Shown: one piece after another, positions 1-64,000 of the stretch
How positions within the stretch are numbered: position 1 is the first letter of the stretch
Layout: the number at the start of each line of letters is the position of its first letter
Assembly (NCBI RefSeq): GCF_013283835.1
Contig: NZ_CP054052.1
Coordinates: 2,852,001 to 2,916,000 of the forward strand
Source of the DNA: Poseidonibacter lekithochrous
GTDB taxonomy: Bacteria > Campylobacterota > Campylobacteria > Campylobacterales > Arcobacteraceae
DNA: 64,000 nt
Reading direction: 5' to 3'
Made by a program: the position numbers and the translations under genes
The notes under the pieces: model-generated
The model's input: the letters and a program-made list of their open reading frames with translations, nothing else
Database searches by the model: none
Told to the model about the DNA's origin: nothing

Positions 1-1290
1 CCATTAACAGAAGATTTTCATTCTTTAAAAATTCTAGTTGAGAATTTAGACACAGGTGCAAATTTTGATAATGGTACAAATATTTATTCAACTTTAGAAG
101 TTACAAATAAATTGCTAAAAAATTCAGCAAATAAAAATCTACTATTACTTACAGATGGTGGTGATAAAAAAGATTTTGAAAAAGAAATAGATTTTGCAAA
201 AGAAAATAAGATAAATGTCTATACTATAGCTCTTGCTTCAAAAGAAGGATCAGCAATAAAACTTCAAGATGGAAATTTTCTAACTAATAAAAATGGAGAT
301 ATAGTTACTCTGTCTGTAAATGAAAATATAAAAAAGCTAGCTCTTAGTACTAATGGTGGTTATATAAATTATTCTATAAATAATAGTGATATAAATGCAA
401 TTTTAAATGATATATTAAAAACATCAAAAAAAGAGAATATTCAATCAAAGAAATATAAAACTTATACTGAACTATTTTATTATCCTTTGGCTATTGGCAT
501 ATTTTTATTATTACTTGCATTTTCATCACTTCCAAAAATTAGATTCTCTAGGAATAAATCTAATAGTCTCTTTTTAGTTTTATTTGTCTCATTGTTTTTA
601 ACAAATGATACTTATGCTTCTATATTTGATTTTCAGACCATAGAGCAAGCTAATGCAGATTATAAAGCCAAAGAGTACCAAAATGCTACAAAAGAGTATT
701 CAAAGCTCTCATCTTCAAAAGAACAACAATACAATCTCGCAAACTCTTTATACAAAGAAAATAAATATAAAGAAGCTATAGAGAAATATAAAAATATTAA
801 AAGTGAAGATAGAAATCTAAACTTTAACAAATTACATAATATTGGAAATGCCTATGCAAAAAGTAATGACTTACAAAATGCAAAAAAATCTTATGAAGAA
901 GCATTAAAAATAAAAAATGATAAACAAACACAAGAAAATCTTGACACAGTAAATAAAGCTTTAGAGAAAAAAGAAAAAAAGAAGAAAGATCAAAAAGGTC
1001 AAAAAAAGAATAAAGAAAAAAAACAAGAGAAAAAGAAAAAAGAAGATAAAAAACAAGAAAAATCTAATGACTCAAAAGAGAATAAAAAGAACAAAAAAGA
1101 AAACAAGAAAAAAGATGCAGAAAAAAAAGAGCATAAAGAAAAGAAAAAGTCTGATCAAAAAATAAATAAAAAAGAGATGTCAGATAAAGAAGAGAATAGA
1201 TGGTTAAAACAATTAGAAAAAAAGAAAGCTAATTCTTTATTAAAAAAAATAGAATCATCGCAAGAAGATGATTCTATTAATCCATGGTAA
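1..1290 (+). CDS. VWA-domain and TPR protein, BatB/BatC-like fusion (5' end outside window)
   Basis: The reading frame is open from the first base, so the start lies upstream; the first internal start-like codon (TTG at 112) falls inside the VWA domain and is not the real start. The visible part begins in a von Willebrand A fold (LLLLTDGGD near codon 46, a MIDAS-type motif). A membrane segment follows (FYYPLAIGIFLLLLAF), then a second hydrophobic stretch, two or three TPR-like helical repeats (ANADYKAKEYQNATKEY onward), and a long Lys/Glu-rich charged tail. In Bat (aerotolerance) operons VWA proteins BatA/BatB and the TPR protein BatC are often separate; here VWA and TPR are on one chain. The likely role is an inner-membrane assembly with MoxR-type chaperones. 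It is convergent with the downstream PPK2 gene, 18 bases apart. Confidence 0.75.
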   Translation, partial: PLTEDFHSLKILVENLDTGANFDNGTNIYSTLEVTNKLLKNSANKNLLLLTDGGDKKDFEKEIDFAKENKINVYTIALASKEGSAIKLQDGNFLTNKNGDIVTLSVNENIKKLALSTNGGYINYSINNSDINAILNDILKTSKKENIQSKKYKTYTELFYYPLAIGIFLLLLAFSSLPKIRFSRNKSNSLFLVLFVSLFLTNDTYASIFDFQTIEQANADYKAKEYQNATKEYSKLSSSKEQQYNLANSLYKENKYKEAIEKYKNIKSEDRNLNFNKLHNIGNAYAKSNDLQNAKKSYEEALKIKNDKQTQENLDTVNKALEKKEKKKKDQKGQKKNKEKKQEKKKKEDKKQEKSNDSKENKKNKKENKKKDAEKKEHKEKKKSDQKINKKEMSDKEENRWLKQLEKKKANSLLKKIESSQEDDSINPW

Positions 1291-1308
1291 ATCTAAAATT
1301 TTCTAGAA

Positions 1309-2430
1309 TTAGTAGTTTTTAGATTTTCTCATTTGAAGTAACTCTCTTTGAACAGAGATGTTTACTTCTTCATTTGGTTCATAATCAAGTGAATAATTTC
1401 TTCCATCATAATCAACAGAATTTAAAATCACTTTCATAGCTTCAAGTCTTGCTTTATGTTTATCATCAGATCTTACAATATGCCAAGGTGCTGATCTTGA
1501 AGTCGTACGTCTAAGCATTTCGTATTTTTTCTCTGAGAATTCATCCCATAAATCTTGTGCTTGCATATCTACTTCTGAGAATTTCCATTGTCTTAATGGA
1601 TCTTCAATTCTTCTATCAAATCTTCTTTTTTGTTCTTCTTTTGATACAGAGAAATAAAGTTTGATTAGAATCATTCCTTGTCTTACTAAATCTTGCTCAA
1701 AATTAACAACATCTTCCATAAAGATTTCATGTTCTTCTTGTGTACAGAATCCAAAAATTGGTTCAACCATTGCTCTGTTATACCAAGATCTATCAAATAG
1801 TACAATTTCTCCACCAGTAGGGAAATGTTCAATATATCTTTGGAAGAACCATTGATTTTTTTGAGTATCTGTTGGTTTACCAAGAGCTACTATTCTGTAA
1901 TGCTTATTATTCATATATCTAGTGATTCGTCTAATAGCACCACCTTTTCCAGAAGCATCTCTTCCTTCAAAAATAATAATCATTCTTTTGTTTTGTGACT
2001 CAAGGAAATTTTGAAGTTTAATTAATTCAATTTGATATTTTTTTAGTTCTTCTAAATCATAAATCTTTTGAATACCTTCATTTAAAACCTGAGGATCAAG
2101 TTTTTTGTAATCTCCAAGAATTTCAATTAACTGTTCATTCTCTTCAATTATTTTTGCTAATGCTTCATTATTTGGGCTATCTGTATTAATTGACACTTGT
2201 TTTGATATTTCCTCTTCTTTTTTTACAACTATTGATTCTTTAAAAATATTCATTAAGTCTAATGCTGATTTTTTAGTAAGGTTATCTTTTTTTGTATATC
2301 CTAATACTTTAACATATCGTTTTCTCTCAAACTGAAATCTTGCGATATATTTTTTACCAAATATTGGATGTGATGCTTTTGAGATATATAATCCACTGTA
2401 ATTCGTCTTTTCAAAATCGCTTAAATTCAT
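1309..2430 (-). CDS. ppk2: Polyphosphate kinase 2 family protein with an extra N-terminal domain
   Basis: PPK2 enzymes transfer phosphate between polyphosphate and nucleotides. The C-terminal ~240 residues carry the family hallmarks: Walker A FEGRDASGKGGAIRR, the lid region GKPTDTQKNQWFFQRY, and Walker B EIVLFDRSWYNRA. The first ~65 residues are not part of a usual PPK2: the stretch with GLYISKASHPIFGKKYIARF and then RKRYVKVLGYTKKD looks like the arm-type DNA-binding domain found at the N terminus of tyrosine recombinases. That resemblance is my inference by eye. At 373 residues it is longer than the neighbouring copy (307). It starts 3 bases after the upstream ppk2 stop, so it is the last gene of a rubredoxin-nspC-ppk2-ppk2 run. 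Confidence 0.9.
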   Translation of the reverse strand: MNLSDFEKTNYSGLYISKASHPIFGKKYIARFQFERKRYVKVLGYTKKDNLTKKSALDLMNIFKESIVVKKEEEISKQVSINTDSPNNEALAKIIEENEQLIEILGDYKKLDPQVLNEGIQKIYDLEELKKYQIELIKLQNFLESQNKRMIIIFEGRDASGKGGAIRRITRYMNNKHYRIVALGKPTDTQKNQWFFQRYIEHFPTGGEIVLFDRSWYNRAMVEPIFGFCTQEEHEIFMEDVVNFEQDLVRQGMILIKLYFSVSKEEQKRRFDRRIEDPLRQWKFSEVDMQAQDLWDEFSEKKYEMLRRTTSRSAPWHIVRSDDKHKARLEAMKVILNSVDYDGRNYSLDYEPNEEVNISVQRELLQMRKSKNY

Positions 2431-2433
2431 CTA

Positions 2434-3357
2434 CTATGCCTTCGCAAACTTATTTTCTTGTTCCATATTTTCAATCTCTTCTGTACCTGTAATTAGTACA
2501 TTACGATCCACTTTTATTGTTTCGTCTTCTACTTTTGCTGGATATTCCACATGATTTAAAATATGTTTAATACAGTTTATTCTTGCTTTTTTCTTATTAT
2601 CACTTCTAATTACAGTCCATGGAGAAATATCTGAATTAGATGACATTAACATTGAAAATTTAGCTATTGTATATTTATCCCAATACTTTTGTGACTCCAT
2701 ATCAACAGGAGATAGTTTGTATTGTTTTAAAGGATCTGTTTCTCTTTTTTTGAATCTTAGTGCTTGTTCTTTTTTTGAAACAGAGAAATAATACTTCATT
2801 AAAATAACACCTGATTTAACAAGCATTTTTTCAAATTCTGGAACTTCTCTTAGGAATTCATGATGTTCTTCAGTAGTACAAAATCCCATTACAGGTTCAA
2901 CTCCTGCTCTGTTATACCATGATCTATCGAATAATACAATCTCACCTGCACTTGGAAGGTGTTGTGTATATCTTTGGAAATACCATTGTGTTTTTTCAAT
3001 ATCACTTGGTTTTTCTAAAGCTACAACTCTTGCACCCCTAGGATTTAAATGTTCTGTAATTCTTTTGATAGTACCACCTTTGCCCGCAGCATCTCTACCT
3101 TCAAAAATCATTAGAACTTTTAGTCCTTTTTCTTTTACATGATTTTGGAATTTTAATAACTCAATTTGTAAAGTTGTTAATTCTCTTTCGTACTCTAAAG
3201 TCTCTTTCTTAACCCATATTTGAACTTTTTTGTCTTTGTACTTTAATTCATTTCTTTTTCTATTTTTATCTTTAGAGTTATGCTTAACTGATTCTTCAGT
3301 ATCAATCTCGTCCATATCTTTAAATTCGCTATTAATGATTTCTCTCTCCTGCCCCAT
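2434..3357 (-). CDS. ppk2: Polyphosphate kinase 2 family protein
   Basis: Second PPK2 in tandem. It has FEGRDAAGKGGTIKRI (Walker A), the RGARVVALEKPSDIEKTQWYFQRY lid region with its aromatic pair, and EIVLFDRSWYNRAGVEP (Walker B). The N-terminal ~50 residues are charged and probably disordered; the C-terminal tail is acidic. Length (307) fits a single-domain PPK2. The ATG has AAAGG six bases upstream. It lies 17 bases after nspC and 3 bases before the longer ppk2, so the genes are probably co-transcribed. The preferred direction (nucleotide synthesis or polyphosphate synthesis) cannot be told from the sequence. Confidence 0.93.
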   Translation of the reverse strand: MGQEREIINSEFKDMDEIDTEESVKHNSKDKNRKRNELKYKDKKVQIWVKKETLEYERELTTLQIELLKFQNHVKEKGLKVLMIFEGRDAAGKGGTIKRITEHLNPRGARVVALEKPSDIEKTQWYFQRYTQHLPSAGEIVLFDRSWYNRAGVEPVMGFCTTEEHHEFLREVPEFEKMLVKSGVILMKYYFSVSKKEQALRFKKRETDPLKQYKLSPVDMESQKYWDKYTIAKFSMLMSSNSDISPWTVIRSDNKKKARINCIKHILNHVEYPAKVEDETIKVDRNVLITGTEEIENMEQENKFAKA

Positions 3358-3374
3358 TTTTCACCTTTTTTATG

Positions 3375-4529
3375 TTATGAAAGTCTCACTTTATAATTAT
3401 TATAGCCAAAATTGTTTACAATTTGGTAACAATTATCGTTCTTTTTTATCACAATAGATGGTAACTTTATACCATTAAATGTAGTTGTTTTTACCATTGT
3501 ATAGTGAATCATATCTTCTAAAATGATTTTATCACCTACTTCTAATGGCTTATCAAAAGAGTAATCACCAATAATATCCCCAGCAAGACAAGTATTTCCC
3601 CCAAGTCTATATGTAAACTCTTTTTCATTAGCATTTAAAGCACCTCTAATATCAGCTTTATATGGCATTGCTAAAGTATCAGGCATATGTGCTTCAGCAG
3701 AGGTATCTAAAATGGCAATATTCATTCCATTATTTACAATATCTAAAACAGTAGCCATAAGGTACCCTGTTTGCCACCCTACTGCTTCTCCTGGTTCTAA
3801 ATAAACTTCTAAATGTGGATATCTGTTTTTAAACTCTTTTAATGTAGTTATTAAACCTTCAACATCATAATCATCTCTTGTTATATGATGTCCACCACCA
3901 AAATTAACCCATTTCATTTGAGCTAAATATTCACCAAAGTTTTCTTCGAAGTTTTTAAGTGCTCCTTGAAGAGCATCTACATTTTGTTCACATAAAGCAT
4001 GAAAATGTAATCCATCAATATTTTCTAATTGTGTTTCATCAAAATTAGCTTTTGTAATTCCAAGTCGTGAAAAGTCTCCACAAGGATTGTATAAATCCAC
4101 CTCAACAGATGAATACTCAGGATTTACTCTAAGACCTATTGACGTTTTTCCTATGGCTTTGTGTTTTAATAAATTTAGTTGATTAAATGAGTTAAATACT
4201 ACATGATTTGATAAAGATACAATTTCATCAAACTCTTCTTCTTTAAAAGCAGGAGAATACGTATGTACTTCTCCCCCAAACTCTTCTTTTGCTAGTATTG
4301 CTTCATGAAGACCTGATGCACAACAACCTTTTAAGTATTTTTTACATAAATCAAAAGTTGAGTGTAATGCAAAACCTTTTAGAGCTAAAAGGATATTTAC
4401 ATCTGCTTCATCTTGTACTTTTTTTAATAGTTTTAGATTATTTTCTAATAAATTCTCTTCACATACATAACTAGGACTTGGTAAGTCCTCAAATTTTTCT
4501 ATAATATCAATCTTCTTCAAAGGGTTCAA
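3375..4529 (-). CDS. nspC: Carboxynorspermidine decarboxylase
   Basis: PLP-dependent decarboxylase of the alanine-racemase fold that removes CO2 from carboxy(nor)spermidine, the last step of the alternative polyamine route used in Campylobacterota. The PLP lysine is K51 in [16 protein letters not shown]; other family marks are [30 protein letters not shown] and [11 protein letters not shown]. The start is TTG at 4529, overlapping the rubredoxin gene by 23 bases; GAGGA lies very close upstream, and a second TTG three codons in (4520) has better spacing. No ATG fits. Its partner enzyme, carboxynorspermidine dehydrogenase, is at 4865-6070, separated by the rubredoxin gene and a terminator. Confidence 0.93.
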
Positions 4530-4674
4530 AATCCTCTTTATTTACACCACAGTCAGGACATTCCCAATCATCTGGGATATCTTCAAATGCAGTTCCTGGT
4601 TTGATTCCACTATCTGGATCACCTAAGGCTGGATCATATATATAATCACATGCTGTACAAACATACTTTTGCAT
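4507..4674 (-). CDS. Rubredoxin
   Basis: A 55-residue rubredoxin read directly from the sequence: [15 protein letters not shown] at the N terminus and [15 protein letters not shown] near the C terminus give the two CxxC pairs that bind a single iron. The usual aromatic core (Y4, Y11, Y13, W37) is present. It is a one-electron carrier, commonly serving peroxide or superoxide reduction in microaerophiles. The gene overlaps the nspC start by 23 bases, so it appears to lead the nspC-ppk2-ppk2 transcript. Confidence 0.95.
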
Positions 4675-4795
4675 AATATTCTCCTCATATTTGATTAAGA
4701 ATATTATACAATTTTTATAAATAGTATAATACTAAAATTAAAAATTAATTATTTTTTTTACTAATTCTTAATTTTACTATTTTAAATGATTAAAG

Positions 4796-4832
4796 AGAAA
4801 AGAAGAAAACCTTGTACTATAAAAGTACAAGG
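4796..4832 (-). terminator. Rho-independent terminator of the carboxynorspermidine dehydrogenase gene
   Basis: A perfect 9-bp stem CCTTGTACT / AGTACAAGG (4810-4832) with a 5-base loop, followed on the minus strand by TTTTCTTCTTTTCTC. It lies about 30 bases after the stop of the 4865-6070 gene and separates it from rubredoxin-nspC. Confidence 0.85.
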
Positions 4833-4864
4833 AAAACATAAATGTTTATTTTTCTACATTATTA

Positions 4865-6070
4865 CTAAACGTCTAATTCTAAGATTTTCCAAGGTAAACC
4901 TTGAGTCATTAACTCATCCATAAATGGCTTAGCATCAAACTCTTCTATATTAAATACACCTTTACCATCCCAAATACCTTTGTAAAGCATTTTAGTACCA
5001 ATCATAGCTGGAACTCCTGTCGTATATGAAACAGCTTGTGCTCCTGTTTCTTTGTAACATTCTTGATGGTCACAAGTATTATAGATATATACTTTTTTCT
5101 TTTTCCCATCTTTGTAACCTTCGATAATACAACCAATGTTTGTCTTACCTACAGTTCTTGGTCCAAGTGATGCTGGATCAGGAAGTAAAGTAGCTAAGAA
5201 CTCAATAGGAATAATCTTTTGTCCCTTATGCTCTACTTCTTCAATACCTAACATTCCTACGTTTTGTAAGCAATTCATATGTTGGATATAAGAATCACCA
5301 AATGTCATAAAGAATCTAATTCTTTTAAGACCTTTGATATTTTTACATAAAGACTCTAATTCTTCATGATATAGTAAATAAGAAGGCTTAACTCCTACTT
5401 CTGGATAATCATGGTCAACCCTAATCTCTAATGGTTTTGTTTCAATCCATTTACCCTCTTCCCAATATCTACCATTTGCAGATACTTCTCTAAGGTTAAT
5501 CTCTGGATTAAAGTTTGTAGCAAATGGATAACCATGATCCCCTGCATTACAATCCATAATATCAATGTAGTTAATCTCATCAAATAAGTTTTGTTGAGCA
5601 TACGCGCAAAATACACCAGTAACACCAGGATCAAAACCTGAACCTAAAAGAGCTTTTACACCTGCTTTTTCAAACTGCTCTTGTTTTGCCCATTGTTCTT
5701 TGTATTCAAATTTTGCTTCATCTGGGTGTTCGTAGTTTGCAGTATCTACATAATCTACTCCTGTTGACGTACAAGCATCCATGATTGTTAAATCTTGGTA
5801 TGGTAATGCAACATTTAAAACAACTTTTGGATTAACTTTTTTAATTAGTTCTACTAGTTGGGGTACATTATCCGCATCTACTTTTGCAACATCTATTTGA
5901 ACATTTTGATTCTCTTTGATCTCTTTTGCGATAGTTTCACATTTTGATAATGTTCTAGAAGCTAAAGTAATTTTTTCAAATGTATCAATATTCATAGCAC
6001 ATTTCACAGTAGCAACACGACTAACACCACCTGCACCAATAATTAAAATACCTTTTTTTGTATCAGACAT
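4865..6070 (-). CDS. Carboxynorspermidine (carboxyspermidine) dehydrogenase, saccharopine dehydrogenase family
   Basis: Reductive condensation of aspartate semialdehyde with a diamine to give carboxy(nor)spermidine, substrate for NspC. A Rossmann nucleotide site is seen at the N terminus (ILIIGAGGVSRVA, residues 8-20). The rest matches saccharopine-dehydrogenase-like enzymes: LNVALPYQDLTIMDACTSTG, GSGFDPGVTGVF, and the 401-residue length. Together with nspC this gives the alternative spermidine pathway known from Vibrio and Campylobacter. The gene is divergent from tmRNA (82 bases between) and ends at its own strong terminator. Confidence 0.92.
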   Translation of the reverse strand: MSDTKKGILIIGAGGVSRVATVKCAMNIDTFEKITLASRTLSKCETIAKEIKENQNVQIDVAKVDADNVPQLVELIKKVNPKVVLNVALPYQDLTIMDACTSTGVDYVDTANYEHPDEAKFEYKEQWAKQEQFEKAGVKALLGSGFDPGVTGVFCAYAQQNLFDEINYIDIMDCNAGDHGYPFATNFNPEINLREVSANGRYWEEGKWIETKPLEIRVDHDYPEVGVKPSYLLYHEELESLCKNIKGLKRIRFFMTFGDSYIQHMNCLQNVGMLGIEEVEHKGQKIIPIEFLATLLPDPASLGPRTVGKTNIGCIIEGYKDGKKKKVYIYNTCDHQECYKETGAQAVSYTTGVPAMIGTKMLYKGIWDGKGVFNIEEFDAKPFMDELMTQGLPWKILELDV

Positions 6071-6152
6071 CTTATACCTCTTTAGTTTTATATTGTTTGT
6101 ATTATATAAAAATTTCAGTAAAAATTTGGTAAAATTTCATTTCCTAATTCAT

Positions 6153-6552
6153 GGGGATGACTTGGTATCGATTAGAGCATTGATTACTAGTTGCATGTCG
6201 GCCTGAACACGCCGTTACACGGTTCATTTTTTTTAGACGCAAATAATAATAATTACGCTCCAGCTTACGCAAAAGCTGCGTAAGTTTAACAACTTATAGG
6301 ACTCGCCTAACGGCTTGAGACCACGGAGGCTCGCACTACAGATTCTATCTATGTAGATTTACGCGGGTTCAAACTTGATAGATTATTAAAGAAGTGTTGA
6401 TTCGACTTTTTTGAGACATTTAGAATCTTATCTTTTTTACAGCCTTGCAGGTTGAGCTGTTCTAAAGTGAAATTGATCAATCTTTTACTAAACATGTAGA
6501 CGCTATTAGGATATGTTTTAAGACTGGAGTTCAATTCTCCACATCTCCACCA
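6153..6552 (+). ncRNA. ssrA: Transfer-messenger RNA (tmRNA)
   Basis: The 400-nt RNA begins GGGGATGACTTGG and ends CATCTCCACCA; the 5' GGGGATG pairs with 3' CATCTCC to form the acceptor stem, followed by ACCA, so the CCA is encoded. The T-arm-like GGAGTTCAATTCTCC precedes the end. An internal open frame from the resume codon GCA gives the tag. tmRNA with SmpB frees stalled ribosomes and tags the broken peptides for proteolysis (ClpA/ClpS are also in this window). An extended -10 TGGTAAAAT lies at about 6127-6135. The 3' end of ssrA is a well-known integration site, and an accessory island follows directly. Confidence 0.96.
6239..6283 (+). other. tmRNA tag-peptide reading frame
   Basis: GCA at 6239 to TAA at 6281-6283 encodes ANNNNYAPAYAKAA. 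The C-terminal AYAKAA matches the epsilonproteobacterial tag type; the run of four asparagines is the distinctive part. Confidence 0.92.
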
Positions 6553-6860
6553 AACTGACAAATTTAAAAATCATAATTTTTTTACAACATAATAATAATT
6601 TAATTAGAATTAATAATAAATTAGTAATAATTAATATATTAATACTAATGCTAAATTATCTATATACTTTTTTGATATAAAATTAAAAAATCATATTTCA
6701 TTTAATAATAATTTTTGTATAAATTTCTTATCTTGAGAAATTAAAATCAAAGGTTACATGTGTCTATTATAAAAAGTTATCTATAGTATTTTATATAAAT
6801 AATATATGTAGATTAAAAAGAATTGCTAAAGTAGAAATTAAAAAGTCAAGGAACTTAATC
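6553..6860. other. AT-rich intergenic region at the island's left edge
   Basis: 308 bases between the tmRNA 3' end and the first island gene. No open frame, integrase or remnant was recognised. A small inverted repeat AATTTCT/AGAAATT lies at 6722-6742, and AT-rich -10-like words occur at 6790-6815. AAGGA at 6848-6852 is the ribosome-binding site for the GTG at 6861. Confidence 0.5.
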
Positions 6861-9176
6861 GTGATAAATGAAGCTAATAAACGAAAAGTTAAATCTATAT
6901 TTTCATCTGATCAATCTACCATATGGAGAATTCCTCCTTATCAAAGAGAATATTCATGGGAAAAAAATAAAGAATGTGAAGAGTTATTTAACGATATAGT
7001 TGAAATTGCCGAGGAAGAAAATGATTATCATTTTATTGGATCAATGATCACTTATTCTCCAGAAGGAGAAGATGAAAAACAAATAGTTGATGGGCAACAA
7101 AGAACTGTAACTCTGTCTTTTTTCTATCTGTCTTTATTTAAATATTTAAATGAATTAAAAGAAATATACTCTACAGATAAATATGATGATGAAATTAATA
7201 GAATTGAAAATAAATTTATTGATACAAGCTCTGAAGATAATAAAGCAAAATTTATTTTATCTAGCCAAAAAAGAAATAATTTAGATTTTAAATTTATACT
7301 AGATGAAAATCAACTTATTCATTTAACAACTAATGAAAAGAAAAGTAATCAACGTGTTAGAATGAGAAAATTCTATCAATCATTTACTTATATTTCTACT
7401 TTTATCAGAACATATATTCAAAATGAGATATTGAAAGAAGAAAAAAAATATTTTGATGAATTAAAAGAAACATTGATAGAGGTAAAAGAAACATTAGTAA
7501 AGAATCAAGAATTTGATAAATTGAAACAGGTATTAACTTTCTTGTCTTTATTTGATAAGAGTTATGATAAAGAAAATAAATTTTATTTAGAGTATAAATA
7601 TAACTTATCTGATATATACAATGAATATAGAAAGAAAAAAGAAGAAAAAACTTATCCAAAGCTTGATAGCGATGATAGTTTCTTTTCAAAATTAAAAGAG
7701 TTAAATAAAGAACTTGATGAAAATACACTTCCTTTAACAGATAGATATTTAAACTTAATGAGAATGGTTGACAAAAATATAATTGTAAATGAGGATTTCA
7801 AAAGCTTCTTTGCTGATATTGAATATAAAGTTATAAAAAAACTTATACAAACAATTGATGAGACACTTATTGTTCTTATTGATGTAAAAAGTTTAAGAAG
7901 TGCAAATAATATTTTTGAAACTATAAATAATAGAGGTAGAGCATTACTTCCTATGGATTTACTAAAAAATAAAATTCTTGCTTATATTGATGATATGAAA
8001 GACTCATATTTAGGGAAAAGAAATCGTATAGATGATCAATATAAAATATTTATGGATAACTTAGATAAGAATGTAAGTGATCATATTGTAATGCAAGGAA
8101 CAGTAGGGACATGGTCTGCAATGATTGAGCCATTATCTGAAAATGATCAAATAAGTTTTTTAAGAAGATACTATATTGCATTTAATGATAAATATGAAAT
8201 TGATTATAAGAAGCCTACAAAAAATAATATATTAGAAATATTTGAAAGAATTATTACAAAAGAGAATGCAATAAATATTTTAAAAGATTTATATGAAAAG
8301 TCGTTAGTATATAGAGAACTTATTAGTAATAATTCAAAATATTCTAACTTGTCTTATTTAAGTGTAACTCCTGCCTATTCATTACTTTTATATCTTGAGG
8401 TTAATAAAAATGAAATTGAAGACTTTACTCAATTACAAAATAAAGTAATATATACAATAGAAAAATTCTTTGTAAGAAGACACTTAACAAACTATCCAAC
8501 AATAAATAAATTAGATGATTTATTTAAACGTACAATAGATGAAATCAAACTAATTGATAAGGAAAACTTTACATCTATAAACATATACCAAATAATAGTT
8601 AAAAATATCACTTCTCCTGAATACTGGGCTACAGATGAAATGGTTAAAGAATTATTAGAAGGTGATATATATTTAAGACATAGTGAATTAACTAAATATT
8701 TACTTGTTCATTTAGACAAAGAATTATCAACATCAAATGATAAAGAAACAAATACTAACTATTGGGAAAAAATCAAAAAACAACCATTATTTTCAGTAGA
8801 ACATATTCTTCCTCAACAAACAACAGGAATGCTTGATAAAGAATGGATAAATTCTATTCTTAAAAAAGATACTGAATATGAAGCAATTGAAGAAGAAATA
8901 GATTTTGCAATGTCTCAAAAAGACAGTAATTGTCATAAGTTAGGGAATTTAACTTTAACAGGATATAACTCATCACTATCAGATAAACCATTTAAACAAA
9001 AAAGAGATAAACAAGATGAGAAGAAGAAATATATAGGTTTTAAAAATGGTCTTGCTTTAAATAAAGATATTGAAAGCAATGAAAACTGGGAAGTAACTGA
9101 TATTGAAGATAGAACTTCAAAACTAGTTAGCATATTACAAAATACATTATTTCAAAGTAGTTTTGAAATAAAATAA
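6861..9176 (+). CDS. DUF262-DUF1524 nuclease, SspE/GmrSD-like restriction protein
   Basis: Seen: an N-terminal DUF262 domain with IPPYQREYSW (residues 25-33) and IVDGQQRTVTL (D77-G-Q-Q-R81), the ParB-like NTPase signature; a central helical region with IFETINNRGRALLPMDLLKN; and a C-terminal DUF1524 HNH domain with VEHILPQQ (H648) and HKLGNLTLTGYN (692-703). Family knowledge: this architecture is shared by type IV restriction enzymes of the GmrSD group and by SspE, the phosphorothioate-stimulated nicking effector of the Ssp system. The GTG start has AAGGA eight bases upstream. It leads a tight four-gene operon (29-, 12- and 8-base gaps) with RADAR. A dndCDE operon lies at the other end, so a phosphorothioate-dependent role is a reasonable inference; a plain modified-DNA restriction role is the alternative. 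Confidence 0.88.
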   Translation: MINEANKRKVKSIFSSDQSTIWRIPPYQREYSWEKNKECEELFNDIVEIAEEENDYHFIGSMITYSPEGEDEKQIVDGQQRTVTLSFFYLSLFKYLNELKEIYSTDKYDDEINRIENKFIDTSSEDNKAKFILSSQKRNNLDFKFILDENQLIHLTTNEKKSNQRVRMRKFYQSFTYISTFIRTYIQNEILKEEKKYFDELKETLIEVKETLVKNQEFDKLKQVLTFLSLFDKSYDKENKFYLEYKYNLSDIYNEYRKKKEEKTYPKLDSDDSFFSKLKELNKELDENTLPLTDRYLNLMRMVDKNIIVNEDFKSFFADIEYKVIKKLIQTIDETLIVLIDVKSLRSANNIFETINNRGRALLPMDLLKNKILAYIDDMKDSYLGKRNRIDDQYKIFMDNLDKNVSDHIVMQGTVGTWSAMIEPLSENDQISFLRRYYIAFNDKYEIDYKKPTKNNILEIFERIITKENAINILKDLYEKSLVYRELISNNSKYSNLSYLSVTPAYSLLLYLEVNKNEIEDFTQLQNKVIYTIEKFFVRRHLTNYPTINKLDDLFKRTIDEIKLIDKENFTSINIYQIIVKNITSPEYWATDEMVKELLEGDIYLRHSELTKYLLVHLDKELSTSNDKETNTNYWEKIKKQPLFSVEHILPQQTTGMLDKEWINSILKKDTEYEAIEEEIDFAMSQKDSNCHKLGNLTLTGYNSSLSDKPFKQKRDKQDEKKKYIGFKNGLALNKDIESNENWEVTDIEDRTSKLVSILQNTLFQSSFEIK

Positions 9177-9205
9177 TAAATAAATTAATATAAAAGGAAT
9201 AATTT

Positions 9206-11923
9206 ATGCCAAAAAAAAAATTTGATACTATAATAAATACATCAAATACACTTTTAGAAAATAGTACAAGAGTAAAACATATAATTCAAAAAGATGCTTT
9301 TAATAGATGTCTTGATTTAATTATTCAAAAATTAGAATTAGCAGTTAAGTATACTAATTCCAAAGCTTTTGATAGATACCATGAAACAATTACAGTAAAT
9401 GGAGAAAGAGGTACAGGAAAAACAAGTTTTGTATTAACAATAGAAGACTTTATAAAGAATAAAAAAGAATATGAGGATCCAACATATCAAAAATATTACA
9501 ATAATGTGAAAGATGTTCAAACATTAAAATTACTTGACCCTACATTATTAAGTGATAGACAAAAAGTTCTATTAACTATAATTTCAAATATATCTGAACT
9601 AGTAAAAAAAGAATTAAATAGCTGTAAAGAAGAACAAAGAAAAATATGGAAAGATAATTTGCTATCACTAGCAGAAGGTTTAAATTCGATAATTAACATT
9701 GGGAAAGATCCCAATCATGATAGTATGTGGGATGATGCAGGACTAATTCTAGAAAATGGCTTACTAAAAGCAAATGCAGGAGTAAACTTTGAAAAAAACT
9801 TTCATGAATTTATTGAAAAAAGTTTAGAAATACTTGATAAAAAAGCTTTTCTTTTAATATTAGATGATATTGATACCAACTTTAAGAAAGGTTGGGATGT
9901 ATTAGAAACACTTAGAAAATATATCACTACACCAAAAATCATAACAATAATTTCAGGTGACTTATCTTTATACAAACAATTAATTAGAAATAATCAACTA
10001 AATCTTTTTAAAGACTCTATGGAATATGAAAATGATAGATATAAGGAATATACTCAAGCAATTGACGAACTAGAATCACAATATTTAATAAAAATACTTA
10101 AACCAGAAAACTACATAAATCTTTATAGATTAAATTATTTTTTATCATATAAAAAAGCCCCTAATATTGGAATACAAAAAAACTCAGAAGTTGATCCTAT
10201 TGACTTAAAAGACTTCTTTCTTGAATTAATAAAAGAAGGATTTAGTATTAAATCAGATATTCAATTAAATTTATATTTTAAAATATTATCTAATATGCCA
10301 ATTAGAACTAATATGCAAATGTTTAAAGCATATTTTGACTCAATAGATACTAATAAAAATACTTTTCATCAGAGATACTTCCTTCAAAGAACCAAAGATA
10401 TCTTTATAACACTATTTAGCAAATATGGAATAGATTTACAATTTTTTGAAATTATAAGAGAAGATTCACGTACTGATACTTTTCTATCTAAATTCTTCCA
10501 TGATAAATCTCTTATAAACGCTAAAGAATTATTATCTAATGAACTACATAATATGAATGAAGAAAAAAATATAATCATATTAATTCTTAAAGGCTTATAT
10601 AATGCTTATTCACATGGAAGAAATGATACATATTTAGAGTGGGGATTAAAAGGAATATTAACAAGTTATTATTTTAGTGATGAAATAGATAATAACAAAA
10701 ATCTATATTCATTTTTAGATCTAAATAATGAATTAGATTCAGAAAAAAGAATACAAAAACTAATTAGCTTAAATAATAATTCGAAAAATCTATTTGCTGT
10801 AACATATCGAGATAAAAAATATAGTCAAGGGGGATTAATATTTAAAAATTTTATTGAAAATACAAATGAGAAAGGGGAAAGAGTTCTAGGTAAGGAAGGT
10901 CTTTATACGATTAAAGATGAATCTTTTTTATTCTCTAAAATATTATATACCAAATTAAGAACAACAGGAAGAGATACCAAAGACACAATTAGTTTTTTTT
11001 ATATATTATCATTTATTGAAAAACTATATTCATTTAGAAGCCAATTTATAGAAGATAAACTTTCTAATGATAATAAAAAAGAATTAACATCCAATATCAA
11101 TGATTATATTAAATCTATAATGATTAAAGATTATAGGTTCACATTAAGCAAAAATGTAAATGATGAACAACAATTAATAACTAATTCAAACGACGGAACT
11201 ATTGATGAGAGTAGAAATACCGAGGAATATAGTATAAGAGAATCCTTCATTCAGAATCTAACTAGTTGGTTAACAACTTTAAAATTTAATGAATCTAAAT
11301 TTACTTTAAATGATATTAATATCGTATTTAACAATTTTATAAAGAAATATTTAGATGATGACAAATACAACTTTAAAGTGTTTAACAATATATCAGAGTA
11401 TTTACAGGTGAGTATATATGTATTTTTAAATGAAGTTTTAAAAAGAAGTATTTATATACATTTAAATGAATCAGAATTAAATAATATAACCATTCAAGAG
11501 ATTGCTAGTACTAGAGGTCTTAATAATTTTGAATCTAATTTAGGCAAATATCTACAAAAACTTACAAAAGTAAAAATAAAGGAAATGCAAAGTTCTGATT
11601 TCTTTTTTAATTTACTTTCTTGTCCAGTATGGAATTATTATATCCCAGATTTTGATAAATTTAGGGAAATGATTAGTATAGATAAAATAGCTATTCAACC
11701 ATTAAACTATAGTAAACTTTTTGTTCATAAAACAAATGAAGAAAAATTAAGTCATATACTATCTTTATATATTGAACAGAATGGGCCTATTGGTAATGAG
11801 AACCTTGACGTAGTAGATACCAAAATTATTCATCTTTATAAAGATGAATTTAATGTAACTAGTACAAAAGATCTACCATCAAAAACTAAAAGAAAAACAA
11901 TATATGAAAATAGTTTTAAATAA
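9206..11923 (+). CDS. rdrA: RdrA, RADAR defence ATPase
   Basis: A 905-residue P-loop ATPase. Walker A is GERGTGKTSF (G66-T73) and Walker B is LILDDID (D220-D221). The rest is a long helical region without recognised motifs. The identification rests on size, the ATPase core, and the directly following ~800-residue divergent adenosine deaminase, which together form the RADAR pair. Known: RdrA assembles into rings that act with RdrB in phage-triggered deamination of adenosine to inosine. The ATG has AAAGGA upstream. The stop at 11921-11923 overlaps AAGGAT, which serves as the ribosome-binding site for rdrB. Confidence 0.85.
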   Translation: MPKKKFDTIINTSNTLLENSTRVKHIIQKDAFNRCLDLIIQKLELAVKYTNSKAFDRYHETITVNGERGTGKTSFVLTIEDFIKNKKEYEDPTYQKYYNNVKDVQTLKLLDPTLLSDRQKVLLTIISNISELVKKELNSCKEEQRKIWKDNLLSLAEGLNSIINIGKDPNHDSMWDDAGLILENGLLKANAGVNFEKNFHEFIEKSLEILDKKAFLLILDDIDTNFKKGWDVLETLRKYITTPKIITIISGDLSLYKQLIRNNQLNLFKDSMEYENDRYKEYTQAIDELESQYLIKILKPENYINLYRLNYFLSYKKAPNIGIQKNSEVDPIDLKDFFLELIKEGFSIKSDIQLNLYFKILSNMPIRTNMQMFKAYFDSIDTNKNTFHQRYFLQRTKDIFITLFSKYGIDLQFFEIIREDSRTDTFLSKFFHDKSLINAKELLSNELHNMNEEKNIIILILKGLYNAYSHGRNDTYLEWGLKGILTSYYFSDEIDNNKNLYSFLDLNNELDSEKRIQKLISLNNNSKNLFAVTYRDKKYSQGGLIFKNFIENTNEKGERVLGKEGLYTIKDESFLFSKILYTKLRTTGRDTKDTISFFYILSFIEKLYSFRSQFIEDKLSNDNKKELTSNINDYIKSIMIKDYRFTLSKNVNDEQQLITNSNDGTIDESRNTEEYSIRESFIQNLTSWLTTLKFNESKFTLNDINIVFNNFIKKYLDDDKYNFKVFNNISEYLQVSIYVFLNEVLKRSIYIHLNESELNNITIQEIASTRGLNNFESNLGKYLQKLTKVKIKEMQSSDFFFNLLSCPVWNYYIPDFDKFREMISIDKIAIQPLNYSKLFVHKTNEEKLSHILSLYIEQNGPIGNENLDVVDTKIIHLYKDEFNVTSTKDLPSKTKRKTIYENSFK

Positions 11924-11935
11924 GGATAGTAAGTT

Positions 11936-14359
11936 TTGTTAATTAACTTTAAATTCTTACCATATTCAGTTTTATTAAGTTCCAATAATATTTTTAATCA
12001 GTTATCCTTAAATTTTAACCATACGGATGCTGATGATATAAAGAAAATTGTTTTTATTGACCATAGAGAAGCGAATTTAAAAAAACCAGATTATATACAC
12101 AAAAATAATTTGCTAGAATTAAATGAAAAAAATACAATTAAGGATAACTTCCTTTATTCATATAATCAATTAAATCAACTTTTTAAATGGAGAGGAAATA
12201 ATATTTTTATAAACGATGAATATTATTATGATTGGCAAAATATTGTAACTAAAATTCCACCTATTTCACTCTTAACCTTTAATCTATATACTAATCATCA
12301 GCAAGTTCAAAATATTAATGATATTATAGATCAAATTTTTAATTCATCTACTCTACCAAGTATATATAATCAATATTTAGAAGATTTATTTAAAAATGAT
12401 AAATTGTCGGAAATGCATATGCATATTAATGGTACAACAGAAACTGAATATGTATGGGAGGATGCCTTAAAAAAACCTAATAAGTTTTATACTGAACTAA
12501 AAAAATCTTTCCCTAATGATTTAGTAGATGAACTTTATAAACAACTTGATATAAATTATTCACCTAAGAACATGTTCAAAATTTTACAAAAAGCAAAAAC
12601 TGTTAGGCATTACTTATCTCAGGTTTTACTAAGTAATACACAATCTAATAGTGAACAATTAGATTGGAATAGTTTTTTAAATATTGAAAATATTCATACT
12701 GAATTTAAATATACAAAATTTATTCCAACATATGGTCACCCATATAGTCATATGCATTCATTTAAATCATTCCTAGGATATGAAGCAAGATTTATTTACG
12801 ATATGTTTACATATTTAAATCAGAATGATAATCAAATTATTACAAAACTATTTTATTACTATATTCTTTCAAAATCTATTTTTCATCAAATAATTGTACA
12901 ACAAACAGATCAATATGGATTTGATCAATTTGAAAAGATAACGGTTAATGAAGTAAGAGAATTATCAGAAAAGAAATATTTAAATAGATTTACTCAACTC
13001 AAAGGTATGTATGGACAAGATTTTGAATATATAGAAGCAAGGTTCTCACCTAAAGAATCTAGAACTAAACTACAAAAGTTAGTAGATGAAATAATAATTG
13101 ATTATGAAAAGTTTATAGAAAAAAATGAATTAACATATCCAGACCTAGCTTTAGTTGCTCACTTCATAAAAAAGAAAGATAAAAGAAAATCTAAAAATAT
13201 TTATACATATAGAGATTATCCACTTAGAGTGGATTTAAAAAATAGAGCACAGTTACTATTAAATCTATTTAAATCACATCCAAAATATACTTATTATATT
13301 AGAGGTATAGATGCAGCCGGCAATGAGTTATATACAAAACCAGAAGTTTTTGCACCATCTTTTAGATATTTAACTAAAAGAATAAACTTATTACCTACTG
13401 ATTACTATCTAACAGAAGAAAGTTATATTGCAGAAAAAGAAAATAAAGTTAATAGATATTTTAGTAAAAAACCTGAACTAGGTATAACATTTCATGCGGG
13501 AGAAGATTTTGTTCATTTAATATCTGGTATAAGAATGGTATATGAGGCAGTTATGTTTCTGGATATGCCCGCAAAAAGTCGTATAGGACATGCAACAGCA
13601 CTTGGAATTAGCCCCACACACTGGATAAAAAGTATTGGAAACAAACTTAAAATATCAAGAGGAGAATGGCTTGATAATCTTATATTCATATTATTCTTTA
13701 TGGATAATGATAGTGAATTAAATACTTTTTACTCAAAAATTAATGATAATATTAATAGATACTGGTATGAAATATATAATAAAACACCACATGATTTATA
13801 TACTTTAAAGCAAGCATATCTATGTAGAAAGATTTGTCCAAGTACTATAAAAAACAAGATACCTAATAGAATCTATGAAATAGATAATGAAGAATGGAAG
13901 TATGAAAAAATACTTGATTTTACTCCAAGTAATAAGTCATTAGAATTATTTGAAGATTATCATAATCCAAAATATTATGATAAGTACAATGAAATAATTG
14001 AAGTTGATATTAATGAAGATGAAATAAACTTATTATATAAATTACAACAAAATATGATAAAACTATTAAACGAAAAAAATATTGCCATAGAAACTATGCC
14101 CACAAGTAATGTAAGAATAAGCTTTTATGAAAATTATGAACAACATCATATTTTTAATTGGTACGATCCAAAAGAAGATCCAAATAAATTAAAACCAAAT
14201 CTTGTTGTTGCATCAGATGACCCAGGTATTTTTGTAAATCATTTAAGAGCAGAGTTTAGTCATCTTTATCAAACTGCAATTAAAAAAGGTGCAACACAAC
14301 AACAAACAATTCAGTGGTTAAAAGAATTAAACCATAATGCTAAGATATTTAGATTTTAA
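11936..14359 (+). CDS. rdrB: RdrB, RADAR adenosine deaminase
   Basis: Deaminase of the metal-dependent amidohydrolase fold. The zinc-binding set can be read in order: HMH (H161, H163) in LSEMHMHINGTTE; HAGE (H520-E523); GHATALG (H552); and SDDPG (D761-D762). These correspond to the HxH, HAGE, SRIGHG and DDP motifs of adenosine deaminase. At 807 residues it is more than twice the size of housekeeping deaminases, with long insertions, as known for RdrB. The TTG start at 11936 has AAGGAT nine bases upstream; no better start is near. It follows rdrA by 12 bases. Confidence 0.88.
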   Translation: MLINFKFLPYSVLLSSNNIFNQLSLNFNHTDADDIKKIVFIDHREANLKKPDYIHKNNLLELNEKNTIKDNFLYSYNQLNQLFKWRGNNIFINDEYYYDWQNIVTKIPPISLLTFNLYTNHQQVQNINDIIDQIFNSSTLPSIYNQYLEDLFKNDKLSEMHMHINGTTETEYVWEDALKKPNKFYTELKKSFPNDLVDELYKQLDINYSPKNMFKILQKAKTVRHYLSQVLLSNTQSNSEQLDWNSFLNIENIHTEFKYTKFIPTYGHPYSHMHSFKSFLGYEARFIYDMFTYLNQNDNQIITKLFYYYILSKSIFHQIIVQQTDQYGFDQFEKITVNEVRELSEKKYLNRFTQLKGMYGQDFEYIEARFSPKESRTKLQKLVDEIIIDYEKFIEKNELTYPDLALVAHFIKKKDKRKSKNIYTYRDYPLRVDLKNRAQLLLNLFKSHPKYTYYIRGIDAAGNELYTKPEVFAPSFRYLTKRINLLPTDYYLTEESYIAEKENKVNRYFSKKPELGITFHAGEDFVHLISGIRMVYEAVMFLDMPAKSRIGHATALGISPTHWIKSIGNKLKISRGEWLDNLIFILFFMDNDSELNTFYSKINDNINRYWYEIYNKTPHDLYTLKQAYLCRKICPSTIKNKIPNRIYEIDNEEWKYEKILDFTPSNKSLELFEDYHNPKYYDKYNEIIEVDINEDEINLLYKLQQNMIKLLNEKNIAIETMPTSNVRISFYENYEQHHIFNWYDPKEDPNKLKPNLVVASDDPGIFVNHLRAEFSHLYQTAIKKGATQQQTIQWLKELNHNAKIFRF

Positions 14360-14367
14360 GGAAAAAT

Positions 14368-15534
14368 ATGAATAATATATTAACAATTTCAAATCAAAAA
14401 GAACTTGAGAAGGTTTATACAGGTGATACTTTATTAATACCAAAAGATTACCATACTATTGTTTTTAAAGAAAATATTTTCACAAATAGTTTTTTTACTA
14501 ATAGTATTAATTATCATAATAATGAAATACAATTAACTATGATTTTTGAAAATTGTATTTTTAAAAAAGATTTTAGAATAGAACTTAAAAAAGAAGATGA
14601 TTTTAAATTAAAGAAACTAATTATTACTAGTGATGAACAAAAAGAATTTAATGAGTTTATATTAGAAAATATTGAAATTGAAAAATTCTCTTTTAAAGAA
14701 TATAACTGTAAATTGATAAAACTTTATAACATTGACTTTGTAGAGAATTCAAAAGTATTATTTGAAAATATTATAACAGATAGACTACATCTAGAAAAAA
14801 TATCTCAAGATTCAAAGTTTATACAATTTCATCAAGTAACGGTTAAAAAACATTTCTTTTCTGAAAGGGTAGAATTTAAAAATACTTACTTTAATGATTT
14901 TAAATTAGATAATGCAGAATCAATTGAATTAATAAAAACATCTTTTATTGATTCACATCTAAATAGTGTAATCTGGGGTGATCTAATTAGAATTAAAGCT
15001 AAAAAGGACATTATAAGACAACTTAAATTTGTAAATGACTCAATTGGAAACCATATAGAAGGAAATAAATTTTTTGCTGAAGAAATGAGATTACATGAAA
15101 TAGATATTAAAAAAGAAAGTGGTTATACCCTAGATAAATTTGTACTTTTTTTTAATAAACAAATATCAAATTTTGGTCAGAATTGGCTTTTACCACTATT
15201 ATGGACTTTTGTTATTACTTTCTTTTTACTTCTTTTTAAATCTGACAATGTAATTCTTTTATTATTAACAATTATAGGGTTCCTACTGCTAGATCATTAT
15301 TGTCAAAATAATATTTCTAAAAGCTATAAATTATTCGAAATATTAGTTATTTTCATATTTATTTATTTTATTAATGATCATGAAGTAATTGATATTGTAA
15401 AGCTAGTAAGTTTTAAACCATTTTACAAGGATGGAGAAGATGAATATTTAATTTATTGGGCTATACATAAAATATTAATTGCATTTCCTCTTTACCATTT
15501 TACAATATCATTAAGAAGACTAACTAGACGATAA
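14368..15534 (+). CDS. Beta-solenoid-like membrane protein, likely RADAR accessory
   Basis: 388 residues. Residues ~30-205 have spaced hydrophobic-aromatic positions (FENCIFKKDF, LENIEIEKFSF, LYNIDFVENSKVLFENI, FKNTYFNDFKLDNAESI) suggesting a pentapeptide-repeat-like solenoid. A linker (DIIRQLKFVNDSIGNHIEGN, then FAEEMRLHEIDI) leads to four predicted membrane segments at about 273-291, 294-309, 321-336 and 363-382, ending in SLRRLTRR. This resembles pentapeptide/membrane-channel proteins, not the small Csx27-like or SLATT accessory proteins described with RADAR. It starts 8 bases after rdrB with GGAAAA upstream, so it is part of the operon. Function inferred from context only. Confidence 0.7.
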   Translation: MNNILTISNQKELEKVYTGDTLLIPKDYHTIVFKENIFTNSFFTNSINYHNNEIQLTMIFENCIFKKDFRIELKKEDDFKLKKLIITSDEQKEFNEFILENIEIEKFSFKEYNCKLIKLYNIDFVENSKVLFENIITDRLHLEKISQDSKFIQFHQVTVKKHFFSERVEFKNTYFNDFKLDNAESIELIKTSFIDSHLNSVIWGDLIRIKAKKDIIRQLKFVNDSIGNHIEGNKFFAEEMRLHEIDIKKESGYTLDKFVLFFNKQISNFGQNWLLPLLWTFVITFFLLLFKSDNVILLLLTIIGFLLLDHYCQNNISKSYKLFEILVIFIFIYFINDHEVIDIVKLVSFKPFYKDGEDEYLIYWAIHKILIAFPLYHFTISLRRLTRR

Positions 15535-15536
15535 TA

Positions 15537-15920
15537 CTAAAAATCTTGCCCTATAAACTCAAATATATTACTATCACTCTTAAGTGATGTTTTAAGTATT
15601 ATATAACCTCTTGCGATATGTCGCTGGAGGTTTTCTTCTAATTTTTTATTTGAAGAGATAGTTATATCATCAAATACTTCGATCATATCCCTATAAAGAT
15701 TTGTATAATCTTCATCTTCTTTACCTTCACCAGTTATTTGCTCTAGTCTATAATCTTTACCATCGTATTTTTCAACTTCGATATCTTCAAAACCCTCTTC
15801 TAATGAAAGTGAAATATTTATCATAAATCTAAGCATTACCCATTTAGAAGGGTTTTCTATATTTAACATCTTAGATAAAGGAGTTATATAGTTTTCTATA
15901 TCACTTGTAGTTTTAATCAT
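15537..15920 (-). CDS. dndE: DndE-like DNA phosphorothioation protein
   Basis: 127 residues. The N-terminal part, TPLSKMLNIENPSKWVMLRFMINISLSL, fits the DndE pattern in which a short helical region with a conserved W/R segment precedes a Ser-Leu-rich helix. The remainder is acidic, then basic. Position supports the call: it overlaps the dndD stop by 4 bases and is the last gene of a dndC-dndD-dndE operon. DndE is a small nicked-DNA-binding component. It ends two bases from the convergent membrane-protein gene of the RADAR operon. Confidence 0.72.
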   Translation of the reverse strand: MIKTTSDIENYITPLSKMLNIENPSKWVMLRFMINISLSLEEGFEDIEVEKYDGKDYRLEQITGEGKEDEDYTNLYRDMIEVFDDITISSNKKLEENLQRHIARGYIILKTSLKSDSNIFEFIGQDF

Positions 15921-17671
15921 GCTATTTCTCCTATTTCTGAACCTAGATCATTTCTTTGTATTTGGTATGTGTTGTATTTTAGATGACCTTGTGTTTTTAC
16001 AAAGTCATATTCACTATCTGTTAAAAGTAAAATCAAACTATCAAATGATAAATAACAAGAATTAAGTAACAGCTCTTTATTTTTATTTGACAGTCTACCA
16101 AATGGTGTATCTACCATCACAAAAGAAGCAAAGTTTTTAAAGTCTAAAATAGTTTTAACTATTAAGAAGTTTAATACTTGTTTTTGACCTGCTGATAATA
16201 GCTCTGTATTTAGTTTCTTTTCTTTATTATCTTGGATTATAATATTATGATTATTATCAATATAGATATCATCTATATGATCATATTGTTTTAAAAATTT
16301 AGTTGTATTAAATGTAAGTTTCTCATTAAATATCTCAAGTTGATTTATTAATCTCTTATTATAAACTTTTGCACTTGTTTTTGATATGATTTGTAACTCT
16401 TCATATCCTTTTAAGAATGCATATTTAGATTGATTAGCTTTAAAAGCTTGAGTTAATGTTTTATTTATTTCTTTAGATTTTATAGTATTTGTAATAATAC
16501 TTTCTTCTAATTCTTGAAAAGCTATATCCGCTTTATTTAGAGTATCTTCTTGTTCATCTCTTGATTCAATTAATGATCTCATCATTTCTTGTTCCATTAC
16601 AGAATCATGAACTTCTTTTATTTTTACTTCTATTTGGTGAATTTCAAGTTTTAAATCTTTCATTTCTTCGATAAGAGTCATAAACTCACTTCTAGATAGT
16701 GATAGGTTTATTTTATCTGAACCTTTAACCATAATAGATTTAAACAGTTCTAAAATAGCTTTTTCATCAAGTGGAGAGCTAATCTCTTGTACAAACTTAC
16801 TAAACTTATTAGTAAATAGTGTTTCATCTTCGATTTTCAATGCACTTGAAGATCTTTTTTGCATACCTTTTAATAAATTAGTATTTAAAAGAAGTGGCAT
16901 TTGCCAAAGTATTAGCTCTTTAAACTTTACAGTTTTTTTATCTAGTTCTTCTTTTGCTGCATCTAGTTCTTCATGAAGTTTATTTATTTTTTTACTTTTA
17001 TTTCTAATTTGTGTATTAGATTTTTGTAAATCCATTTTTAAAACTTTTAATTTCTTTTCGTCTTCAATTACTTGTTCTTTTTGATTAGAGATTAAATCTA
17101 ATATTTCTAACCTTTGATTTTCAAGAGCTAGAAGTTCTTTTGTAGAATCATCACTATTTTTTTCAAGTAATCTTTTTGCAACAGATTGAGCATCTTTTTG
17201 AGTATTTACCAAAAGATCTAAATCAAAGATATAATCAAAAATAGATTTTAATTTTGCATTTGATAATAATAATAGGTTATTTCCTACTTCACCATCATAA
17301 AAAAGAAAATCTACTAAGAAATCAGGTATTTTATTTTGAATAAAATGTTCTGCTTCATCATCGTCGTATTTATCACCATCTTTAAGTACTACACTTATAG
17401 ATTCTTCTACATCATTTGTAAAATCCCAAGTTCTTTTAATATTAAATTCATCAAAATCTAAATTAACCCAACATTTTTTATCTTGAGCATTATTGTTTAA
17501 AATTGAATCCACATTTATATTTGACTGTCCAAGACATAATTTAATAGAATTTAATATTGATGTTTTTCCAAATCCATTTGTTCCTATAACACAAGAGATA
17601 CTATCAAACAGCATACTATTTACGCCATTATATGAAAACATATTATTTATTGAAATACTAGTTAGTTTCAC
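15917..17671 (-). CDS. dndD: DndD-like SMC-type ATPase of DNA phosphorothioation
   Basis: RecF/SMC-type ABC ATPase. The N terminus has CVIGTNGFGKTSILNSI (Walker A). The middle ~190-420 is coiled coil. The C terminus has LLSAGQKQVLNFL (ABC signature) and SFVMVDTPFGRLSNKN (Walker B and D loop). 584 residues is somewhat shorter than many DndD proteins. DndD supplies ATPase activity thought to open or nick DNA for sulfur insertion. It overlaps dndC by 14 bases and dndE by 4. Confidence 0.85.
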   Translation of the reverse strand: MKLTSISINNMFSYNGVNSMLFDSISCVIGTNGFGKTSILNSIKLCLGQSNINVDSILNNNAQDKKCWVNLDFDEFNIKRTWDFTNDVEESISVVLKDGDKYDDDEAEHFIQNKIPDFLVDFLFYDGEVGNNLLLLSNAKLKSIFDYIFDLDLLVNTQKDAQSVAKRLLEKNSDDSTKELLALENQRLEILDLISNQKEQVIEDEKKLKVLKMDLQKSNTQIRNKSKKINKLHEELDAAKEELDKKTVKFKELILWQMPLLLNTNLLKGMQKRSSSALKIEDETLFTNKFSKFVQEISSPLDEKAILELFKSIMVKGSDKINLSLSRSEFMTLIEEMKDLKLEIHQIEVKIKEVHDSVMEQEMMRSLIESRDEQEDTLNKADIAFQELEESIITNTIKSKEINKTLTQAFKANQSKYAFLKGYEELQIISKTSAKVYNKRLINQLEIFNEKLTFNTTKFLKQYDHIDDIYIDNNHNIIIQDNKEKKLNTELLSAGQKQVLNFLIVKTILDFKNFASFVMVDTPFGRLSNKNKELLLNSCYLSFDSLILLLTDSEYDFVKTQGHLKYNTYQIQRNDLGSEIGEIA

Positions 17672-18986
17672 GAAACTCTCCTTTATAGAAATCTACTACT
17701 CTTTTTTCAATATCATTTAATATTCCATATCTATTTGAGATATTTTTTCTATATGATTGAATTTCATATATTCTTTCAAATAGATCAATATTAAAGTTTT
17801 CTTCATCCATTTCTTCTAGTTCTGATCTAAGTTCAGTTTCTACTGTTTTATTAACTAATCTATTATACTCTTGAGCAATTCTATAGGCAGTATTTGAGAT
17901 ATCACCATCTTTACTCCAATTTTCTTGGATTAGCTCAAGCTCTTCATCTTTAATTAGCCCTACTTTTTCATGTGGGTTATAATCAGGAGCACCTTTTTTC
18001 ATAGTATGGTAGTTTTCATTCACTTTCTTTTCTGTTTCAAGAAGTAATTTTACTAATTCTTTTCTAGTATCCATTAAAAATGGCCCTGCACCTTTTTGAC
18101 CATTTCTTCTTCTTGTATCTCTTTTTTCATGATCATTTCTATAAGCATATATTTTTTCTCTATATTCCCACAGAGGTGTCATCCATTCTTCGCCATTTCT
18201 AAGCATACCTTCCATTGATCTATCTGTTTCAACAACAGTACAAACCCAACATCCAAATCTAGTCTTACCACATGATGGAGATTCAGGATTAAGAGCAATA
18301 TTACAATCACCCTCACCTGAACCTTTATCATATAAACTCATCATATAAGTATGATCACCCCAAGGGAATGGATTCTTTCCTAGATATGTCCATACTTCTG
18401 CATTTGTCCAGTATTTAATTGGAGATAAAACATAAGCATTTGGAATACTGTCATGTACAGATAGTCCTCTATGATTCAATACTCTTGATTCAATAGAATT
18501 AGCTCTTGCTTGTGATTCATCACTTCTAACACCTAGAAGCATTAAAATTGATTGATGTTTAGTTACAAGTCCTTTTAAGAACTCTGTAGCTGGATCAATT
18601 TTCATTCTTTCTGTACACCATCTAAATGAGCTAGTAGGAGCAGGATAACCTTTTCCTAACATTAGAGTCCAAAATGATTCTTCAACTTTTGGTTCCAATT
18701 TATGACATGATATTTTTAAGTCCGATTCATTCGCATATTTAGTAATTTGATTAAGTCTTGTATTTGTATAGTTTTCGATTACTGGCATTTCAACTGTTGT
18801 ATCAGATGAAACTACATAAACATGTTTATGATCTTTACCTTCTTTATTAAGTTGTAATAACATTGTTATTACCAAATGTAAAACAGTTGTAGAGTCTTTC
18901 CCTCCAGAGTATGTAACTACCCAAGGACGATTGTCTGCAAAATATTGTTCTTTTAATTTTTCTATAGTTATTTCAGCTATTTTCAT
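17658..18986 (-). CDS. dndC: DndC, DNA phosphorothioation sulfurtransferase (PAPS-reductase-like)
   Basis: 442 residues. The pyrophosphatase loop VTYSGGKDSTTVLHL (S27-S32) marks the PAPS-reductase/ATP-pyrophosphatase superfamily. Cysteines for an Fe-S cluster are in FRWCTERMK and SPSCGKTRFGCWVCTV. DndC activates the DNA backbone and transfers sulfur from a cysteine desulfurase. No dndA desulfurase, dndB regulator or dndFGH restriction genes are next to it; IscS/NifS commonly substitutes for DndA. It is the first gene of the minus-strand operon, with 711 bases upstream that hold only gene remnants. Confidence 0.92.
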   Translation of the reverse strand: MKIAEITIEKLKEQYFADNRPWVVTYSGGKDSTTVLHLVITMLLQLNKEGKDHKHVYVVSSDTTVEMPVIENYTNTRLNQITKYANESDLKISCHKLEPKVEESFWTLMLGKGYPAPTSSFRWCTERMKIDPATEFLKGLVTKHQSILMLLGVRSDESQARANSIESRVLNHRGLSVHDSIPNAYVLSPIKYWTNAEVWTYLGKNPFPWGDHTYMMSLYDKGSGEGDCNIALNPESPSCGKTRFGCWVCTVVETDRSMEGMLRNGEEWMTPLWEYREKIYAYRNDHEKRDTRRRNGQKGAGPFLMDTRKELVKLLLETEKKVNENYHTMKKGAPDYNPHEKVGLIKDEELELIQENWSKDGDISNTAYRIAQEYNRLVNKTVETELRSELEEMDEENFNIDLFERIYEIQSYRKNISNRYGILNDIEKRVVDFYKGEFRETN

Positions 18987-19222
18987 ATTTATTCTTATAT
19001 TGAGTTGATTAAAATATTGTTTAAATTATGTTTATTTTATATTAAAATTTTCATGAATAATAGCTAAAAAGATATTTAATACACTTTATATCTTATTTTC
19101 ATTTTTTTAATTAGATTTTTATTAAAAAAATCTATATATTAAGTAGGTTTATTTAAAAGCATTCTAAATAAAGGATATTGTATAAAAAGTAAAACTAAGT
19201 CCAAACATTAGCATTAAAGAAG

Positions 19223-19366
19223 ATGAAAAAAGGAATAAGAGATATATTATTTCATCACTATTTTGATGTGGATGCAGAAACAATTTTTGATATATCTAAA
19301 AACAAAATGCCTAAATTAAGTAAGGTAGTTAATCAAATTAGATTAGATTTAAGTGATATAAATTAA
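19223..19366 (+). pseudogene. Remnant of a HepT-like (DUF86) gene, C-terminal fragment
   Basis: A 47-codon frame contains KGIRDILFHHYFDVDAETI and then MPKLSKVVNQI, matching the C-terminal end of HepT-like RNase toxins (R-x4-6-H motif followed by the helix that faces the active site). The N-terminal half and the MntA-type partner are missing, and there is no clear ribosome-binding site. I take it as a decayed toxin gene; a real short protein is unlikely. Confidence 0.6.
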
Positions 19367-19443
19367 ATATAGCTATTTAAATTTTCAGGGGTCTTTTTAA
19401 TTAATCATCCAAAGTAATCTTAAGCAAGTATTATCAAATCTAA

Positions 19444-19575
19444 ATCTTTTGGGGTACTATTTCGCCATGGGTAAAGGAAGATAAATTTCCTAAGCCTATA
19501 AAACTAAGTCCTAGGATTACTGTTTATGAAGAAGAAAAGATTGATTATTGGATGAATGACTTTATGAAAAGATAA
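19444..19575 (+). pseudogene. Remnant of an AlpA-family regulator
   Basis: After an in-frame stop at 19441-19443 the frame reads ISPWVKEDKFPKPIKLSPRI and continues to WMNDFMKR before TAA. The KFPKPIKLSPR core and the preceding W-V-K helix end are typical of AlpA/excisionase-type MerR-like DNA-binding proteins of integrated elements. The first helix and a start codon are missing. It marks a former mobile element. Confidence 0.65.
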
Positions 19576-19585
19576 TTATTTCTAC

Positions 19586-19621
19586 TTGACTTTATTTTTA
19601 TTATGTTCTATAATAGAGAAC
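19586..19621 (+). promoter_or_regulatory. Sigma-70 promoter with overlapping palindromic operator
   Basis: TTGACT (19586-19591) and TATAAT (19609-19614) are separated by exactly 17 bases. The inverted repeat GTTCT-N7-AGAAC (19605-19621) covers the -10, and a further AGAAC occurs at 19638-19642. The first gene downstream encodes a winged-helix protein, so autorepression is likely. Confidence 0.75.
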
Positions 19622-19697
19622 ATATATAATATTTTATAGAACAATTGTATCCAATAGTAGTACTTTTGTTTTATATTATAGTACAAAAGGATCATTA

Positions 19698-20051
19698 ATG
19701 CTAGAAGTATTATTTGGAAGTAAAAATGCAGAAAGAGTACTTCAATATCTTTTATCAAAAGAATCAGGATATATTAGAGAGATTTCACAATTTTATGAAG
19801 TAAGTCCCTCTGTAATAAAAAAACAGTTAGATAAATTTGAAACTGCAAATATCATAGTAGGTAAAAACCTTGCAAATGTAAGAATATACGAGCTTAATAA
19901 AAGATACCCTTTTTATGAAGAATTAACAGCCTTACTAAAAAAAGCTCGTTCTGCTTATAATGATGAAGAAAGAATGAATCTTATTAGAAAAAAAAGAACT
20001 CGACCTAGATCAAATAATAAACCATTAGAAATGAGAGGTTCTTATGAGTAA
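19698..20051 (+). CDS. Winged-helix DNA-binding protein, antitoxin-like
   Basis: 117 residues. The N-terminal ~75 residues form an ArsR-type winged helix: VLQYLLSKESGYIREISQFY, then SPSVIKKQLDKFETANII and an arginine/tyrosine wing. The C terminus is basic (RKKRTRPRSNNK). The ATG has AAAGGA eight bases upstream. It overlaps the nucleotidyltransferase gene by 8 bases, a layout typical of winged-helix antitoxin plus nucleotidyltransferase toxin pairs of type IV-like systems. The palindromic operator upstream fits self-regulation. Confidence 0.7.
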   Translation: MLEVLFGSKNAERVLQYLLSKESGYIREISQFYEVSPSVIKKQLDKFETANIIVGKNLANVRIYELNKRYPFYEELTALLKKARSAYNDEERMNLIRKKRTRPRSNNKPLEMRGSYE

Positions 20052-20807
20052 AAATAAAATATTAGATGATATAAACTCTTTAGAAGAAACAGCAGCTTAT
20101 ATTTGTACACAATTAAAAGAAAAAAGAATTGATGTTGTTCTATCTGGTGGTTCTTGCATGGAGATATACACAAAATCAAACTTTTCTTCTTTAGATATAG
20201 ATTTTATTCCTAACCCTTCTGTAACATCAAAAGAAATTGAAAAAACAATGTTAGAACTAGGCTTTGAAAAAGTGCCTCCCAGATACTACAAATATTCTAA
20301 TAATCCAAACTATATTGAATTTCCTACAGGTCCTGTTAGTTTAGGTAATGACTTAACAAAAGATTTTAGTGAATTAAAACTCATGTTGGTACTTTAAAAT
20401 TACTTACTCCAACTGACTGTATAAAAGATAGATTATGTGCTTTAGTTCATCATGGTGGAGAAGAATGTTTTAATCAAGCAATAGCAGTTGCACATTTGAA
20501 CAGTTTTGATAAAGACAATTTAATTAAATGGGCAAAAAATGAAGATTCACAAATGATAGAAAAAGTTGATATTCTTTTAGAAGATTTAACTATTCTACAA
20601 AAAGAAAATATATCTGGTCGTGATATAATAAAATATCTTGAATCAAAATCTAAAAATCTTTATCTAGATATTTATAAAGAAAGTGACTTTGAAGATTTAA
20701 AAGATGACTTATTAGATGATTATGTAGTAAGACAGATTTTGGATATAAAAAAAGATGCTGAATATTATCCAAAGATGGATAATTTCTTTAAAAAATATTT
20801 AAAATAA
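20044..20807 (+). pseudogene. Nucleotidyltransferase-like toxin gene with a one-base frameshift
   Basis: The first frame (20044-20397) has VVLSGGSCMEIYTKSNFSSL and DIDFIP, the GS...DxD core of a minimal nucleotidyltransferase (DUF6036/AbiEii-like). It breaks at a run of four A (20376-20379) into a premature stop. Read with one A added, the protein continues E-L-K-T-H-V-G-T-L-K-L-L-T-P-T-D and then IKDRLCALVHHGGEECFNQA, typical of the family's second half, to TAA at 20805-20807. So one base appears lost from an A5 run. It may be a true null allele or a homopolymer sequencing error. The frame from 20496 alone is not a separate gene. Confidence 0.7.
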
Positions 20808-20889
20808 CATTTAGTTAATTTAAATTGTTGGGTATTCTTTAGGGGTATTTTATAAAAAGCTTCGATTAAAATCCCTATTTATAGGTAAC

Positions 20890-20913
20890 TTTAATTCTCC
20901 AATTTTTCACCAA
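20890..20913. repeat. Degenerate copy of the ssrA 3' end, possible attachment-site remnant
   Basis: TTTAATTCTCCAATTTTTCACCAA resembles the tmRNA end at about 6530-6553 (TTCAATTCTCCACATCTCCACCAA) with 18 of 24 bases equal by my count, including AATTCTCCA and CACCAA. It lies where the right end of an ssrA-integrated island would be expected. Short and AT-rich, so a chance match is possible. Confidence 0.4.
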
Positions 20914-20969
20914 TACAAAGAAATATGAATATAAGAGAGTATTCATAATTCTCATAATCGCAAAGCTAT

Positions 20970-21248
20970 TTAATTCGCTAAATTCAATCGTAAATAAACT
21001 TTATATTTTAATTTATCTAGTTTTATAGACAGTTCTTCTATATTCTTAGCTTCTAGTAGTACTAACATCTTTTTGTAGCTTCTTATTTCATCATCAGTAA
21101 TATCTACTATTAATAAATCTTTATTTGAAAATGATTTACTATTTACAGTATCAATCATTTCTTGGATACCATCTTTATTTACTTTTTTATATAGTTTTCC
21201 ATTTCTATGGTAGACTTTGTCAAAAAAGCCTTGTTCTTCAAAACTCAT
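20970..21248 (-). CDS. Hypothetical protein
   Basis: 92 residues, not recognised. It is charged, with no membrane segment or signal peptide; a helical C-terminal half (EIRSYKKMLVLLEAKNIEEL) is visible. The ATG has AAAGGA seven bases upstream, which supports a real gene. It stands alone on the minus strand just right of the putative island end. Confidence 0.55.
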   Translation of the reverse strand: MSFEEQGFFDKVYHRNGKLYKKVNKDGIQEMIDTVNSKSFSNKDLLIVDITDDEIRSYKKMLVLLEAKNIEELSIKLDKLKYKVYLRLNLAN

Positions 21249-21520
21249 ACATTTTCCTTTCTCTTTATTTAAATTAACAATATATAATAAAAGATAAATA
21301 TCTTATCTTATTAAATTTAAATATTTATAATATACAGTATCAATATCATAGCTATGGTTACAAAATTACTTAAAATTACTAGTTTTCCATCAACTTAATC
21401 ATAACTTAAATAAAATTCTCAAATTAAATTTAAAAGTTAGAAAATAAATTATCTAAGTTATGATTACTCCAGAAAAACAAAATAGCACATAAAATATGTA
21501 GCTACAACTTAGGAGAAGAA

Positions 21521-22015
21521 ATGAAATTATCAGAATTTTTAAATGACATAAAAGAAACAGAACAAGAAGTAGTTTATTACTGTTGTAATCATTTACTATC
21601 AAAAAAATTTGATGTTGCAGAAGACTCTTTAGATGAAGAAGCACTACAAGAATTATTTGTAAATTACAATAACTTTACTATTGCATTAAATGATTGTGCT
21701 GGGATTATCTACAAAAGATATGAAGCAGAATTAAATGACGTTTATAAAACGATCTGTTCTAAGTTCAATGTTGATCCTGATAACCAATCATTATTCGACT
21801 TTAGATTAGCAAGAGTTGCAAATCAAGATGCAAAACAATACATTGACATTGAAGATAAAGATACTCAAGAAACTGTAATTCAAAAATTTGAAGATAAAAT
21901 CAATGCAATTTTAGAATCAAAATATTACAATGCTAACAAAGAGCAATTATCAAATGAATTAATCATTCCTCAAAAAACATTAGAACTAATCAAATCAGTA
22001 TCTAGTGTAGCATAA
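21521..22015 (+). CDS. Hypothetical cytoplasmic protein
   Basis: 164 residues, soluble and largely helical, acidic, with no signal peptide. The N terminus MKLSEFLNDIKETEQEVVYY and the CC pair at residues 21-22 are the only notable features. GGAGAAG lies just before the ATG. It ends at a strong bidirectional terminator shared with the convergent chemoreceptor gene. Family not recognised. Confidence 0.7.
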   Translation: MKLSEFLNDIKETEQEVVYYCCNHLLSKKFDVAEDSLDEEALQELFVNYNNFTIALNDCAGIIYKRYEAELNDVYKTICSKFNVDPDNQSLFDFRLARVANQDAKQYIDIEDKDTQETVIQKFEDKINAILESKYYNANKEQLSNELIIPQKTLELIKSVSSVA

Positions 22016-22027
22016 GCATTCTCTTTT

Positions 22028-22060
22028 ATATAATAAAATGGTTTTACCATTTTATTATAT
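22028..22060. terminator. Bidirectional terminator, perfect 15-bp stem
   Basis: ATATAATAAAATGGT and its exact reverse complement are separated by TTT. It lies between two convergent genes, with the right arm inside the last codons of the chemoreceptor gene. Confidence 0.85.
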
Positions 22061-23308
22061 TGAAATTTGCTCTTTACCTATAAACTCTACCCTACTTATA
22101 TTTTCAACAATTTCACTAGATACTTCTTTACTTTTATTTGCTACATTTTTTACATCTAATGCAATTGCCGAATTATTCTGTACTGCTGAATCAATTTCAT
22201 TTATAGAATCACTAATTTGTGTAATACCAGTAGTTTGCTCAGAAATAGAACCATTTACTTCATGTATTAAATCAACAGTATTATTAATATCAGAGATTAA
22301 CTCTACATAACCCTCGTTCATTTTATTGGCAATGTTTTTACCATTTTGAGCTTTTGCTCTTAATGAGTCCATTAACTCTTCTATATCTTTTGCTACTTCT
22401 GCACTTTTTGTAGCTAAGTTTCGCACCTCTTGAGCTACAACCGCAAAACCTTTACCAGCTTCTCCAGCTGTTGCTGCTTCTACTGCTGCATTTAATGAAA
22501 GGATATTAGTTTGGAATGCTATTTGTGATATTTGATTTACAGATTCATAAGCTTTAGATGTTGAGTCATTTATATCTTCCATTGACTCAAATGTCTCTTC
22601 AGCTAATGATGCACCAGAATTTGAAGTATTTTGTACCTTTACTCCAAGCTCAAGCATCTTACTTACATGAGTATTATTATTCTTTATAGTAGAAGTTATC
22701 TCTTCAATTGCAGCTGCTGTTTCTTCAATAGCTACTGCTTGCTCTTGCGTTGAATGAGATAATAATTCTGCTTTTTTTGATAACTCATCTGAGTCTTGCT
22801 CTAATATTAAACCTTGTTTGAAACTAACTTTCATTTGATTTGTTATTTCATCTTGTAAGTTATTAATACCTAATAATAAACCCTGTAATGCACCACCAGT
22901 AAAAACATCTGCATTGATTTTATTTACATAATTTTGAGATTTATACTGATTTAATATATCCAAAGCATCATTTATTCCAATATTTAGCTTATCAAACATT
23001 GAGTTTAGACTTTTTGCAATATAGTTTAATTTCACATCATCTGAAGTAGCTACAATTTTATCATTTGTATATCCATCAGATATTTTTTCACAGGCAAGCA
23101 TTATTTCACCATATACAGTAAGATTCTGTTGATTTGTATTTTGCATTAGTTGAATAATAGAATTTAGCTTTGATTCAATTTGTTTAAAATCTTTTGATTT
23201 AGAGTTTTGAGAAGGTTCAATAGAATTAATATTGTTTTTTAGATACTCTTCAATAATATCAAGAGATTCTAATACAAGTTTTTTATCTTTCTTTTTATTA
23301 AAAAACAT
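22055..23308 (-). CDS. Methyl-accepting chemotaxis protein, cytoplasmic
   Basis: 417 residues with no membrane segment. The C-terminal half is a chemoreceptor signalling domain with the conserved hairpin tip [20 protein letters not shown], then [14 protein letters not shown] and methylation helices. The N-terminal half is helical. It follows the PAS-domain gene by 9 bases, so the pair forms a split energy or redox sensor in which the PAS protein detects and this protein signals to CheA. This recalls CetA/CetB of Campylobacter, but CetA is membrane-bound and this protein is not. Confidence 0.9.
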
Positions 23309-23317
23309 ACTATCTAC

Positions 23318-23710
23318 CTAAACCCATTGATTATATAAAGTTTGAGCATTATTGATTTCATCAATAGTAGGTTTTACTCTTACAGAGATAAATCTTCTAT
23401 CACCATTTACATCAGTAGAAGGATAAGCAGTTGCATTTACCCAATAATAAGAACCATCTTTAGTTTTATTTTTTACAATACCATTCCAGATTTTACCAGA
23501 ACTTACAGTATTCCATAAGTCTTCAAAAGCAGCTTTTGGCATATCATCATGTCGAACCATATTATGAGGCTGACCAATTAATTCTTCTTTATCATATCCA
23601 GCAATTGTACAAAAATCACTGTTTGCATAAACTATAATACCTTTTGCATCTGTCTCAGATACAATCATCGTATTTTTATCTAGGATTATCTCTTTATTTT
23701 TCACAATCAT
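23318..23710 (-). CDS. PAS-domain sensor protein, Aer/CetB-like
   Basis: 130 residues, essentially one PAS domain: IVYANSDFCTIAGYDKEEL, GQPHNMVRHDDMPKAAFEDL, WNGIVKNKTKDGSYYWVNA. The NMVRHDDMP motif is typical of the FAD-binding PAS domain of Aer-type energy taxis proteins. It has no signalling domain of its own; the adjacent chemoreceptor supplies it. Confidence 0.88.
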   Translation of the reverse strand: MIVKNKEIILDKNTMIVSETDAKGIIVYANSDFCTIAGYDKEELIGQPHNMVRHDDMPKAAFEDLWNTVSSGKIWNGIVKNKTKDGSYYWVNATAYPSTDVNGDRRFISVRVKPTIDEINNAQTLYNQWV

Positions 23711-23773
23711 CCTTATGTTATATTATTCATAACATAGTATCATACAAATATATTACAATAATGACAAATATTA

Positions 23774-24460
23774 TTATTTTATCCTATATCCTTGACTATA
23801 AATGTTCTCAATAAAAAATCTTTTAAGATTAGTTTGTTTAGCAACTTTGTTTTTAAATCGAGAAATAAGCTGAACAATACTATTAGATTCCACTTGTTTA
23901 TCAGGGAAAATCATCTCTGATATATCCTGCGCTGTTAAAAATCTTGATTTGTTGTTTATGAGTAATTCAATTAATAAGATTTCATTTTTTGTTAGATCTA
24001 ATTTTTCATCTTTATAAGATAACTCTTTTAATTCAATGTTCCAAGAAAAGCTATCTGTAAAAGTTAGAATATTATTGTTTAAAGATTGTTTGTTTAACAT
24101 TTTTATAGTCTTCACTATTGATTCATTTAACTCTTCAATACTAAAAGGTTTGATTATATAAGAAATAGCTCGAAGATCAATAGCTTTTAGAAGTTTTTCT
24201 GTTTCACTATGAGCAGTTAGGAATAAGATAGGAATTTCATCATTTATCTCTTTAATTTTACTAGCTACTTGTAAACCATTTATTTTAGGGATATTAATAT
24301 CTAGTAAGACAATATCAGGAGAATAGGCAGAGAAGAGCTCTAATGCCTCTTCTCCATCTGTTGCTGTATAAATATTACTGAAATACCTTTTTAGTAAATA
24401 AACAACATCTTCCAATGCTTCTAAATCATCTTCTACATATAATAGTGTTAAATCATTCAT
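23774..24460 (-). CDS. Response regulator, OmpR/PhoB type
   Basis: A receiver domain (LLYVEDDLEALEDVV; phosphoacceptor Asp in IVLLDINIPKING; switch TAHSE; lysine in YIIKPFS) precedes a C-terminal winged helix (LTKNEILLIELLINNKSRFL). The gene overlaps the preceding histidine-kinase gene by 8 bases, so the two are translated together and are cognate partners. Target genes are unknown. Confidence 0.92.
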   Translation of the reverse strand: MNDLTLLYVEDDLEALEDVVYLLKRYFSNIYTATDGEEALELFSAYSPDIVLLDINIPKINGLQVASKIKEINDEIPILFLTAHSETEKLLKAIDLRAISYIIKPFSIEELNESIVKTIKMLNKQSLNNNILTFTDSFSWNIELKELSYKDEKLDLTKNEILLIELLINNKSRFLTAQDISEMIFPDKQVESNSIVQLISRFKNKVAKQTNLKRFFIENIYSQGYRIK

Positions 24461-27400
24461 TATTATCTTCCTCTTTCTTTTTTTCTAATGTTATTACAAA
24501 AGTACTACTTTTATTTATTGAAGAAACATTAAGTTTACCGTTCATACTTTTTTCAACAACCATCTTTGCCATATATAATCCCAAGCCTGTCCCTTCTTTT
24601 TTGAATTTGGTAGTAAAGTACGGTTCAAATATCTTTTCAAGATTCTCTTGTGCTATTCCACCACTATTGTCCATAACAGATATTTTTATGTTCTCTCTAT
24701 ATTCAAGTAATGAAATATGGATTTTTTTATTCTCTACTTTAGTTATAGCAAAATTATCAATAGCATTATTTAAAATAATTAATAATACCTGTAAGAATTC
24801 ATTTTCATAGTTACGTATCTTAATATTTCTCTCTTTTGGAACAGTAAATTTAATATCAGAGATTCTACCTTCTAATAATTTCAAACATCTCTCAATAGTA
24901 TTTACCATACAAAAATCAGTGATTTTTTTATCAGGTCTAAAGAAATTAATAAAATCCTCAATAGTATCAGACATATATTTTATATTTTTCTCTGCACTTT
25001 CAACTTTATCATTTATCATTTTCTTATCAAACTCACCCTTTTCAACTAACATAGTAATTACTGATAAACTCAAGTTTATTCTATTTAGTGGTTGTCTCCA
25101 CTGATGGGCAATATTACCAATCATTTCACCCATAGAAGCAAGTTTTGATTGTCTAAATAAAGCATTATCTTTTTCTCTATTTTTTTCAACTTCTTCTCGT
25201 ACTCTTATTTCTAAGGTTCTATTTAAATCAACAATTTCGTTACGTAGTTTATTTTGTTTAATAAAAAATATTGTTAATACGAGTAAAACCAAAAGAAAAC
25301 TTCCAAGAATTTCCCAAACTAAATCATAATTAATATCTTTTTCAAATTTAATAGACAACCAATCATTTAATAACTCTTCTTTCTCTTCTTTACTTGTAAC
25401 ACTAATAACTTTTTCTAGAATAGAGTTTAATATAGGTTCATCATTTCTTGATGCAACACTAAAAGGAAAATTAAACTCTAATCTTCCTGCAATTTTTAGA
25501 TTATAAAAGGCAGTTTTTTTGATATTATAAGCCACAGATACAAGTGAATCTATATATCCAAAGAGTTCTTTATTATTAACTCTTCGTAATCCATCTTCTG
25601 GATTTTTAACTAAAACAATATTTAGATTTGGATATTTACTTTTTAACATCTCAAATACAGCAGAGTCTTTAAATACTCCCACCTTCCTATTTCCAATATC
25701 ACTAGCATCTTTAATAAAAAGCTCATCATTACCAGTTGCAATTACTAAAGGTTGCATTAAATAAGGAAAAGTAAAATTCATTTTCTGAAATCTGCTTTTT
25801 ACGTTTATAGCTATTGGCAAAATATCACATTCACCTGTACCTATTTTTGCTAAGGATTCTTTCCAAGAAGAAGTTGGAACTGTTTTAATTTGGGTATATG
25901 TTTTACTTGAGATTAAATCAATAATATCTTTTGAGATACCTTCAAGTTCTTTTTTCGAATTAAATTTTCCATAAGGCATAATATCAGGCGCGGTACATGC
26001 TTTTAAAAATACTTTTTCTCTTAAATATTTTTTTTCTTTTTCATTTAGAAAGAGCTTTTCATTATTCTTCAATAAAAGAATATCTTTTATATCCCAAAGC
26101 CATTTCTTCTTTATTTCAAGTAGTTTTTGTTCACCTATATAGTCTAAAGATTTATTAATAATACCTATAGCCTCAGGCCAATCTTTTCTAATAGTATAAA
26201 TATGTTCTAACTTATCATTGATTAAAAAGGAAGGTTTTAAATAAGGTAATCCCATTCTATTGGCATAGTAAAATATACCTAGTTCTCCAATAGCTGCATC
26301 AGCCTTTCCTAAAACTAGAGCTTTTATAATATCAGTTGTATTTTCAACTTCTAATACTTTTATATTTTTAAATCTTTTTACAATTTTCATATCAAGTAAA
26401 TTATTCTTATTTATAACAAGTGTTTTACCCAAGAGATCAGATATTTTATTAATATTATTAGGATTGTCTTTTGTAACAATAATCATTTTTTGTAAAGACA
26501 AATATTTATTAGAAAAATTAGCAAAAGATTCTCTTTCTTTATATTTTATACTTGTAGCAAAACCATCAATCTTTTTATTTTTTAGATTATTTTCTAACTC
26601 ACTACCCTTGCCTGTTTTTAAAACAAAATTAGCTCCACTAACTTTATTAATTAAATGTAAAACTTCACTATCAAAACCAGAAATAGAGCCATCTTGATTC
26701 TCAATAATATAAGGATTACGTGTTTTATCACTAGCAATTATAATTTTGGGATGGTTAATTATGAAGTTTTCTTCTTTATCATTAAGAAAAATACTAGAGT
26801 GTGTATCTTCAAAAATAAAGTCATTTAATTTAACATTATAGTTAATAAGTCCCATAACCTTATATAAATCATAAATTCTATTTAATTTACTCTCTTTAAT
26901 ATCTCCTAAATTATATGTATTTAAATAAGATAGTTTCTTTAACTCTTTTGCCTCAAATAACAACTCACCTTTTGATAAATTCTGACTATTATATTTTTTA
27001 TTAATTAAATCAACACTCTCATTTATATTTGAATAAGCATATTTCCACCCATTTAAAGAAGCCTTTTTGAAAGCTTTTACAATATTTTTATTTTTACTAA
27101 CTAATTTTTTACTTGTATATAAAAAGTCACTATACATATCAAAACCATAATTTTTTGGTTCAAAAATATTATATTTAATTCCTTTCTTTTTCAATAAATA
27201 TGGGCTTTTAGAAATATATGCAGAAATCAAATCTGTATTATCATTAATTAAATCGTTAATATCATGGCTATGTTTTTGTAATTTAAGAGTTTTTGTATCA
27301 ATATTTGAAGAACTTACCATTGCTTTCAAAGAAATTTCATTGGCATCATCTAGTGTAGTCATTATTCTTTTATTTTCAAAATCTTTAACAGTTTTTATAT

Positions 27401-27758
27401 TAGAACTTTTTTTTGATAATAAAACTAAAGGAGAAGATTGGAATAAGGCATATAAAATTACTAAATCATTTTTTCTATTTACTTTTTCTAAAATTAATGT
27501 TTCTCGACCTACAGCAAAATCAATATTTCCTTTGTTAACTTCACTTGCAGTATCAAGTCCATAATTAAATGGTTTTATTTCAACATCAAGACCAAATTTT
27601 TCGTAGATTCCTTTTTCTTTTGCCATATAGTAACCAGCAAATTGGAATTGATCAAACCATGATAATTGTATACTTACTTTTGTTAATTCATTTTTTGCAA
27701 AAAGTGTGATATTAAATAATAATACTAATATTATAAATTTTATTTTTATTAAATTCAT
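24453..27758 (-). CDS. Multi-sensor histidine kinase with periplasmic NMT1/ThiY-like and two SBP_bac_3 domains
   Basis: 1101 residues. A signal peptide or N-anchor (~1-21) is followed by an NMT1/ThiY-like binding domain (VSIQLSWFDQFQFAGYYMAKEKGIYEKFGL..., ~25-310), then two tandem amino-acid-type periplasmic binding domains (FEDTHSSIFLNDKEENFI..., ~335-555, and LREKVFLKACTAPDIMPYGK..., ~575-820). A membrane segment (ILGSFLLVLLVLTIFFI), coiled coil, HisKA (MIGNIAHQWRQPLNRINL) and HATPase (LLIILNNAIDNFAI; NSGGIAQENLEKIFEPYFTTK; GTGLGLYMAK) complete it. The ligand is likely a small heterocycle or amino acid, but three binding folds on one chain prevent a specific call. Confidence 0.9.
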   Translation of the reverse strand: MNLIKIKFIILVLLFNITLFAKNELTKVSIQLSWFDQFQFAGYYMAKEKGIYEKFGLDVEIKPFNYGLDTASEVNKGNIDFAVGRETLILEKVNRKNDLVILYALFQSSPLVLLSKKSSNIKTVKDFENKRIMTTLDDANEISLKAMVSSSNIDTKTLKLQKHSHDINDLINDNTDLISAYISKSPYLLKKKGIKYNIFEPKNYGFDMYSDFLYTSKKLVSKNKNIVKAFKKASLNGWKYAYSNINESVDLINKKYNSQNLSKGELLFEAKELKKLSYLNTYNLGDIKESKLNRIYDLYKVMGLINYNVKLNDFIFEDTHSSIFLNDKEENFIINHPKIIIASDKTRNPYIIENQDGSISGFDSEVLHLINKVSGANFVLKTGKGSELENNLKNKKIDGFATSIKYKERESFANFSNKYLSLQKMIIVTKDNPNNINKISDLLGKTLVINKNNLLDMKIVKRFKNIKVLEVENTTDIIKALVLGKADAAIGELGIFYYANRMGLPYLKPSFLINDKLEHIYTIRKDWPEAIGIINKSLDYIGEQKLLEIKKKWLWDIKDILLLKNNEKLFLNEKEKKYLREKVFLKACTAPDIMPYGKFNSKKELEGISKDIIDLISSKTYTQIKTVPTSSWKESLAKIGTGECDILPIAINVKSRFQKMNFTFPYLMQPLVIATGNDELFIKDASDIGNRKVGVFKDSAVFEMLKSKYPNLNIVLVKNPEDGLRRVNNKELFGYIDSLVSVAYNIKKTAFYNLKIAGRLEFNFPFSVASRNDEPILNSILEKVISVTSKEEKEELLNDWLSIKFEKDINYDLVWEILGSFLLVLLVLTIFFIKQNKLRNEIVDLNRTLEIRVREEVEKNREKDNALFRQSKLASMGEMIGNIAHQWRQPLNRINLSLSVITMLVEKGEFDKKMINDKVESAEKNIKYMSDTIEDFINFFRPDKKITDFCMVNTIERCLKLLEGRISDIKFTVPKERNIKIRNYENEFLQVLLIILNNAIDNFAITKVENKKIHISLLEYRENIKISVMDNSGGIAQENLEKIFEPYFTTKFKKEGTGLGLYMAKMVVEKSMNGKLNVSSINKSSTFVITLEKKKEEDNNE

Positions 27759-28105
27759 AAATATTTTCCTAATTCTAATTGTAAATAATACATAATTTAA
27801 TACCTTTAAATATATTCTCTTATATGATAATACATTTTTTTGTATTAAATAATAATCTGATGAATTTTTAATTTTTTTTTAAATAGATAATAATATAAAA
27901 TTATATAGTAAATATGACATTAAATACAATTAATAATTTTATAATGTGTATATTATATGAGCAAATGATAATTTTTAATCTCCCAGAAAAAAAATGATTT
28001 TTCCAATAAAAAATACTTCCATATAAAAAAGGGATAAAGTCTCGTCAAAAGGCTTATTTAAGGATATTATACATAGAATATACCACTTAATACGAAGGAA
28101 AGAGA
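27759..28105. other. AT-rich intergenic region, divergent promoters
   Basis: 347 bases between the divergent kinase gene and the small membrane-protein gene. Very AT-rich. A hairpin TAATACA-N-TGTATTA occurs near 27826. No open frame or recognised riboswitch. AAGGAAAGAGA just before 28106 is the ribosome-binding site of the next gene. Confidence 0.4.
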
Positions 28106-28405
28106 TTGGAACCACAATATGAGAAAATTATAGTACTTGTTATTGTACTAACTGCGTCATTTATCACATGGAAGATGGTAAAAGATTTTTATGCTACAAA
28201 ATTTCACAAAGTAATTGCACATTTAATTGCTGTTGTTACATCTTCATTTATGTTACTTTCAACAATGTTTTTATTTATGCCAAAAGATTATCAAAGAGGT
28301 GCAGGACCGGAAGTTGAACTAAGTTTCATGTCAATTATTACAGTAGTTGTAATGGTTGCTGTTTTATACGTATTTTTCAAATACTCACCACAAGAAAAAA
28401 AGTAA
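28106..28405 (+). CDS. Small membrane protein, three predicted helices
   Basis: 99 residues with three hydrophobic segments (IIVLVIVLTASFITW, VIAHLIAVVTSSFMLLSTMFLF, FMSIITVVVMVAVLYVFF). The TTG start has AAGGAAAGAGA just upstream; no ATG is available at the N terminus. Family not recognised. The stop codon sits inside the terminator hairpin. Confidence 0.7.
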   Translation: MEPQYEKIIVLVIVLTASFITWKMVKDFYATKFHKVIAHLIAVVTSSFMLLSTMFLFMPKDYQRGAGPEVELSFMSIITVVVMVAVLYVFFKYSPQEKK

Positions 28406-28420
28406 TTCACTTTTTTTCTT
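28392..28420 (+). terminator. Terminator-like hairpin at the end of the small membrane-protein gene
   Basis: AAGAAAAAAAGT / ACTTTTTTTCTT, a 12-bp perfect stem with loop AATTC. The right arm supplies the U-rich run. Confidence 0.6.
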
Positions 28421-28487
28421 AAAACTTATCTTTTTTTAAGGCATAATTGATAATAATTCTCACTTATTTTATCATTATAGGAATCCC

Positions 28488-28721
28488 ATGGAAACATTTT
28501 TTTTAATTACTTCGTTTGAAGATGGTTGGAGAGAAGAAGAATTTATATACGATGAAGTAGTTTGTGACTACTGCATTGATGCTCTTGACGTACCCGAAGA
28601 AAAGATTGAAGACGCCACTTATTCGGCAGAAGGAATAGAACTTTCACTTTGTTCACTAACAAAAGAAGACCTTATTGATGACTGGTATGTGAATTTATAT
28701 AAAGTATCAAGCAAATCATAA
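28488..28721 (+). CDS. Hypothetical small acidic protein
   Basis: 77 residues, strongly acidic, with three cysteines (VVCDYCIDAL, LSLCSL) that could bind metal or form a disulfide. No signal peptide. It is preceded by an AT-rich leader with GGAATCCC before ATG. It ends in a hairpin just ahead of the Fur-controlled porin promoter. Family not recognised. Confidence 0.65.
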   Translation: METFFLITSFEDGWREEEFIYDEVVCDYCIDALDVPEEKIEDATYSAEGIELSLCSLTKEDLIDDWYVNLYKVSSKS

Positions 28722-28740
28722 ATGCAACTAAGTTGCATTT
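28720..28740 (+). terminator. Weak terminator-like hairpin
   Basis: AAATGCAAC / GTTGCATTT, perfect 9-bp stem with loop TAA, right at the stop codon of the small acidic protein gene; the only U run is the TTT of the right arm. Confidence 0.5.
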
Positions 28741-28781
28741 AATGGAAAATAAAATACAATTATAAATTCCGTTTTATATTT

Positions 28782-28801
28782 TATAATGATAACCATAATC
28801 A
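28782..28801 (+). promoter_or_regulatory. Promoter -10 overlapped by a Fur box, porin gene
   Basis: TATAAT (28782-28787) runs into TGATAAC-C-ATAATCA (28787-28801), 12 of 14 matches to the 7-1-7 Fur consensus TGATAAT-N-ATTATCA. Binding would block RNA polymerase when iron is plentiful. Confidence 0.75.
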
Positions 28802-28894
28802 TTATAAGCTATTTTTAATATATATTTTATTACTATTCCATCGACATTTGAATTTTTTCTCCTAAAAATTCATACAAATAAAGGACATGACAAA

Positions 28895-29989
28895 ATGAAA
28901 AAACAATTAAGTATTATTGCAAGTGCGTTAGTATTAACATCAAGTGCAGTTTATGCAGACTCTAAAAATGTAGATGAAGCTTTCAAAAATGGTAAAGTTT
29001 CTGGAGATATCTCTGTACATACACAATCTTGGGATAATGGAGCAGGAAATAAAGATGCTGGATTTACTGCTGGAACTATCGGAGTAAACTACTCAACTGA
29101 TTCTGTAAATGGAATTTCTGCAAATGCTGGATTTAGAGCTGGACATAAATTTGGTGAAAAAGAAAATGACGATTACAAAGGTGATTTTGAACAAAACTCT
29201 GTGATGAATGTTGCAAATATTTCTTATTCAAATGATTTAGTATCTATTACTGCTGGTAGACAAGAAATTGATTTAGAATGGTTAGGTGACTTCAATGAAG
29301 CTATCGTTGTTGCTACTACTGCTATTCCATCAACTACTTTAGTTGCTGGTTATACTTCTAGACAAGCTGCTGTTGGTGGAGATGAATTAAAGAAATTTGC
29401 TGACGTTACTAAAGATGGTGCTTACGTTGTTGATGCAAAATTTGAAGGTGTTGAAAACACAGTATTAAACCCATACTTCTACTCTGCTAAAGATGTAGCT
29501 GATTTCTATGGTATTAAAGCTGATTTCGATACTGATGCATTTGGTGTAACTGCTCACTATGCTACAAGTAATGAAAAGGTTGCTAATGCTAAAGACGGTT
29601 CTATCATGCATTTCGAAGCTAGAGCAGCTGTAGCTGGTTTTGCTTTTGCTGCTGGTTACATTGATACAGATAAAGATGCAGGTGTTGCTTCAATTTCTGC
29701 ATTCGGTGATAATGTTGATCCTACTGAAGAATTAGGTGATTACGTTTACGCTGCTAATACTTCAACTATTTATGCATCAGCTGCATATACAATTGCTGAC
29801 GTAGAATTATCTGCATTATACGCTAAAGCAGAAAATGACACTACAAACAAAGAAGATTCAGAAGTAACTGTAGGTGCTGCTTATGGTATTACTGATAGCT
29901 TAAGTGCTGACGTTATGTACACAGACTTATCTTTAGATTCTGATGTAGATAAATCAAAATTAGTTGCTAATTTAACTTTCGAATTCTAA
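28895..29989 (+). CDS. Outer-membrane porin
   Basis: 364 residues. A signal peptide (KKQLSIIASALVLTSSAVYA) is followed by a mature chain rich in alternating polar/aromatic beta strands and glycine, ending in LVANLTFEF with the C-terminal phenylalanine needed for Bam-dependent insertion. The GDISVHTQSWDN start and AGRQEIDLEWLGDF segment suggest the Campylobacterota OprD/MOMP-like porins. The codon pattern (heavy GCT, GTT, AAA) looks like a highly expressed gene. A Fur box covers its promoter, so it is likely induced by iron limitation. A strong terminator follows. Confidence 0.88.
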   Translation: MKKQLSIIASALVLTSSAVYADSKNVDEAFKNGKVSGDISVHTQSWDNGAGNKDAGFTAGTIGVNYSTDSVNGISANAGFRAGHKFGEKENDDYKGDFEQNSVMNVANISYSNDLVSITAGRQEIDLEWLGDFNEAIVVATTAIPSTTLVAGYTSRQAAVGGDELKKFADVTKDGAYVVDAKFEGVENTVLNPYFYSAKDVADFYGIKADFDTDAFGVTAHYATSNEKVANAKDGSIMHFEARAAVAGFAFAAGYIDTDKDAGVASISAFGDNVDPTEELGDYVYAANTSTIYASAAYTIADVELSALYAKAENDTTNKEDSEVTVGAAYGITDSLSADVMYTDLSLDSDVDKSKLVANLTFEF

Positions 29990-30010
29990 TAACAATACAC
30001 AAATTCTCCT

Positions 30011-30043
30011 AAAAAGGTAAGAGATTTTCTCTTACCTTTTTTT
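30011..30043 (+). terminator. Rho-independent terminator of the porin gene
   Basis: A 14-bp perfect stem AAAAAGGTAAGAGA / TCTCTTACCTTTTT with loop TTT, followed by TT. Confidence 0.92.
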
Positions 30044-30068
30044 ATGCTCAAAAATATTTCAAACATTA

Positions 30069-30083
30069 TGATAATTATTCTCA
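30069..30083 (+). promoter_or_regulatory. Fur box 1 of the DUF2325-flavodoxin operon
   Basis: TGATAAT-T-ATTCTCA, 13 of 14 matches to the 7-1-7 consensus. Confidence 0.7.
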
Positions 30084-30116
30084 CTATTAATAAAAGATTA
30101 AGATTTCATAGTGTAA

Positions 30117-30136
30117 TATACTAATAATGATTATCA
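30117..30136 (+). promoter_or_regulatory. Promoter -10 and Fur box 2 of the DUF2325-flavodoxin operon
   Basis: -10 TATACT (30117-30122) abuts the Fur box TAATAAT-G-ATTATCA (30122-30136, 13 of 14). Two boxes within 70 bases indicate tight iron repression. Confidence 0.78.
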
Positions 30137-30153
30137 ATACAAAAGGAAATATC

Positions 30154-30219
30154 ATGAAAACTTGTTACGAATTAAAAAATAAAATTGACTTAGTGAAACC
30201 CACTGGGTGCACTTGCTAA
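30154..30219 (+). CDS. 21-residue cysteine-containing leader peptide or microprotein
   Basis: MKTCYELKNKIDLVKPTGCTC, with cysteines at 4, 19 and 21. A good ribosome-binding site (AAAGGA, seven bases before ATG) and a stop whose TAAGGAG also forms the Shine-Dalgarno of the next gene argue that it is translated. It is first in a Fur-controlled operon. The CxC end may bind iron or another metal. It could be a coupling leader or a true microprotein. Confidence 0.6.
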   Translation: MKTCYELKNKIDLVKPTGCTC

Positions 30220-30229
30220 GGAGCAGAAG

Positions 30230-30559
30230 ATGAGTATATTAGTAATTGGTGGAGATAAAATTTCACACATTTCAGCAATGTTAGAAGGACTAGGTGCAAA
30301 AACAATTAACCATTGGGATGCAAGAAAAAAATCTTCAGCACCAAAAAAGAAAGTGCCATTAGATACAGACTGTATTGTTATGTTAACATCTTTTTTAAAT
30401 CATAATACAATGTTAAAATATAAAAATGAAGCAAAAAAGAAAAACATTCCATTTGTTTGTGCTAAGAGATCTATTTCTTGTGTTTACGATGAATATGTAA
30501 AGATTATGGGTATTAAAGATTGTGCTGACTGTTATGCTAACTGTGAGAAGAAGAAATAA
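30230..30559 (+). CDS. DUF2325 family protein
   Basis: 109 residues: MSILVIGGDKISHISAML start, a DCIVMLTSFLNHNTMLKYKNEA core, and a cysteine-rich tail DCADCYANCEKKK. DUF2325 proteins are small Rossmann-like proteins of unknown function. It follows the 21-residue peptide (AAGGAG site) and overlaps the next gene as TAATG. Iron control is indicated by the upstream Fur boxes. Confidence 0.85.
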   Translation: MSILVIGGDKISHISAMLEGLGAKTINHWDARKKSSAPKKKVPLDTDCIVMLTSFLNHNTMLKYKNEAKKKNIPFVCAKRSISCVYDEYVKIMGIKDCADCYANCEKKK

Positions 30560-31329
30560 TGACTTTTAATTCTTTTAATTACTGTGATGATTTTGTAGGA
30601 TTTGACAATAACAAAGAGTTACTGCCTAAAGGTTTTGATACATTTAATTCAACTATTAAACTTAGACAACTATTTTTAAACTTGAGTAATAATGTATTAA
30701 AATCGTTTTGTCATTTTACAAAAGTAGAACAAAGAAAACTTTCTCTTTATCCATTAAAACAAGCCTTTGAATACAAAATAAATAGTATGCTTCCAAACTC
30801 ATTTATTAAAATATCAAAAGAAAATAGAACTTTTAATTTTTGTTTAAAATCAACAATTATTATAAACAACTATCTGCAAAAAGAAGTAAATAATTCTGTA
30901 TTCGTAACAAGCAAAAATTTATTACCAGCTGCAAAATTAATATCACATTGTTTTATAAATAAAAATATGCAGCTACTTATTGATAAGCATTTATTATTTC
31001 ATGAATTTGTCTTAAATAAAGTATCAAAACTTCATCACGATAAGGAAGTAATTGATTTAGGGAATTCAATTTCAATTAAATCAAAAGACGTATGTAATTT
31101 AAGAATATATACTTCTTGGAAAAATATTGTAGTTAAAAAACCTAATATCAAAGACGAACTTCAAAGTGCAATTAAATGCATTAAGAAGGGAGAGTTTAAT
31201 CAAGTCTATTTAGCCTATCCTAAAGATGACGAGTTTAAAAGACAAATACCAATTTTCGTAGATGAATTAAAAAATAAAGAGTATCAGATTAAAGCAATCC
31301 CTTACTCTTTACGATCAATAATGAGATAA
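30559..31329 (+). CDS. Hypothetical protein in the Fur-controlled flavodoxin operon
   Basis: 256 residues, soluble, no signal peptide. Rich in Lys/Asn/Phe, with several cysteines (NYCDDF, SHCF, DVCN, IKCIKKGEF). The last ~60 residues (LRIYTSWKNIVVKKPNIKDE...) look like a separate alpha/beta segment. Family not recognised. Its start overlaps the DUF2325 stop and it precedes fldA by 20 bases, so it is probably part of the iron-starvation response. Confidence 0.75.
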   Translation: MTFNSFNYCDDFVGFDNNKELLPKGFDTFNSTIKLRQLFLNLSNNVLKSFCHFTKVEQRKLSLYPLKQAFEYKINSMLPNSFIKISKENRTFNFCLKSTIIINNYLQKEVNNSVFVTSKNLLPAAKLISHCFINKNMQLLIDKHLLFHEFVLNKVSKLHHDKEVIDLGNSISIKSKDVCNLRIYTSWKNIVVKKPNIKDELQSAIKCIKKGEFNQVYLAYPKDDEFKRQIPIFVDELKNKEYQIKAIPYSLRSIMR

Positions 31330-31349
31330 ATATTATAGGAGAAAAAAAT

Positions 31350-31847
31350 ATGGCAACAGCTGTTTTTTACACAAGTAGTACAGGAAATTCAGGAGAAATT
31401 GCAGGTAAAATTGCAGAAGGTCTTGGAGAAGTAGAAGTTTTCGATTTAAGTTCAACAGACGTATCAAAGATCAGTGATTATGACAAAGTTATTATTGGTG
31501 GTTCTACTTGGGGTGAAGGTGAATTAAATGACGATTTTGATGACATCTGGGATGATTTCGCAGCATTAGATTTATCTGCTAAAACTATCGCTTTATTTGG
31601 TTTAGGTGATCAAGAAGGTTATGGTGAAGATTTTTGTAATGCCTTAGGTATTATCTATGAACACGTTAATTCAACAGGAGCTAATGTTGTAGGATTTACT
31701 TCAACTGATGGTTATGAGTATGATGATTCAAAAGCTGAGATTGATGGACAATTTGTTGGTTTAGTTATTGATGAAGATAATCAAGATGATTTAACAGATG
31801 AAAGAATATCTGCCTGGATTGAAGATATCAAAGGTGATATCTTATAA
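31350..31847 (+). CDS. fldA: Flavodoxin
   Basis: 165 residues. The FMN phosphate loop is YTSSTGNSGEIAGKI (residues 7-21); STWGEGELNDDF and FGLGDQEGYGEDF are the other FMN-binding loops. It is a long-chain flavodoxin that replaces ferredoxin as an electron carrier, in this phylum serving pyruvate and 2-oxoglutarate oxidoreductases. Co-transcription from a Fur-boxed promoter fits iron-limited expression. AGGAG lies before ATG. Confidence 0.95.
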   Translation: MATAVFYTSSTGNSGEIAGKIAEGLGEVEVFDLSSTDVSKISDYDKVIIGGSTWGEGELNDDFDDIWDDFAALDLSAKTIALFGLGDQEGYGEDFCNALGIIYEHVNSTGANVVGFTSTDGYEYDDSKAEIDGQFVGLVIDEDNQDDLTDERISAWIEDIKGDIL

Positions 31848-31854
31848 TTAGGAT

Positions 31855-31883
31855 AAAAACTAAAAGTTTAACTTTTAGTTTTT
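31855..31883. terminator. Bidirectional terminator between fldA and fur
   Basis: AAAAACTAAAAG / CTTTTAGTTTTT, 12-bp stem, loop TTTAA, followed by A/T tracts on both sides. It overlaps the stop of the convergent fur gene. Confidence 0.85.
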
Positions 31884-32322
31884 ATTTACTACATGTTTCA
31901 CAAGTTCCATACAGTTGCATAGAGTGACTAGTAATTTTAAATTTATTCTTTTTTGCAATTCTATCTTGTCTTTTTTCAATTTCATCATCTAAAAACTCAA
32001 CAATTTTACCACACGATGTACAAATCAAGTGATCATGGTGAGACTTAGCATTGCTTTCATATTTTTTACCATCTGTTCCAAAAGTAATAGATGTAATTAA
32101 ATCTACCTCTTCTAGAAAGCTTAAAGCTCTATAAACAGTTGCAATACCTATATTTGATTCTTTATATTGGCTTTTAATTTCATTGTATACTTCTTCAGCA
32201 CTTAAATGATCAGTAGCATTAATTAAAATATTAAGAACAATTTCTCTTTGTTCTGTGTATTTTAAACCTTTTTGCTTAACAATTTTTTTAAGTTCTTCTA
32301 TTACTTCTTCATTATTTACCAT
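31882..32322 (-). CDS. fur: Fur family regulator (copy 1)
   Basis: 146 residues. The winged helix (KYTEQREIVLNIL...HLSAEEVYNEI...IGIATVYRALSFLEE) is followed by the metal-binding dimerisation domain with HHDHLICTSCGKIVEF and a terminal CETC. This is a standard Fur with both the regulatory His/Asp site and the structural Cys4 zinc site. Probably the main iron regulator of the surrounding genes, though PerR-type sensing cannot be excluded; a second paralogue is at 41583-42029. No strong Fur box lies directly upstream. Confidence 0.9.
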   Translation of the reverse strand: MVNNEEVIEELKKIVKQKGLKYTEQREIVLNILINATDHLSAEEVYNEIKSQYKESNIGIATVYRALSFLEEVDLITSITFGTDGKKYESNAKSHHDHLICTSCGKIVEFLDDEIEKRQDRIAKKNKFKITSHSMQLYGTCETCSK

Positions 32323-32387
32323 AAAAATTTACCCTTAAACTTTATAATGTGCATTAGTATATCCAAAGTTTTCCAAAATTACAAATA

Positions 32388-32639
32388 CTAATTATTCTCG
32401 TTTGATAATAAAACTTCTTTATCTTTTTTACTAGGTATTGTTTTTTTCTTTTTTTTGTCAGTTGGTTTGTATAAAGTATGATGCCATAAAGCAAATCCAC
32501 AGAAGGCTACACCTGCGATTACATGAGTCTTTTTAGCTAGTTTATTTTTCATAAACATTGAAGTTACTACAGTAGCTCCTAAAGTTGCTGTCATTCCAAT
32601 TTTGGCAACTTCTTTCTTAACTTCTAGATCAAGTTTCAT
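32388..32639 (-). CDS. Small membrane-associated protein of the iron cluster
   Basis: 83 residues from the ATG at 32639 (AAAAAGGA directly upstream); a TTG ten codons earlier is less likely because it lies inside the overlapping small gene. Two short hydrophobic, glycine-rich segments (IGMTATLGATVVTSMFM and VIAGVAFCGFALWHHTLY) are followed by a lysine-rich tail. Family not recognised. It follows a perfect Fur box and a 39-residue gene and is downstream of the ferrosome-like operon, so it may be another membrane component. Confidence 0.65.
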   Translation of the reverse strand: MKLDLEVKKEVAKIGMTATLGATVVTSMFMKNKLAKKTHVIAGVAFCGFALWHHTLYKPTDKKKKKTIPSKKDKEVLLSNENN

Positions 32640-32748
32640 TCCTTTTTTTCCTTCTTTGTCTTCTATCAATAGTTTTTTTTGTTCCTTTTAAAGTCTCATA
32701 AGTTAATGCTGCTGTAATAACAGTAGCAAGTGGTAAAATAAATGGCAT
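32629..32748 (-). CDS. 39-residue single-helix membrane microprotein
   Basis: MPFILPLATVITAALTYETL, then a basic tail KGTKKTIDRRQRRKKRNET. One transmembrane helix and a strongly basic cytoplasmic end. The ATG has AAGGAAAA upstream; the stop overlaps the next gene's start by 11 bases, giving coupled translation. It sits 13 bases downstream of a Fur box. Confidence 0.6.
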   Translation of the reverse strand: MPFILPLATVITAALTYETLKGTKKTIDRRQRRKKRNET

Positions 32749-32761
32749 AAAATTTTCCTTT

Positions 32762-32776
32762 TGATAATAGTTATCA
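32762..32776 (-). promoter_or_regulatory. Fur box, proximal, before the two small membrane-protein genes
   Basis: TGATAAT-A-GTTATCA, 13 of 14 matches, 13 bases before the 39-residue gene. Confidence 0.75.
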
Positions 32777-32807
32777 GTATATTATCTAATCAAAGATTAA
32801 AGTAAAC

Positions 32808-32822
32808 TGATAATTATTATCA
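32808..32822 (-). promoter_or_regulatory. Perfect Fur box before the two small membrane-protein genes
   Basis: TGATAAT-T-ATTATCA, 14 of 14 to the 7-1-7 consensus, the best in the window. It lies in the gap after the P-type ATPase gene, marking a second, internal iron-regulated promoter for the genes at 32748-32388. Confidence 0.85.
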
Positions 32823-32830
32823 AGGTCATT

Positions 32831-34945
32831 TTACTTATTTAATTTAACACCCTTAATTGAGTTTAAAAGTAATCCAATAGTTGTACCATTATGTAAAATT
32901 GCAGTTACAATAGGTGAAAATGCACCAAATGTAGCACCTGCAAGAATAGCAGAGTTAATACCAACTGTTGCATTGAAATTCGTATTAATTAATTTCATAG
33001 TTTTATTTGCCAACTCTTTTGCTTCTACAACTGCACCAATATCATCTTTTAATAAAGACACATCAGCAGTAGCTTTAGCAATATCAGCACCTTTACTCAT
33101 AGATATTCCAACATGTGCAGAGATTAAAGCAGGAGCATCATTAATACCGTCACCAACAAATGCTACTTTTCTTCCCTCATCCATCATCTTTTTAACAATT
33201 GATGCTTTATCCGTTGGAAGAAGCTCAGAATATACCTCATCAATACCTAATTCTTCAGCTACCATCTGAGCTTTTTTATCTACATCACCTGTAAGCATAA
33301 CTGTATGTTTTACTCCAAGTTCTTTCAATCTTATAATTGATTCTTTTGTGTTGTATCTAATTTGATCACTTAAAGCAATTGTTCCAAGTAAAGTATTCCC
33401 ATAACCTATATAAAGTAATGTTTTTCCTTCATCTATACTTTTATCAATCTTTTCTTTATGAGCAGAAAAATCAATTCCTTCATCATCTTCTAAAAAGTGT
33501 CTACTTCCAATTACTACAGTTTTTTCTTTTACTTCTGTTTTTACACCATGAGCCACAATAAACTCAACTTCTTCATGGTGCATATGTACGAAACCTCTTT
33601 TTTTAGCAGCTTTTACAACCGCTTCAGCAACAGGATGGAAATAATGTTCTTCCGTACTAGCTGTAAGATTTAGAACTTCTTCTTCAGTCCAATTCTCATC
33701 AAAAGATTGAACTTCAATTACTTCTAAATCCCCTTGAGTTAAAGTACCAGTTTTATCAAAGATAAAAGTATCAGCTGAATTTAATGCTTCAATTGATTTA
33801 GCACCTTTAATCATAATACCTTCATGCCCTGCTTTTGAAATCGTAGATTTAAAAGCAACTGGAGTTGCAAGTTTTAAAGCACATGAATAATCTGCTTGTA
33901 AAATAGAAGCTACTCTCTCAAAGTCTTTTTTCATCACATAAGAAACACCCGCTAAACCTAAAGTAACAGGTACAAGTTTATCAGCTAGTTTAGTAGCTTT
34001 TAATTGTACAGATGACTTTTCATTTAATGAGCTTTCAATATAGTGCTTAATTCTTTGTGTAGCTGTATCAGCTCCAACATGCTCAGCCCAGATTTTTAAT
34101 CTACCCTCTTCTAAAACAGTTCCAGAGATAACTCTATCTCCTCTTTGTTTCTTTAAAGGTTCAGCTTCACCAGTCATAGATACTTGATTTACACTAGCAT
34201 CTCCGTATACAATATGACCATCTACAGGAATAGTACTACCAGCAGAAACTACTACAATATCACCTACTTGAATCTCTTCACTAGGTACTAATTTTTCTAC
34301 TACTTTTCCATCTTCTTCTTTTTCAACCCATGCTTCTTTAACATTAGGTTTTGATAACTCTTTTAATAAGTCATCACTTCTATGAACTGTAGTCTCTTCA
34401 ATATACTCACCTAACTCTAACATTGCATTTGTTGAGTTTGCAGCAAGATAATCTTTTCTTAATAATGATATACCAACAGCAGCACTTTCTAATACTCTTG
34501 AAGTTAATCCTTCTTTGAATAACTCTTTTGTACCATCAATTAATAATGGAGTAGCAGCAGTTGTAGCAAAAGTTGCATTTATAAAATCATTTTTTATAAA
34601 TCTCTCACTAACTAAGGCAGCACTAGCAAGTCCAACACCTTTTAAGCTTGGTTCCTCATCACTAACACAAGATACACAAACTGAAGCTTCATTATCAATA
34701 CTACTTAATAGTTTATCACTATCAACACCTCTTAATCTATCTTCTATTTCTTCACTTACATCTTCACTGAAAGTAAAAATAATACTTAAGGCTTTTTTAT
34801 TAATTCTAACAGAAGTAACATGCTCTATTTTTTCAAGATATCTCTTAAGTATATTATCATCAATGTATTCATCTTTTAAAAGCTCAAATTTATATCTTGC
34901 CCGTGAAGATGTACCATGAACTTTTTTGAATCTATTTCCGCTCAT
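32831..34945 (-). CDS. P1B-type heavy-metal ATPase, ferrosome (FezB)-like
   Basis: 704 residues. The P-type core is complete: TGE (258-260), phosphorylation site DKTGT (D397), HP motif (EEHYFHPVAEA) and GDGINDAP. The ion-path motif is DYSCALKLATP (352-362) instead of the CPC of copper/zinc pumps, placing it in an uncommon P1B group. The N terminus lacks CxxC and has HGTSSRARYKF (H10, R15, R17), resembling HMA_2 domains. Context (HMA-like protein, ferritin-like protein, small hydrophobic proteins, Fur boxes, feoAB) suggests iron transport into a storage compartment, as for FezB of ferrosomes. An iron exporter is the alternative. Confidence 0.85.
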   Translation of the reverse strand: MSGNRFKKVHGTSSRARYKFELLKDEYIDDNILKRYLEKIEHVTSVRINKKALSIIFTFSEDVSEEIEDRLRGVDSDKLLSSIDNEASVCVSCVSDEEPSLKGVGLASAALVSERFIKNDFINATFATTAATPLLIDGTKELFKEGLTSRVLESAAVGISLLRKDYLAANSTNAMLELGEYIEETTVHRSDDLLKELSKPNVKEAWVEKEEDGKVVEKLVPSEEIQVGDIVVVSAGSTIPVDGHIVYGDASVNQVSMTGEAEPLKKQRGDRVISGTVLEEGRLKIWAEHVGADTATQRIKHYIESSLNEKSSVQLKATKLADKLVPVTLGLAGVSYVMKKDFERVASILQADYSCALKLATPVAFKSTISKAGHEGIMIKGAKSIEALNSADTFIFDKTGTLTQGDLEVIEVQSFDENWTEEEVLNLTASTEEHYFHPVAEAVVKAAKKRGFVHMHHEEVEFIVAHGVKTEVKEKTVVIGSRHFLEDDEGIDFSAHKEKIDKSIDEGKTLLYIGYGNTLLGTIALSDQIRYNTKESIIRLKELGVKHTVMLTGDVDKKAQMVAEELGIDEVYSELLPTDKASIVKKMMDEGRKVAFVGDGINDAPALISAHVGISMSKGADIAKATADVSLLKDDIGAVVEAKELANKTMKLINTNFNATVGINSAILAGATFGAFSPIVTAILHNGTTIGLLLNSIKGVKLNK

Positions 34946-34953
34946 ACTGATCC

Positions 34954-35394
34954 CTAAAATTCTTTTGTTTCCATTTGAGCTTTTGCATCTTCCATTCTTT
35001 CTTTTAACTCTTCAATACCAGCTTGAACTAATTCAGACCCTTTTGAGAAACCATTAAAAATAGCTTTTTGAGTTGTTTTATTTGTAAGAAGAAATGCAAT
35101 TCCTGCACCAATTAAAGCACCTTTAACAAAATCACCATTAACAAAAGAATCATTGTTTTGTCCATCTACTGGCATTTGATTATTCATGTTATTAGCATTT
35201 TGATTAATATATGGGTTATTTTGCATACCCGTATTATTTACTAGTGGAGTATTCATATTATTAATATATGGATTATTTTGAATTCCAGCATTTGCAGCAT
35301 TAACTGGATTTGTTGAATTTACTTGATTTACATTCCCCTGAGCATCAGCTGGGTTTTGTTGTAAATCTGCTGGGTTTTGATTATTGTTCATCAT
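34954..35394 (-). CDS. Asparagine-rich protein with one glycine-rich hydrophobic helix
   Basis: 146 residues. The first ~85 are low-complexity Asn/Pro/Gln with near repeats: QNPAD twice and NNPYIN twice within related 20-residue blocks. Next comes the hydrophobic GALIGAGIAFLLTN (about 90-104), then an amphipathic acidic-basic helix (GIEELKERMEDAKAQME). Such small Gly-rich membrane proteins with disordered tails recur in magnetosome and ferrosome clusters. It overlaps the preceding gene by 14 bases and precedes the ATPase gene by 8. Confidence 0.7.
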   Translation of the reverse strand: MMNNNQNPADLQQNPADAQGNVNQVNSTNPVNAANAGIQNNPYINNMNTPLVNNTGMQNNPYINQNANNMNNQMPVDGQNNDSFVNGDFVKGALIGAGIAFLLTNKTTQKAIFNGFSKGSELVQAGIEELKERMEDAKAQMETKEF

Positions 35395-35761
35395 TTAATA
35401 CTTCCTTTTCAATACTTTCACAAGCTAATTCTTCTTCAAATACTTCTTCATCCAAATCGGCATTGAATTTTTTATCAATCATTTCAACAGCGTAAACACC
35501 CATTGCACCAATACTTAATGCAGTTAAGGCTTTAAACATTCCGTTTTTTTGTCCCTTATAATTACTAGCAGCTACTACACTTGCAGTTGCAATTGTACCT
35601 TGAGTTGTTCTTTTAACTACTTCTTTAATAGCTTTACTAGGTGTTGCTTCACCTTTTCTAACTTTCATTACATTTACTGTACCTGCTGCTAATAAAGATA
35701 CAGCTGCACCACTTACAATATGATGTTTCATAACACCAGTATTTTCAAAACTACTTTTCAT
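35381..35761 (-). CDS. Small membrane protein of the ferrosome-like operon
   Basis: 126 residues. Two or three short hydrophobic, Ala/Gly-rich stretches (HIVSGAAVSLLAAGTVNVM; GTIATASVVAASNY; ALTALSIGAMGVYAVEMI) and an acidic C-terminal tail (DLDEEVFEEELACESIEKE) that could bind metal cations. No named family recognised. It overlaps both neighbours (1 base with the gene before it, 14 with the one after), so expression is tightly coupled. Confidence 0.7.
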   Translation of the reverse strand: MKSSFENTGVMKHHIVSGAAVSLLAAGTVNVMKVRKGEATPSKAIKEVVKRTTQGTIATASVVAASNYKGQKNGMFKALTALSIGAMGVYAVEMIDKKFNADLDEEVFEEELACESIEKEVLNDEQ

Positions 35762-35991
35762 TAAACTTCTCCGCTTTTTTCTTTTTCTTCTACTGTTTGG
35801 CTATTTTCTTTTTTATCAATTTTATCTTTTACACAAGCTACTGTTGATTCTACATTTTTTTTCACATCACTAGCTAAATCTTTTGATTTTTCTAAAATAT
35901 CATGTGTTTTATCTTGAATTTTTTTACTTCTATTAAAAGCTACTACTGCCCCTGCGCCTACTGCTATACCTAAAATAAATGGAAGTGCCAT
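35761..35991 (-). CDS. YtxH-like small protein
   Basis: 76 residues. An N-terminal glycine-rich membrane helix (ALPFILGIAVGAGAVVAF) is followed by a charged amphipathic helix (KKIQDKTHDILEKSKDLASD...), the pattern of YtxH/DUF-type anchored coils. It starts 10 bases after the ferritin-like gene. Probably a membrane-bound scaffold; function unknown. Confidence 0.7.
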   Translation of the reverse strand: MALPFILGIAVGAGAVVAFNRSKKIQDKTHDILEKSKDLASDVKKNVESTVACVKDKIDKKENSQTVEEKEKSGEV

Positions 35992-36001
35992 AATAAACTC
36001 C

Positions 36002-36682
36002 TTATTCTTCTTCGTTTATATCTTCTTTATTCATTAGATTACTAAGTGTTACTCCACCAAGTGCACCAACTGCTAGACCACCGATAACTGACATATTCAT
36101 ATTTGATAACATTGATACTATTTTGTTTTGATCGATATTACCACTCATAGCATCTTCAATTAATGTTTGATACTCAGCCATATTATCCATCATATTTCCT
36201 GCATTATTTTGCTGGTTGTTTTGATTATAAAAAGAATCAACACTATTTCTAAATGCTGGTAAATGATTATTATAAGATGCTGCTTGAATTCTATAAAATA
36301 GATCTCTTACATCTGGTTCATTTACATACATTAATAAATTGTCATATAAAGCAATATTATCAATTTCTGCTGATACTGCTATTTCACAACACTCTTGTAA
36401 AGTGTTAGGTAATTCAATTTGTGTTTGAGAAACAAAAGGTGCTTCAATACCGTACTTCTGCATTAATGTTACAGTTTCATTGTAATGTGTAATTTCAGAA
36501 TTAATAATATTAGCAAAAGGCATAACATTACCGAATTTCATAATTACATTATTATATGTATTATAAGCCTCAAATTCATCAAAAGCTGCAATTCTTAAAG
36601 CTTGTGCTAAAACTGGTTGAGGATCATTTGGGTTTACTCTTTGAGCATCTAATAACGCTTGATCTACATTTACTTGTTGCAT
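36002..36682 (-). CDS. Ferritin-like domain protein
   Basis: 226 residues. Residues ~20-150 form a four-helix ferritin-like fold with spaced metal ligands: RIAAFDEFEAYNTYNNVI, NSEITHYNETVTLM (E, H, E), CCEIAVSAEIDNIALYDNL and a helix with NNHLPAFRNSV. This resembles DUF2202/erythrin-vacuolar-iron-type domains. The C-terminal end has a Gly-rich hydrophobic segment (VIGGLAVGALGGVTLSNLM), so the protein is probably attached to a membrane. Adjacent to the HMA-like gene (no gap). Likely iron binding or oxidation at the storage membrane. Confidence 0.78.
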   Translation of the reverse strand: MQQVNVDQALLDAQRVNPNDPQPVLAQALRIAAFDEFEAYNTYNNVIMKFGNVMPFANIINSEITHYNETVTLMQKYGIEAPFVSQTQIELPNTLQECCEIAVSAEIDNIALYDNLLMYVNEPDVRDLFYRIQAASYNNHLPAFRNSVDSFYNQNNQQNNAGNMMDNMAEYQTLIEDAMSGNIDQNKIVSMLSNMNMSVIGGLAVGALGGVTLSNLMNKEDINEEE

Positions 36683-36997
36683 TTACACTACCTCCTTGGC
36701 TAAAGTATTTATAATAGAAGAAACCTCTTCTAAATTTCTTTGTGCGATTAAATCTTCCCATAAAGATGGTCTAAAAACATTTGCATCATAAGTAATAGTA
36801 ACTGATGCTATAATTTTTTTTATTTTTATCTCTTTTATTCCATCTATTTTATTTGGAAGATTTTCAATATCTGCAAGTGTTAAATTTCCACCCTCTTTTA
36901 TGATTTTTGGGTTTACTCTCACTCTTAACCTACCAGGTGAATGAGCAATAATTGAAAAATAATTTGCAATTTTAATAATATCTTCTGTTTCAATCAA
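36683..36997 (-). CDS. HMA_2-like domain protein, first gene of the ferrosome-like operon
   Basis: 104 residues. IIAHSPGRLRVRVNPKII has the H-x3-GRxRxR pattern of HMA_2 domains, lacking the CxxC of copper chaperones. The beta-alpha-beta end (IASVTITYDANVFRPSLWEDL) fits the fold. Such domains accompany or precede P1B-type ATPases of the iron-storage group. The start is TTG at 36997 with AAAGGA upstream. A Fur-boxed promoter lies about 130-165 bases further upstream. Confidence 0.75.
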   Translation of the reverse strand: MIETEDIIKIANYFSIIAHSPGRLRVRVNPKIIKEGGNLTLADIENLPNKIDGIKEIKIKKIIASVTITYDANVFRPSLWEDLIAQRNLEEVSSIINTLAKEVV

Positions 36998-37128
36998 TAT
37001 ATTTCCTTTTAAACATTTAGATTTTTATATTAATCAACTTAATTTTATCTTAAAATAAATTTAAACTCATTATCAAAATGGCATATAAACTGATAAAATA
37101 ATAAATTTAAATACTAAATTTTTGAGAT

Positions 37129-37162
37129 ATTATAACAATATTAATCTTAATAACAATTATCA
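37129..37162 (-). promoter_or_regulatory. Promoter and Fur box of the ferrosome-like operon
   Basis: On the minus strand the Fur box TGATAAT-T-GTTATTA (37162-37148, 12 of 14) is followed by the -10 TATAAT (37134-37129). The leader to the TTG at 36997 would be about 125 bases. The rest of the 343-base divergent region holds no gene. Confidence 0.65.
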
Positions 37163-37294
37163 CTTTCTGTTTATGTCAAATTTGTGACATCTTATATAAG
37201 TAATTCTTTAATAGTAAAGGAATAATATTTCATTTAAGTTATATAACAATAACTAATACATCAACGCTATTGACTGGTATCAAGATATACAAAG

Positions 37295-37322
37295 TATAAT
37301 TATATTATAATAATCATTATTA
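37295..37322 (+). promoter_or_regulatory. Promoter and Fur box of feoAB
   Basis: -10 TATAAT (37295-37300) and, just downstream, TAATAAT-C-ATTATTA (37308-37322), a perfect palindrome with 12 of 14 consensus matches. It lies 18 bases before feoA. Confidence 0.72.
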
Positions 37323-37340
37323 AAGTCACTAAGGAAAACC

Positions 37341-37568
37341 ATGACTCTAGATAAACTAGAAATCGGAAATAAAGCCACAATAAAAAGTATTAATTGTGAC
37401 TCAGCACTAAAGAATAGATTTTACTCATTTGGAATAATAAGAAACTCAATTATTTCAGTAGAAGAGCTAACACTTACAAAAAGTACAATAGAAATAAAAA
37501 TCAACTCTACAAAAGTAGCATTAAGACTAAAAGAAGCTTCGACTATTGAGGTTGAAAAATGTTCATAA
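37341..37568 (+). CDS. feoA: Ferrous iron transport protein A
   Basis: 75 residues, SH3-like FeoA: LDKLEIGNKATIKSINCD at the N terminus, then NRFYSFGIIRNSIISVEE and the final ALRLKEASTIEVE. It assists FeoB, probably by binding its cytoplasmic side. Overlaps feoB by 10 bases. Preceded by a Fur box and by AAGGAAAA. Confidence 0.9.
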   Translation: MTLDKLEIGNKATIKSINCDSALKNRFYSFGIIRNSIISVEELTLTKSTIEIKINSTKVALRLKEASTIEVEKCS

Positions 37569-39682
37569 AAGATATAAAAGAAATAAAAACAATTAAAGTA
37601 GCATTAGTAGGACAACCCAATGTTGGAAAATCAATGCTTATTAACTCAATTTCAAATGCAAGATTAAAAGTTGGTAATTTCTCAGGAGTTACAGTTGCAA
37701 AAGAAGAAGTATTTTTATCATATAAAAACTACAAAATTGAAATAACAGACCTTCCTGGTTCATACTCATTAAATGACTATACATTAGAAGAAAAAGTAAC
37801 AAAAGAATTTTTAGATAACTCACCTTATGATATTATCCTAAATGTTTTAGACTCAACGAACTTAGAGAGAAACCTATTTTTAACTTCAGAGCTTTTAGCT
37901 TTAGATAAAAAAATGCTTATTGCTTTAAATATGAGTGATGAAGCCCATAAAGAAAATATTCAAATAGATGATAATCAACTAAGTAAAATTCTTGGTAAAC
38001 CTTGTATTAAAACAAGTGCTGCTAAAAACATGGGGATATCTAATTTACTTGAAGCAATTGTTTCAAAATTTGAAGATGATAAACTTCCTACAAAATTAAT
38101 TTTCTCAGATGTAATAGAAGAAGAGATTCAAAATATTGTTGAATTCTTTGAGGATTGTGGATTTAGAACTCCTAATACATATAGACAATTAGCAATTAAA
38201 TTACTAAAAGAAGATAAACAAACATATAAACAAATTCATGATGAACCAATTTGGGTTAAATTACAAGTTGTTCTAAATAATGCTTTTGAACATATGTATA
38301 TTCATTACAATACAAAAAATATTGAAGATATCTTTAATGATGAAAAATTTGCTTTTGCTAGAGGAGCTGTTAGAGAAACAGTTAAACAACCAAGTATTTT
38401 AACAAAAACTATTACTGATAAAATTGATTCACTTTTAATTCATAAAATTTTTGGATTACCAATTTTCTTATTTTTAATGTGGGGATTATTTCAACTTACT
38501 TTTGAGTTAGGAAATATTCCTATGGATATGATTGATGCATTTTTTGCTTCATTAATAGATAGTACAAAAGAAATTTTAGGAGATAATGAACTCTCATCTG
38601 TTATAGCAGATGGAGCAATAGCAGGAGTTGGAGCTGTTATACTTTTTGTTCCTAATATTGTAATTTTATTCTTTGGTATTGCTTTGCTTGAAACAACTGG
38701 TTATATGAGTAGAGTTGCTTTTCTTTTAGATGGTTTCTTTCATAAATTTGGATTACATGGAAAATCATTTATTCCCTTAGTTACAGGGTTTGGATGTTCA
38801 GTTCCTGCTTATATGAGTGCAAGAACACTTAAAAATGAAAAAGATAGACTACTTACACTATTTATTATTGGATTTATGTCTTGTGGAGCTAGGCTTCCTA
38901 TTTATGTGCTATTTACTGGGGCATTTTTTAGTGAAGACAACGCTGGTAATATTCTATTTTTAATTTATATTTCAGGAGCTATTTTAGGACTTATTGCAGC
39001 AAAAATGCTAAAAATTGTGGTATTTAAAAGTGAAGATGAACCTTTTGTAATGGAAATGCCAAAGTATAGAATGCCATCATTTAAACTAATTTGGCATACA
39101 GTTTCAAACCAAGCATTAATGTATCTAAAAAAAGCAGGAACATATATTTTAGCTGCTTCTGTTTTAATCTGGTTTGCATCAAACTATCCAAAACATTTAG
39201 ATATGGATATTCAATATGAAACAAAAATTGAACAAGCACAAACTCAAGATTTAAAAGATAGTTTAGCAAGTGAACATGCTTTATATAATCTTGAAAATTC
39301 ATACCTTGGTAAAATTGGTAAGTTCTCAGAACCTGCATTTGCACCATTAGGTTTTGACTGGAAAATGGCAGTAGCTTTAGAAACTGGTCTTGCAGCAAAA
39401 GAAATTGTTGTATCAACTCTTGGTATTTTATATGGATTAGGGGAAGATCATGATGAAAGTTCATCAGGATTAATGGAGAAAATCAAAAAGAATATTCCTC
39501 TTGCATCAGCAATAGCCTTTATTGTATTTGTAATGATTTATTTACCTTGTTTAGCAGCATCAATGGTATTTGCAAGAGAAGCTGGAGGATGGAAGTATTT
39601 AGCATACTTATTTGTCTTTACAACAGGAACAGCTTGGGGATTAGCCTTTTTAGCTTATAGTATTGCAGTAGTAGTTATTTAA
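37559..39682 (+). CDS. feoB: Ferrous iron transporter FeoB
   Basis: 707 residues. The G domain has G1 GQPNVGKS (18-25), G2 GNFSGVTV, G3 DLPGSYSL and G4 NMSD. A helical linker is followed by the membrane domain with two Gate motifs (LVTGFGCSVPAYMSAR near 425; AALETGLAAKEIVVSTLG near 610). It imports Fe(II) across the inner membrane. The C-terminal membrane half is of normal length. Divergent from the ferrosome-like operon, suggesting that uptake and storage are regulated together. Confidence 0.97.
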   Translation: MFIKDIKEIKTIKVALVGQPNVGKSMLINSISNARLKVGNFSGVTVAKEEVFLSYKNYKIEITDLPGSYSLNDYTLEEKVTKEFLDNSPYDIILNVLDSTNLERNLFLTSELLALDKKMLIALNMSDEAHKENIQIDDNQLSKILGKPCIKTSAAKNMGISNLLEAIVSKFEDDKLPTKLIFSDVIEEEIQNIVEFFEDCGFRTPNTYRQLAIKLLKEDKQTYKQIHDEPIWVKLQVVLNNAFEHMYIHYNTKNIEDIFNDEKFAFARGAVRETVKQPSILTKTITDKIDSLLIHKIFGLPIFLFLMWGLFQLTFELGNIPMDMIDAFFASLIDSTKEILGDNELSSVIADGAIAGVGAVILFVPNIVILFFGIALLETTGYMSRVAFLLDGFFHKFGLHGKSFIPLVTGFGCSVPAYMSARTLKNEKDRLLTLFIIGFMSCGARLPIYVLFTGAFFSEDNAGNILFLIYISGAILGLIAAKMLKIVVFKSEDEPFVMEMPKYRMPSFKLIWHTVSNQALMYLKKAGTYILAASVLIWFASNYPKHLDMDIQYETKIEQAQTQDLKDSLASEHALYNLENSYLGKIGKFSEPAFAPLGFDWKMAVALETGLAAKEIVVSTLGILYGLGEDHDESSSGLMEKIKKNIPLASAIAFIVFVMIYLPCLAASMVFAREAGGWKYLAYLFVFTTGTAWGLAFLAYSIAVVVI

Positions 39683-39687
39683 AACTA

Positions 39688-41499
39688 CTACTTGTAAACA
39701 ACTCTATTTCTTCCTGTCTTTTTAGCCACATATAAAGCATCATCAGCCACTTTAAATAACTCTTCAAACTCTGAACCACCTCTACAATAAGTGCAGCCTA
39801 AACTAGCTGTTATCTTAAGTTCTAAATCTTCATACTTAAATAAATTATCTTCAATTAATATTCTAATTCTATTGGCAATAGCTTCTAAATCATTTTTATT
39901 TGCATTAATAGCAATAATAAACTCTTCTCCACCAAAACGACCTATTAAATCATCTTTATGTAAACCATTAGAAACTAGTTTTGCTAAATCTCTTAAAATA
40001 CAATCTCCAATAAAATGTCCATAAGTATCATTAATATTTTTAAACTTGTCAATATCAAGGATAATTAAACCAAAGTCTTTCATCTCTATCCAGTATCTAC
40101 AATATTCCGTAATAGTCGCTTTGTTATAACAATTAGTTAATTCATCAGTAGAAGCTTTATTTTGTAAGTGAGTTATTCTTTCATTATATTTTGATACATC
40201 ATTCATACAAATAATATACTTTCTAATTTCAACTCTTGAGATATCAAATACAAAATATTTATCTTCATTATTATGAAGTTTAAGTCTTGCAGGTTTATCA
40301 ATAGAAGAGTGTTTTTTAGCAATCTTTAGAAGGTTTGCTTTTGTTGTGTCATCTAGTACAGCAATATTATTCATAAAACCATTGTTTGTTTTAAATAGAT
40401 CTAAAAACTTCTTATTAGCACTTTGAATTTCTGTTCCATCAGTTATAAAAATGATGTGTTGTTGAGAATCCAAAACAGACTGTAAGAAATCTCTTTCTTT
40501 TTTAATATGCTCATTTTGAGCTTCTCTAATAATCTTAAACATTTCATTCATTTTACTTGATAAATATGTAATTTCATCATCATATATTAAATCAATATTT
40601 TGTACTAAATCTTTCTTTTTAGATACACTTTTTACAGTATTAGAAATAAGACCTATTCTTTTAGTAAAAATTTTACTTATAAATACATAGATAACTAAAT
40701 TAAAAATCAGAAATGAGATGAAAAAAAGTTTTAATAAATTCTTATTACTTTGGATAATTTCAGTGAAAAACTCTCTATTTAATTTTATAGATAAGAAGAA
40801 TTTATTTTTTAGTAATTCATCATTTATTTCAATATTTATATATATAGTTTTCGAATCAGCTCGTGAAATGTCATAATTAAACTTCCCTTTTAATACCTTT
40901 TTATTTTTAAAACTATAAGAAGGCAGAAAAGATATATAACTATCTAACATAGAAGAAGATTCACTTAAAAAAGCAGAATCCAAAGTTCTAGCTGTAAAAA
41001 CATAACCAATTTCATCAATTCTCTCTAGTGAGAAAATTAACCGTTCATAATCAAAGGTCATAAACTTTAATTCTTCGTTATTTATATATTTAGAAAGATT
41101 TGATTGAATAAAAAAATCATTTATAGAATCAGAAATATCTACATACTCTTTTGAGCTTACGTCATAAGCTTCACTATATATAATCTCTTTATTATTATCT
41201 AGAATTAAAAAATAACTCACATCTAATTTTGATGAAAAGTCATAAAATAAATCTTTTTTATTCTTTTCATTGATTAATTTAATAATAGCTTCATTAGTGG
41301 AGTATTCATAAGTTATATTATCTAATAACTTTTTTTTATTCATAAGAATATTATGTAGATTGTTTACTTTGTTTTTAACAACTTGGTTCTCAAATTCAAG
41401 GGCACTTGATTCTCTATCTTTTAATATGAAATATATCAAACTTAGGAGGACAATAAATAAGGCAGAAAACAGTAGAAAAATTTTTTTGTTGATTGTCAT
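39688..41499 (-). CDS. Diguanylate cyclase with periplasmic sensor and PAS domains
   Basis: 603 residues. N-terminal helix (KIFLLFSALFIVLLSLIYFIL), a ~210-residue periplasmic sensor region, a second helix (LFFISFLIFNLVIYVFI), a HAMP-like stretch, a PAS domain (~345-435, LDSQQHIIFITDGTEIQSANKK) and a C-terminal GGDEF domain whose active-site motif reads GRFGGEEF, catalytically competent. It makes cyclic di-GMP. A Fur box at -35 of its promoter suggests iron control. Convergent with feoB, 5 bases apart. Confidence 0.9.
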   Translation of the reverse strand: MTINKKIFLLFSALFIVLLSLIYFILKDRESSALEFENQVVKNKVNNLHNILMNKKKLLDNITYEYSTNEAIIKLINEKNKKDLFYDFSSKLDVSYFLILDNNKEIIYSEAYDVSSKEYVDISDSINDFFIQSNLSKYINNEELKFMTFDYERLIFSLERIDEIGYVFTARTLDSAFLSESSSMLDSYISFLPSYSFKNKKVLKGKFNYDISRADSKTIYINIEINDELLKNKFFLSIKLNREFFTEIIQSNKNLLKLFFISFLIFNLVIYVFISKIFTKRIGLISNTVKSVSKKKDLVQNIDLIYDDEITYLSSKMNEMFKIIREAQNEHIKKERDFLQSVLDSQQHIIFITDGTEIQSANKKFLDLFKTNNGFMNNIAVLDDTTKANLLKIAKKHSSIDKPARLKLHNNEDKYFVFDISRVEIRKYIICMNDVSKYNERITHLQNKASTDELTNCYNKATITEYCRYWIEMKDFGLIILDIDKFKNINDTYGHFIGDCILRDLAKLVSNGLHKDDLIGRFGGEEFIIAINANKNDLEAIANRIRILIEDNLFKYEDLELKITASLGCTYCRGGSEFEELFKVADDALYVAKKTGRNRVVYK

Positions 41500-41527
41500 T
41501 ATACTTCTCGTTATTTAAATAAGGAGA

Positions 41528-41571
41528 AGTATATCATTGCTTAGGTTAATTTTAATTGATAACGATTATCA
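41528..41571 (-). promoter_or_regulatory. Promoter with Fur box of the diguanylate cyclase gene
   Basis: On the minus strand TGATAAT-C-GTTATCA (41571-41557, 13 of 14) lies about 24 bases before a -10 TATACT (41533-41528), covering the -35 region. AAGGAG-type signals are absent close to the start codon. Confidence 0.7.
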
Positions 41572-41582
41572 TAATTTATATT

Positions 41583-42029
41583 TTATTGACATTTCTCACA
41601 AATTCCATAAATTGTCATAATATGGTCTTTTAATAAAAAGTTGTTTGCTTTAGCAACTTTTTCTTGTTGTTCTTCTATTAAATCATCTGTAAACTCGATG
41701 ATAGCACTACAAGAAGTACAAATCATATGGTCATGATGAATAGAAATGTTTAGCTCATATCTTTTAGCACCATCACCTATATCTAAAGAATTTACAATAT
41801 TCATTGTTTCAAAGAATTTCACAGTTCTATAAACTGTAGCAATTCCCATGTCTATTTTATATAATGTTTTTGCAATATTTACTATTTGCTCAGCACTTAA
41901 GTGCTCATCACTAAAATATAATATCTTTAAAATATAATCTTTTTGAATTGAATTTTTATAGCCTGATTTAACAACAGATTTTTTAAAATTTTCCAAGAAT
42001 GATTCAAAACTAATTTCATATCTTCTCAC
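41583..42029 (-). CDS. Fur family regulator (copy 2)
   Basis: 148 residues. Winged helix (SIQKDYILKILYF...HLSAEQIVNIA...MGIATVYRTVKFFE) and metal domain with HHDHMICTSCSAIIEF and terminal CEKC. It differs from copy 1 at about half the positions by eye and has a longer N terminus. The GTG start shares a base with the stop of a preceding 43-residue gene. Two Fur boxes lie upstream, so it is itself iron-regulated. Could be Fur, PerR or a specialised Fur for this cluster. Confidence 0.88.
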   Translation of the reverse strand: MRRYEISFESFLENFKKSVVKSGYKNSIQKDYILKILYFSDEHLSAEQIVNIAKTLYKIDMGIATVYRTVKFFETMNIVNSLDIGDGAKRYELNISIHHDHMICTSCSAIIEFTDDLIEEQQEKVAKANNFLLKDHIMTIYGICEKCQ

Positions 42030-42160
42030 TAATTAAATCCTTTTATTACAGTAATTACAAGAGCAACTACTAAGGCTAGAACATAAACTTTTGGTAGATT
42101 CTTATGAATCGACAAATTCTTTTTATATAGTCTTGTTTCGTTTATATTTAGTTTATCCAC
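42029..42160 (-). CDS. 43-residue single-helix membrane microprotein upstream of Fur copy 2
   Basis: GTG start with AAGG seven bases upstream; a basic N-terminal part with LYKKNLSIHKNLPK is followed by one hydrophobic helix (VYVLALVVALVITVI) and KGFN. The TAG stop shares its G with the GTG start of the Fur gene, so the two are translationally coupled. Not recognised. Confidence 0.6.
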   Translation of the reverse strand: MDKLNINETRLYKKNLSIHKNLPKVYVLALVVALVITVIKGFN

Positions 42161-42170
42161 TTATTAACCT

Positions 42171-42185
42171 TAATAATTATTATCA
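42171..42185 (-). promoter_or_regulatory. Fur box upstream of the microprotein-fur2 operon
   Basis: TAATAAT-T-ATTATCA (plus-strand reading), 13 of 14 matches, 11 bases before the GTG of the 43-residue gene. Confidence 0.75.
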
Positions 42186-42226
42186 TTACTGCTATATTAC
42201 TTTTATTTAACTTAATAAAATATTAA

Positions 42227-42241
42227 TGATAATAATTATCG
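42227..42241. promoter_or_regulatory. Fur box in the divergent region of fur2 and the 42298 gene
   Basis: TGATAAT-A-ATTATCG, 13 of 14. It could act on both the minus-strand fur2 operon and the plus-strand gene at 42298. Confidence 0.72.
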
Positions 42242-42297
42242 TTTTAATATTTATTTAAGCTGATTAATTTTAAAATCTATATATCAAAAGGATTTAT

Positions 42298-42720
42298 ATG
42301 ATAAGTATAGGAATTAATTTATTAGGACAAGTAGCTAAGACAGCAGTAGTTAGTGCCGTATCTAGCAAGGTTGTAGATACTCTTATATCATCAAAACTAA
42401 ATAAACAAAGTGATCATCAAAAATGGAGAAGAGAGACAAAATTACAATTATTTACAAAATTATCTCAAGAACTACTCTCTTTTGACATAAAAGAATCAAG
42501 TACTAAAGAAGAAAAAAATTTAAAAGAAATATGTGCAAAAACACTATTAGTATTAGATGATAAGAAATTAATTTTTAAAATTGAAGAGTTTATAAATGAA
42601 TTTAATAAAACTCAAAGAGCTTTAATATTTGATGAAAATAATAGTAATTTAATTAAAGATTTTAATAATAAGAGTATGCAGTTAGTTATATTTTTAAATG
42701 ATAATTTGAAGAGAAGTTAA
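42298..42720 (+). CDS. Hypothetical protein with N-terminal amphipathic helix
   Basis: 140 residues. The N-terminal Ala/Val-rich segment (IGINLLGQVAKTAVVSAVSSKVVDTL) is weakly hydrophobic; the rest is charged and helical (KWRRETKLQLFTKLSQELL...). No signal peptide. It shares a Fur-boxed region with fur2, so it may be iron-regulated. It ends directly against the stop of the convergent gene at 42721. Family not recognised. Confidence 0.65.
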   Translation: MISIGINLLGQVAKTAVVSAVSSKVVDTLISSKLNKQSDHQKWRRETKLQLFTKLSQELLSFDIKESSTKEEKNLKEICAKTLLVLDDKKLIFKIEEFINEFNKTQRALIFDENNSNLIKDFNNKSMQLVIFLNDNLKRS

Positions 42721-43074
42721 TTACTTCAATTCAAATTGTGTTTTGTATTCTTTTTCTTCTGTTATAACTTTAAAAGCCCAATTACCAAGTAATCTACCTT
42801 TTATATATCTATAGTCATAAATAGAACCATGTCCAGCAGGAACTAACATTTCCCTACTTCTTGAAATATCACCTTGAGGATCAATCCATTGAACAATGAT
42901 TTCTTCATCTTTTATACTTCTAAAAGACTCAAATTTACAAATTATTGAATTTTCATCTTGAAGAATTAAACAATCTACTTTTGGTTCAAATTCTAGATCA
43001 TCACTTGTATTTACTTCTGTTTGAGCAAATAACACTGTAGTACATAACAAAAAAAAGAAAAAAAGTTTTTTCAT
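42721..43074 (-). CDS. Periplasmic protein, unknown function
   Basis: 117 residues. Signal peptide KKLFFFFLLCTTVLFA followed by an acidic mature chain with two cysteines (VDCLIL, IICKFE) and a beta-rich region (IIVQWIDPQGDISRSREM; YIKGRLLGNWAFKVI). The strand pattern recalls an immunoglobulin-like or cytochrome-maturation accessory domain, but I cannot name it. Overlaps the upstream gene by 4 bases. Confidence 0.7.
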   Translation of the reverse strand: MKKLFFFFLLCTTVLFAQTEVNTSDDLEFEPKVDCLILQDENSIICKFESFRSIKDEEIIVQWIDPQGDISRSREMLVPAGHGSIYDYRYIKGRLLGNWAFKVITEEKEYKTQFELK

Positions 43075-43298
43075 TCTTCACTCTCACCTTCACTCTCATC
43101 AACATTCATATATTTTAATAATATATGTTTAATTGGAGCATAAAATGTTGTCATTGACACAATGGCTACTATTAACTGGGCCATTTTAAATAATCCACTA
43201 GATTCATCTAGTAGTAATAAAACCCCATAATAACTAATTAACATAGAGATTATAGCACAAATAACGATACTAATAATAACTACAATATTATAATTCAT
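43071..43298 (-). CDS. Small membrane protein
   Basis: 75 residues from the ATG at 43298, which has GGGAAAA upstream; an earlier ATG at 43322 would extend it by eight residues but overlaps bpt more. Two hydrophobic helices (IVVIISIVICAIISMLISYYGVLLLL and MAQLIVAIVSMTTFYA) and an acidic tail (DESEGESEE). Overlaps bpt by 11 bases. Not recognised. Confidence 0.65.
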   Translation of the reverse strand: MNYNIVVIISIVICAIISMLISYYGVLLLLDESSGLFKMAQLIVAIVSMTTFYAPIKHILLKYMNVDESEGESEE

Positions 43299-44025
43299 AA
43301 TTTTCCCATATAGTCTCTTCATTTAAAGTAGGTCTATTTTTTAATATTTCAAATGGTTTATAAGCTTCTTTATATCCCATAGATAAATGGTCTTTAATCC
43401 AATATCCAAGATAGATATATGGTATATTCATCTCTTTGGCTATTTTTATTTGAGCTAAGATTGAAAATTTACCAATAGATAAATCTGAATAATCATGATC
43501 ATAATAACAATATATAGAAGATACAGAATTGGGTAATAAATCAACTAAAGCAACTCCAATTAATTTATTATCTTTCATATATAAAAACTCTTTTGAGTAT
43601 TCGGCTTTTCCATCAACATATGATTTTTGATACTCACCTGGTTCTATTGGAGAGTAAGGCCAATCCTTCTTTGCATTCATAAAGGCATGATATTTATCAT
43701 ATAAATTCAAATGCTCTAAAGTCATAGAAGGAGGTCTTATATATAGTTTAGTATCTTTATTTTTTGAGATTACACGTTTTTCAGATTTTGAAAATTCATA
43801 TTTTGCTACATCTATTCTCATAGAAACACATTTTGTACAGGCTTTACACTCTGGCACAAAATGCATCTTCCCAAATCTTCTCCATCCACGTTCTAACATA
43901 GATTGATATTGATCAGTTGAGCAGTCATACATATATCTATATCTAATATCAGATATTTCTGTATCAAAATAAGAACAATCTCTTTGCTCTTCTATAAATT
44001 CAATATCTCTATTTAATATATTCAT
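43288..44025 (-). CDS. bpt: Aspartate/glutamate leucyltransferase
   Basis: 245 residues. Transfers Leu from leucyl-tRNA to N-terminal Asp or Glu of proteins, making them ClpS-ClpA substrates. The N-terminal cysteine motif (DCSYF) and FVPECKACTKCVSMRI match the bacterial ATE1-like family; the C-terminal half is GNAT-like (YLGYWIKDHLSMGYKEAYKP). The partner enzyme aat and clpS/clpA are in the same window, so the full N-end-rule set is present. It starts two bases after trpA ends. Confidence 0.93.
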   Translation of the reverse strand: MNILNRDIEFIEEQRDCSYFDTEISDIRYRYMYDCSTDQYQSMLERGWRRFGKMHFVPECKACTKCVSMRIDVAKYEFSKSEKRVISKNKDTKLYIRPPSMTLEHLNLYDKYHAFMNAKKDWPYSPIEPGEYQKSYVDGKAEYSKEFLYMKDNKLIGVALVDLLPNSVSSIYCYYDHDYSDLSIGKFSILAQIKIAKEMNIPYIYLGYWIKDHLSMGYKEAYKPFEILKNRPTLNEETIWENYEL

Positions 44026-44027
44026 AA

Positions 44028-44783
44028 TTACTGGTTAATTTTTTCTTTTATTTCTTTTGCAAGAGAAGTAATTTTAGAAATTTTCTCATTGTTTGATAAA
44101 GAATCATCAATAATATGTTTTACAAATGCACTACCAACAATAACACCATCAACACCTTTTACTTTCTCTTGGCATGTTTTTTCATCAACACCGAAACCAA
44201 TATATAAAGGAGTATTTGTATATTTTCTTACATTTGCAATAACTGAAGTTAAATCTTCTTTCTGACCGCTACCTGTAATTCCAGCATAAGCAACCATATA
44301 AATAAACTTTTGGGCATTTGATACTACTTTTTTAATTCTATTTTCTGTGTGCGTAGGAGCTACAAATGCAATAGATGCTTTATTATATTTTTTATATAAA
44401 GCTGTGTAGTTATCTGCCATCTCATAAGGTAAGTCTGGAATAATTGTCCCAGTAATACCAAATTCTTCTGCTTTTTGTAAGAAATTTTCAACCCCATAAC
44501 TATAAAATGGGTTCATATATCCCATCCATAAAGTATCCATATTTGGTGCTATTTTCGAAGAAACTTCAAATAAATCTTTTAATTTAAAACCATTTTGTAA
44601 TGCAATTAGATTTGCTTTTTCAATTACTGGACCATCTGCTACTGGGTCAGAGAAAGGTACTCCAAGCTCCAATGTATCAACACCTGCTTCTTTCATACTT
44701 AAAGCTAAATCAACTGTAAAATTATTATCAGGAATTGAAGCAGTTATGTATCCAACTAACTTTTTATCAATATTTTCATTCAT
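44028..44783 (-). CDS. trpA: Tryptophan synthase alpha chain
   Basis: 251 residues. TIM barrel with GYITASIPD, the catalytic glutamate in TLELGVPFSDPVADGP, the Asp in GTIIPDLPYE and the phosphate loops VAYAGITGSGQKE, IGFGVD and GVDGVIVGSAFVK. Releases indole from indole-glycerol phosphate. trpB is not next to it, so the trp genes are at least partly split. Confidence 0.97.
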   Translation of the reverse strand: MNENIDKKLVGYITASIPDNNFTVDLALSMKEAGVDTLELGVPFSDPVADGPVIEKANLIALQNGFKLKDLFEVSSKIAPNMDTLWMGYMNPFYSYGVENFLQKAEEFGITGTIIPDLPYEMADNYTALYKKYNKASIAFVAPTHTENRIKKVVSNAQKFIYMVAYAGITGSGQKEDLTSVIANVRKYTNTPLYIGFGVDEKTCQEKVKGVDGVIVGSAFVKHIIDDSLSNNEKISKITSLAKEIKEKINQ

Positions 44784-44838
44784 TAAAATAAATCCTATTC
44801 TATTTATTAATAGATATTTTATCTAAATTCATCTTTTA

Positions 44839-44866
44839 AATGCTCAAGGCTTAGCCTTGAAGCATT
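44839..44866 (-). terminator. Terminator after pgm
   Basis: AATGCTCAAGGCT / AGCCTTGAAGCATT, 13-bp stem with one bulged base and short loop; on the minus strand it is followed by TTAAAAGATG. It overlaps the pgm stop and isolates trpA. Confidence 0.65.
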
Positions 44867-46499
44867 AAGATATACTTTTTAGAACTATCTCTTGTGCTTG
44901 TTTTTGAATCTCTTTTAAATGCTTTGCACTTATAAAACTCTCTGCGTATATTTTGTAAATATCTTCTGTTCCAGAAGGACGTGCAGCGAACCAACCATTC
45001 TTAGTACTTACTTTTAATCCACCAATTGAAGCATTATTTCCACTTGCATTTGTAAAGATATTTTCAATCTCTTCACCTGCTAAAGTATCTGTTGTAATGT
45101 CTTCAACACTTAGGTTTTTAAGTTTAGCTTTTTGCTCTAATGAAGCTGGAGCATCCATTCTTTCATAGAAAGATTCTCCAAATTCTTTTTCGAACTCTTG
45201 ATATATAACACCTGGATCTTTTTTACAAACAGCTGTAATTTCTGCTGCTAATAAATTTAGAATAATTCCATCTTTATCTGTAGACCAAGCACTAGCATCT
45301 TTTCTTAAAAAAGAAGCTCCAGCACTCTCTTCTCCTCCAAAACCTAAAGTTCCTTCGTATAAACCATCAACAAACCATTTAAAACCAACTGGTACTTCAT
45401 ATAAGTTTTTATCTAAAGACTTAGCAATTCTATCAATCATAGAACTAGAAACTAATGTTTTACCAATTCCTAATGTATCACTCCACTGTTTTCTATTTGA
45501 ATATAAATACCAAATAGCAACTGATAAATAGTGATTTGGATTCATAAGTCCAACACTAGGAGTTACGATTCCATGTCTATCAAAATCAGGGTCATTTGAG
45601 AAAGCAATATCGTATTTATCTTTTAAATCAATAAGTGAAGCCATTGCAAATTTTGAAGAACAATCCATTCTTACTTTTCCATCATGGTCACAAGTCATAA
45701 AAGAAAATGTAGGATCAACAAATTCATTTACAATTTCAATATCAAGGTTATAAATTTCTTTTATTTTTTTATATACTTCAATACCAGAACCACCCATAGG
45801 ATCAACACCAATTCTTAATTTTGATTCTTTGATTACATCAATATTTATTATTTCATTTAAAGATTTTACATAAGGAGTTACAAAATCAAACTCTTCTAGT
45901 AATTCACTTTTTAAAACTTCTTTTAAAGATACAGACTTTACATCTTTTAAATCATTTTCTAATATCTCATTTGCTCTATTTTGAATAATATTTGTTACAT
46001 CAGTATCAGCAGGTCCACCATTTGGTGGATTATATTTAAATCCACCATCACTTGGAGGATTATGAGAAGGAGTAATTACAACACCATCATTTAATTCTTT
46101 TGCATTTTTGTTTGCTTCTAGAATTGTAAATGAGATTAAAGGAGTAGGAGTATATTCATCGTTTTGTGCAATTTTACACTTTACATTATTTGAAATACAT
46201 ACTTGTAGTGTAGTAATTTGTGCGGGTGTTGATAAAGCATGAGAATCTTTTCCAATAAATAATGTACCAGTAATATTATTTTTAACTCTATATTCACATA
46301 AGGCTTGTGTAATAGCTAAAATATGATTTTCATTAAAACTAATTTTATTAGAATTTCCTCTATGTCCAGATGTTCCAAAGCTAACTTTTTGAGTAACTTC
46401 ACTTACATCTGGTTTATTCACATAATAAGAACTTATTAGATTAGGAATATTTTCCAAATTCTCTTTTGGAACTTTTATTCCTGCTAATTTATGAGACAT
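44865..46499 (-). CDS. pgm: Phosphoglucomutase (alpha-D-glucose phosphate-specific)
   Basis: 544 residues. VSFGTSGHRGNSNK at the N terminus, phosphoserine loop VVITPSHNPPSDGGFKYNPPNGG, metal loop AFSNDPDFDRHG, sugar loop GFGGEESAGAS and phosphate loop ARPSGTEDIYKIYAES. Interconverts glucose 1- and 6-phosphate. The length and NPPNGGPAD element point to the Pgm-1 type. Monocistronic. Confidence 0.96.
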   Translation of the reverse strand: MSHKLAGIKVPKENLENIPNLISSYYVNKPDVSEVTQKVSFGTSGHRGNSNKISFNENHILAITQALCEYRVKNNITGTLFIGKDSHALSTPAQITTLQVCISNNVKCKIAQNDEYTPTPLISFTILEANKNAKELNDGVVITPSHNPPSDGGFKYNPPNGGPADTDVTNIIQNRANEILENDLKDVKSVSLKEVLKSELLEEFDFVTPYVKSLNEIINIDVIKESKLRIGVDPMGGSGIEVYKKIKEIYNLDIEIVNEFVDPTFSFMTCDHDGKVRMDCSSKFAMASLIDLKDKYDIAFSNDPDFDRHGIVTPSVGLMNPNHYLSVAIWYLYSNRKQWSDTLGIGKTLVSSSMIDRIAKSLDKNLYEVPVGFKWFVDGLYEGTLGFGGEESAGASFLRKDASAWSTDKDGIILNLLAAEITAVCKKDPGVIYQEFEKEFGESFYERMDAPASLEQKAKLKNLSVEDITTDTLAGEEIENIFTNASGNNASIGGLKVSTKNGWFAARPSGTEDIYKIYAESFISAKHLKEIQKQAQEIVLKSIS

Positions 46500-46658
46500 T
46501 ATTTTCCTTTAAAATTTTAATAATTTATATTATCAAATGATTCATTATATAGGGCTGTTATTACAAAAAATTTCTAATATGTCACATTATAATTTCTTAA
46601 TATTTAGTTTTTTTTGATAGAATATCTAATTAAACATAAACTATAGGATATTAATAAA

Positions 46659-47468
46659 ATGAGTATTATTAGACATGAATTTGAGAAAATGAATGTAACA
46701 AAAATAAAAAAAGCAAAAGGCAATAAAAATTTAACAATGATTACCTCGTATGACGCGCTTTTTGCAAAACTATTTGAAGAAATAGCAGATATGATTCTTG
46801 TGGGAGATAGCTTAAATATGAGCTTTGCTGGAAAGCCAGACACTCTATCTGCAACACTTGATCAAATGATTTATCATACTAATGCTGTATGTACAGGAGC
46901 ACCTAAAGCTTTTGTTATTTTAGATATGCCATTTGGAACATACAATAACAAAGACCAAGCATTAACTAATGCTGTTAGAGTTTATCAAGAAACAAACGCA
47001 GCAGCTATTAAAATTGAAGGTGGAGAAGATAGAGCACATATTATCTCTCACCTAACTTCTAATTCAGTAGCTGTTATAGGTCATATTGGTTTAATGCCAC
47101 AATTCGTAAGAAGTGAAGGTGGATATAAAGTTAGAGGTAAAACAGAAGAAGACACTCAACAATTAATCAAAGATGCAATTGCAGTTGAAAAAGCAGGTGC
47201 ATTCTGTATTGTTATTGAAGGTGTTATGAGTGATGCTGCAAAAAGAATTAGTGAAGCAGTTTCAATTCCTACTATTGGTATTGGTGCTGGTAATGTAACA
47301 GATGGCCAAGTACTTGTATGGTCTGATATGTTAGGTTTCTTTGAAAGCTTCAAACCAAAATTCGTAAGACACTATATGACTGGTGCTCAACAAGTTAAAG
47401 ATGCAGTAAGTCAATATAAAAGTGATGTACAAGATGCATCATTTCCTGCAAAAGAAGAAGAATACTAA
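46659..47468 (+). CDS. panB: 3-Methyl-2-oxobutanoate hydroxymethyltransferase
   Basis: 269 residues. First committed step to pantoate. Metal and substrate sites ADMILVGDSLNMSFAG, FVILDMPFGTY, AAIKIEGGE, VIGHIGLMPQ, and the base IVIEGV; IPTIGIGAG near the end. Starts the panB-ruvB-AI-2E transporter run; ruvB begins 3 bases after its stop. Confidence 0.97.
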   Translation: MSIIRHEFEKMNVTKIKKAKGNKNLTMITSYDALFAKLFEEIADMILVGDSLNMSFAGKPDTLSATLDQMIYHTNAVCTGAPKAFVILDMPFGTYNNKDQALTNAVRVYQETNAAAIKIEGGEDRAHIISHLTSNSVAVIGHIGLMPQFVRSEGGYKVRGKTEEDTQQLIKDAIAVEKAGAFCIVIEGVMSDAAKRISEAVSIPTIGIGAGNVTDGQVLVWSDMLGFFESFKPKFVRHYMTGAQQVKDAVSQYKSDVQDASFPAKEEEY

Positions 47469-47471
47469 TCC

Positions 47472-48500
47472 ATGGAAAGAGTTGTTGAAGTTGAACAAAT
47501 CTCTTTTGAAGAGGATAATGCTGAAATAAGCCTTCGTCCTTCTTCATGGGATGATTATATTGGTCAAGAAAAAATCAAAAAAAACCTAAGAGTTTTTATT
47601 GAAGCTTCTAAAAAAAGAAATGAAGCTTTAGATCATATACTTTTTTATGGTCCTCCAGGACTTGGTAAAACAACTGTTTCTTATCTTATTTCAAATGAAA
47701 TGAATACAAATATTAAAGTAACTGCTGGCCCTATGATTGAAAAATCAGGGGATTTAGCTGCAATTTTAACAAACCTTGAAGAAGGTGACATTTTATTTAT
47801 TGATGAAATTCATAGACTAAGTGCTGCTGTTGAAGAGATACTTTATCCTGCAATGGAAGATTATAGACTTGATATTATTATAGGTTCTGGTCCTGCTGCA
47901 CAAACTGTTAAAATTGATCTTCCTAGATTTACTTTAATAGGTGCTACTACAAGAGCTGGAATGTTATCAAATCCTTTAAGAGAGAGATTTGGTATGCATT
48001 TTAGAATGCAGTTTTACAACTATGATGAACTAGCAAAAATTATCAAAAAAGCATCTGTAAAATTAGATAAATTATGTGATGATGATGCAGCTTTAGAAAT
48101 TTCAAGAAGATCAAGAGGAACGCCAAGAGTTGCCTTACGATTATTAAAAAGAGTAAGAGACTTTGCTGAAGTTGAAAATGAAGATGTAATTCATCTTGAA
48201 AGATGTAAGTATGCATTAGATGAAATTGGAGTTAATGATTCTGGTTTTGATGAAATGGATATTAATCTTCTTGAACTTCTTATTTCTAATAAGGGTAAAC
48301 CAATGGGTCTATCAACTATGGCAGCAGCTCTTAGTGAAGATGAAGGAACTATTGAAGATGCAATTGAACCTTATTTACTTGCAAATGGTTTTATTGAAAG
48401 AACAGCAAGAGGAAGAGTAGCTTCTGTAAAAACATATGAGATGTTTAGAATGTCTTATCCAGGAAGTGAAAAATTAGATGACGAAGGAAATCTATTTTGA
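47472..48500 (+). CDS. ruvB: Holliday junction branch migration ATPase RuvB
   Basis: 342 residues. Walker [10 protein letters not shown], Walker [16 protein letters not shown], sensor 1 [18 protein letters not shown], arginine finger region [20 protein letters not shown], and the C-terminal winged helix ([12 protein letters not shown]). Hexameric motor with RuvA and RuvC. Shares TTGA with the next gene's start. Confidence 0.98.
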
Positions 48501-49549
48501 AACCAGTCTACTTTTTAATCTTAATAGCGGCAGTTACAATATTTTTTATGGTGGAATTATTTTCTCCATTTTTAAAAGCTATGTTTGTTGCATTATTATT
48601 AGCAGTTGCTACTAATTCTCTCACTCTATTTTTAGAACATAGATTAAAAAGTCGAGCTGTATCAGCTTCTTTAATGACAGTTAGTCTTGCTGGAATATTT
48701 TTTATTCCCGTAATGTATTGTATTTTTTCTTTTGCAAACTTCTTTAATCATATAGATCAAGTTGCCTTAATAAAAAGTTTTGATTCTGTTAAGTTTTGGG
48801 TAGAAAATATCTCTGATGATTTCTTATTTTTAAAACAACAATTAAATCAAATTTTAGCAAAAGTAGATGTAGGAGAAGTAGTACAGAAAATCATATCTTT
48901 AGGGGCATACTTAGGTAAAAACTCTGCAACATTTATGATTGATATGGTTATGATTCTTATCTTTTATTTCTTCTTTACTTTGTATGCAAGTAGTTTATCT
49001 ACTTATATGAAAGACCTATTACCAATAAAAAAAGATGATTCAATTACTCTATTTTATGAATCTTCTAATGTAATGACAGTTGTTTTATACTCAATTTTAG
49101 TAACTGCTGTATTTGAAGGATTTCTATTTGGTTTCTTTATGACATTCTATAGATATGATGGTTTATTACTTGGAGTATTATATGGTTTTGCTTCACTTAT
49201 ACCAGTAGTTGGTGGAGTTATAATGTGGCTTCCACTAGCTATTTATGAAGCAATGACTGGCTCAATTACTAATGCAATTGTAATTGCAGTTTATTCAATA
49301 TTAATGATTTCAGTTTTTGCTGATACTTTTGCAAAACCAGTTATTATTAAATATATTAATCAAAGAGTAGTTAGAACACCTACTAATGTAAATGAGATTT
49401 TAATCTTCTTTTCTATTGTTGCAGGTTTAGCAACATTTGGTTTTTGGGGTATGATTATAGGGCCTGCAATGGTGACATTTTTCATATCAATTATGCATTT
49501 AGTTAAGAAATATACAGAAGAATTCAAAGAGAATGTATCCGAAAGTTAG
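48497..49549 (+). CDS. AI-2E family (PerM/TqsA-like) membrane transporter
   Basis: 350 residues with about seven to eight membrane segments. Family features: an N-terminal helix pair, a central soluble stretch ([17 protein letters not shown]...), and the C-terminal set [31 protein letters not shown] and [15 protein letters not shown]. Start is TTG overlapping the ruvB stop by four bases. Substrate unknown; family members export autoinducer-2 or act as Na+/H+ antiporters. Confidence 0.9.
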
Positions 49550-49567
49550 GATACATTCTTTTTATGC

Positions 49568-50314
49568 TTAAGCCTCTCCGCTCTCACATTCACCTTGATA
49601 CATTGAAATACCGTAGTCTAAATTAGCAACTGATTTATATCCTAAATCAAGCATAATTCTTTGACAATAAGCAGATCTACTTCCACTTAAACAATATACA
49701 ACAACTGGTGTATCTTTCTCATTATCAATTCTCTCTAAAGCTTGATAGAAAGAAGTAGTAGGAATTAAATGATCCGTTCCTTTAATTCTCTGTCCTACCC
49801 ATTCCATCCACTCTCTTGTATCAACAAGATTGAATTTTACAAATCCTAAATCTCTAGCTTCTAATAAAGATTCTAATTCTGTTGAATTAACTTCTCTTTG
49901 AATTAATAAAGATTCACATTCTTCTTTTGTAAGTCCTCTTGAATGAGTAGCAATTGCATCATGTAACTCTTCTTCTTTTGCAGCTTGAGCAGCAAATTCA
50001 GGAGTACAGAAAATTCCACAGTGACAATTACCTTTTTGGGGAATTTCTTCTTTTAAAGCAGGTCCACATGGACATAATCGGTTATCAGCAGCTTTTTGTT
50101 CTTCTTTTGTTTCGCCAATAACCATGAAACATGGACAATATCTTTTTCCATAAATCATTTTATTTCTTGTAAGACCCATTTGAATAGATTCATTTACTTC
50201 ATCATTTGGATTATAAGCAAACTCAAATCTATCAACAACTTTATCTGTAAACTGTTTTGTTAATTCCAATTCAGTTTGGTATTCTTCACTTTCTATATCA
50301 ATTTTTTTTATCAT
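49568..50314 (-). CDS. Ferredoxin-thioredoxin reductase catalytic domain fused to rhodanese
   Basis: 248 residues. Residues ~1-115 match the FTR catalytic subunit: the cysteines lie in KRYCPCFMV, NRLCPCGPALKEE and KGNCHCGIFCTPE, forming a [4Fe-4S] cluster next to an active disulfide. Residues ~150-245 are a rhodanese domain (FNLVDTREWMEWVGQ; active-site loop VVYCLSGSRSAYC; GYKSVANLDYGI). The fusion suggests reduction of a sulfane-sulfur or thiol substrate by ferredoxin. Convergent with the AI-2E gene. Confidence 0.85.
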   Translation of the reverse strand: MIKKIDIESEEYQTELELTKQFTDKVVDRFEFAYNPNDEVNESIQMGLTRNKMIYGKRYCPCFMVIGETKEEQKAADNRLCPCGPALKEEIPQKGNCHCGIFCTPEFAAQAAKEEELHDAIATHSRGLTKEECESLLIQREVNSTELESLLEARDLGFVKFNLVDTREWMEWVGQRIKGTDHLIPTTSFYQALERIDNEKDTPVVVYCLSGSRSAYCQRIMLDLGYKSVANLDYGISMYQGECESGEA

Positions 50315-50428
50315 TATATAAAATCCTATTAGTATTTAAAAAGGTATATTAGTATAATGTAGTTTAGGATTAGATATTACAAGTTATAAGTAAAATTTAT
50401 AACTTGCAATTGTTAAGAAGTGTAAATA

Positions 50429-50836
50429 TTAAGTTACTTCAATAAATTCTTTGAATATTTCAGAGATATCATCAGTGGAAAATGATTTGAAATTCTCTTT
50501 AGCAGAGTAGTCTTTTAGTTTTTGACTAGTGAAACTATCAAGATGATTAATATTTTTATACCCCATAGACCATTCAGGGAAATATCTTTGGCCTTCATCT
50601 TCTTCTATTAATTCAACAATAGAATCATGTCTAACATCTTTTTTTATTTTTTCAAAAATCTCATTTACAGACTCTTTTGGACCTTCTAAACATTGAAGAA
50701 AAGTTCTACCTTTTATTATCAACAGTCCAGTTACATTAACTAAACCATTTCGCTCTCTAGCAATTGCTAATAAGTCTTCTAATTCCTTATCAGTAAATCT
50801 AACTGTTGCATTACTTAAGTACATAATTCTATACAA
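50429..50836 (-). CDS. BLUF-domain blue-light sensor protein
   Basis: 135 residues, nearly all one BLUF domain: YRIMYLSNATVRFTDKELE, NVTGLLIIKGRTFLQCLEGP with the flavin-contacting glutamine, and FPEWSMGYKNI with the conserved W-x-M. FAD binding and blue-light response are expected. There is no output domain, so it acts through a partner. Monocistronic; two neighbouring minus-strand genes are unrelated. Confidence 0.9.
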   Translation of the reverse strand: MYRIMYLSNATVRFTDKELEDLLAIARERNGLVNVTGLLIIKGRTFLQCLEGPKESVNEIFEKIKKDVRHDSIVELIEEDEGQRYFPEWSMGYKNINHLDSFTSQKLKDYSAKENFKSFSTDDISEIFKEFIEVT

Positions 50837-50872
50837 AATTTACTCCTTGATAAATAATGTTTTTATTATATC

Positions 50873-51094
50873 TTATTTAACAAAAGTTCTTAAATAAAGT
50901 TTTTCAACTTTAGTTCTTGCCCAAGGAGTTCTTCTTAAAAACTTTAGACTAGATTTAACACTTGGGTCACGATTAAAACATCCAATATCAATTTTTTTTC
51001 CTAATTCATCCCAACCGAATTCATCTACTAAATCATTAATAATCATTTCTAACTTAATACCATGTAAAGGATTGTTTTCATTATTTCCAGCCAT
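50873..51094 (-). CDS. VF530-like (DUF2132) DNA-binding protein
   Basis: 73 residues. [20 protein letters not shown], then [19 protein letters not shown], is the DUF2132/VF530 signature. Family members are small DNA-binding folds of unknown role. Confidence 0.9.
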
Positions 51095-51269
51095 TTAATT
51101 CCTTTATTTTTTCATATTATAGCAAGTTAAAATTAGAAAAACTAAAGCTAGTTCTTCATTTAGATTTTAATGGATTTTTTGCTAATATTACAGCATCAAA
51201 TATTATTTTTTATTATTATTTACAAGAAATAAACTACTAACAAATTAGATGATTAAAAGAAAGGTTTAA

Positions 51270-51740
51270 ATGTTTAGTCAAAGACAAACATACATTATTA
51301 TAGGCTCTATATTACTTTTTTCTGGATGTGTATTAAAAGATAGTACACCCAGTGTTCCAAAAAAAGAGATTATAAAAAAAGAGACAAAAAAAACTCCAAC
51401 AAAAAAGATAATTCATAAATATAAATATTGTAATAAACATACAGACATAATGAATTTTGCTTCTTCATATATTACAAATGAATTCCAAAAAGGATATTTT
51501 TCTCAAAAAGATGCCCTTGGAGCAAAAGCTCAAATATATTTAATAGAAAACAATTCTCCTACTATTTTTGCGCAAAATATAAATAAAGCAAATTCTTCTT
51601 ATAAAAAACAATATGAACTAGCATCAAAAAATAAATGTAATTTAGATAAGTTTAAAATTTCTCCTTTACAAAGAGTGAAAAATAGTATTGAAGTATTAGA
51701 AAAAGAAGAAGAAAGAAAAATAAAAAATGAAAATCATTAA
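51270..51740 (+). CDS. Lipoprotein, first gene of a two-component operon
   Basis: 156 residues. Lipobox LLFSGC with cysteine at residue 20, then a lysine/threonine-rich linker and a small helical domain with two more cysteines (KYCNKH and NKCNLD). It overlaps the next gene by 14 bases; a response regulator and histidine kinase follow. It may present the sensor with a periplasmic signal. Family not recognised. Confidence 0.75.
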   Translation: MFSQRQTYIIIGSILLFSGCVLKDSTPSVPKKEIIKKETKKTPTKKIIHKYKYCNKHTDIMNFASSYITNEFQKGYFSQKDALGAKAQIYLIENNSPTIFAQNINKANSSYKKQYELASKNKCNLDKFKISPLQRVKNSIEVLEKEEERKIKNENH

Positions 51741-51981
51741 ACTATTAACAATATTGCTATTTTTAAAAACATCTATATTATTAGCACAAAGCAATGATAT
51801 AGATAATTTATTAGAAAAAGTAAATCAAGCTTCTACAAAAAAAGATAAACAAGCTTTAATTGAAAAGCTAAAACAAAAACTTGCAAACAAAAATAAAAAA
51901 GCAAGACAAGAAGCAGAAGCGATAATAAAAGCAAAACAAAAAATCCCTGCAAAAATTTATAATGATAGTTCAATAAAATGA
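51727..51981 (+). CDS. Small secreted helical protein
   Basis: 84 residues. Signal peptide (KIIKLLTILLFLKTSILLAQ) and a short amphipathic lysine-rich domain (IDNLLEKVNQASTKKDKQAL...) ending KIYNDSSIK. Its mature part resembles the gene at 53667-53891 (DxLxxxxNxxxxxxxKxxLxxKLxxxLAxxNKK), so these look like paralogues around the two-component pair. It overlaps the response regulator by 4 bases. Confidence 0.75.
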   Translation: MKIIKLLTILLFLKTSILLAQSNDIDNLLEKVNQASTKKDKQALIEKLKQKLANKNKKARQEAEAIIKAKQKIPAKIYNDSSIK

Positions 51982-52622
51982 ATAAAAAAATAAAAATCTT
52001 ACTTTTAGAAGATGATACTATTCTAGCCCAGACTATGGTTCAAATACTAGAACAAGAAGATTATGATATTACTTTAGTAAATGATGGGGAAGAAGTAATG
52101 GAATATACTTATGAAAATAGATATGATTTATATCTATTTGATATAAATGTACCTTTACTAAATGGAAAAGAAGCCCTAAAACTTTTAAGAGATGCCCAAG
52201 ATAATACCCCTACTTTTTTTATAACAGCCCTTAGAGATACAAACTCAATATTAGATGGTTTTGATTCTGGATGTGATGATTATATAAAAAAACCTTTTGA
52301 TTTAGATGAGTTATTAGCAAGAATAAAAGCTGTATTAAAACGAAGAAATCCTGTACTAGAATATGGAGATATTACTTTTGATTTATTAGAAAATAGAGTT
52401 CTTAAACAAAATGAAGAAGTAGCTCTAGGAAATGTAGAAAAAGAAATATTTTCACTTCTAATTAAAAATATAAATATGACAGTTAATAAAACAACATTTT
52501 TTGATTATATGAACAAACCAAGTGATAGTGCACTAAGAGTTTTAATTAGTAAACTAAAAAAAGTATTAGATTTAAATATCACAAATACAAAAGGTATAGG
52601 ATATAAACTTGAAAAACTATGA
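51978..52622 (+). CDS. Response regulator, OmpR/PhoB type
   Basis: 214 residues. Receiver with acidic pocket EDDTI, phosphoacceptor aspartate in LYLFDINVPLLNG, TALRD and YIKKPFD; C-terminal winged helix (NKTTFFDYMNKPSDSALRVLISKLKK). Overlaps the preceding gene by 4 bases and the kinase gene by 14. Confidence 0.92.
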   Translation: MNKKIKILLLEDDTILAQTMVQILEQEDYDITLVNDGEEVMEYTYENRYDLYLFDINVPLLNGKEALKLLRDAQDNTPTFFITALRDTNSILDGFDSGCDDYIKKPFDLDELLARIKAVLKRRNPVLEYGDITFDLLENRVLKQNEEVALGNVEKEIFSLLIKNINMTVNKTTFFDYMNKPSDSALRVLISKLKKVLDLNITNTKGIGYKLEKL

Positions 52623-53643
52623 AAAGAAATCATTTTTCACAAGCTTTTTTCTATTTTTTATTACTCTAATTATACTATCAAGTATAGTACTTTACATGTA
52701 CCATGAAGATAAAGTAAAAGATATAAAACAAAATATTCTTTATCAAATGAAAGATTATACTTTTGATTTCAAAAACAAAATGTTCTCACTAGATATTATT
52801 GAAAATGATACCAATAAACAGTTATTTAAAATCTATGATTGTAAAGAGGGTTTATGTGCTTATTTTGAAGCTCCTTCAACTGGACCTTATTTACTAAAGG
52901 TAGTTTATGATAAAAAGAAATATGAAAAACTTTATAATGAATTCTTAATAAAAACATTCAAATTTAGTATTGTAATTTTCTTCTTATTACTTATCATTTC
53001 ATTGGGTTTTGCTATATATTCTCTAAGACCTATGAAAGAAGCTCTTCATTTATTAGAAGACTTTCTAAAAGATTTAATCCATGATTTAAACACTCCAGCA
53101 ACTTCAATTTTATTAAACTCAAGATTATTGAGAAAACGTGGGGATTTTGAGGAAATAGAAAGAATAGAATTAAGTGCAAAAACAATATCTTCTTTATATA
53201 AAAACCTAGAATTAATCACTCCAAATAGTATTACAAAAGATGAAAGTGTATTTGTAGAAGAGTTAATAAATAAAAAAATTGAAGTCTTACATAAGATATA
53301 TCCAAATATAGAGTTTATTAAAAACCTTAAGAATTTAGAAATAAAAAACAATACTAATGCAGTTGAACGTATTATTGATAATATTCTTACAAATGCTTGT
53401 AAATATAATAAGAAAAAGGGACAAGTAATTATTTCTATAAAAAACCAGACTTTAATTATAAAAGATACTGGTATTGGTATAAAAAATACAAAAAAAGTAT
53501 TCCAAAGATATTATAAAGAAAATGAAACAGGTTTAGGAATTGGTCTTAGTATTGTAAAACAATTATGTGATACATTGGATATAAAAATTTCTATTGAAAG
53601 CAAAGAGGCAGAAGGAACACAAGTAAAACTTGTATTCCCATGA
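52609..53643 (+). CDS. Sensor histidine kinase
   Basis: 344 residues. Two membrane helices (about 11-27 and 121-138) enclose a ~95-residue periplasmic domain containing a CKEGLC pair. HisKA is DLIHDLNTPATSILLNSRLL; HATPase has N box RIIDNILTNACKYN and G boxes KDTGIGIKN and ETGLGIGLSIVKQL. The first sensor helix starts directly after a short cytoplasmic N terminus. Its cognate regulator is the upstream gene. The signal is unknown. Confidence 0.92.
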   Translation: MKNYEKKSFFTSFFLFFITLIILSSIVLYMYHEDKVKDIKQNILYQMKDYTFDFKNKMFSLDIIENDTNKQLFKIYDCKEGLCAYFEAPSTGPYLLKVVYDKKKYEKLYNEFLIKTFKFSIVIFFLLLIISLGFAIYSLRPMKEALHLLEDFLKDLIHDLNTPATSILLNSRLLRKRGDFEEIERIELSAKTISSLYKNLELITPNSITKDESVFVEELINKKIEVLHKIYPNIEFIKNLKNLEIKNNTNAVERIIDNILTNACKYNKKKGQVIISIKNQTLIIKDTGIGIKNTKKVFQRYYKENETGLGIGLSIVKQLCDTLDIKISIESKEAEGTQVKLVFP

Positions 53644-53666
53644 GTCAAGAGTCGTTTAGAGTTAAA

Positions 53667-53891
53667 TTATTTTTCTAGTTTAGCGTCGATAATTTCTTTT
53701 GCTTTTGGAAGATCTTTTTTATTCATTGCAGAAAGTGCAAGTTGAAGTTTCTTTTTTAATTCAGCCTTTTCTTTTACATCTTTAGTCTTATTAATTTGAT
53801 CAACTAATCCATCAACATTTGTTGTTTCCATTGCGAAAACACTCATCGCTGCAGCAAATACTAAAATTGCTATTTTCTTTCCTATATTCAT
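53667..53891 (-). CDS. Small secreted helical protein, paralogue of the 51727 product
   Basis: 74 residues. Signal peptide (IGKKIAILVFAAAMSVFA), then VDGLVDQINKTKDVKEKAEL and KKLQLALSAMNKKD, the same pattern as the 84-residue gene on the other side of the two-component pair. It is convergent with the kinase gene, 23 bases apart. Likely a regulated target or a signal protein. Confidence 0.75.
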   Translation of the reverse strand: MNIGKKIAILVFAAAMSVFAMETTNVDGLVDQINKTKDVKEKAELKKKLQLALSAMNKKDLPKAKEIIDAKLEK

Positions 53892-53976
53892 ATTAATACT
53901 CCTTAATTTTTTAAAGTAAGGAATTATAAAATAGAAGTATTAGTTAAGTGTAAGTTTAGAGCTAATCTAAAATATT

Positions 53977-54654
53977 TTAGAAAGATTTACAATCATTAGT
54001 AGATTTTTTTACTAAAGTTATAAACTCCTCCCTTGGCATAATCTTTGCACCCAAAGTTTTTAGATGATCACTTGGTATTTGACAATCAATTAATTTAAAG
54101 CCATTAGCTTTAAGTCTTTGCACTAAATGAAAAAGAGCAACTTTAGAAGCATCAGTTTTTTTTGTGAACATTGATTCTCCACAAAAAATATTGCCAATAT
54201 TAATACCATATCCCCCACCTACTAGTTCACCTTCATAATAAGCTTCAAAGGAGTGAGCAAAACCCATTTTATGTAGTTTAGTATAGGCTTTTACAACTTC
54301 GTCTAAAATCCAAGTACCTTCTCTTCCTTTTCCTTCACGTATTTTTTTACATTCAAGCATTACCCTTGTAAAATTAGTATCAAACTTAATTTCAAAACTA
54401 TTCTTCTTTATAGTTTTAGCTAAACTTTTTGATACTTTAAAATCTTCAAGTTCAAGTATAAGTCTTGGATTTGGGCTCCACCATAAAATAGGATCATCTT
54501 CATTGTACCAAGGGAAAATTCCATTGGCATAGGCTGTCATTATTCTATTAGGATTTAAATCACCACCGAAAGCTAATAAACCACTATCGTCAGCGTATAA
54601 AGGATTGGGAAAGGCAAAGGAGTGTTTTTCTAGAGGAAAGATATTCATATTCAA
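53977..54654 (-). CDS. aat: Leucyl/phenylalanyl-tRNA-protein transferase
   Basis: 225 residues. GLLAFGGDLNPNRIMTAYANGIFPWY and WWSPNPRLIL are diagnostic; YEGELVGGGYGINIGNIFCGESMF carries the central GNAT-like core. Adds Leu or Phe to N-terminal Lys/Arg for ClpS-ClpA degradation. The listed start is TTG (AAAGG eight bases upstream); an ATG two codons later is the other choice. Confidence 0.96.
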   Translation of the reverse strand: MNMNIFPLEKHSFAFPNPLYADDSGLLAFGGDLNPNRIMTAYANGIFPWYNEDDPILWWSPNPRLILELEDFKVSKSLAKTIKKNSFEIKFDTNFTRVMLECKKIREGKGREGTWILDEVVKAYTKLHKMGFAHSFEAYYEGELVGGGYGINIGNIFCGESMFTKKTDASKVALFHLVQRLKANGFKLIDCQIPSDHLKTLGAKIMPREEFITLVKKSTNDCKSF

Positions 54655-54701
54655 AATGAAAGCCTTTGTATTTTAGAAAATTATATATTAAATTAAGTTA
54701 T

Positions 54702-54725
54702 AAAAAGAAGCGATTGCTTCTTTTT
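54702..54725 (-). terminator. Terminator of the cytochrome lipoprotein gene
   Basis: AAAAAGAAGC / GCTTCTTTTT, 10-bp stem with GATT loop (plus-strand reading); on the minus strand it follows the cytochrome stop and is followed by TATAAC. Confidence 0.75.
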
Positions 54726-54728
54726 ATT

Positions 54729-55370
54729 TTATAAATTAGAGATAAATGTAGATAATGCCTCAATTTCAGCGTCTGATTTAGTAGCAACTTGCCCTTTCAT
54801 AACACCTTTCATTGGTCCACCATAAGATCCATCTTTATAACCATTTAATGCATCAATTAACTTTTGTTTATCCCAACCTTTAATAATTGCAGATTTACCT
54901 AAAGCTTTCTTTTCACCATTTTGACCATGACATCCAGCACAAGCAGCAAATAATGCTTTTACATTAATAGAAGGTGCAGTCTCTTCTGTTTTAACAGCAG
55001 CCATTACTTTAGTAGCTTCTTCTTTTACACTTGCAACTACATTTGAAGTACTTTCATTTACTTTTTTAGCAACTTCACTTACTTCTTTTGTTGTTTCTTC
55101 AACAACTACAGCAGTTTTTTCTGCCACTTTAGATGCAGCATCAGCTACAGTATCTGTAACATCACTAGCAGCTTTAGAAACAATATCACCAGCTTCTGAA
55201 GCAGCTTTTGTTACAACTTCGATTCTAGTTGGTTCAGGTTGTTTAACTTCTTCAACCTTTTCAACTTTTTGTTCTACTACAGCTTCAACAGCAGCAGTAG
55301 TTTTTTTCTCTTCGCCACAACCTACTAATATCAATACAGCAACTGCTGAACTTAATAAAATCTTTTTCAT
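54729..55370 (-). CDS. Lipoprotein cytochrome c with an apolipophorin/LEA-like helical region
   Basis: 213 residues. Lipobox LILVGC (cysteine 18), then a ~100-residue Ala/Val/Lys/Glu-rich amphipathic region with repeated VxKxA(S/A)xxV patterns (AASEAGDIVSKAASDVTDTV, EVSEVAKKVNESTSN), and a C-terminal class I cytochrome c domain with CAGCH (CXXCH) and distal methionines in GPMKGVMKGQ. It is likely an outer- or inner-membrane-anchored electron carrier with an extended stalk. Terminator on each side; monocistronic. Confidence 0.88.
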   Translation of the reverse strand: MKKILLSSAVAVLILVGCGEEKKTTAAVEAVVEQKVEKVEEVKQPEPTRIEVVTKAASEAGDIVSKAASDVTDTVADAASKVAEKTAVVVEETTKEVSEVAKKVNESTSNVVASVKEEATKVMAAVKTEETAPSINVKALFAACAGCHGQNGEKKALGKSAIIKGWDKQKLIDALNGYKDGSYGGPMKGVMKGQVATKSDAEIEALSTFISNL

Positions 55371-55478
55371 AGTAATGTTCCTTTAGATTAATAATTTCAA
55401 ATTTTACTTTATAAGTAATAAAGAAGTAATAAATTTTATCCATAATAAGATTAGTTTGTATAAAAATTGTGTTTATTT

Positions 55479-56327
55479 CTATCCATAAAGATATTTAATC
55501 ATTTGTTCTTGCATTTTATTAGCTTGAGCAATTGCATACATTCCTGCTTGCATAATGATTTTTAGTCTATTAAGTTCCATAGTTTCTTTTGCATAATCAA
55601 CATCTCTAATAGCAGATTCACTAGCTTTTAGATTTGTCTCCATAGTAACCATATATCTAATAGAAGACTCTAATTGATTCTGAGTAGAACCAAACTCTGA
55701 TCTAAATGTATTTAATTGACTTAAAGCATCATCAACTACACTCATATTAGTAGCCGCTACATTTGCAGTTAATCCACCAACTCCTAAAGTTTTAAGAGCA
55801 TTTAGATTTAATCCAGTTGTATTTGATTGAACTCCATTCATATCAATAGTATCAGAAGAACTCTCCCCTACTTGAAATTGTAAACTATCGGAGCTAGTAT
55901 TATCTCCTCTATCTTTTTGTAATAAAGTACGACCATTGTAGTTTGTTTGTTCAGCAATATTATCTAATTGTTCTAAGTACTTAACAATATCTTTTCTTAT
56001 AGCCTCTCTACCTTCATCAGAAGTAGTGGCAGTTCTTGCTTGAATAAGTTTTGATTTTATAATATCAATTATATTTGATTGTTCTGCCATTGCTTTATCA
56101 GCAATTTGAGTAAGACCTATTGCAGAGTTTGCATTTTGTATACTTTGATTTATTGAGCTAGCTTGAGTTCTAAGTTTATCAGCAATTGCTAGACCTGAGG
56201 GGTCATCTGCTGCACTATTTATTCTAAGTCCACTAGATAATCGTTCTAAAGATTTTTGGAATAGCTGAGTATTATGATTGTAATTTGAATAGGCAATTGA
56301 AGCGGCGCCACCCATGTATAATCTCAT
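55479..56327 (-). CDS. Flagellin
   Basis: 282 residues. N-terminal D0/D1 helix: KSLERLSSGLRINSAADDPSG, then LAIADKLRTQASSINQSIQN; C-terminal helix ESAIRDVDYAKETMELNRLK. The variable centre is very short, so only D0/D1 remain. The N terminus starts MRLYMGGAASIAYSNYNHN, not the usual MRINTN-type. AAAGGAG lies seven bases before ATG. No sigma-28 or sigma-54 promoter was recognised. Monocistronic. Confidence 0.9.
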   Translation of the reverse strand: MRLYMGGAASIAYSNYNHNTQLFQKSLERLSSGLRINSAADDPSGLAIADKLRTQASSINQSIQNANSAIGLTQIADKAMAEQSNIIDIIKSKLIQARTATTSDEGREAIRKDIVKYLEQLDNIAEQTNYNGRTLLQKDRGDNTSSDSLQFQVGESSSDTIDMNGVQSNTTGLNLNALKTLGVGGLTANVAATNMSVVDDALSQLNTFRSEFGSTQNQLESSIRYMVTMETNLKASESAIRDVDYAKETMELNRLKIIMQAGMYAIAQANKMQEQMIKYLYG

Positions 56328-56449
56328 AGCAAACTCCTTTAAAAATTTTATGCAACCCTTTGTAGAAAATACTTATTTTTACAAGTATTACATAAAATCT
56401 TTTAAAGTATTATTAAACATTTCTGAATTTTAGTTTAAATAGAATTTGG

Positions 56450-56480
56450 CAATAAAAAAAGCCACTTTTTAAAGTGGCTT
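56450..56480 (-). terminator. Terminator of clpSA
   Basis: AAGCCACTTT / AAAGTGGCTT around a TT centre, overlapping the clpA stop and followed on the minus strand by seven T. Confidence 0.85.
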
Positions 56481-58682
56481 ATAATCGAAGATAAAATCTT
56501 CTTTGAAATCGATTTTGACTTGTCCGCCTTTTTTCAATTTTCCAAATAATATTTCATCTGTTAAAATGTTTTTAATTTTGTCAGATATAACTCTATTAAG
56601 AGGTCTAGCTCCCATAGCTTTGTCATATCCTAATGTTGCTAATTGTTTTTTAGCTTTAGCAGAGATAGTAATTTTAATATTCTTATCACTTAATTGCTCT
56701 TCTAAATCTTCAATAAATTTACCAGCAACTTTTGCTACAACATCTAAACTCAATGCTGCAAATGAAACAATATTATCAAGTCTATTTCTAAACTCAGGTG
56801 CAAAGAATTTATTGATAGCTTTATTTTCATTTAAACCATCATCTTTTGCAAATCCCATAACATTAGCTTCAGTAGCCCCTAGATTTGAAGTCATAATTAA
56901 AATTACATTTTGGAAGTCAGCTTTGTTTCCAGCATTATCTGTAAGTTCTGCATTATCCATAACTTGAAGTAAAATAGACATTAAATCAGGATGAGCTTTT
57001 TCAATTTCATCAAGTAATAATACTGTATGAGGATGTTTTCTAATGGCTTCTGTTAATAATCCACCTTGTTCAAATCCAACATAACCAGCAGGTGCTCCAA
57101 TTAATCTTGAAATTGTATGAGCTTCCATATATTCACTCATATCAAATCTCTCAAAGTGTACACCTAATTGATGAGATAACTCTTTTGCAACTTCTGTTTT
57201 ACCAACACCAGTAGGTCCAGTGAAAAGAAAAGATCCAATAGGTTTTTTATCTAAACCAAGCCCTGCTTTGTTTCTTTTGATTGATTGAGCAATAGTACTA
57301 ACAGCATCATCTTGTCCAAATACTCTTTTTTGCATATTTTTCTCTAAACCTTTTAATAAAGTAAGGTCAGATTTAGTAGCTGATCGAGCAGGAATATGTG
57401 CCATTTTTGAAACTGTTATTTCAATATCACTTTGAGTTACTGTAATATTCTTTTTTGTTTTTGTTTTAAGTTCAGTTGCTAAGTTAATTTTCTTAGAAGC
57501 CCCAACCTCATCAATAACATCAATAGCACAATCAGGTAGGAATCTATCAGTGATATATTTCTTACTTAATTCAACAGCACTCACAATTGCATCATTTGAG
57601 TATTCAACCCCATGGAACTCTTCATATTTAGATTTTAATCCATTTAGAATAGTAATAGAGTCTTCAACAGAAGGTTCTTCAATATCTACTTTAGCAAATC
57701 TTCTAGATAATGCTTTATCTTTTGAGAAATCATTTCTAAACTCAGCAAATGTAGTAGCACCAATACATCTTAGTTTTCCATTTGCTAACATTGGTTTTAA
57801 AATATTTGAAGCATCCATAGCAGATCCTCCAACACTTCCAGCACCAACAATAGTATGAATTTCATCAATAAATAAAATTGCATTAGGAACTTTGATTACT
57901 TCTTGTAATAAAGATTTTAATTTCTTTTCAAAATCTCCTCTATATTTAGTTCCAGCAATCATAGATCCCATATCTAATGAGAATACCTTAGCATCATATA
58001 AAAACTCAGGAACTTTCTCTTGAGCAATCTCTAAAGCTAAACCTTCAGCAATGGCAGTTTTACCAACACCTGGTTCCCCTACTAAAATTGGATTATTCTT
58101 TTTTCTTCTAGATAATACTTCAATAACTCTAGATATTTCTCTCTCTCGACCAATTACAGGATCAATTTCACCTTTTTGTGCAAGAGCTACTAATTCAGTA
58201 GAATTTTTATCTAAAACTTTATTGTTTTTTTCTTCTGCATCATCTTCACTCTGTAATGGTTCATTATGAGAGAACTCTTCTAAAATATCTACTTTTTCAA
58301 TACCTAATGAGTGAATAAGGTATGTTGCATAAGATTTTTCATCTTTTAATATAGCAACAAACATATCTTCTACACTTGCATTAGTTTTACCACTTGTTTG
58401 AGTATGTGCTACCATATACTCAATTGTTGAAGTTAAAGATACAGTCTCTAAAGGTTCATCTTCAACACCTTCTGGTAAAACCGGAGTATTTTCTTCAATA
58501 TATTTTTTTGTATCATCAAATAACTTATTTGAATCTACACCTAAATCCACAAATAAATTTTCAATTGATTCATCATGAATTAACATTAAGAATATATGCT
58601 CTAAAGTCAAATATTCATGGTTACTACTTTTTGCATAACCTACTGCTTGCGAAAAAATGTTTCTTAATTCTTTACTAATCAT
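56469..58682 (-). CDS. clpA: ATP-dependent Clp protease ATPase subunit ClpA
   Basis: 737 residues. N domain with two Clp-N repeats; D1 with GEPGVGKTAI and LFIDEIHTIVGAG; D2 with GPTGVGKTEV and LLLDEIEKAHPD; arginine finger RRFAKVDIEEP. Unfolds substrates for ClpP. It starts 4 bases after clpS, so the adaptor and the unfoldase are made together. With aat and bpt in the window this completes an N-degron pathway. Confidence 0.97.
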   Translation of the reverse strand: MISKELRNIFSQAVGYAKSSNHEYLTLEHIFLMLIHDESIENLFVDLGVDSNKLFDDTKKYIEENTPVLPEGVEDEPLETVSLTSTIEYMVAHTQTSGKTNASVEDMFVAILKDEKSYATYLIHSLGIEKVDILEEFSHNEPLQSEDDAEEKNNKVLDKNSTELVALAQKGEIDPVIGREREISRVIEVLSRRKKNNPILVGEPGVGKTAIAEGLALEIAQEKVPEFLYDAKVFSLDMGSMIAGTKYRGDFEKKLKSLLQEVIKVPNAILFIDEIHTIVGAGSVGGSAMDASNILKPMLANGKLRCIGATTFAEFRNDFSKDKALSRRFAKVDIEEPSVEDSITILNGLKSKYEEFHGVEYSNDAIVSAVELSKKYITDRFLPDCAIDVIDEVGASKKINLATELKTKTKKNITVTQSDIEITVSKMAHIPARSATKSDLTLLKGLEKNMQKRVFGQDDAVSTIAQSIKRNKAGLGLDKKPIGSFLFTGPTGVGKTEVAKELSHQLGVHFERFDMSEYMEAHTISRLIGAPAGYVGFEQGGLLTEAIRKHPHTVLLLDEIEKAHPDLMSILLQVMDNAELTDNAGNKADFQNVILIMTSNLGATEANVMGFAKDDGLNENKAINKFFAPEFRNRLDNIVSFAALSLDVVAKVAGKFIEDLEEQLSDKNIKITISAKAKKQLATLGYDKAMGARPLNRVISDKIKNILTDEILFGKLKKGGQVKIDFKEDFIFDYKPL

Positions 58683-58686
58683 AATC

Positions 58687-58986
58687 TTACTCTTCTTCCA
58701 TAACAGCTTTCAAAGGAAAGCCTTGTTCTCTTGCCATAGTTTTTACTTGAGATACTTTTGTAGCTGCGATTTCGTGAGTAAATACCCCACAAACTTCTCT
58801 ACCATTATTATGAATATTTAGCATGATTGCTGAAGCTTCATCTACTGTTTTTCTAAATACTTTTATTAAAATTTCTATTACAAAATCCATTGTTGAATAA
58901 TCATCATTCAACAAGAATACTTTATATTTTTTTGGCTCTTCTAAATGTAATTCATCTTCTAATTCTATTTCTATTTCGTTAGCCAC
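58687..58986 (-). CDS. clpS: ClpS adaptor
   Basis: 99 residues. KVFLLNDDYSTMDFVIEIL, the pocket that binds N-terminal Leu/Phe/Trp/Tyr, and VCGVFTHEIAATKV are the family marks. Delivers N-degron substrates to ClpA. Confidence 0.96.
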   Translation of the reverse strand: MANEIEIELEDELHLEEPKKYKVFLLNDDYSTMDFVIEILIKVFRKTVDEASAIMLNIHNNGREVCGVFTHEIAATKVSQVKTMAREQGFPLKAVMEEE

Positions 58987-59058
58987 TTCAAACCTTTTTA
59001 TGATAAAATATCGTTTTATTTTTTAAGATAATAAATATTATACCAAAAAAGAAATTAT

Positions 59059-59691
59059 ATGCTAAAAGAAAAAGATTATTATAAAAACAAATCATTGTTT
59101 ATCACAGCAACAAATACAGACGTTGGAAAAACCTATGCTAGCGAAAAGTTTTTAAGATATTTCGCAAAACAAGGCCTTAGAGTTGGGTACTTCAAACCCT
59201 GTGAAACGGGTGTTATTGACTTACCTTTAGATGGTAATAAAATGTTAAAAATAACAAAAGAATTAAATCCAGATTTTACAGCACATATAAATGATGTTGT
59301 TCCCTATCAGTTTAAATTACCAGCAGCTCCTTATGTATCAAAAGGTAATACATATATAGATATAGAAGTACTGAAAGAAAAAAAAGAGTATTTGTCAACT
59401 TTATGTGATGTTCTTATTATAGAAGGTGCAGGTGGGCTTATGGTTCCCTTAGAAAAGAATCTATTTATTATTGACTTAATAAAAGAGTTCCAAACACAAG
59501 CCATTTTAATCACTCCATCTAAACTTGGAAGTATAAACGATACTTTACTTTCAATTGAAGCTTTAAAAAATAGAAATATAGATTATGAGTTCTATATTAA
59601 TCTATATGAAGATAAAGACTCTTTTGAAGAAGTATCTCTTCCTTTTTTAGAAGAGTATTTTGATAAATTAAATTATCTACATAATATATAA
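59059..59691 (+). CDS. bioD: Dethiobiotin synthetase
   Basis: 210 residues. P-loop FITATNTDVGKTYASE, the substrate site FKPCETGV, and IEGAGGLMVPL near residue 120. ATP-dependent ring closure of 7,8-diaminononanoate in biotin synthesis. No other bio gene is adjacent. The start has no strong ribosome-binding site. Divergent from clpS. Confidence 0.96.
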   Translation: MLKEKDYYKNKSLFITATNTDVGKTYASEKFLRYFAKQGLRVGYFKPCETGVIDLPLDGNKMLKITKELNPDFTAHINDVVPYQFKLPAAPYVSKGNTYIDIEVLKEKKEYLSTLCDVLIIEGAGGLMVPLEKNLFIIDLIKEFQTQAILITPSKLGSINDTLLSIEALKNRNIDYEFYINLYEDKDSFEEVSLPFLEEYFDKLNYLHNI

Positions 59692-59705
59692 AAGCTTTTT
59701 ATATA
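59685..59705. terminator. AT-only hairpin at the end of bioD
   Basis: TATATAAAA / TTTTATATA with loop GCT. Weak stem, but directly after the bioD stop. Confidence 0.4.
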
Positions 59706-60086
59706 AATTTTAGGAGGGAAAGTATGACTTTTTCTCCCAAAATCCCACAATAAAATATCTCACTTTATTTTCCTTTGAAAAGAAAAAAAATCATAAAAAA
59801 GCAAAAAGAATTTGAAAATTTGTAAAATTTGTAAATTTAGAAAGCTTAATTTTTCAAATAAACTTCATGATTTTTGCCATATTTTCCTAGCTATTTAAGT
59901 TTAAAATCCCTATTTTATGGGTTATTTATGCACTTTTTAAATTTAAACTTAAATATATTTCCTATTTTAAATTGCATGAAAACAATTCATTTTAAATGCT
60001 GTATAACTTTCTCGTTCGTTTTTAAAAATCGCTACAATGTAGTGTCTAATTAAAAACAGGAAGCACATAATCGCAATAAACAATAA
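59706..60086. other. AT-rich intergenic region with promoter of the CoA operon
   Basis: 381 bases with no gene. A -10 candidate TACAAT is at 60033-60038. The A/T-rich tracts and the GGGAAAG...CTTTTTCTCCC imperfect repeat near 59715-59745 are the only structure seen. The region ends at the start of the lyase gene. Confidence 0.4.
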
Positions 60087-60101
60087 ATGAAAGGTAAGAA
60101 G

Positions 60102-61232
60102 ATGACTTCTGCAATAGATTTATCAAAATTAACGGCAAATGATGACTTAACACCAGTTCTTGGTGGACACTGGCCAGGTATACAAATTTACTACCCGCCA
60201 ATTAAATTCAACCCATTAGATGGAACATATGAGAGTATGGAACAAGCTAAATTAAGATTACAAAAACATGCTTATAAAACAAAAGCACACACTGTACTAT
60301 TTGATTTAGAAGATGGTTGTAGACAAAAAGCTATGTCAAGAGAATTATTAATTCAAGAACTTCCAAAGTTCCCTGAAAGAAATTTTCAAATAGCTATTAG
60401 AATTAATCCATTCAGAACTGAAGAGTATGAAGAAGATTTAAAAATGTTAAAACAAATCCACAAATATGTTGATTCAATTGTTTTAGCAAAAGCTGGGGAA
60501 GTATATGGTTCAGCTGAAATCAGAGATTTATCTTCTTGGTTAGTATCAATTGGTAGTAATTTAACTATTCAACCAATTATTGAGCATCCAAAGTCACTTC
60601 AAATTGCTGACAGATTAATGGAACATTCAACTGTTAAACACGTTGTATTTGGTATCCATGATTTTTCTAAAGCAATGGCTTATAAAATCACACCTCAAGG
60701 TTGGATTGATGAGTTAGAAACATTCTTTAACATTTTAACTATGGAAGCAAGAGTTAAAGGTAAAGGTGTTATCGGTGGAGTTGAAGTATTATTAACGCCA
60801 CATTCATTACCTGATCACTGTGTTGAGAAAAAAGACATTAGAAGATGGTTAGATTTACATGGTGATGAAGCATCTAGACATGTTTATGCACATGCACAAA
60901 GAGAATATGCAATGGGTCTTACTGGAAAACAAGTAATTACTCCAAATCATATTAATGTATGTAAAGTAGCATTTACTCCATCTCCTAAAGAGATTGCAAA
61001 AGATGTTGAGATTTTAAAAGAAGCTATTAAAGCTGATGCTTTATTATCTGGTGCTATTAGATATAAAGGTGAAATGTTAGATCCACCAATGTTTGGTAAA
61101 TCTTTACAAAATATCTTAAGAGCTTATGCACTTACGAGTTTAAATAAAGAAGATGAAATATTCGCATTATCTGTTTTAAACAAAATGCCTATTCATACAT
61201 TTAAAGAAAACTGGCCTTACGGTCAAATTTAA
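60102..61232 (+). CDS. HpcH/HpaI (CitE-like) aldolase, malyl-CoA-lyase-like
   Basis: 376 residues from the ATG at 60102, which has AAAGG seven bases upstream; an earlier ATG at 60087 lacks one. The TIM-barrel features of CoA-ester lyases are present: TVLFDLEDGCRQKAM, AIRINPFRTEEY, QPIIEHPKSLQIADRLM (metal-binding Glu) and FGIHDFSKAMAY (Asp). A C-terminal lid region (ITPNHINVCKVAFTPSPKE) fits the malyl-CoA/citramalyl-CoA lyase group. Starts the CoA operon; the next gene follows by 14 bases. Confidence 0.85.
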   Translation: MTSAIDLSKLTANDDLTPVLGGHWPGIQIYYPPIKFNPLDGTYESMEQAKLRLQKHAYKTKAHTVLFDLEDGCRQKAMSRELLIQELPKFPERNFQIAIRINPFRTEEYEEDLKMLKQIHKYVDSIVLAKAGEVYGSAEIRDLSSWLVSIGSNLTIQPIIEHPKSLQIADRLMEHSTVKHVVFGIHDFSKAMAYKITPQGWIDELETFFNILTMEARVKGKGVIGGVEVLLTPHSLPDHCVEKKDIRRWLDLHGDEASRHVYAHAQREYAMGLTGKQVITPNHINVCKVAFTPSPKEIAKDVEILKEAIKADALLSGAIRYKGEMLDPPMFGKSLQNILRAYALTSLNKEDEIFALSVLNKMPIHTFKENWPYGQI

Positions 61233-61246
61233 TAAGGAGTTATACG

Positions 61247-63766
61247 ATGAGTTCAACTGTAAAAATTGAAGTACCTGAATACTTAAATATTGGTGTTGCT
61301 TGTACATCTAAACATGTAGGTACTAAAAAAGAAAATAGCACTGCAATGATTATTGAAGATGATAAGTTAGGTACAGATGAAATATCATATAAAGATTTAG
61401 CTACTAAATCAGATCAAATCTGTAACTTCTTAACTGGTTTAGGATTTGAAGCAAGAGATAGAGTACTAGTATGTTTAAAAAACTCACTAGCTTACCCTAT
61501 TTCATTCTTTGGAGCTATTAAAGCAGGTATTATTGCGGTACCTACTTCAACTTTATTATCTGGTTCTGAAGTTAAATACTTAGCTGAAGATTCACAAGCA
61601 AGTGCTATTGTATTATCTGCAACGATGTACGATAACTTACTTCCATACCTTGAAAACCTTGATAACTTAAAAACTATCATTGTTGCAGGTATTGATTCAA
61701 CTGATGGGTTAAATATTCCAAAAGGTATGAATGTATACTCTTTCTCTGAAGTTTTAGAGAAAACAGATACTACACCTAATCACTATAACTCAAAATCAGG
61801 TGAACCAGCATACTTAGTATATACATCTGGAACAACTGGTTATCCAAAGGGTGTTTTACACTCTCATAGATCATTAGTTGGAAGAACTCCTGCTACTGAG
61901 TACTGGTTTGACTTTAAAGAGAATGATAGAATCATGCACTCTGGAAAATTCAACTGGACTTATGTATTAGGTTCTGCGCTTATGGATCCATTATATAATG
62001 GTCATACAGTTATTGCTTACGAAGGTGGTAATGATGCAGGAACATGGGTTGATTTAATTAAAAAGCATAAGTGTACTATCTTTATTGGAGTACCTACTAT
62101 TTATAGACAAATCATTCAAAAGACTGAATTTACAGCTGATGATTGTCCATCATTAAGATATTGTATGTCTGCTGGTGAGCATTTATCTGATGAAATGATT
62201 GGATTATGGAGAGATAGATTTAAACAAGATATTTTTGAGGCAATTGGAATGAGTGAGTGTTCTTACTATATTTCACATTCAAAAAATAATCCAATTAGAC
62301 CAGGATCTGCTGGATTCGTACAACCAGGACATACTGTAAAACTACTTGACCCAAATACTTTAGAAGAAGTTGGTCTTGAAGAAGAAGGTATGATTTGTAT
62401 TGGTGAAGATGATCCAGGATTATTCTTAGAGTACTGGCAATTAGAAGAAGAAACTAGAAAAGCTAGACATAATGGTTACTTCTTTACAGGTGATTACGCT
62501 AAAAAAGATGAAGATGGTTATATTTGGTTCGTTGGTAGAAAAGATGACATCATTAATACATTCGGATTTAGAGTATCTCCACATGAAATTGAAAGAGTTG
62601 TAAAAACTCATGATTTAGTTGCTGATTGTGTTGCTTTTGGTTTAGATATTGAAAAAGACAAAACAATCGTTGCTATTGCTGTAATTGGACATACTGAATT
62701 AAGTGAAGATGAAGAAGCAGTAGTATTAAAATTTGCTCAAGATAACTTAGCAAAATATAAAGCACCTAAAACAATCTTTGGTATGAGTGATTACCCAAGA
62801 ACTAAAAATGGAAAAGTTTTAAGAAAACAACTAGTTAAAAACTTACATGATGTATATCATGCAGAAGAGACTGGGGAAGAGCTTATTGAATATAAAGCTA
62901 GAAGATCAATGTTATTTGTACCTTCGTACAATAAACACAATGTTCAAAAAGCAAAAACTGTATTAGCTGATTCTGTAATTTTTGATCTAGAAGCAATTTT
63001 AGGTGAGCAAAGAGCAGTTGCTAGAGATACAATTAGAGAAGTATATAAAGAAGATGGTTCTAAATTTGGTGAGTCTGAAAGAATCTTAAGAATTAATAAC
63101 TTAGGAAGTGAAGATTTAGCGAAAGATTTAGAATTAGTTAAAGAGATTGAAGTTGATGGTTTATTATTCTCTAAAATTGAATCAAAAGATGATGTTTTAG
63201 AAGCAGTTAAATTAATTGATGAGGTTAATCCTGAATTAACTCTAATGATTATGATTGAAACACCATTATCTGTATTAAACATCCAAGAAATTTGTTCTGC
63301 ATCTGATAGAGTTGAAGTTGTTGTTGTTGGTTCTAATAAACTTGCAAATAGACTTCAAATTGATATCAAAAAAGGTTCAAAAGCGATGTTTAATTACCTT
63401 TCACAAATTGCATTAGCTTCTAAAGCTTATGGTAAAACTGTGATTGACGGTCCACACTTTGATGTACTTGATGAGTTTGCTTGTGAAGATTCAACAAAAG
63501 ATGCATTCAACTTAGGATTCGATGGTAAATCATTAATCCATCCAGTTCAAATTGAATATATCAATGATATCTTTACTCCTAAACAATCAGAAGTTGAAGA
63601 TTATGAGCAAATGATAGCGCAATACGAAGATGCTAAAAAAGAAGGGAAAGAAGTAATTCTTTTCAATAATAGATTAGTTGATGGTTCTAGAATTAAATGG
63701 GCTAAAAAAATGATTACATTATATGAAACATATAAATCATTAGGTCAAAACCTATTTAACAAATAA
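61247..63766 (+). CDS. Acyl-CoA synthetase fused to a CitE-like lyase domain
   Basis: 839 residues in two parts. Residues ~10-540 are an AMP-forming acyl-CoA synthetase: YTSGTTGYPKGVLHSHR, YCMSAGEHLSDEMI, EAIGMSECSYY, FFTGDYAKKDEDGYIWFVGR, and the catalytic lysine region TKNGKVLRKQL. Residues ~550-839 are a second HpcH/HpaI domain (ARRSMLFVPSYNKHN, SVIFDLEAILGEQ, LMIMIETPLSVLN). Such a fusion could load a C4/C5 dicarboxylate onto CoA and cleave the product. Operon partner of the lyase and the hydratase. Substrate unknown. Confidence 0.88.
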   Translation: MSSTVKIEVPEYLNIGVACTSKHVGTKKENSTAMIIEDDKLGTDEISYKDLATKSDQICNFLTGLGFEARDRVLVCLKNSLAYPISFFGAIKAGIIAVPTSTLLSGSEVKYLAEDSQASAIVLSATMYDNLLPYLENLDNLKTIIVAGIDSTDGLNIPKGMNVYSFSEVLEKTDTTPNHYNSKSGEPAYLVYTSGTTGYPKGVLHSHRSLVGRTPATEYWFDFKENDRIMHSGKFNWTYVLGSALMDPLYNGHTVIAYEGGNDAGTWVDLIKKHKCTIFIGVPTIYRQIIQKTEFTADDCPSLRYCMSAGEHLSDEMIGLWRDRFKQDIFEAIGMSECSYYISHSKNNPIRPGSAGFVQPGHTVKLLDPNTLEEVGLEEEGMICIGEDDPGLFLEYWQLEEETRKARHNGYFFTGDYAKKDEDGYIWFVGRKDDIINTFGFRVSPHEIERVVKTHDLVADCVAFGLDIEKDKTIVAIAVIGHTELSEDEEAVVLKFAQDNLAKYKAPKTIFGMSDYPRTKNGKVLRKQLVKNLHDVYHAEETGEELIEYKARRSMLFVPSYNKHNVQKAKTVLADSVIFDLEAILGEQRAVARDTIREVYKEDGSKFGESERILRINNLGSEDLAKDLELVKEIEVDGLLFSKIESKDDVLEAVKLIDEVNPELTLMIMIETPLSVLNIQEICSASDRVEVVVVGSNKLANRLQIDIKKGSKAMFNYLSQIALASKAYGKTVIDGPHFDVLDEFACEDSTKDAFNLGFDGKSLIHPVQIEYINDIFTPKQSEVEDYEQMIAQYEDAKKEGKEVILFNNRLVDGSRIKWAKKMITLYETYKSLGQNLFNK

Positions 63767-63775
63767 GGAGATTAA

Positions 63776-64000
63776 GTGTCTAAAATTAACGTTGGAAACT
63801 TTTTTGAAGATTTTTCAATTGGTCAAAAAATAGTTCACCCACTTCCTAGAACAATTAGTGAAGGAGATGTATCTTTATACATCGCTTTCACTGGTTCTAG
63901 ATTTGCATTACATTCGTCAGATGTAGTAGCAAATGAAATGGGATTTGAGAAAAGACCTATTGATGATACATTAATGTTTCACTTAACATTTGGTAAATCT
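63776..64000 (+). CDS. MaoC-like hydratase, mesaconyl-CoA-hydratase-like (3' end outside window)
   Basis: 75 codons visible from the GTG at 63776 (AAGGAG upstream). NFFEDFSIGQKIVHPLPRTI, SLYIAFTGSRFALHSSDVV and FEKRPIDDTLMFHLTFGKS match mesaconyl-CoA hydratases, double-hotdog MaoC-type proteins. With the malyl-CoA-lyase-like and acyl-CoA-synthetase genes this points to a C4/C5 CoA pathway such as mesaconyl-/methylmalyl-/citramalyl-CoA interconversion. The rest of the gene lies beyond the window. Confidence 0.8.
   Translation, partial: MSKINVGNFFEDFSIGQKIVHPLPRTISEGDVSLYIAFTGSRFALHSSDVVANEMGFEKRPIDDTLMFHLTFGKS

Follow-up and report, generated by a model that had tools for sequence, protein, structure and literature searches.

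Ferrosomes and related systems

Ferrosomes, a bacterial organelle recognised not long ago, have to date been demonstrated in a handful of organisms. They were defined in Solidesulfovibrio (Desulfovibrio) magneticus RS-1, whose fezABC ferrosome cluster was reportedly described by Grant et al. in 2022. The fez genes of C. difficile are said to have been described by Pi et al. in 2023. In C. difficile the fez genes are Fur-repressed, and both the membrane protein FezA and the transporter FezB are needed for ferrosomes (review, PMC12574912). The ferrosomes of R. palustris CGA009 are made by six fez genes, RPA2333-2338 (PMC12016538), and FezC has been shown by experiment to be a ferrosome heme protein (PMC11334425). 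A related arrangement is the PacL1-CtpC system, in which a one-helix disordered/coil protein scaffolds a P1B6-like ATPase into membrane foci; the PacL1 authors suggested that those DUF6110 proteins whose genes accompany a P1B6 ATPase gene are scaffolds as well (PMC9374683).

RS-1, whose genome was recognised by a 100% match of plasmid pDMC1, supplies the known fez cluster compared here by sequence. Going by published descriptions, the locus considered below resembles the R. palustris CGA009 cluster in its six-gene size and the C. difficile genes in its predicted Fur control, its FezB-like transporter and a putative FezA-like membrane protein. C. difficile, as the review summarises it, has a simpler gene set.

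A fez-type cluster beside feoAB

The window, a 64,000-nucleotide stretch of the Poseidonibacter lekithochrous genome, contains a run of six minus-strand genes (36997-32831) that adjoin or overlap and encode, in order, an HMA2-like protein, a ferritin-like protein, a YtxH-like coil protein, a small hydrophobic protein, an Asn-rich YtxH-like protein and a P1B ATPase. The run is divergent from the plus-strand genes feoA, for ferrous iron uptake (37341-37568; Pfam FeoA, 2.9e-16), and feoB, for the ferrous iron transporter (37559-39682; Pfam FeoB_N, 1.6e-56), as the first-pass annotation had stated, and all six cluster genes are open reading frames on the minus strand. Its description of one overlapping operon holds for the contiguity of the six genes but not for a single unit, since there are two transcription units instead: fezB ends at 32831, two near-perfect Fur boxes lie in the 83-bp gap behind it, and then comes a separate Fur-boxed pair (32748-32388), a 39-aa ORF overlapping a FezC-like gene. 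Directly downstream of fezC lies fur (31882-32322, minus strand; Pfam FUR, 2.9e-42; NCBIfam TransRegFurHelico, 9e-45). The gene order is kept in more than 50 sampled relatives, and this recurrence in dozens of related genomes argues that the cluster is not a chance assembly.

By its gene content this is probably a ferrosome (fez) cluster, belonging to a separate type that is found mainly in Campylobacterota. The same reading had been proposed at first pass, and at the gene level it is well supported by the FezB clade, the FezC homologue, conserved Fur boxes and the divergent feoAB. Six-gene clusters of like composition in Azospirillum also speak for it, given that six fez genes make the ferrosomes of R. 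palustris CGA009.

Predicted Fur control

Fur boxes had been claimed for the cluster, and predicted boxes do occur at two promoters, conserved across relatives at both, which points to Fur control. The promoter of the HMA-to-FezB operon has a Fur-box-like site at 37148-37162, with two mismatches to TGATAATNATTATCA, a match equalled by a fraction of 0.02 of shuffles; among 40 loci, the region upstream of the HMA gene has a site with at most two mismatches in 16 and at most three in 25. Upstream of sm39-fezC there is a perfect box (32808-32822, 0 mismatches) and a second with one mismatch (32762-32776); sites with at most two mismatches are found upstream of sm39 in 25/28 loci, and the window's own site was equalled by none of 60 shuffles. 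A further Fur-box-like site, with two mismatches, precedes feoA (37308-37322). When the upstream regions of the inner cluster genes were scanned across relatives, Fur boxes were absent.

The P1B-6 ATPase and the FezC-like subunit

The FezB-like P1B-6-type ATPase (704 aa; 32831-34945, minus strand) matches the generic heavy-metal ATPase models NCBIfam TIGR01525 (3.8e-147) and TIGR01512 and has an HMA2-like domain at its N-terminus. The uncommon motif for which it had been singled out is confirmed: TM4 reads D352-YSCALKLATP in place of CPC, with no CPC or CPH motif, and TM6 contains HNGTT. It is 40% identical to RS-1 FezB over 567 aa. The first-pass annotation had named grouping with iron or zinc exporters as the outcome that would count against it; in a careful tree, however, the window ATPase and RS-1 FezB fall in one clade (bootstrap/SH-aLRT 95/89; support 97 in a quick tree), set apart with strong support from CPC and CPG ATPases, i.e. 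the protein does not group with the CPC-type Cu/Zn P1B ATPases. Members of the FezB clade display (Y/F)SCA in TM4 and HN in TM6, the latter in all 33 members tested. HN is a stated P1B6 feature (PMC9374683), and assignment to the P1B-6 ATPases of the FezB clade is thus indicated by both motif and tree.

The FezC-like gene was first seen as a 93-aa ORF with a TTG start (32388-32669), for which ATG 32639 is the better start, giving an 83-aa protein (32388-32639, minus strand) that matches its orthologs. An HMM built from Campylobacterota sequences only matches residues 91-140 of RS-1 FezC (4.5e-5), viz. the transmembrane part in its C-terminal half, and both putative heme histidines of RS-1 FezC (H-x13-H) align; the Pfam DUF4405 match is weak (0.039). 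The protein is accordingly described as a predicted DUF4405-type cytochrome subunit with putative heme histidines. It is overlapped by sm39 (32629-32748, minus strand), a 39-aa ORF with one hydrophobic segment, whose counterpart in most relatives is a conserved ORF of 33-58 aa in the same place.

The likeness to RS-1 thus comprises the FezB clade and its motifs, the FezC transmembrane domain with H-x13-H, and a small one-helix coil protein before FezB. RS-1 FezC, however, is a single protein with HMA2 and transmembrane parts, whereas the window encodes these in separate genes at opposite ends of the cluster, and RS-1 does not have the ferritin-like, Sm126 and AsnYtx genes, so that the composition differs from that of the best-known example.

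A ferritin-like protein with a glycine-rich tail

The ferritin-like protein (FLP, 226 aa; 36002-36682, minus strand) consists of a DUF2202-type four-helix domain (residues ~20-150) and a Gly-rich C-terminal helix (~197-221), which is probably of a membrane-anchor type. The family profile is matched at 26.1 bits against a cut-off of 22 (Pfam DUF2202, 8.6e-6). In the AF2 model, pLDDT is mostly 93-98 over residues 21-150, with 72 in one loop, and confidence is low for the C-terminal helix; Foldseek matched the model best to MJ0754, the Dps-like PA4880 and bacterioferritins, so that profile and model agree on a predicted ferritin-like fold. The best match of the domain by both sequence profile (5e-7 in PDB) and fold is the DUF2202 protein MJ0754 (PDB 3q4n/3q4o). 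Conserved metal-ligand positions of the DUF2202 type are predicted at E36, E63, H66, E106 and H140, which are all present in the window and kept in 38-40 of 40 orthologs. Helix 4 has no Glu at the corresponding position, and MJ0754 shows the same pattern, its helix 4 likewise having the His but no Glu (SRNH vs YNNH). Unlike MJ0754, the window protein possesses the Gly-rich tail and a fez cluster setting.

One family of Campylobacterota (f10) has a degenerate metal site: most of its members have lost the ligands, and every other cluster gene is kept; the metal chemistry of FLP is therefore not essential to the cluster everywhere. Other phyla were sampled unevenly, since one of the seeds (F[VI]GDG[IV]ND) is universal among P-type ATPases, and among the matches listed from them the Gly-rich tail is fused to low-complexity sequence instead of a ferritin-like domain, and clusters are found without that domain that keep the remaining genes. 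The expectation that the ferritin-like member would be distinctive is borne out: it is the joining of a DUF2202 ferritin-like domain to a Gly-rich tail, a probable membrane anchor, that constitutes the departure from RS-1 FezABC. Encapsulin cargo was also considered for FLP, and its match to NCBIfam EncB (0.0081) is far below the cut-off and attributable to chance.

Small membrane, coil and HMA2 proteins

The first gene of the operon (36683-36997, minus strand, TTG start) encodes a 104-aa HMA2-like protein, a putative iron-handling or docking domain, which matches Pfam HMA_2 just under the cut-off (1.2e-6); a Campylobacterota-only HMM finds homologs (E ~3e-12 to 1e-17) in alpha-, beta- and gammaproteobacterial clusters of the fez type. 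Judged by hydropathy, the putatively FezA-like Ytx1 (76 aa; 35761-35991, minus strand) has an N-terminal membrane helix and a coil. Its Campylobacterota-only HMM matches the RS-1 protein in the FezA position at 9.8e-4, a value of low specificity among short helical proteins, and the corresponding proteins of other Desulfovibrionaceae, two of them DUF6110-type, at 4.7e-5 to 6e-4. Sm126 (126 aa; 35381-35761, minus strand) has two hydrophobic segments by hydropathy, and a low-confidence AF2 model (pLDDT 67) gives it three helices. Homologs, with E-values as low as 4.5e-13, occupy the same position in clusters of beta, gamma, alpha and Desulfobacterota type.

AsnYtx (34954-35394, minus strand) has an Asn-rich (21% N) disordered N-terminus, a membrane helix identified by hydropathy and an amphipathic coil, GIEELKERMEDAKAQ. 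In Pseudomonadota clusters the gene directly before that for FezB encodes a homolog (E 6e-12 to 5e-31). Among the clusters seen, this type of coil protein occurs in those of fez type from alpha-, beta- and gammaproteobacteria and from Desulfarculaceae, where the disordered N-terminus is Pro/Gly/Tyr-rich or short. The protein had been thought distinctive along with FLP, but it is less so, being an AT-rich version of a coil protein common to other fez-type clusters; its composition depends on lineage, and the membrane helix and coil are constant. A six-gene cluster of similar make-up in the alphaproteobacterium Azospirillum shares HMA2, Sm126, AsnYtx and FezB with the window and differs in having no ferritin-like gene and a fused HMA2-FezC. 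Matches of the small proteins to Mms6, MamC or MamH (NCBIfam, 0.06-0.08) are ascribed to chance.

Proposed working and alternative explanations

We infer from these genes that the organelle itself would be formed, and its working may be as follows. Under iron starvation, Fur would release both fez promoters together with feoAB, and Ytx1, Sm126, AsnYtx and the FLP tail would mark inner-membrane patches, or shape them, to give small vesicles. When iron returns, Fe(II) would enter the cell through FeoB and be pumped by the P1B-6 ATPase from the cytosol to the vesicle interior for deposition there, with docking or delivery of the metal by the HMA2 protein and by the ATPase's own HMA2-like domain. 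Electrons for iron deposition and remobilisation may cross the vesicle membrane by way of the FezC-like subunit, acting as a homodimeric heme protein. The ferritin-like domain, held at the membrane by the tail and probably facing the cytosol because no signal peptide was seen on FLP, could gather or oxidise Fe(II) beside the pump. More tentatively, a hybrid ferritin-ferrosome store is possible, though somewhat doubtful, in which membrane-tethered FLP coats the ferrosome surface and passes Fe(II), once captured or oxidised, to FezB; the tail would then be a module of the fez membrane system to which lineages have fused heads of different kinds, either ferritin-like or low-complexity, and the head in one Campylobacterota family a pseudo-ferritin with a structural role only.

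Against the ferrosome reading stand the composition unlike RS-1, the weak link between FezA and Ytx1, the degenerate FLP site of that family and a separate ferritin-family gene in the window genome. The same proteins could instead form a platform for efflux of iron or another metal in the cytoplasmic membrane, where PacL1-like coils scaffold an ATPase that exports Fe(II) and no vesicle is made. PacL1-CtpC sets a precedent, as there too the genes for small one-helix scaffold proteins accompany one for a P1B6-like ATPase, and its authors extended the idea to DUF6110 proteins; RS-1 FezA is weakly DUF6110-like (0.049), and its counterparts in two other Desulfovibrionaceae are more clearly so (1e-5 to 3e-5). 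Yet RS-1, the nearest case here of DUF6110 with P1B6, has ferrosomes that are demonstrated, which makes the two ideas converge; the cluster would be expressed under iron starvation, to judge by the predicted Fur boxes and the neighbouring feoAB, and export at such a time would harm the cell; and PacL1-CtpC differs in its CPC motif, in DUF1490, for which the window coil proteins gave no match, and in being zinc-induced rather than Fur-controlled. Membership of the PacL/CtpC type is thus not indicated, and an efflux platform appears unlikely.

Storage might alternatively be carried out by FLP, with the ATPase and membrane proteins as accessories. The ferritin fold and the ligand positions conserved in most orthologs would suit this role, but the family that has lost the site keeps every other gene, the other-phyla clusters without the domain keep the remainder, and single-domain DUF2202 proteins are not known to form cages, all of which leaves a ferritin-based store very improbable. 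The view that this is simply a P1B exporter operon for copper or zinc/cadmium is harder still to sustain: the generic heavy-metal models fit one, but DYSCALKL replaces CPC, the copper/zinc reading is rejected on the separate, supported clade and the TM4 motif together, and the Fur boxes and feoAB context also oppose it.

Distribution and significance

If the cluster makes ferrosomes, the trait is widespread in Campylobacterota, and the ferrosome gains a candidate iron-handling enzyme with natural variants that have or do not have the metal site, through which iron capture and oxidation at the ferrosome membrane would become directly testable. In the literature searched, outside which the two primary ferrosome papers fall, no paper was found that links ferrosomes with Campylobacterota or with a cluster member of ferritin-like type, so that priority is not established. 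The ferritin-like marker protein was found in 119 of 397 sampled Campylobacterota genomes (about a third of sampled species), with clusters present in Arcobacter-type and Sulfurospirillum genomes and one complete cluster located on an Arcobacter plasmid.

Gene organisation and the FezB-like ATPase

The cluster belongs to a known type, fez. Six adjacent genes divergent from feoAB had been proposed in the first-pass annotation, and all are there, on the minus strand and in the order claimed, encoding an HMA2-like protein (36683-36997), a ferritin-like protein, FLP (36002-36682), the YtxH-like coil Ytx1 (35761-35991), the small hydrophobic protein Sm126 (35381-35761), the Asn-rich YtxH-like protein AsnYtx (34954-35394) and a FezB-like ATPase of P1B-6 type (32831-34945); neighbouring genes overlap slightly or are separated by no more than about 10 bases. 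Directly after fezB there is an 83-bp gap, followed on the same strand by a 39-aa ORF, sm39 (32629-32748), the gene it overlaps, encoding an 83-aa FezC-like protein (32388-32639), and fur (31882-32322); feoA and feoB start at 37341 and 37559 on the plus strand. By E1-E2 ATPase family matches, the 3.57-Mb one-contig genome encodes only two P-type ATPases, the other being CPC-type and copper-exporter-like.

The reference genome of Solidesulfovibrio magneticus RS-1 was recognised through plasmid pDMC1 (100% match, same coordinates). Its best FezB-like gene, at 3.19 Mb, lies in a locus with genes for a small coil protein, an ATPase of 743 aa and a protein of 146 aa in which an HMA2 domain is joined to a short hydrophobic C-terminus; we take the three products to be FezA, FezB and FezC, respectively, the last assignment being consistent with the description of FezC as DUF4405-like (PMC11334425). 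The window ATPase shares 40% identity with RS-1 FezB over 567 residues, and in a carefully built tree of 46 proteins both belong to one group (bootstrap/SH-aLRT 95/89) made up of all 25 D(Y/F)SCA-type ATPases, a grouping also seen in a quick tree of 86 rows; the exception to the motif among these 25 is DYACP in two purple bacteria. Cyanobacterial and planctomycete ATPases with DFGTGIRV-type motifs form the sister group, and CPC and CPG ATPases are separate (100/99). The HN in TM6, a stated P1B6 feature (PMC9374683), is present in 33/33 FezB-clade members tested. The earlier reading as a fez-type cluster is thus supported.

Many related clusters carry a second P1B-type ATPase directly upstream of the HMA gene (L042, L043, L044, L174, L181, L183, L187-L190, L192 and L193), with the TM4 motif SCPCAT in the copies read (L042-L044); in the tree this ATPase groups neither with FezB nor with ordinary CPC exporters; a relative also adjoins fezB in genome G364.

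Distribution among relatives

Clear ATPase orthologs occur in about 38 of 100 relatives (47-98% identity; next-best matches drop to 31-35%), and the order HMA, FLP, Ytx1, Sm126, AsnYtx, FezB, (sm39), FezC-like is repeated in nearly all of them. The cluster is patchy within the genus, being present in 4 of 10 genomes, the window's included. The FLP profile matched 119 of 397 Campylobacterota genomes, and a complete cluster including the FLP gene lies on a 134-kb plasmid of Arcobacter sp. DSM 115972 (L048, CP129951.1). A DUF2325 gene adjoins this plasmid cluster, and one is also nearby in the window (30230-30559). At L163 (G038) fezB is in two open frames of 308 and 324 aa, so that either the gene is broken or the sequence contains an error.

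A ferritin-like subunit and a split FezC

The cluster is a variant relative to RS-1, with a ferritin-like, tail-modular subunit and a split FezC. FLP matches Pfam DUF2202, and its best PDB profile match is MJ0754 (5e-7); the AF2 model shows a high-confidence bundle, for which Foldseek returned MJ0754, the Dps-like PA4880 and bacterioferritins. Residues E36, E63, H66, E106 and H140 are conserved in 38-40 of 40 orthologs. On helix 4 the expected Glu is absent (Y137/N138), and MJ0754 reads SRNH at the corresponding position. In one Campylobacterota family, f10, at least two of E63, H66 and H140 are missing from 12 of the 14 sequences read, and the cluster is otherwise intact; FLP there is an apparent pseudo-ferritin, its gene being kept at these loci (L034, L179-L188, L196).

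The last 60 residues constitute a separate module: an HMM restricted to them matches proteins whose N-termini are of low complexity, encoded at the fez loci of Desulfarculaceae (3.7e-9), G364 (3.1e-6) and Cereibacter (4.8e-5). The Gly-rich, mildly hydrophobic make-up of this tail and its likeness to YtxH-like helices suggest that it is probably a membrane anchor. Outside Campylobacterota, the ferritin-like head occurs at fez loci of Pseudothauera (a betaproteobacterium), a gammaproteobacterium and Methylocystaceae.

An HMM trained exclusively on Campylobacterota versions of the 83-aa protein matched residues 91-140 of RS-1 FezC (E 4.5e-5 at a search size of 10,000), and the two histidines line up as well, separated by 13 residues. 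This indicates that FezC, one protein in RS-1, is divided between two genes in the window, with the HMA2-like gene first and the transmembrane part last; Azospirillum has a fused form alongside a separate HMA2 gene. FezC-like is joined to a SpoIIAA-like (STAS-type) domain in L043 (9868-10506; Pfam 1.2e-19), and comparable lengths (200-217 aa) are found for the copies in L044 (9649-10302) and probably in L189, L192, L193 and L059.

Homologs of AsnYtx and Sm126 are found at fez-type loci of Azospirillum, Vibrio, Photobacterium, Hahella and Pseudothauera, those of AsnYtx additionally in Desulfarculaceae. Elsewhere the Asn-rich part gives way to Pro/Gly/Tyr-rich or short sequence, which points to a disordered arm whose letters track genome composition. 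Ytx1 is weakly related to RS-1 FezA (9.8e-4) and to DUF6110-type proteins.

Predicted Fur control and function

The cluster had been described as one Fur-boxed operon; the boxes stand, and their pattern favours two units over one. Two boxes, with 0 and 1 mismatch to TGATAATNATTATCA, lie inside the 83-bp gap after fezB. Among the loci compared, a box with up to 2 mismatches precedes sm39 in 25 of 28 and HMA in 16 of 40 (25 of 40 with up to 3), and boxes with up to 3 mismatches were found upstream of FLP in just 1 of 38 and of FezB in 0 of 41. This distribution supports two units under predicted Fur control. A second Fur-family gene (41583-42029) is flanked by strong Fur-box-like sites (41557-41571, 42171-42185 and 42227-42241; 1 mismatch each), and in relatives a Fur-family gene often lies ahead of the fez cluster. 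Further such sites with 1 mismatch (28448-28462, 30069-30083 and 30122-30136) surround an outer-membrane-protein-like gene (28895-29989) and the DUF2325 gene.

The gene content most likely reflects iron storage in membrane vesicles. When iron returns, the P1B-6 ATPase would load the vesicles, the FezC-like protein, with a putative heme, would transfer electrons and FLP would act as a tethered ferritin-like iron handler. The main rival is a membrane efflux platform like PacL1-CtpC, which likewise combines a scaffold protein with a P1B6-like ATPase (PMC9374683), but efflux fits poorly with the predicted control by starvation, and we favour storage. Within the searched library, which did not extend to the primary ferrosome papers, no work connected ferrosomes with Campylobacterota or with a ferritin-like member of such clusters, and given that scope we make no claim of priority. 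The same genome carries a separate ferritin/Dps-family gene (G000:C1:1188612-1189016; PF00210, 4e-37), so the fez cluster does not take the place of storage in ferritin.
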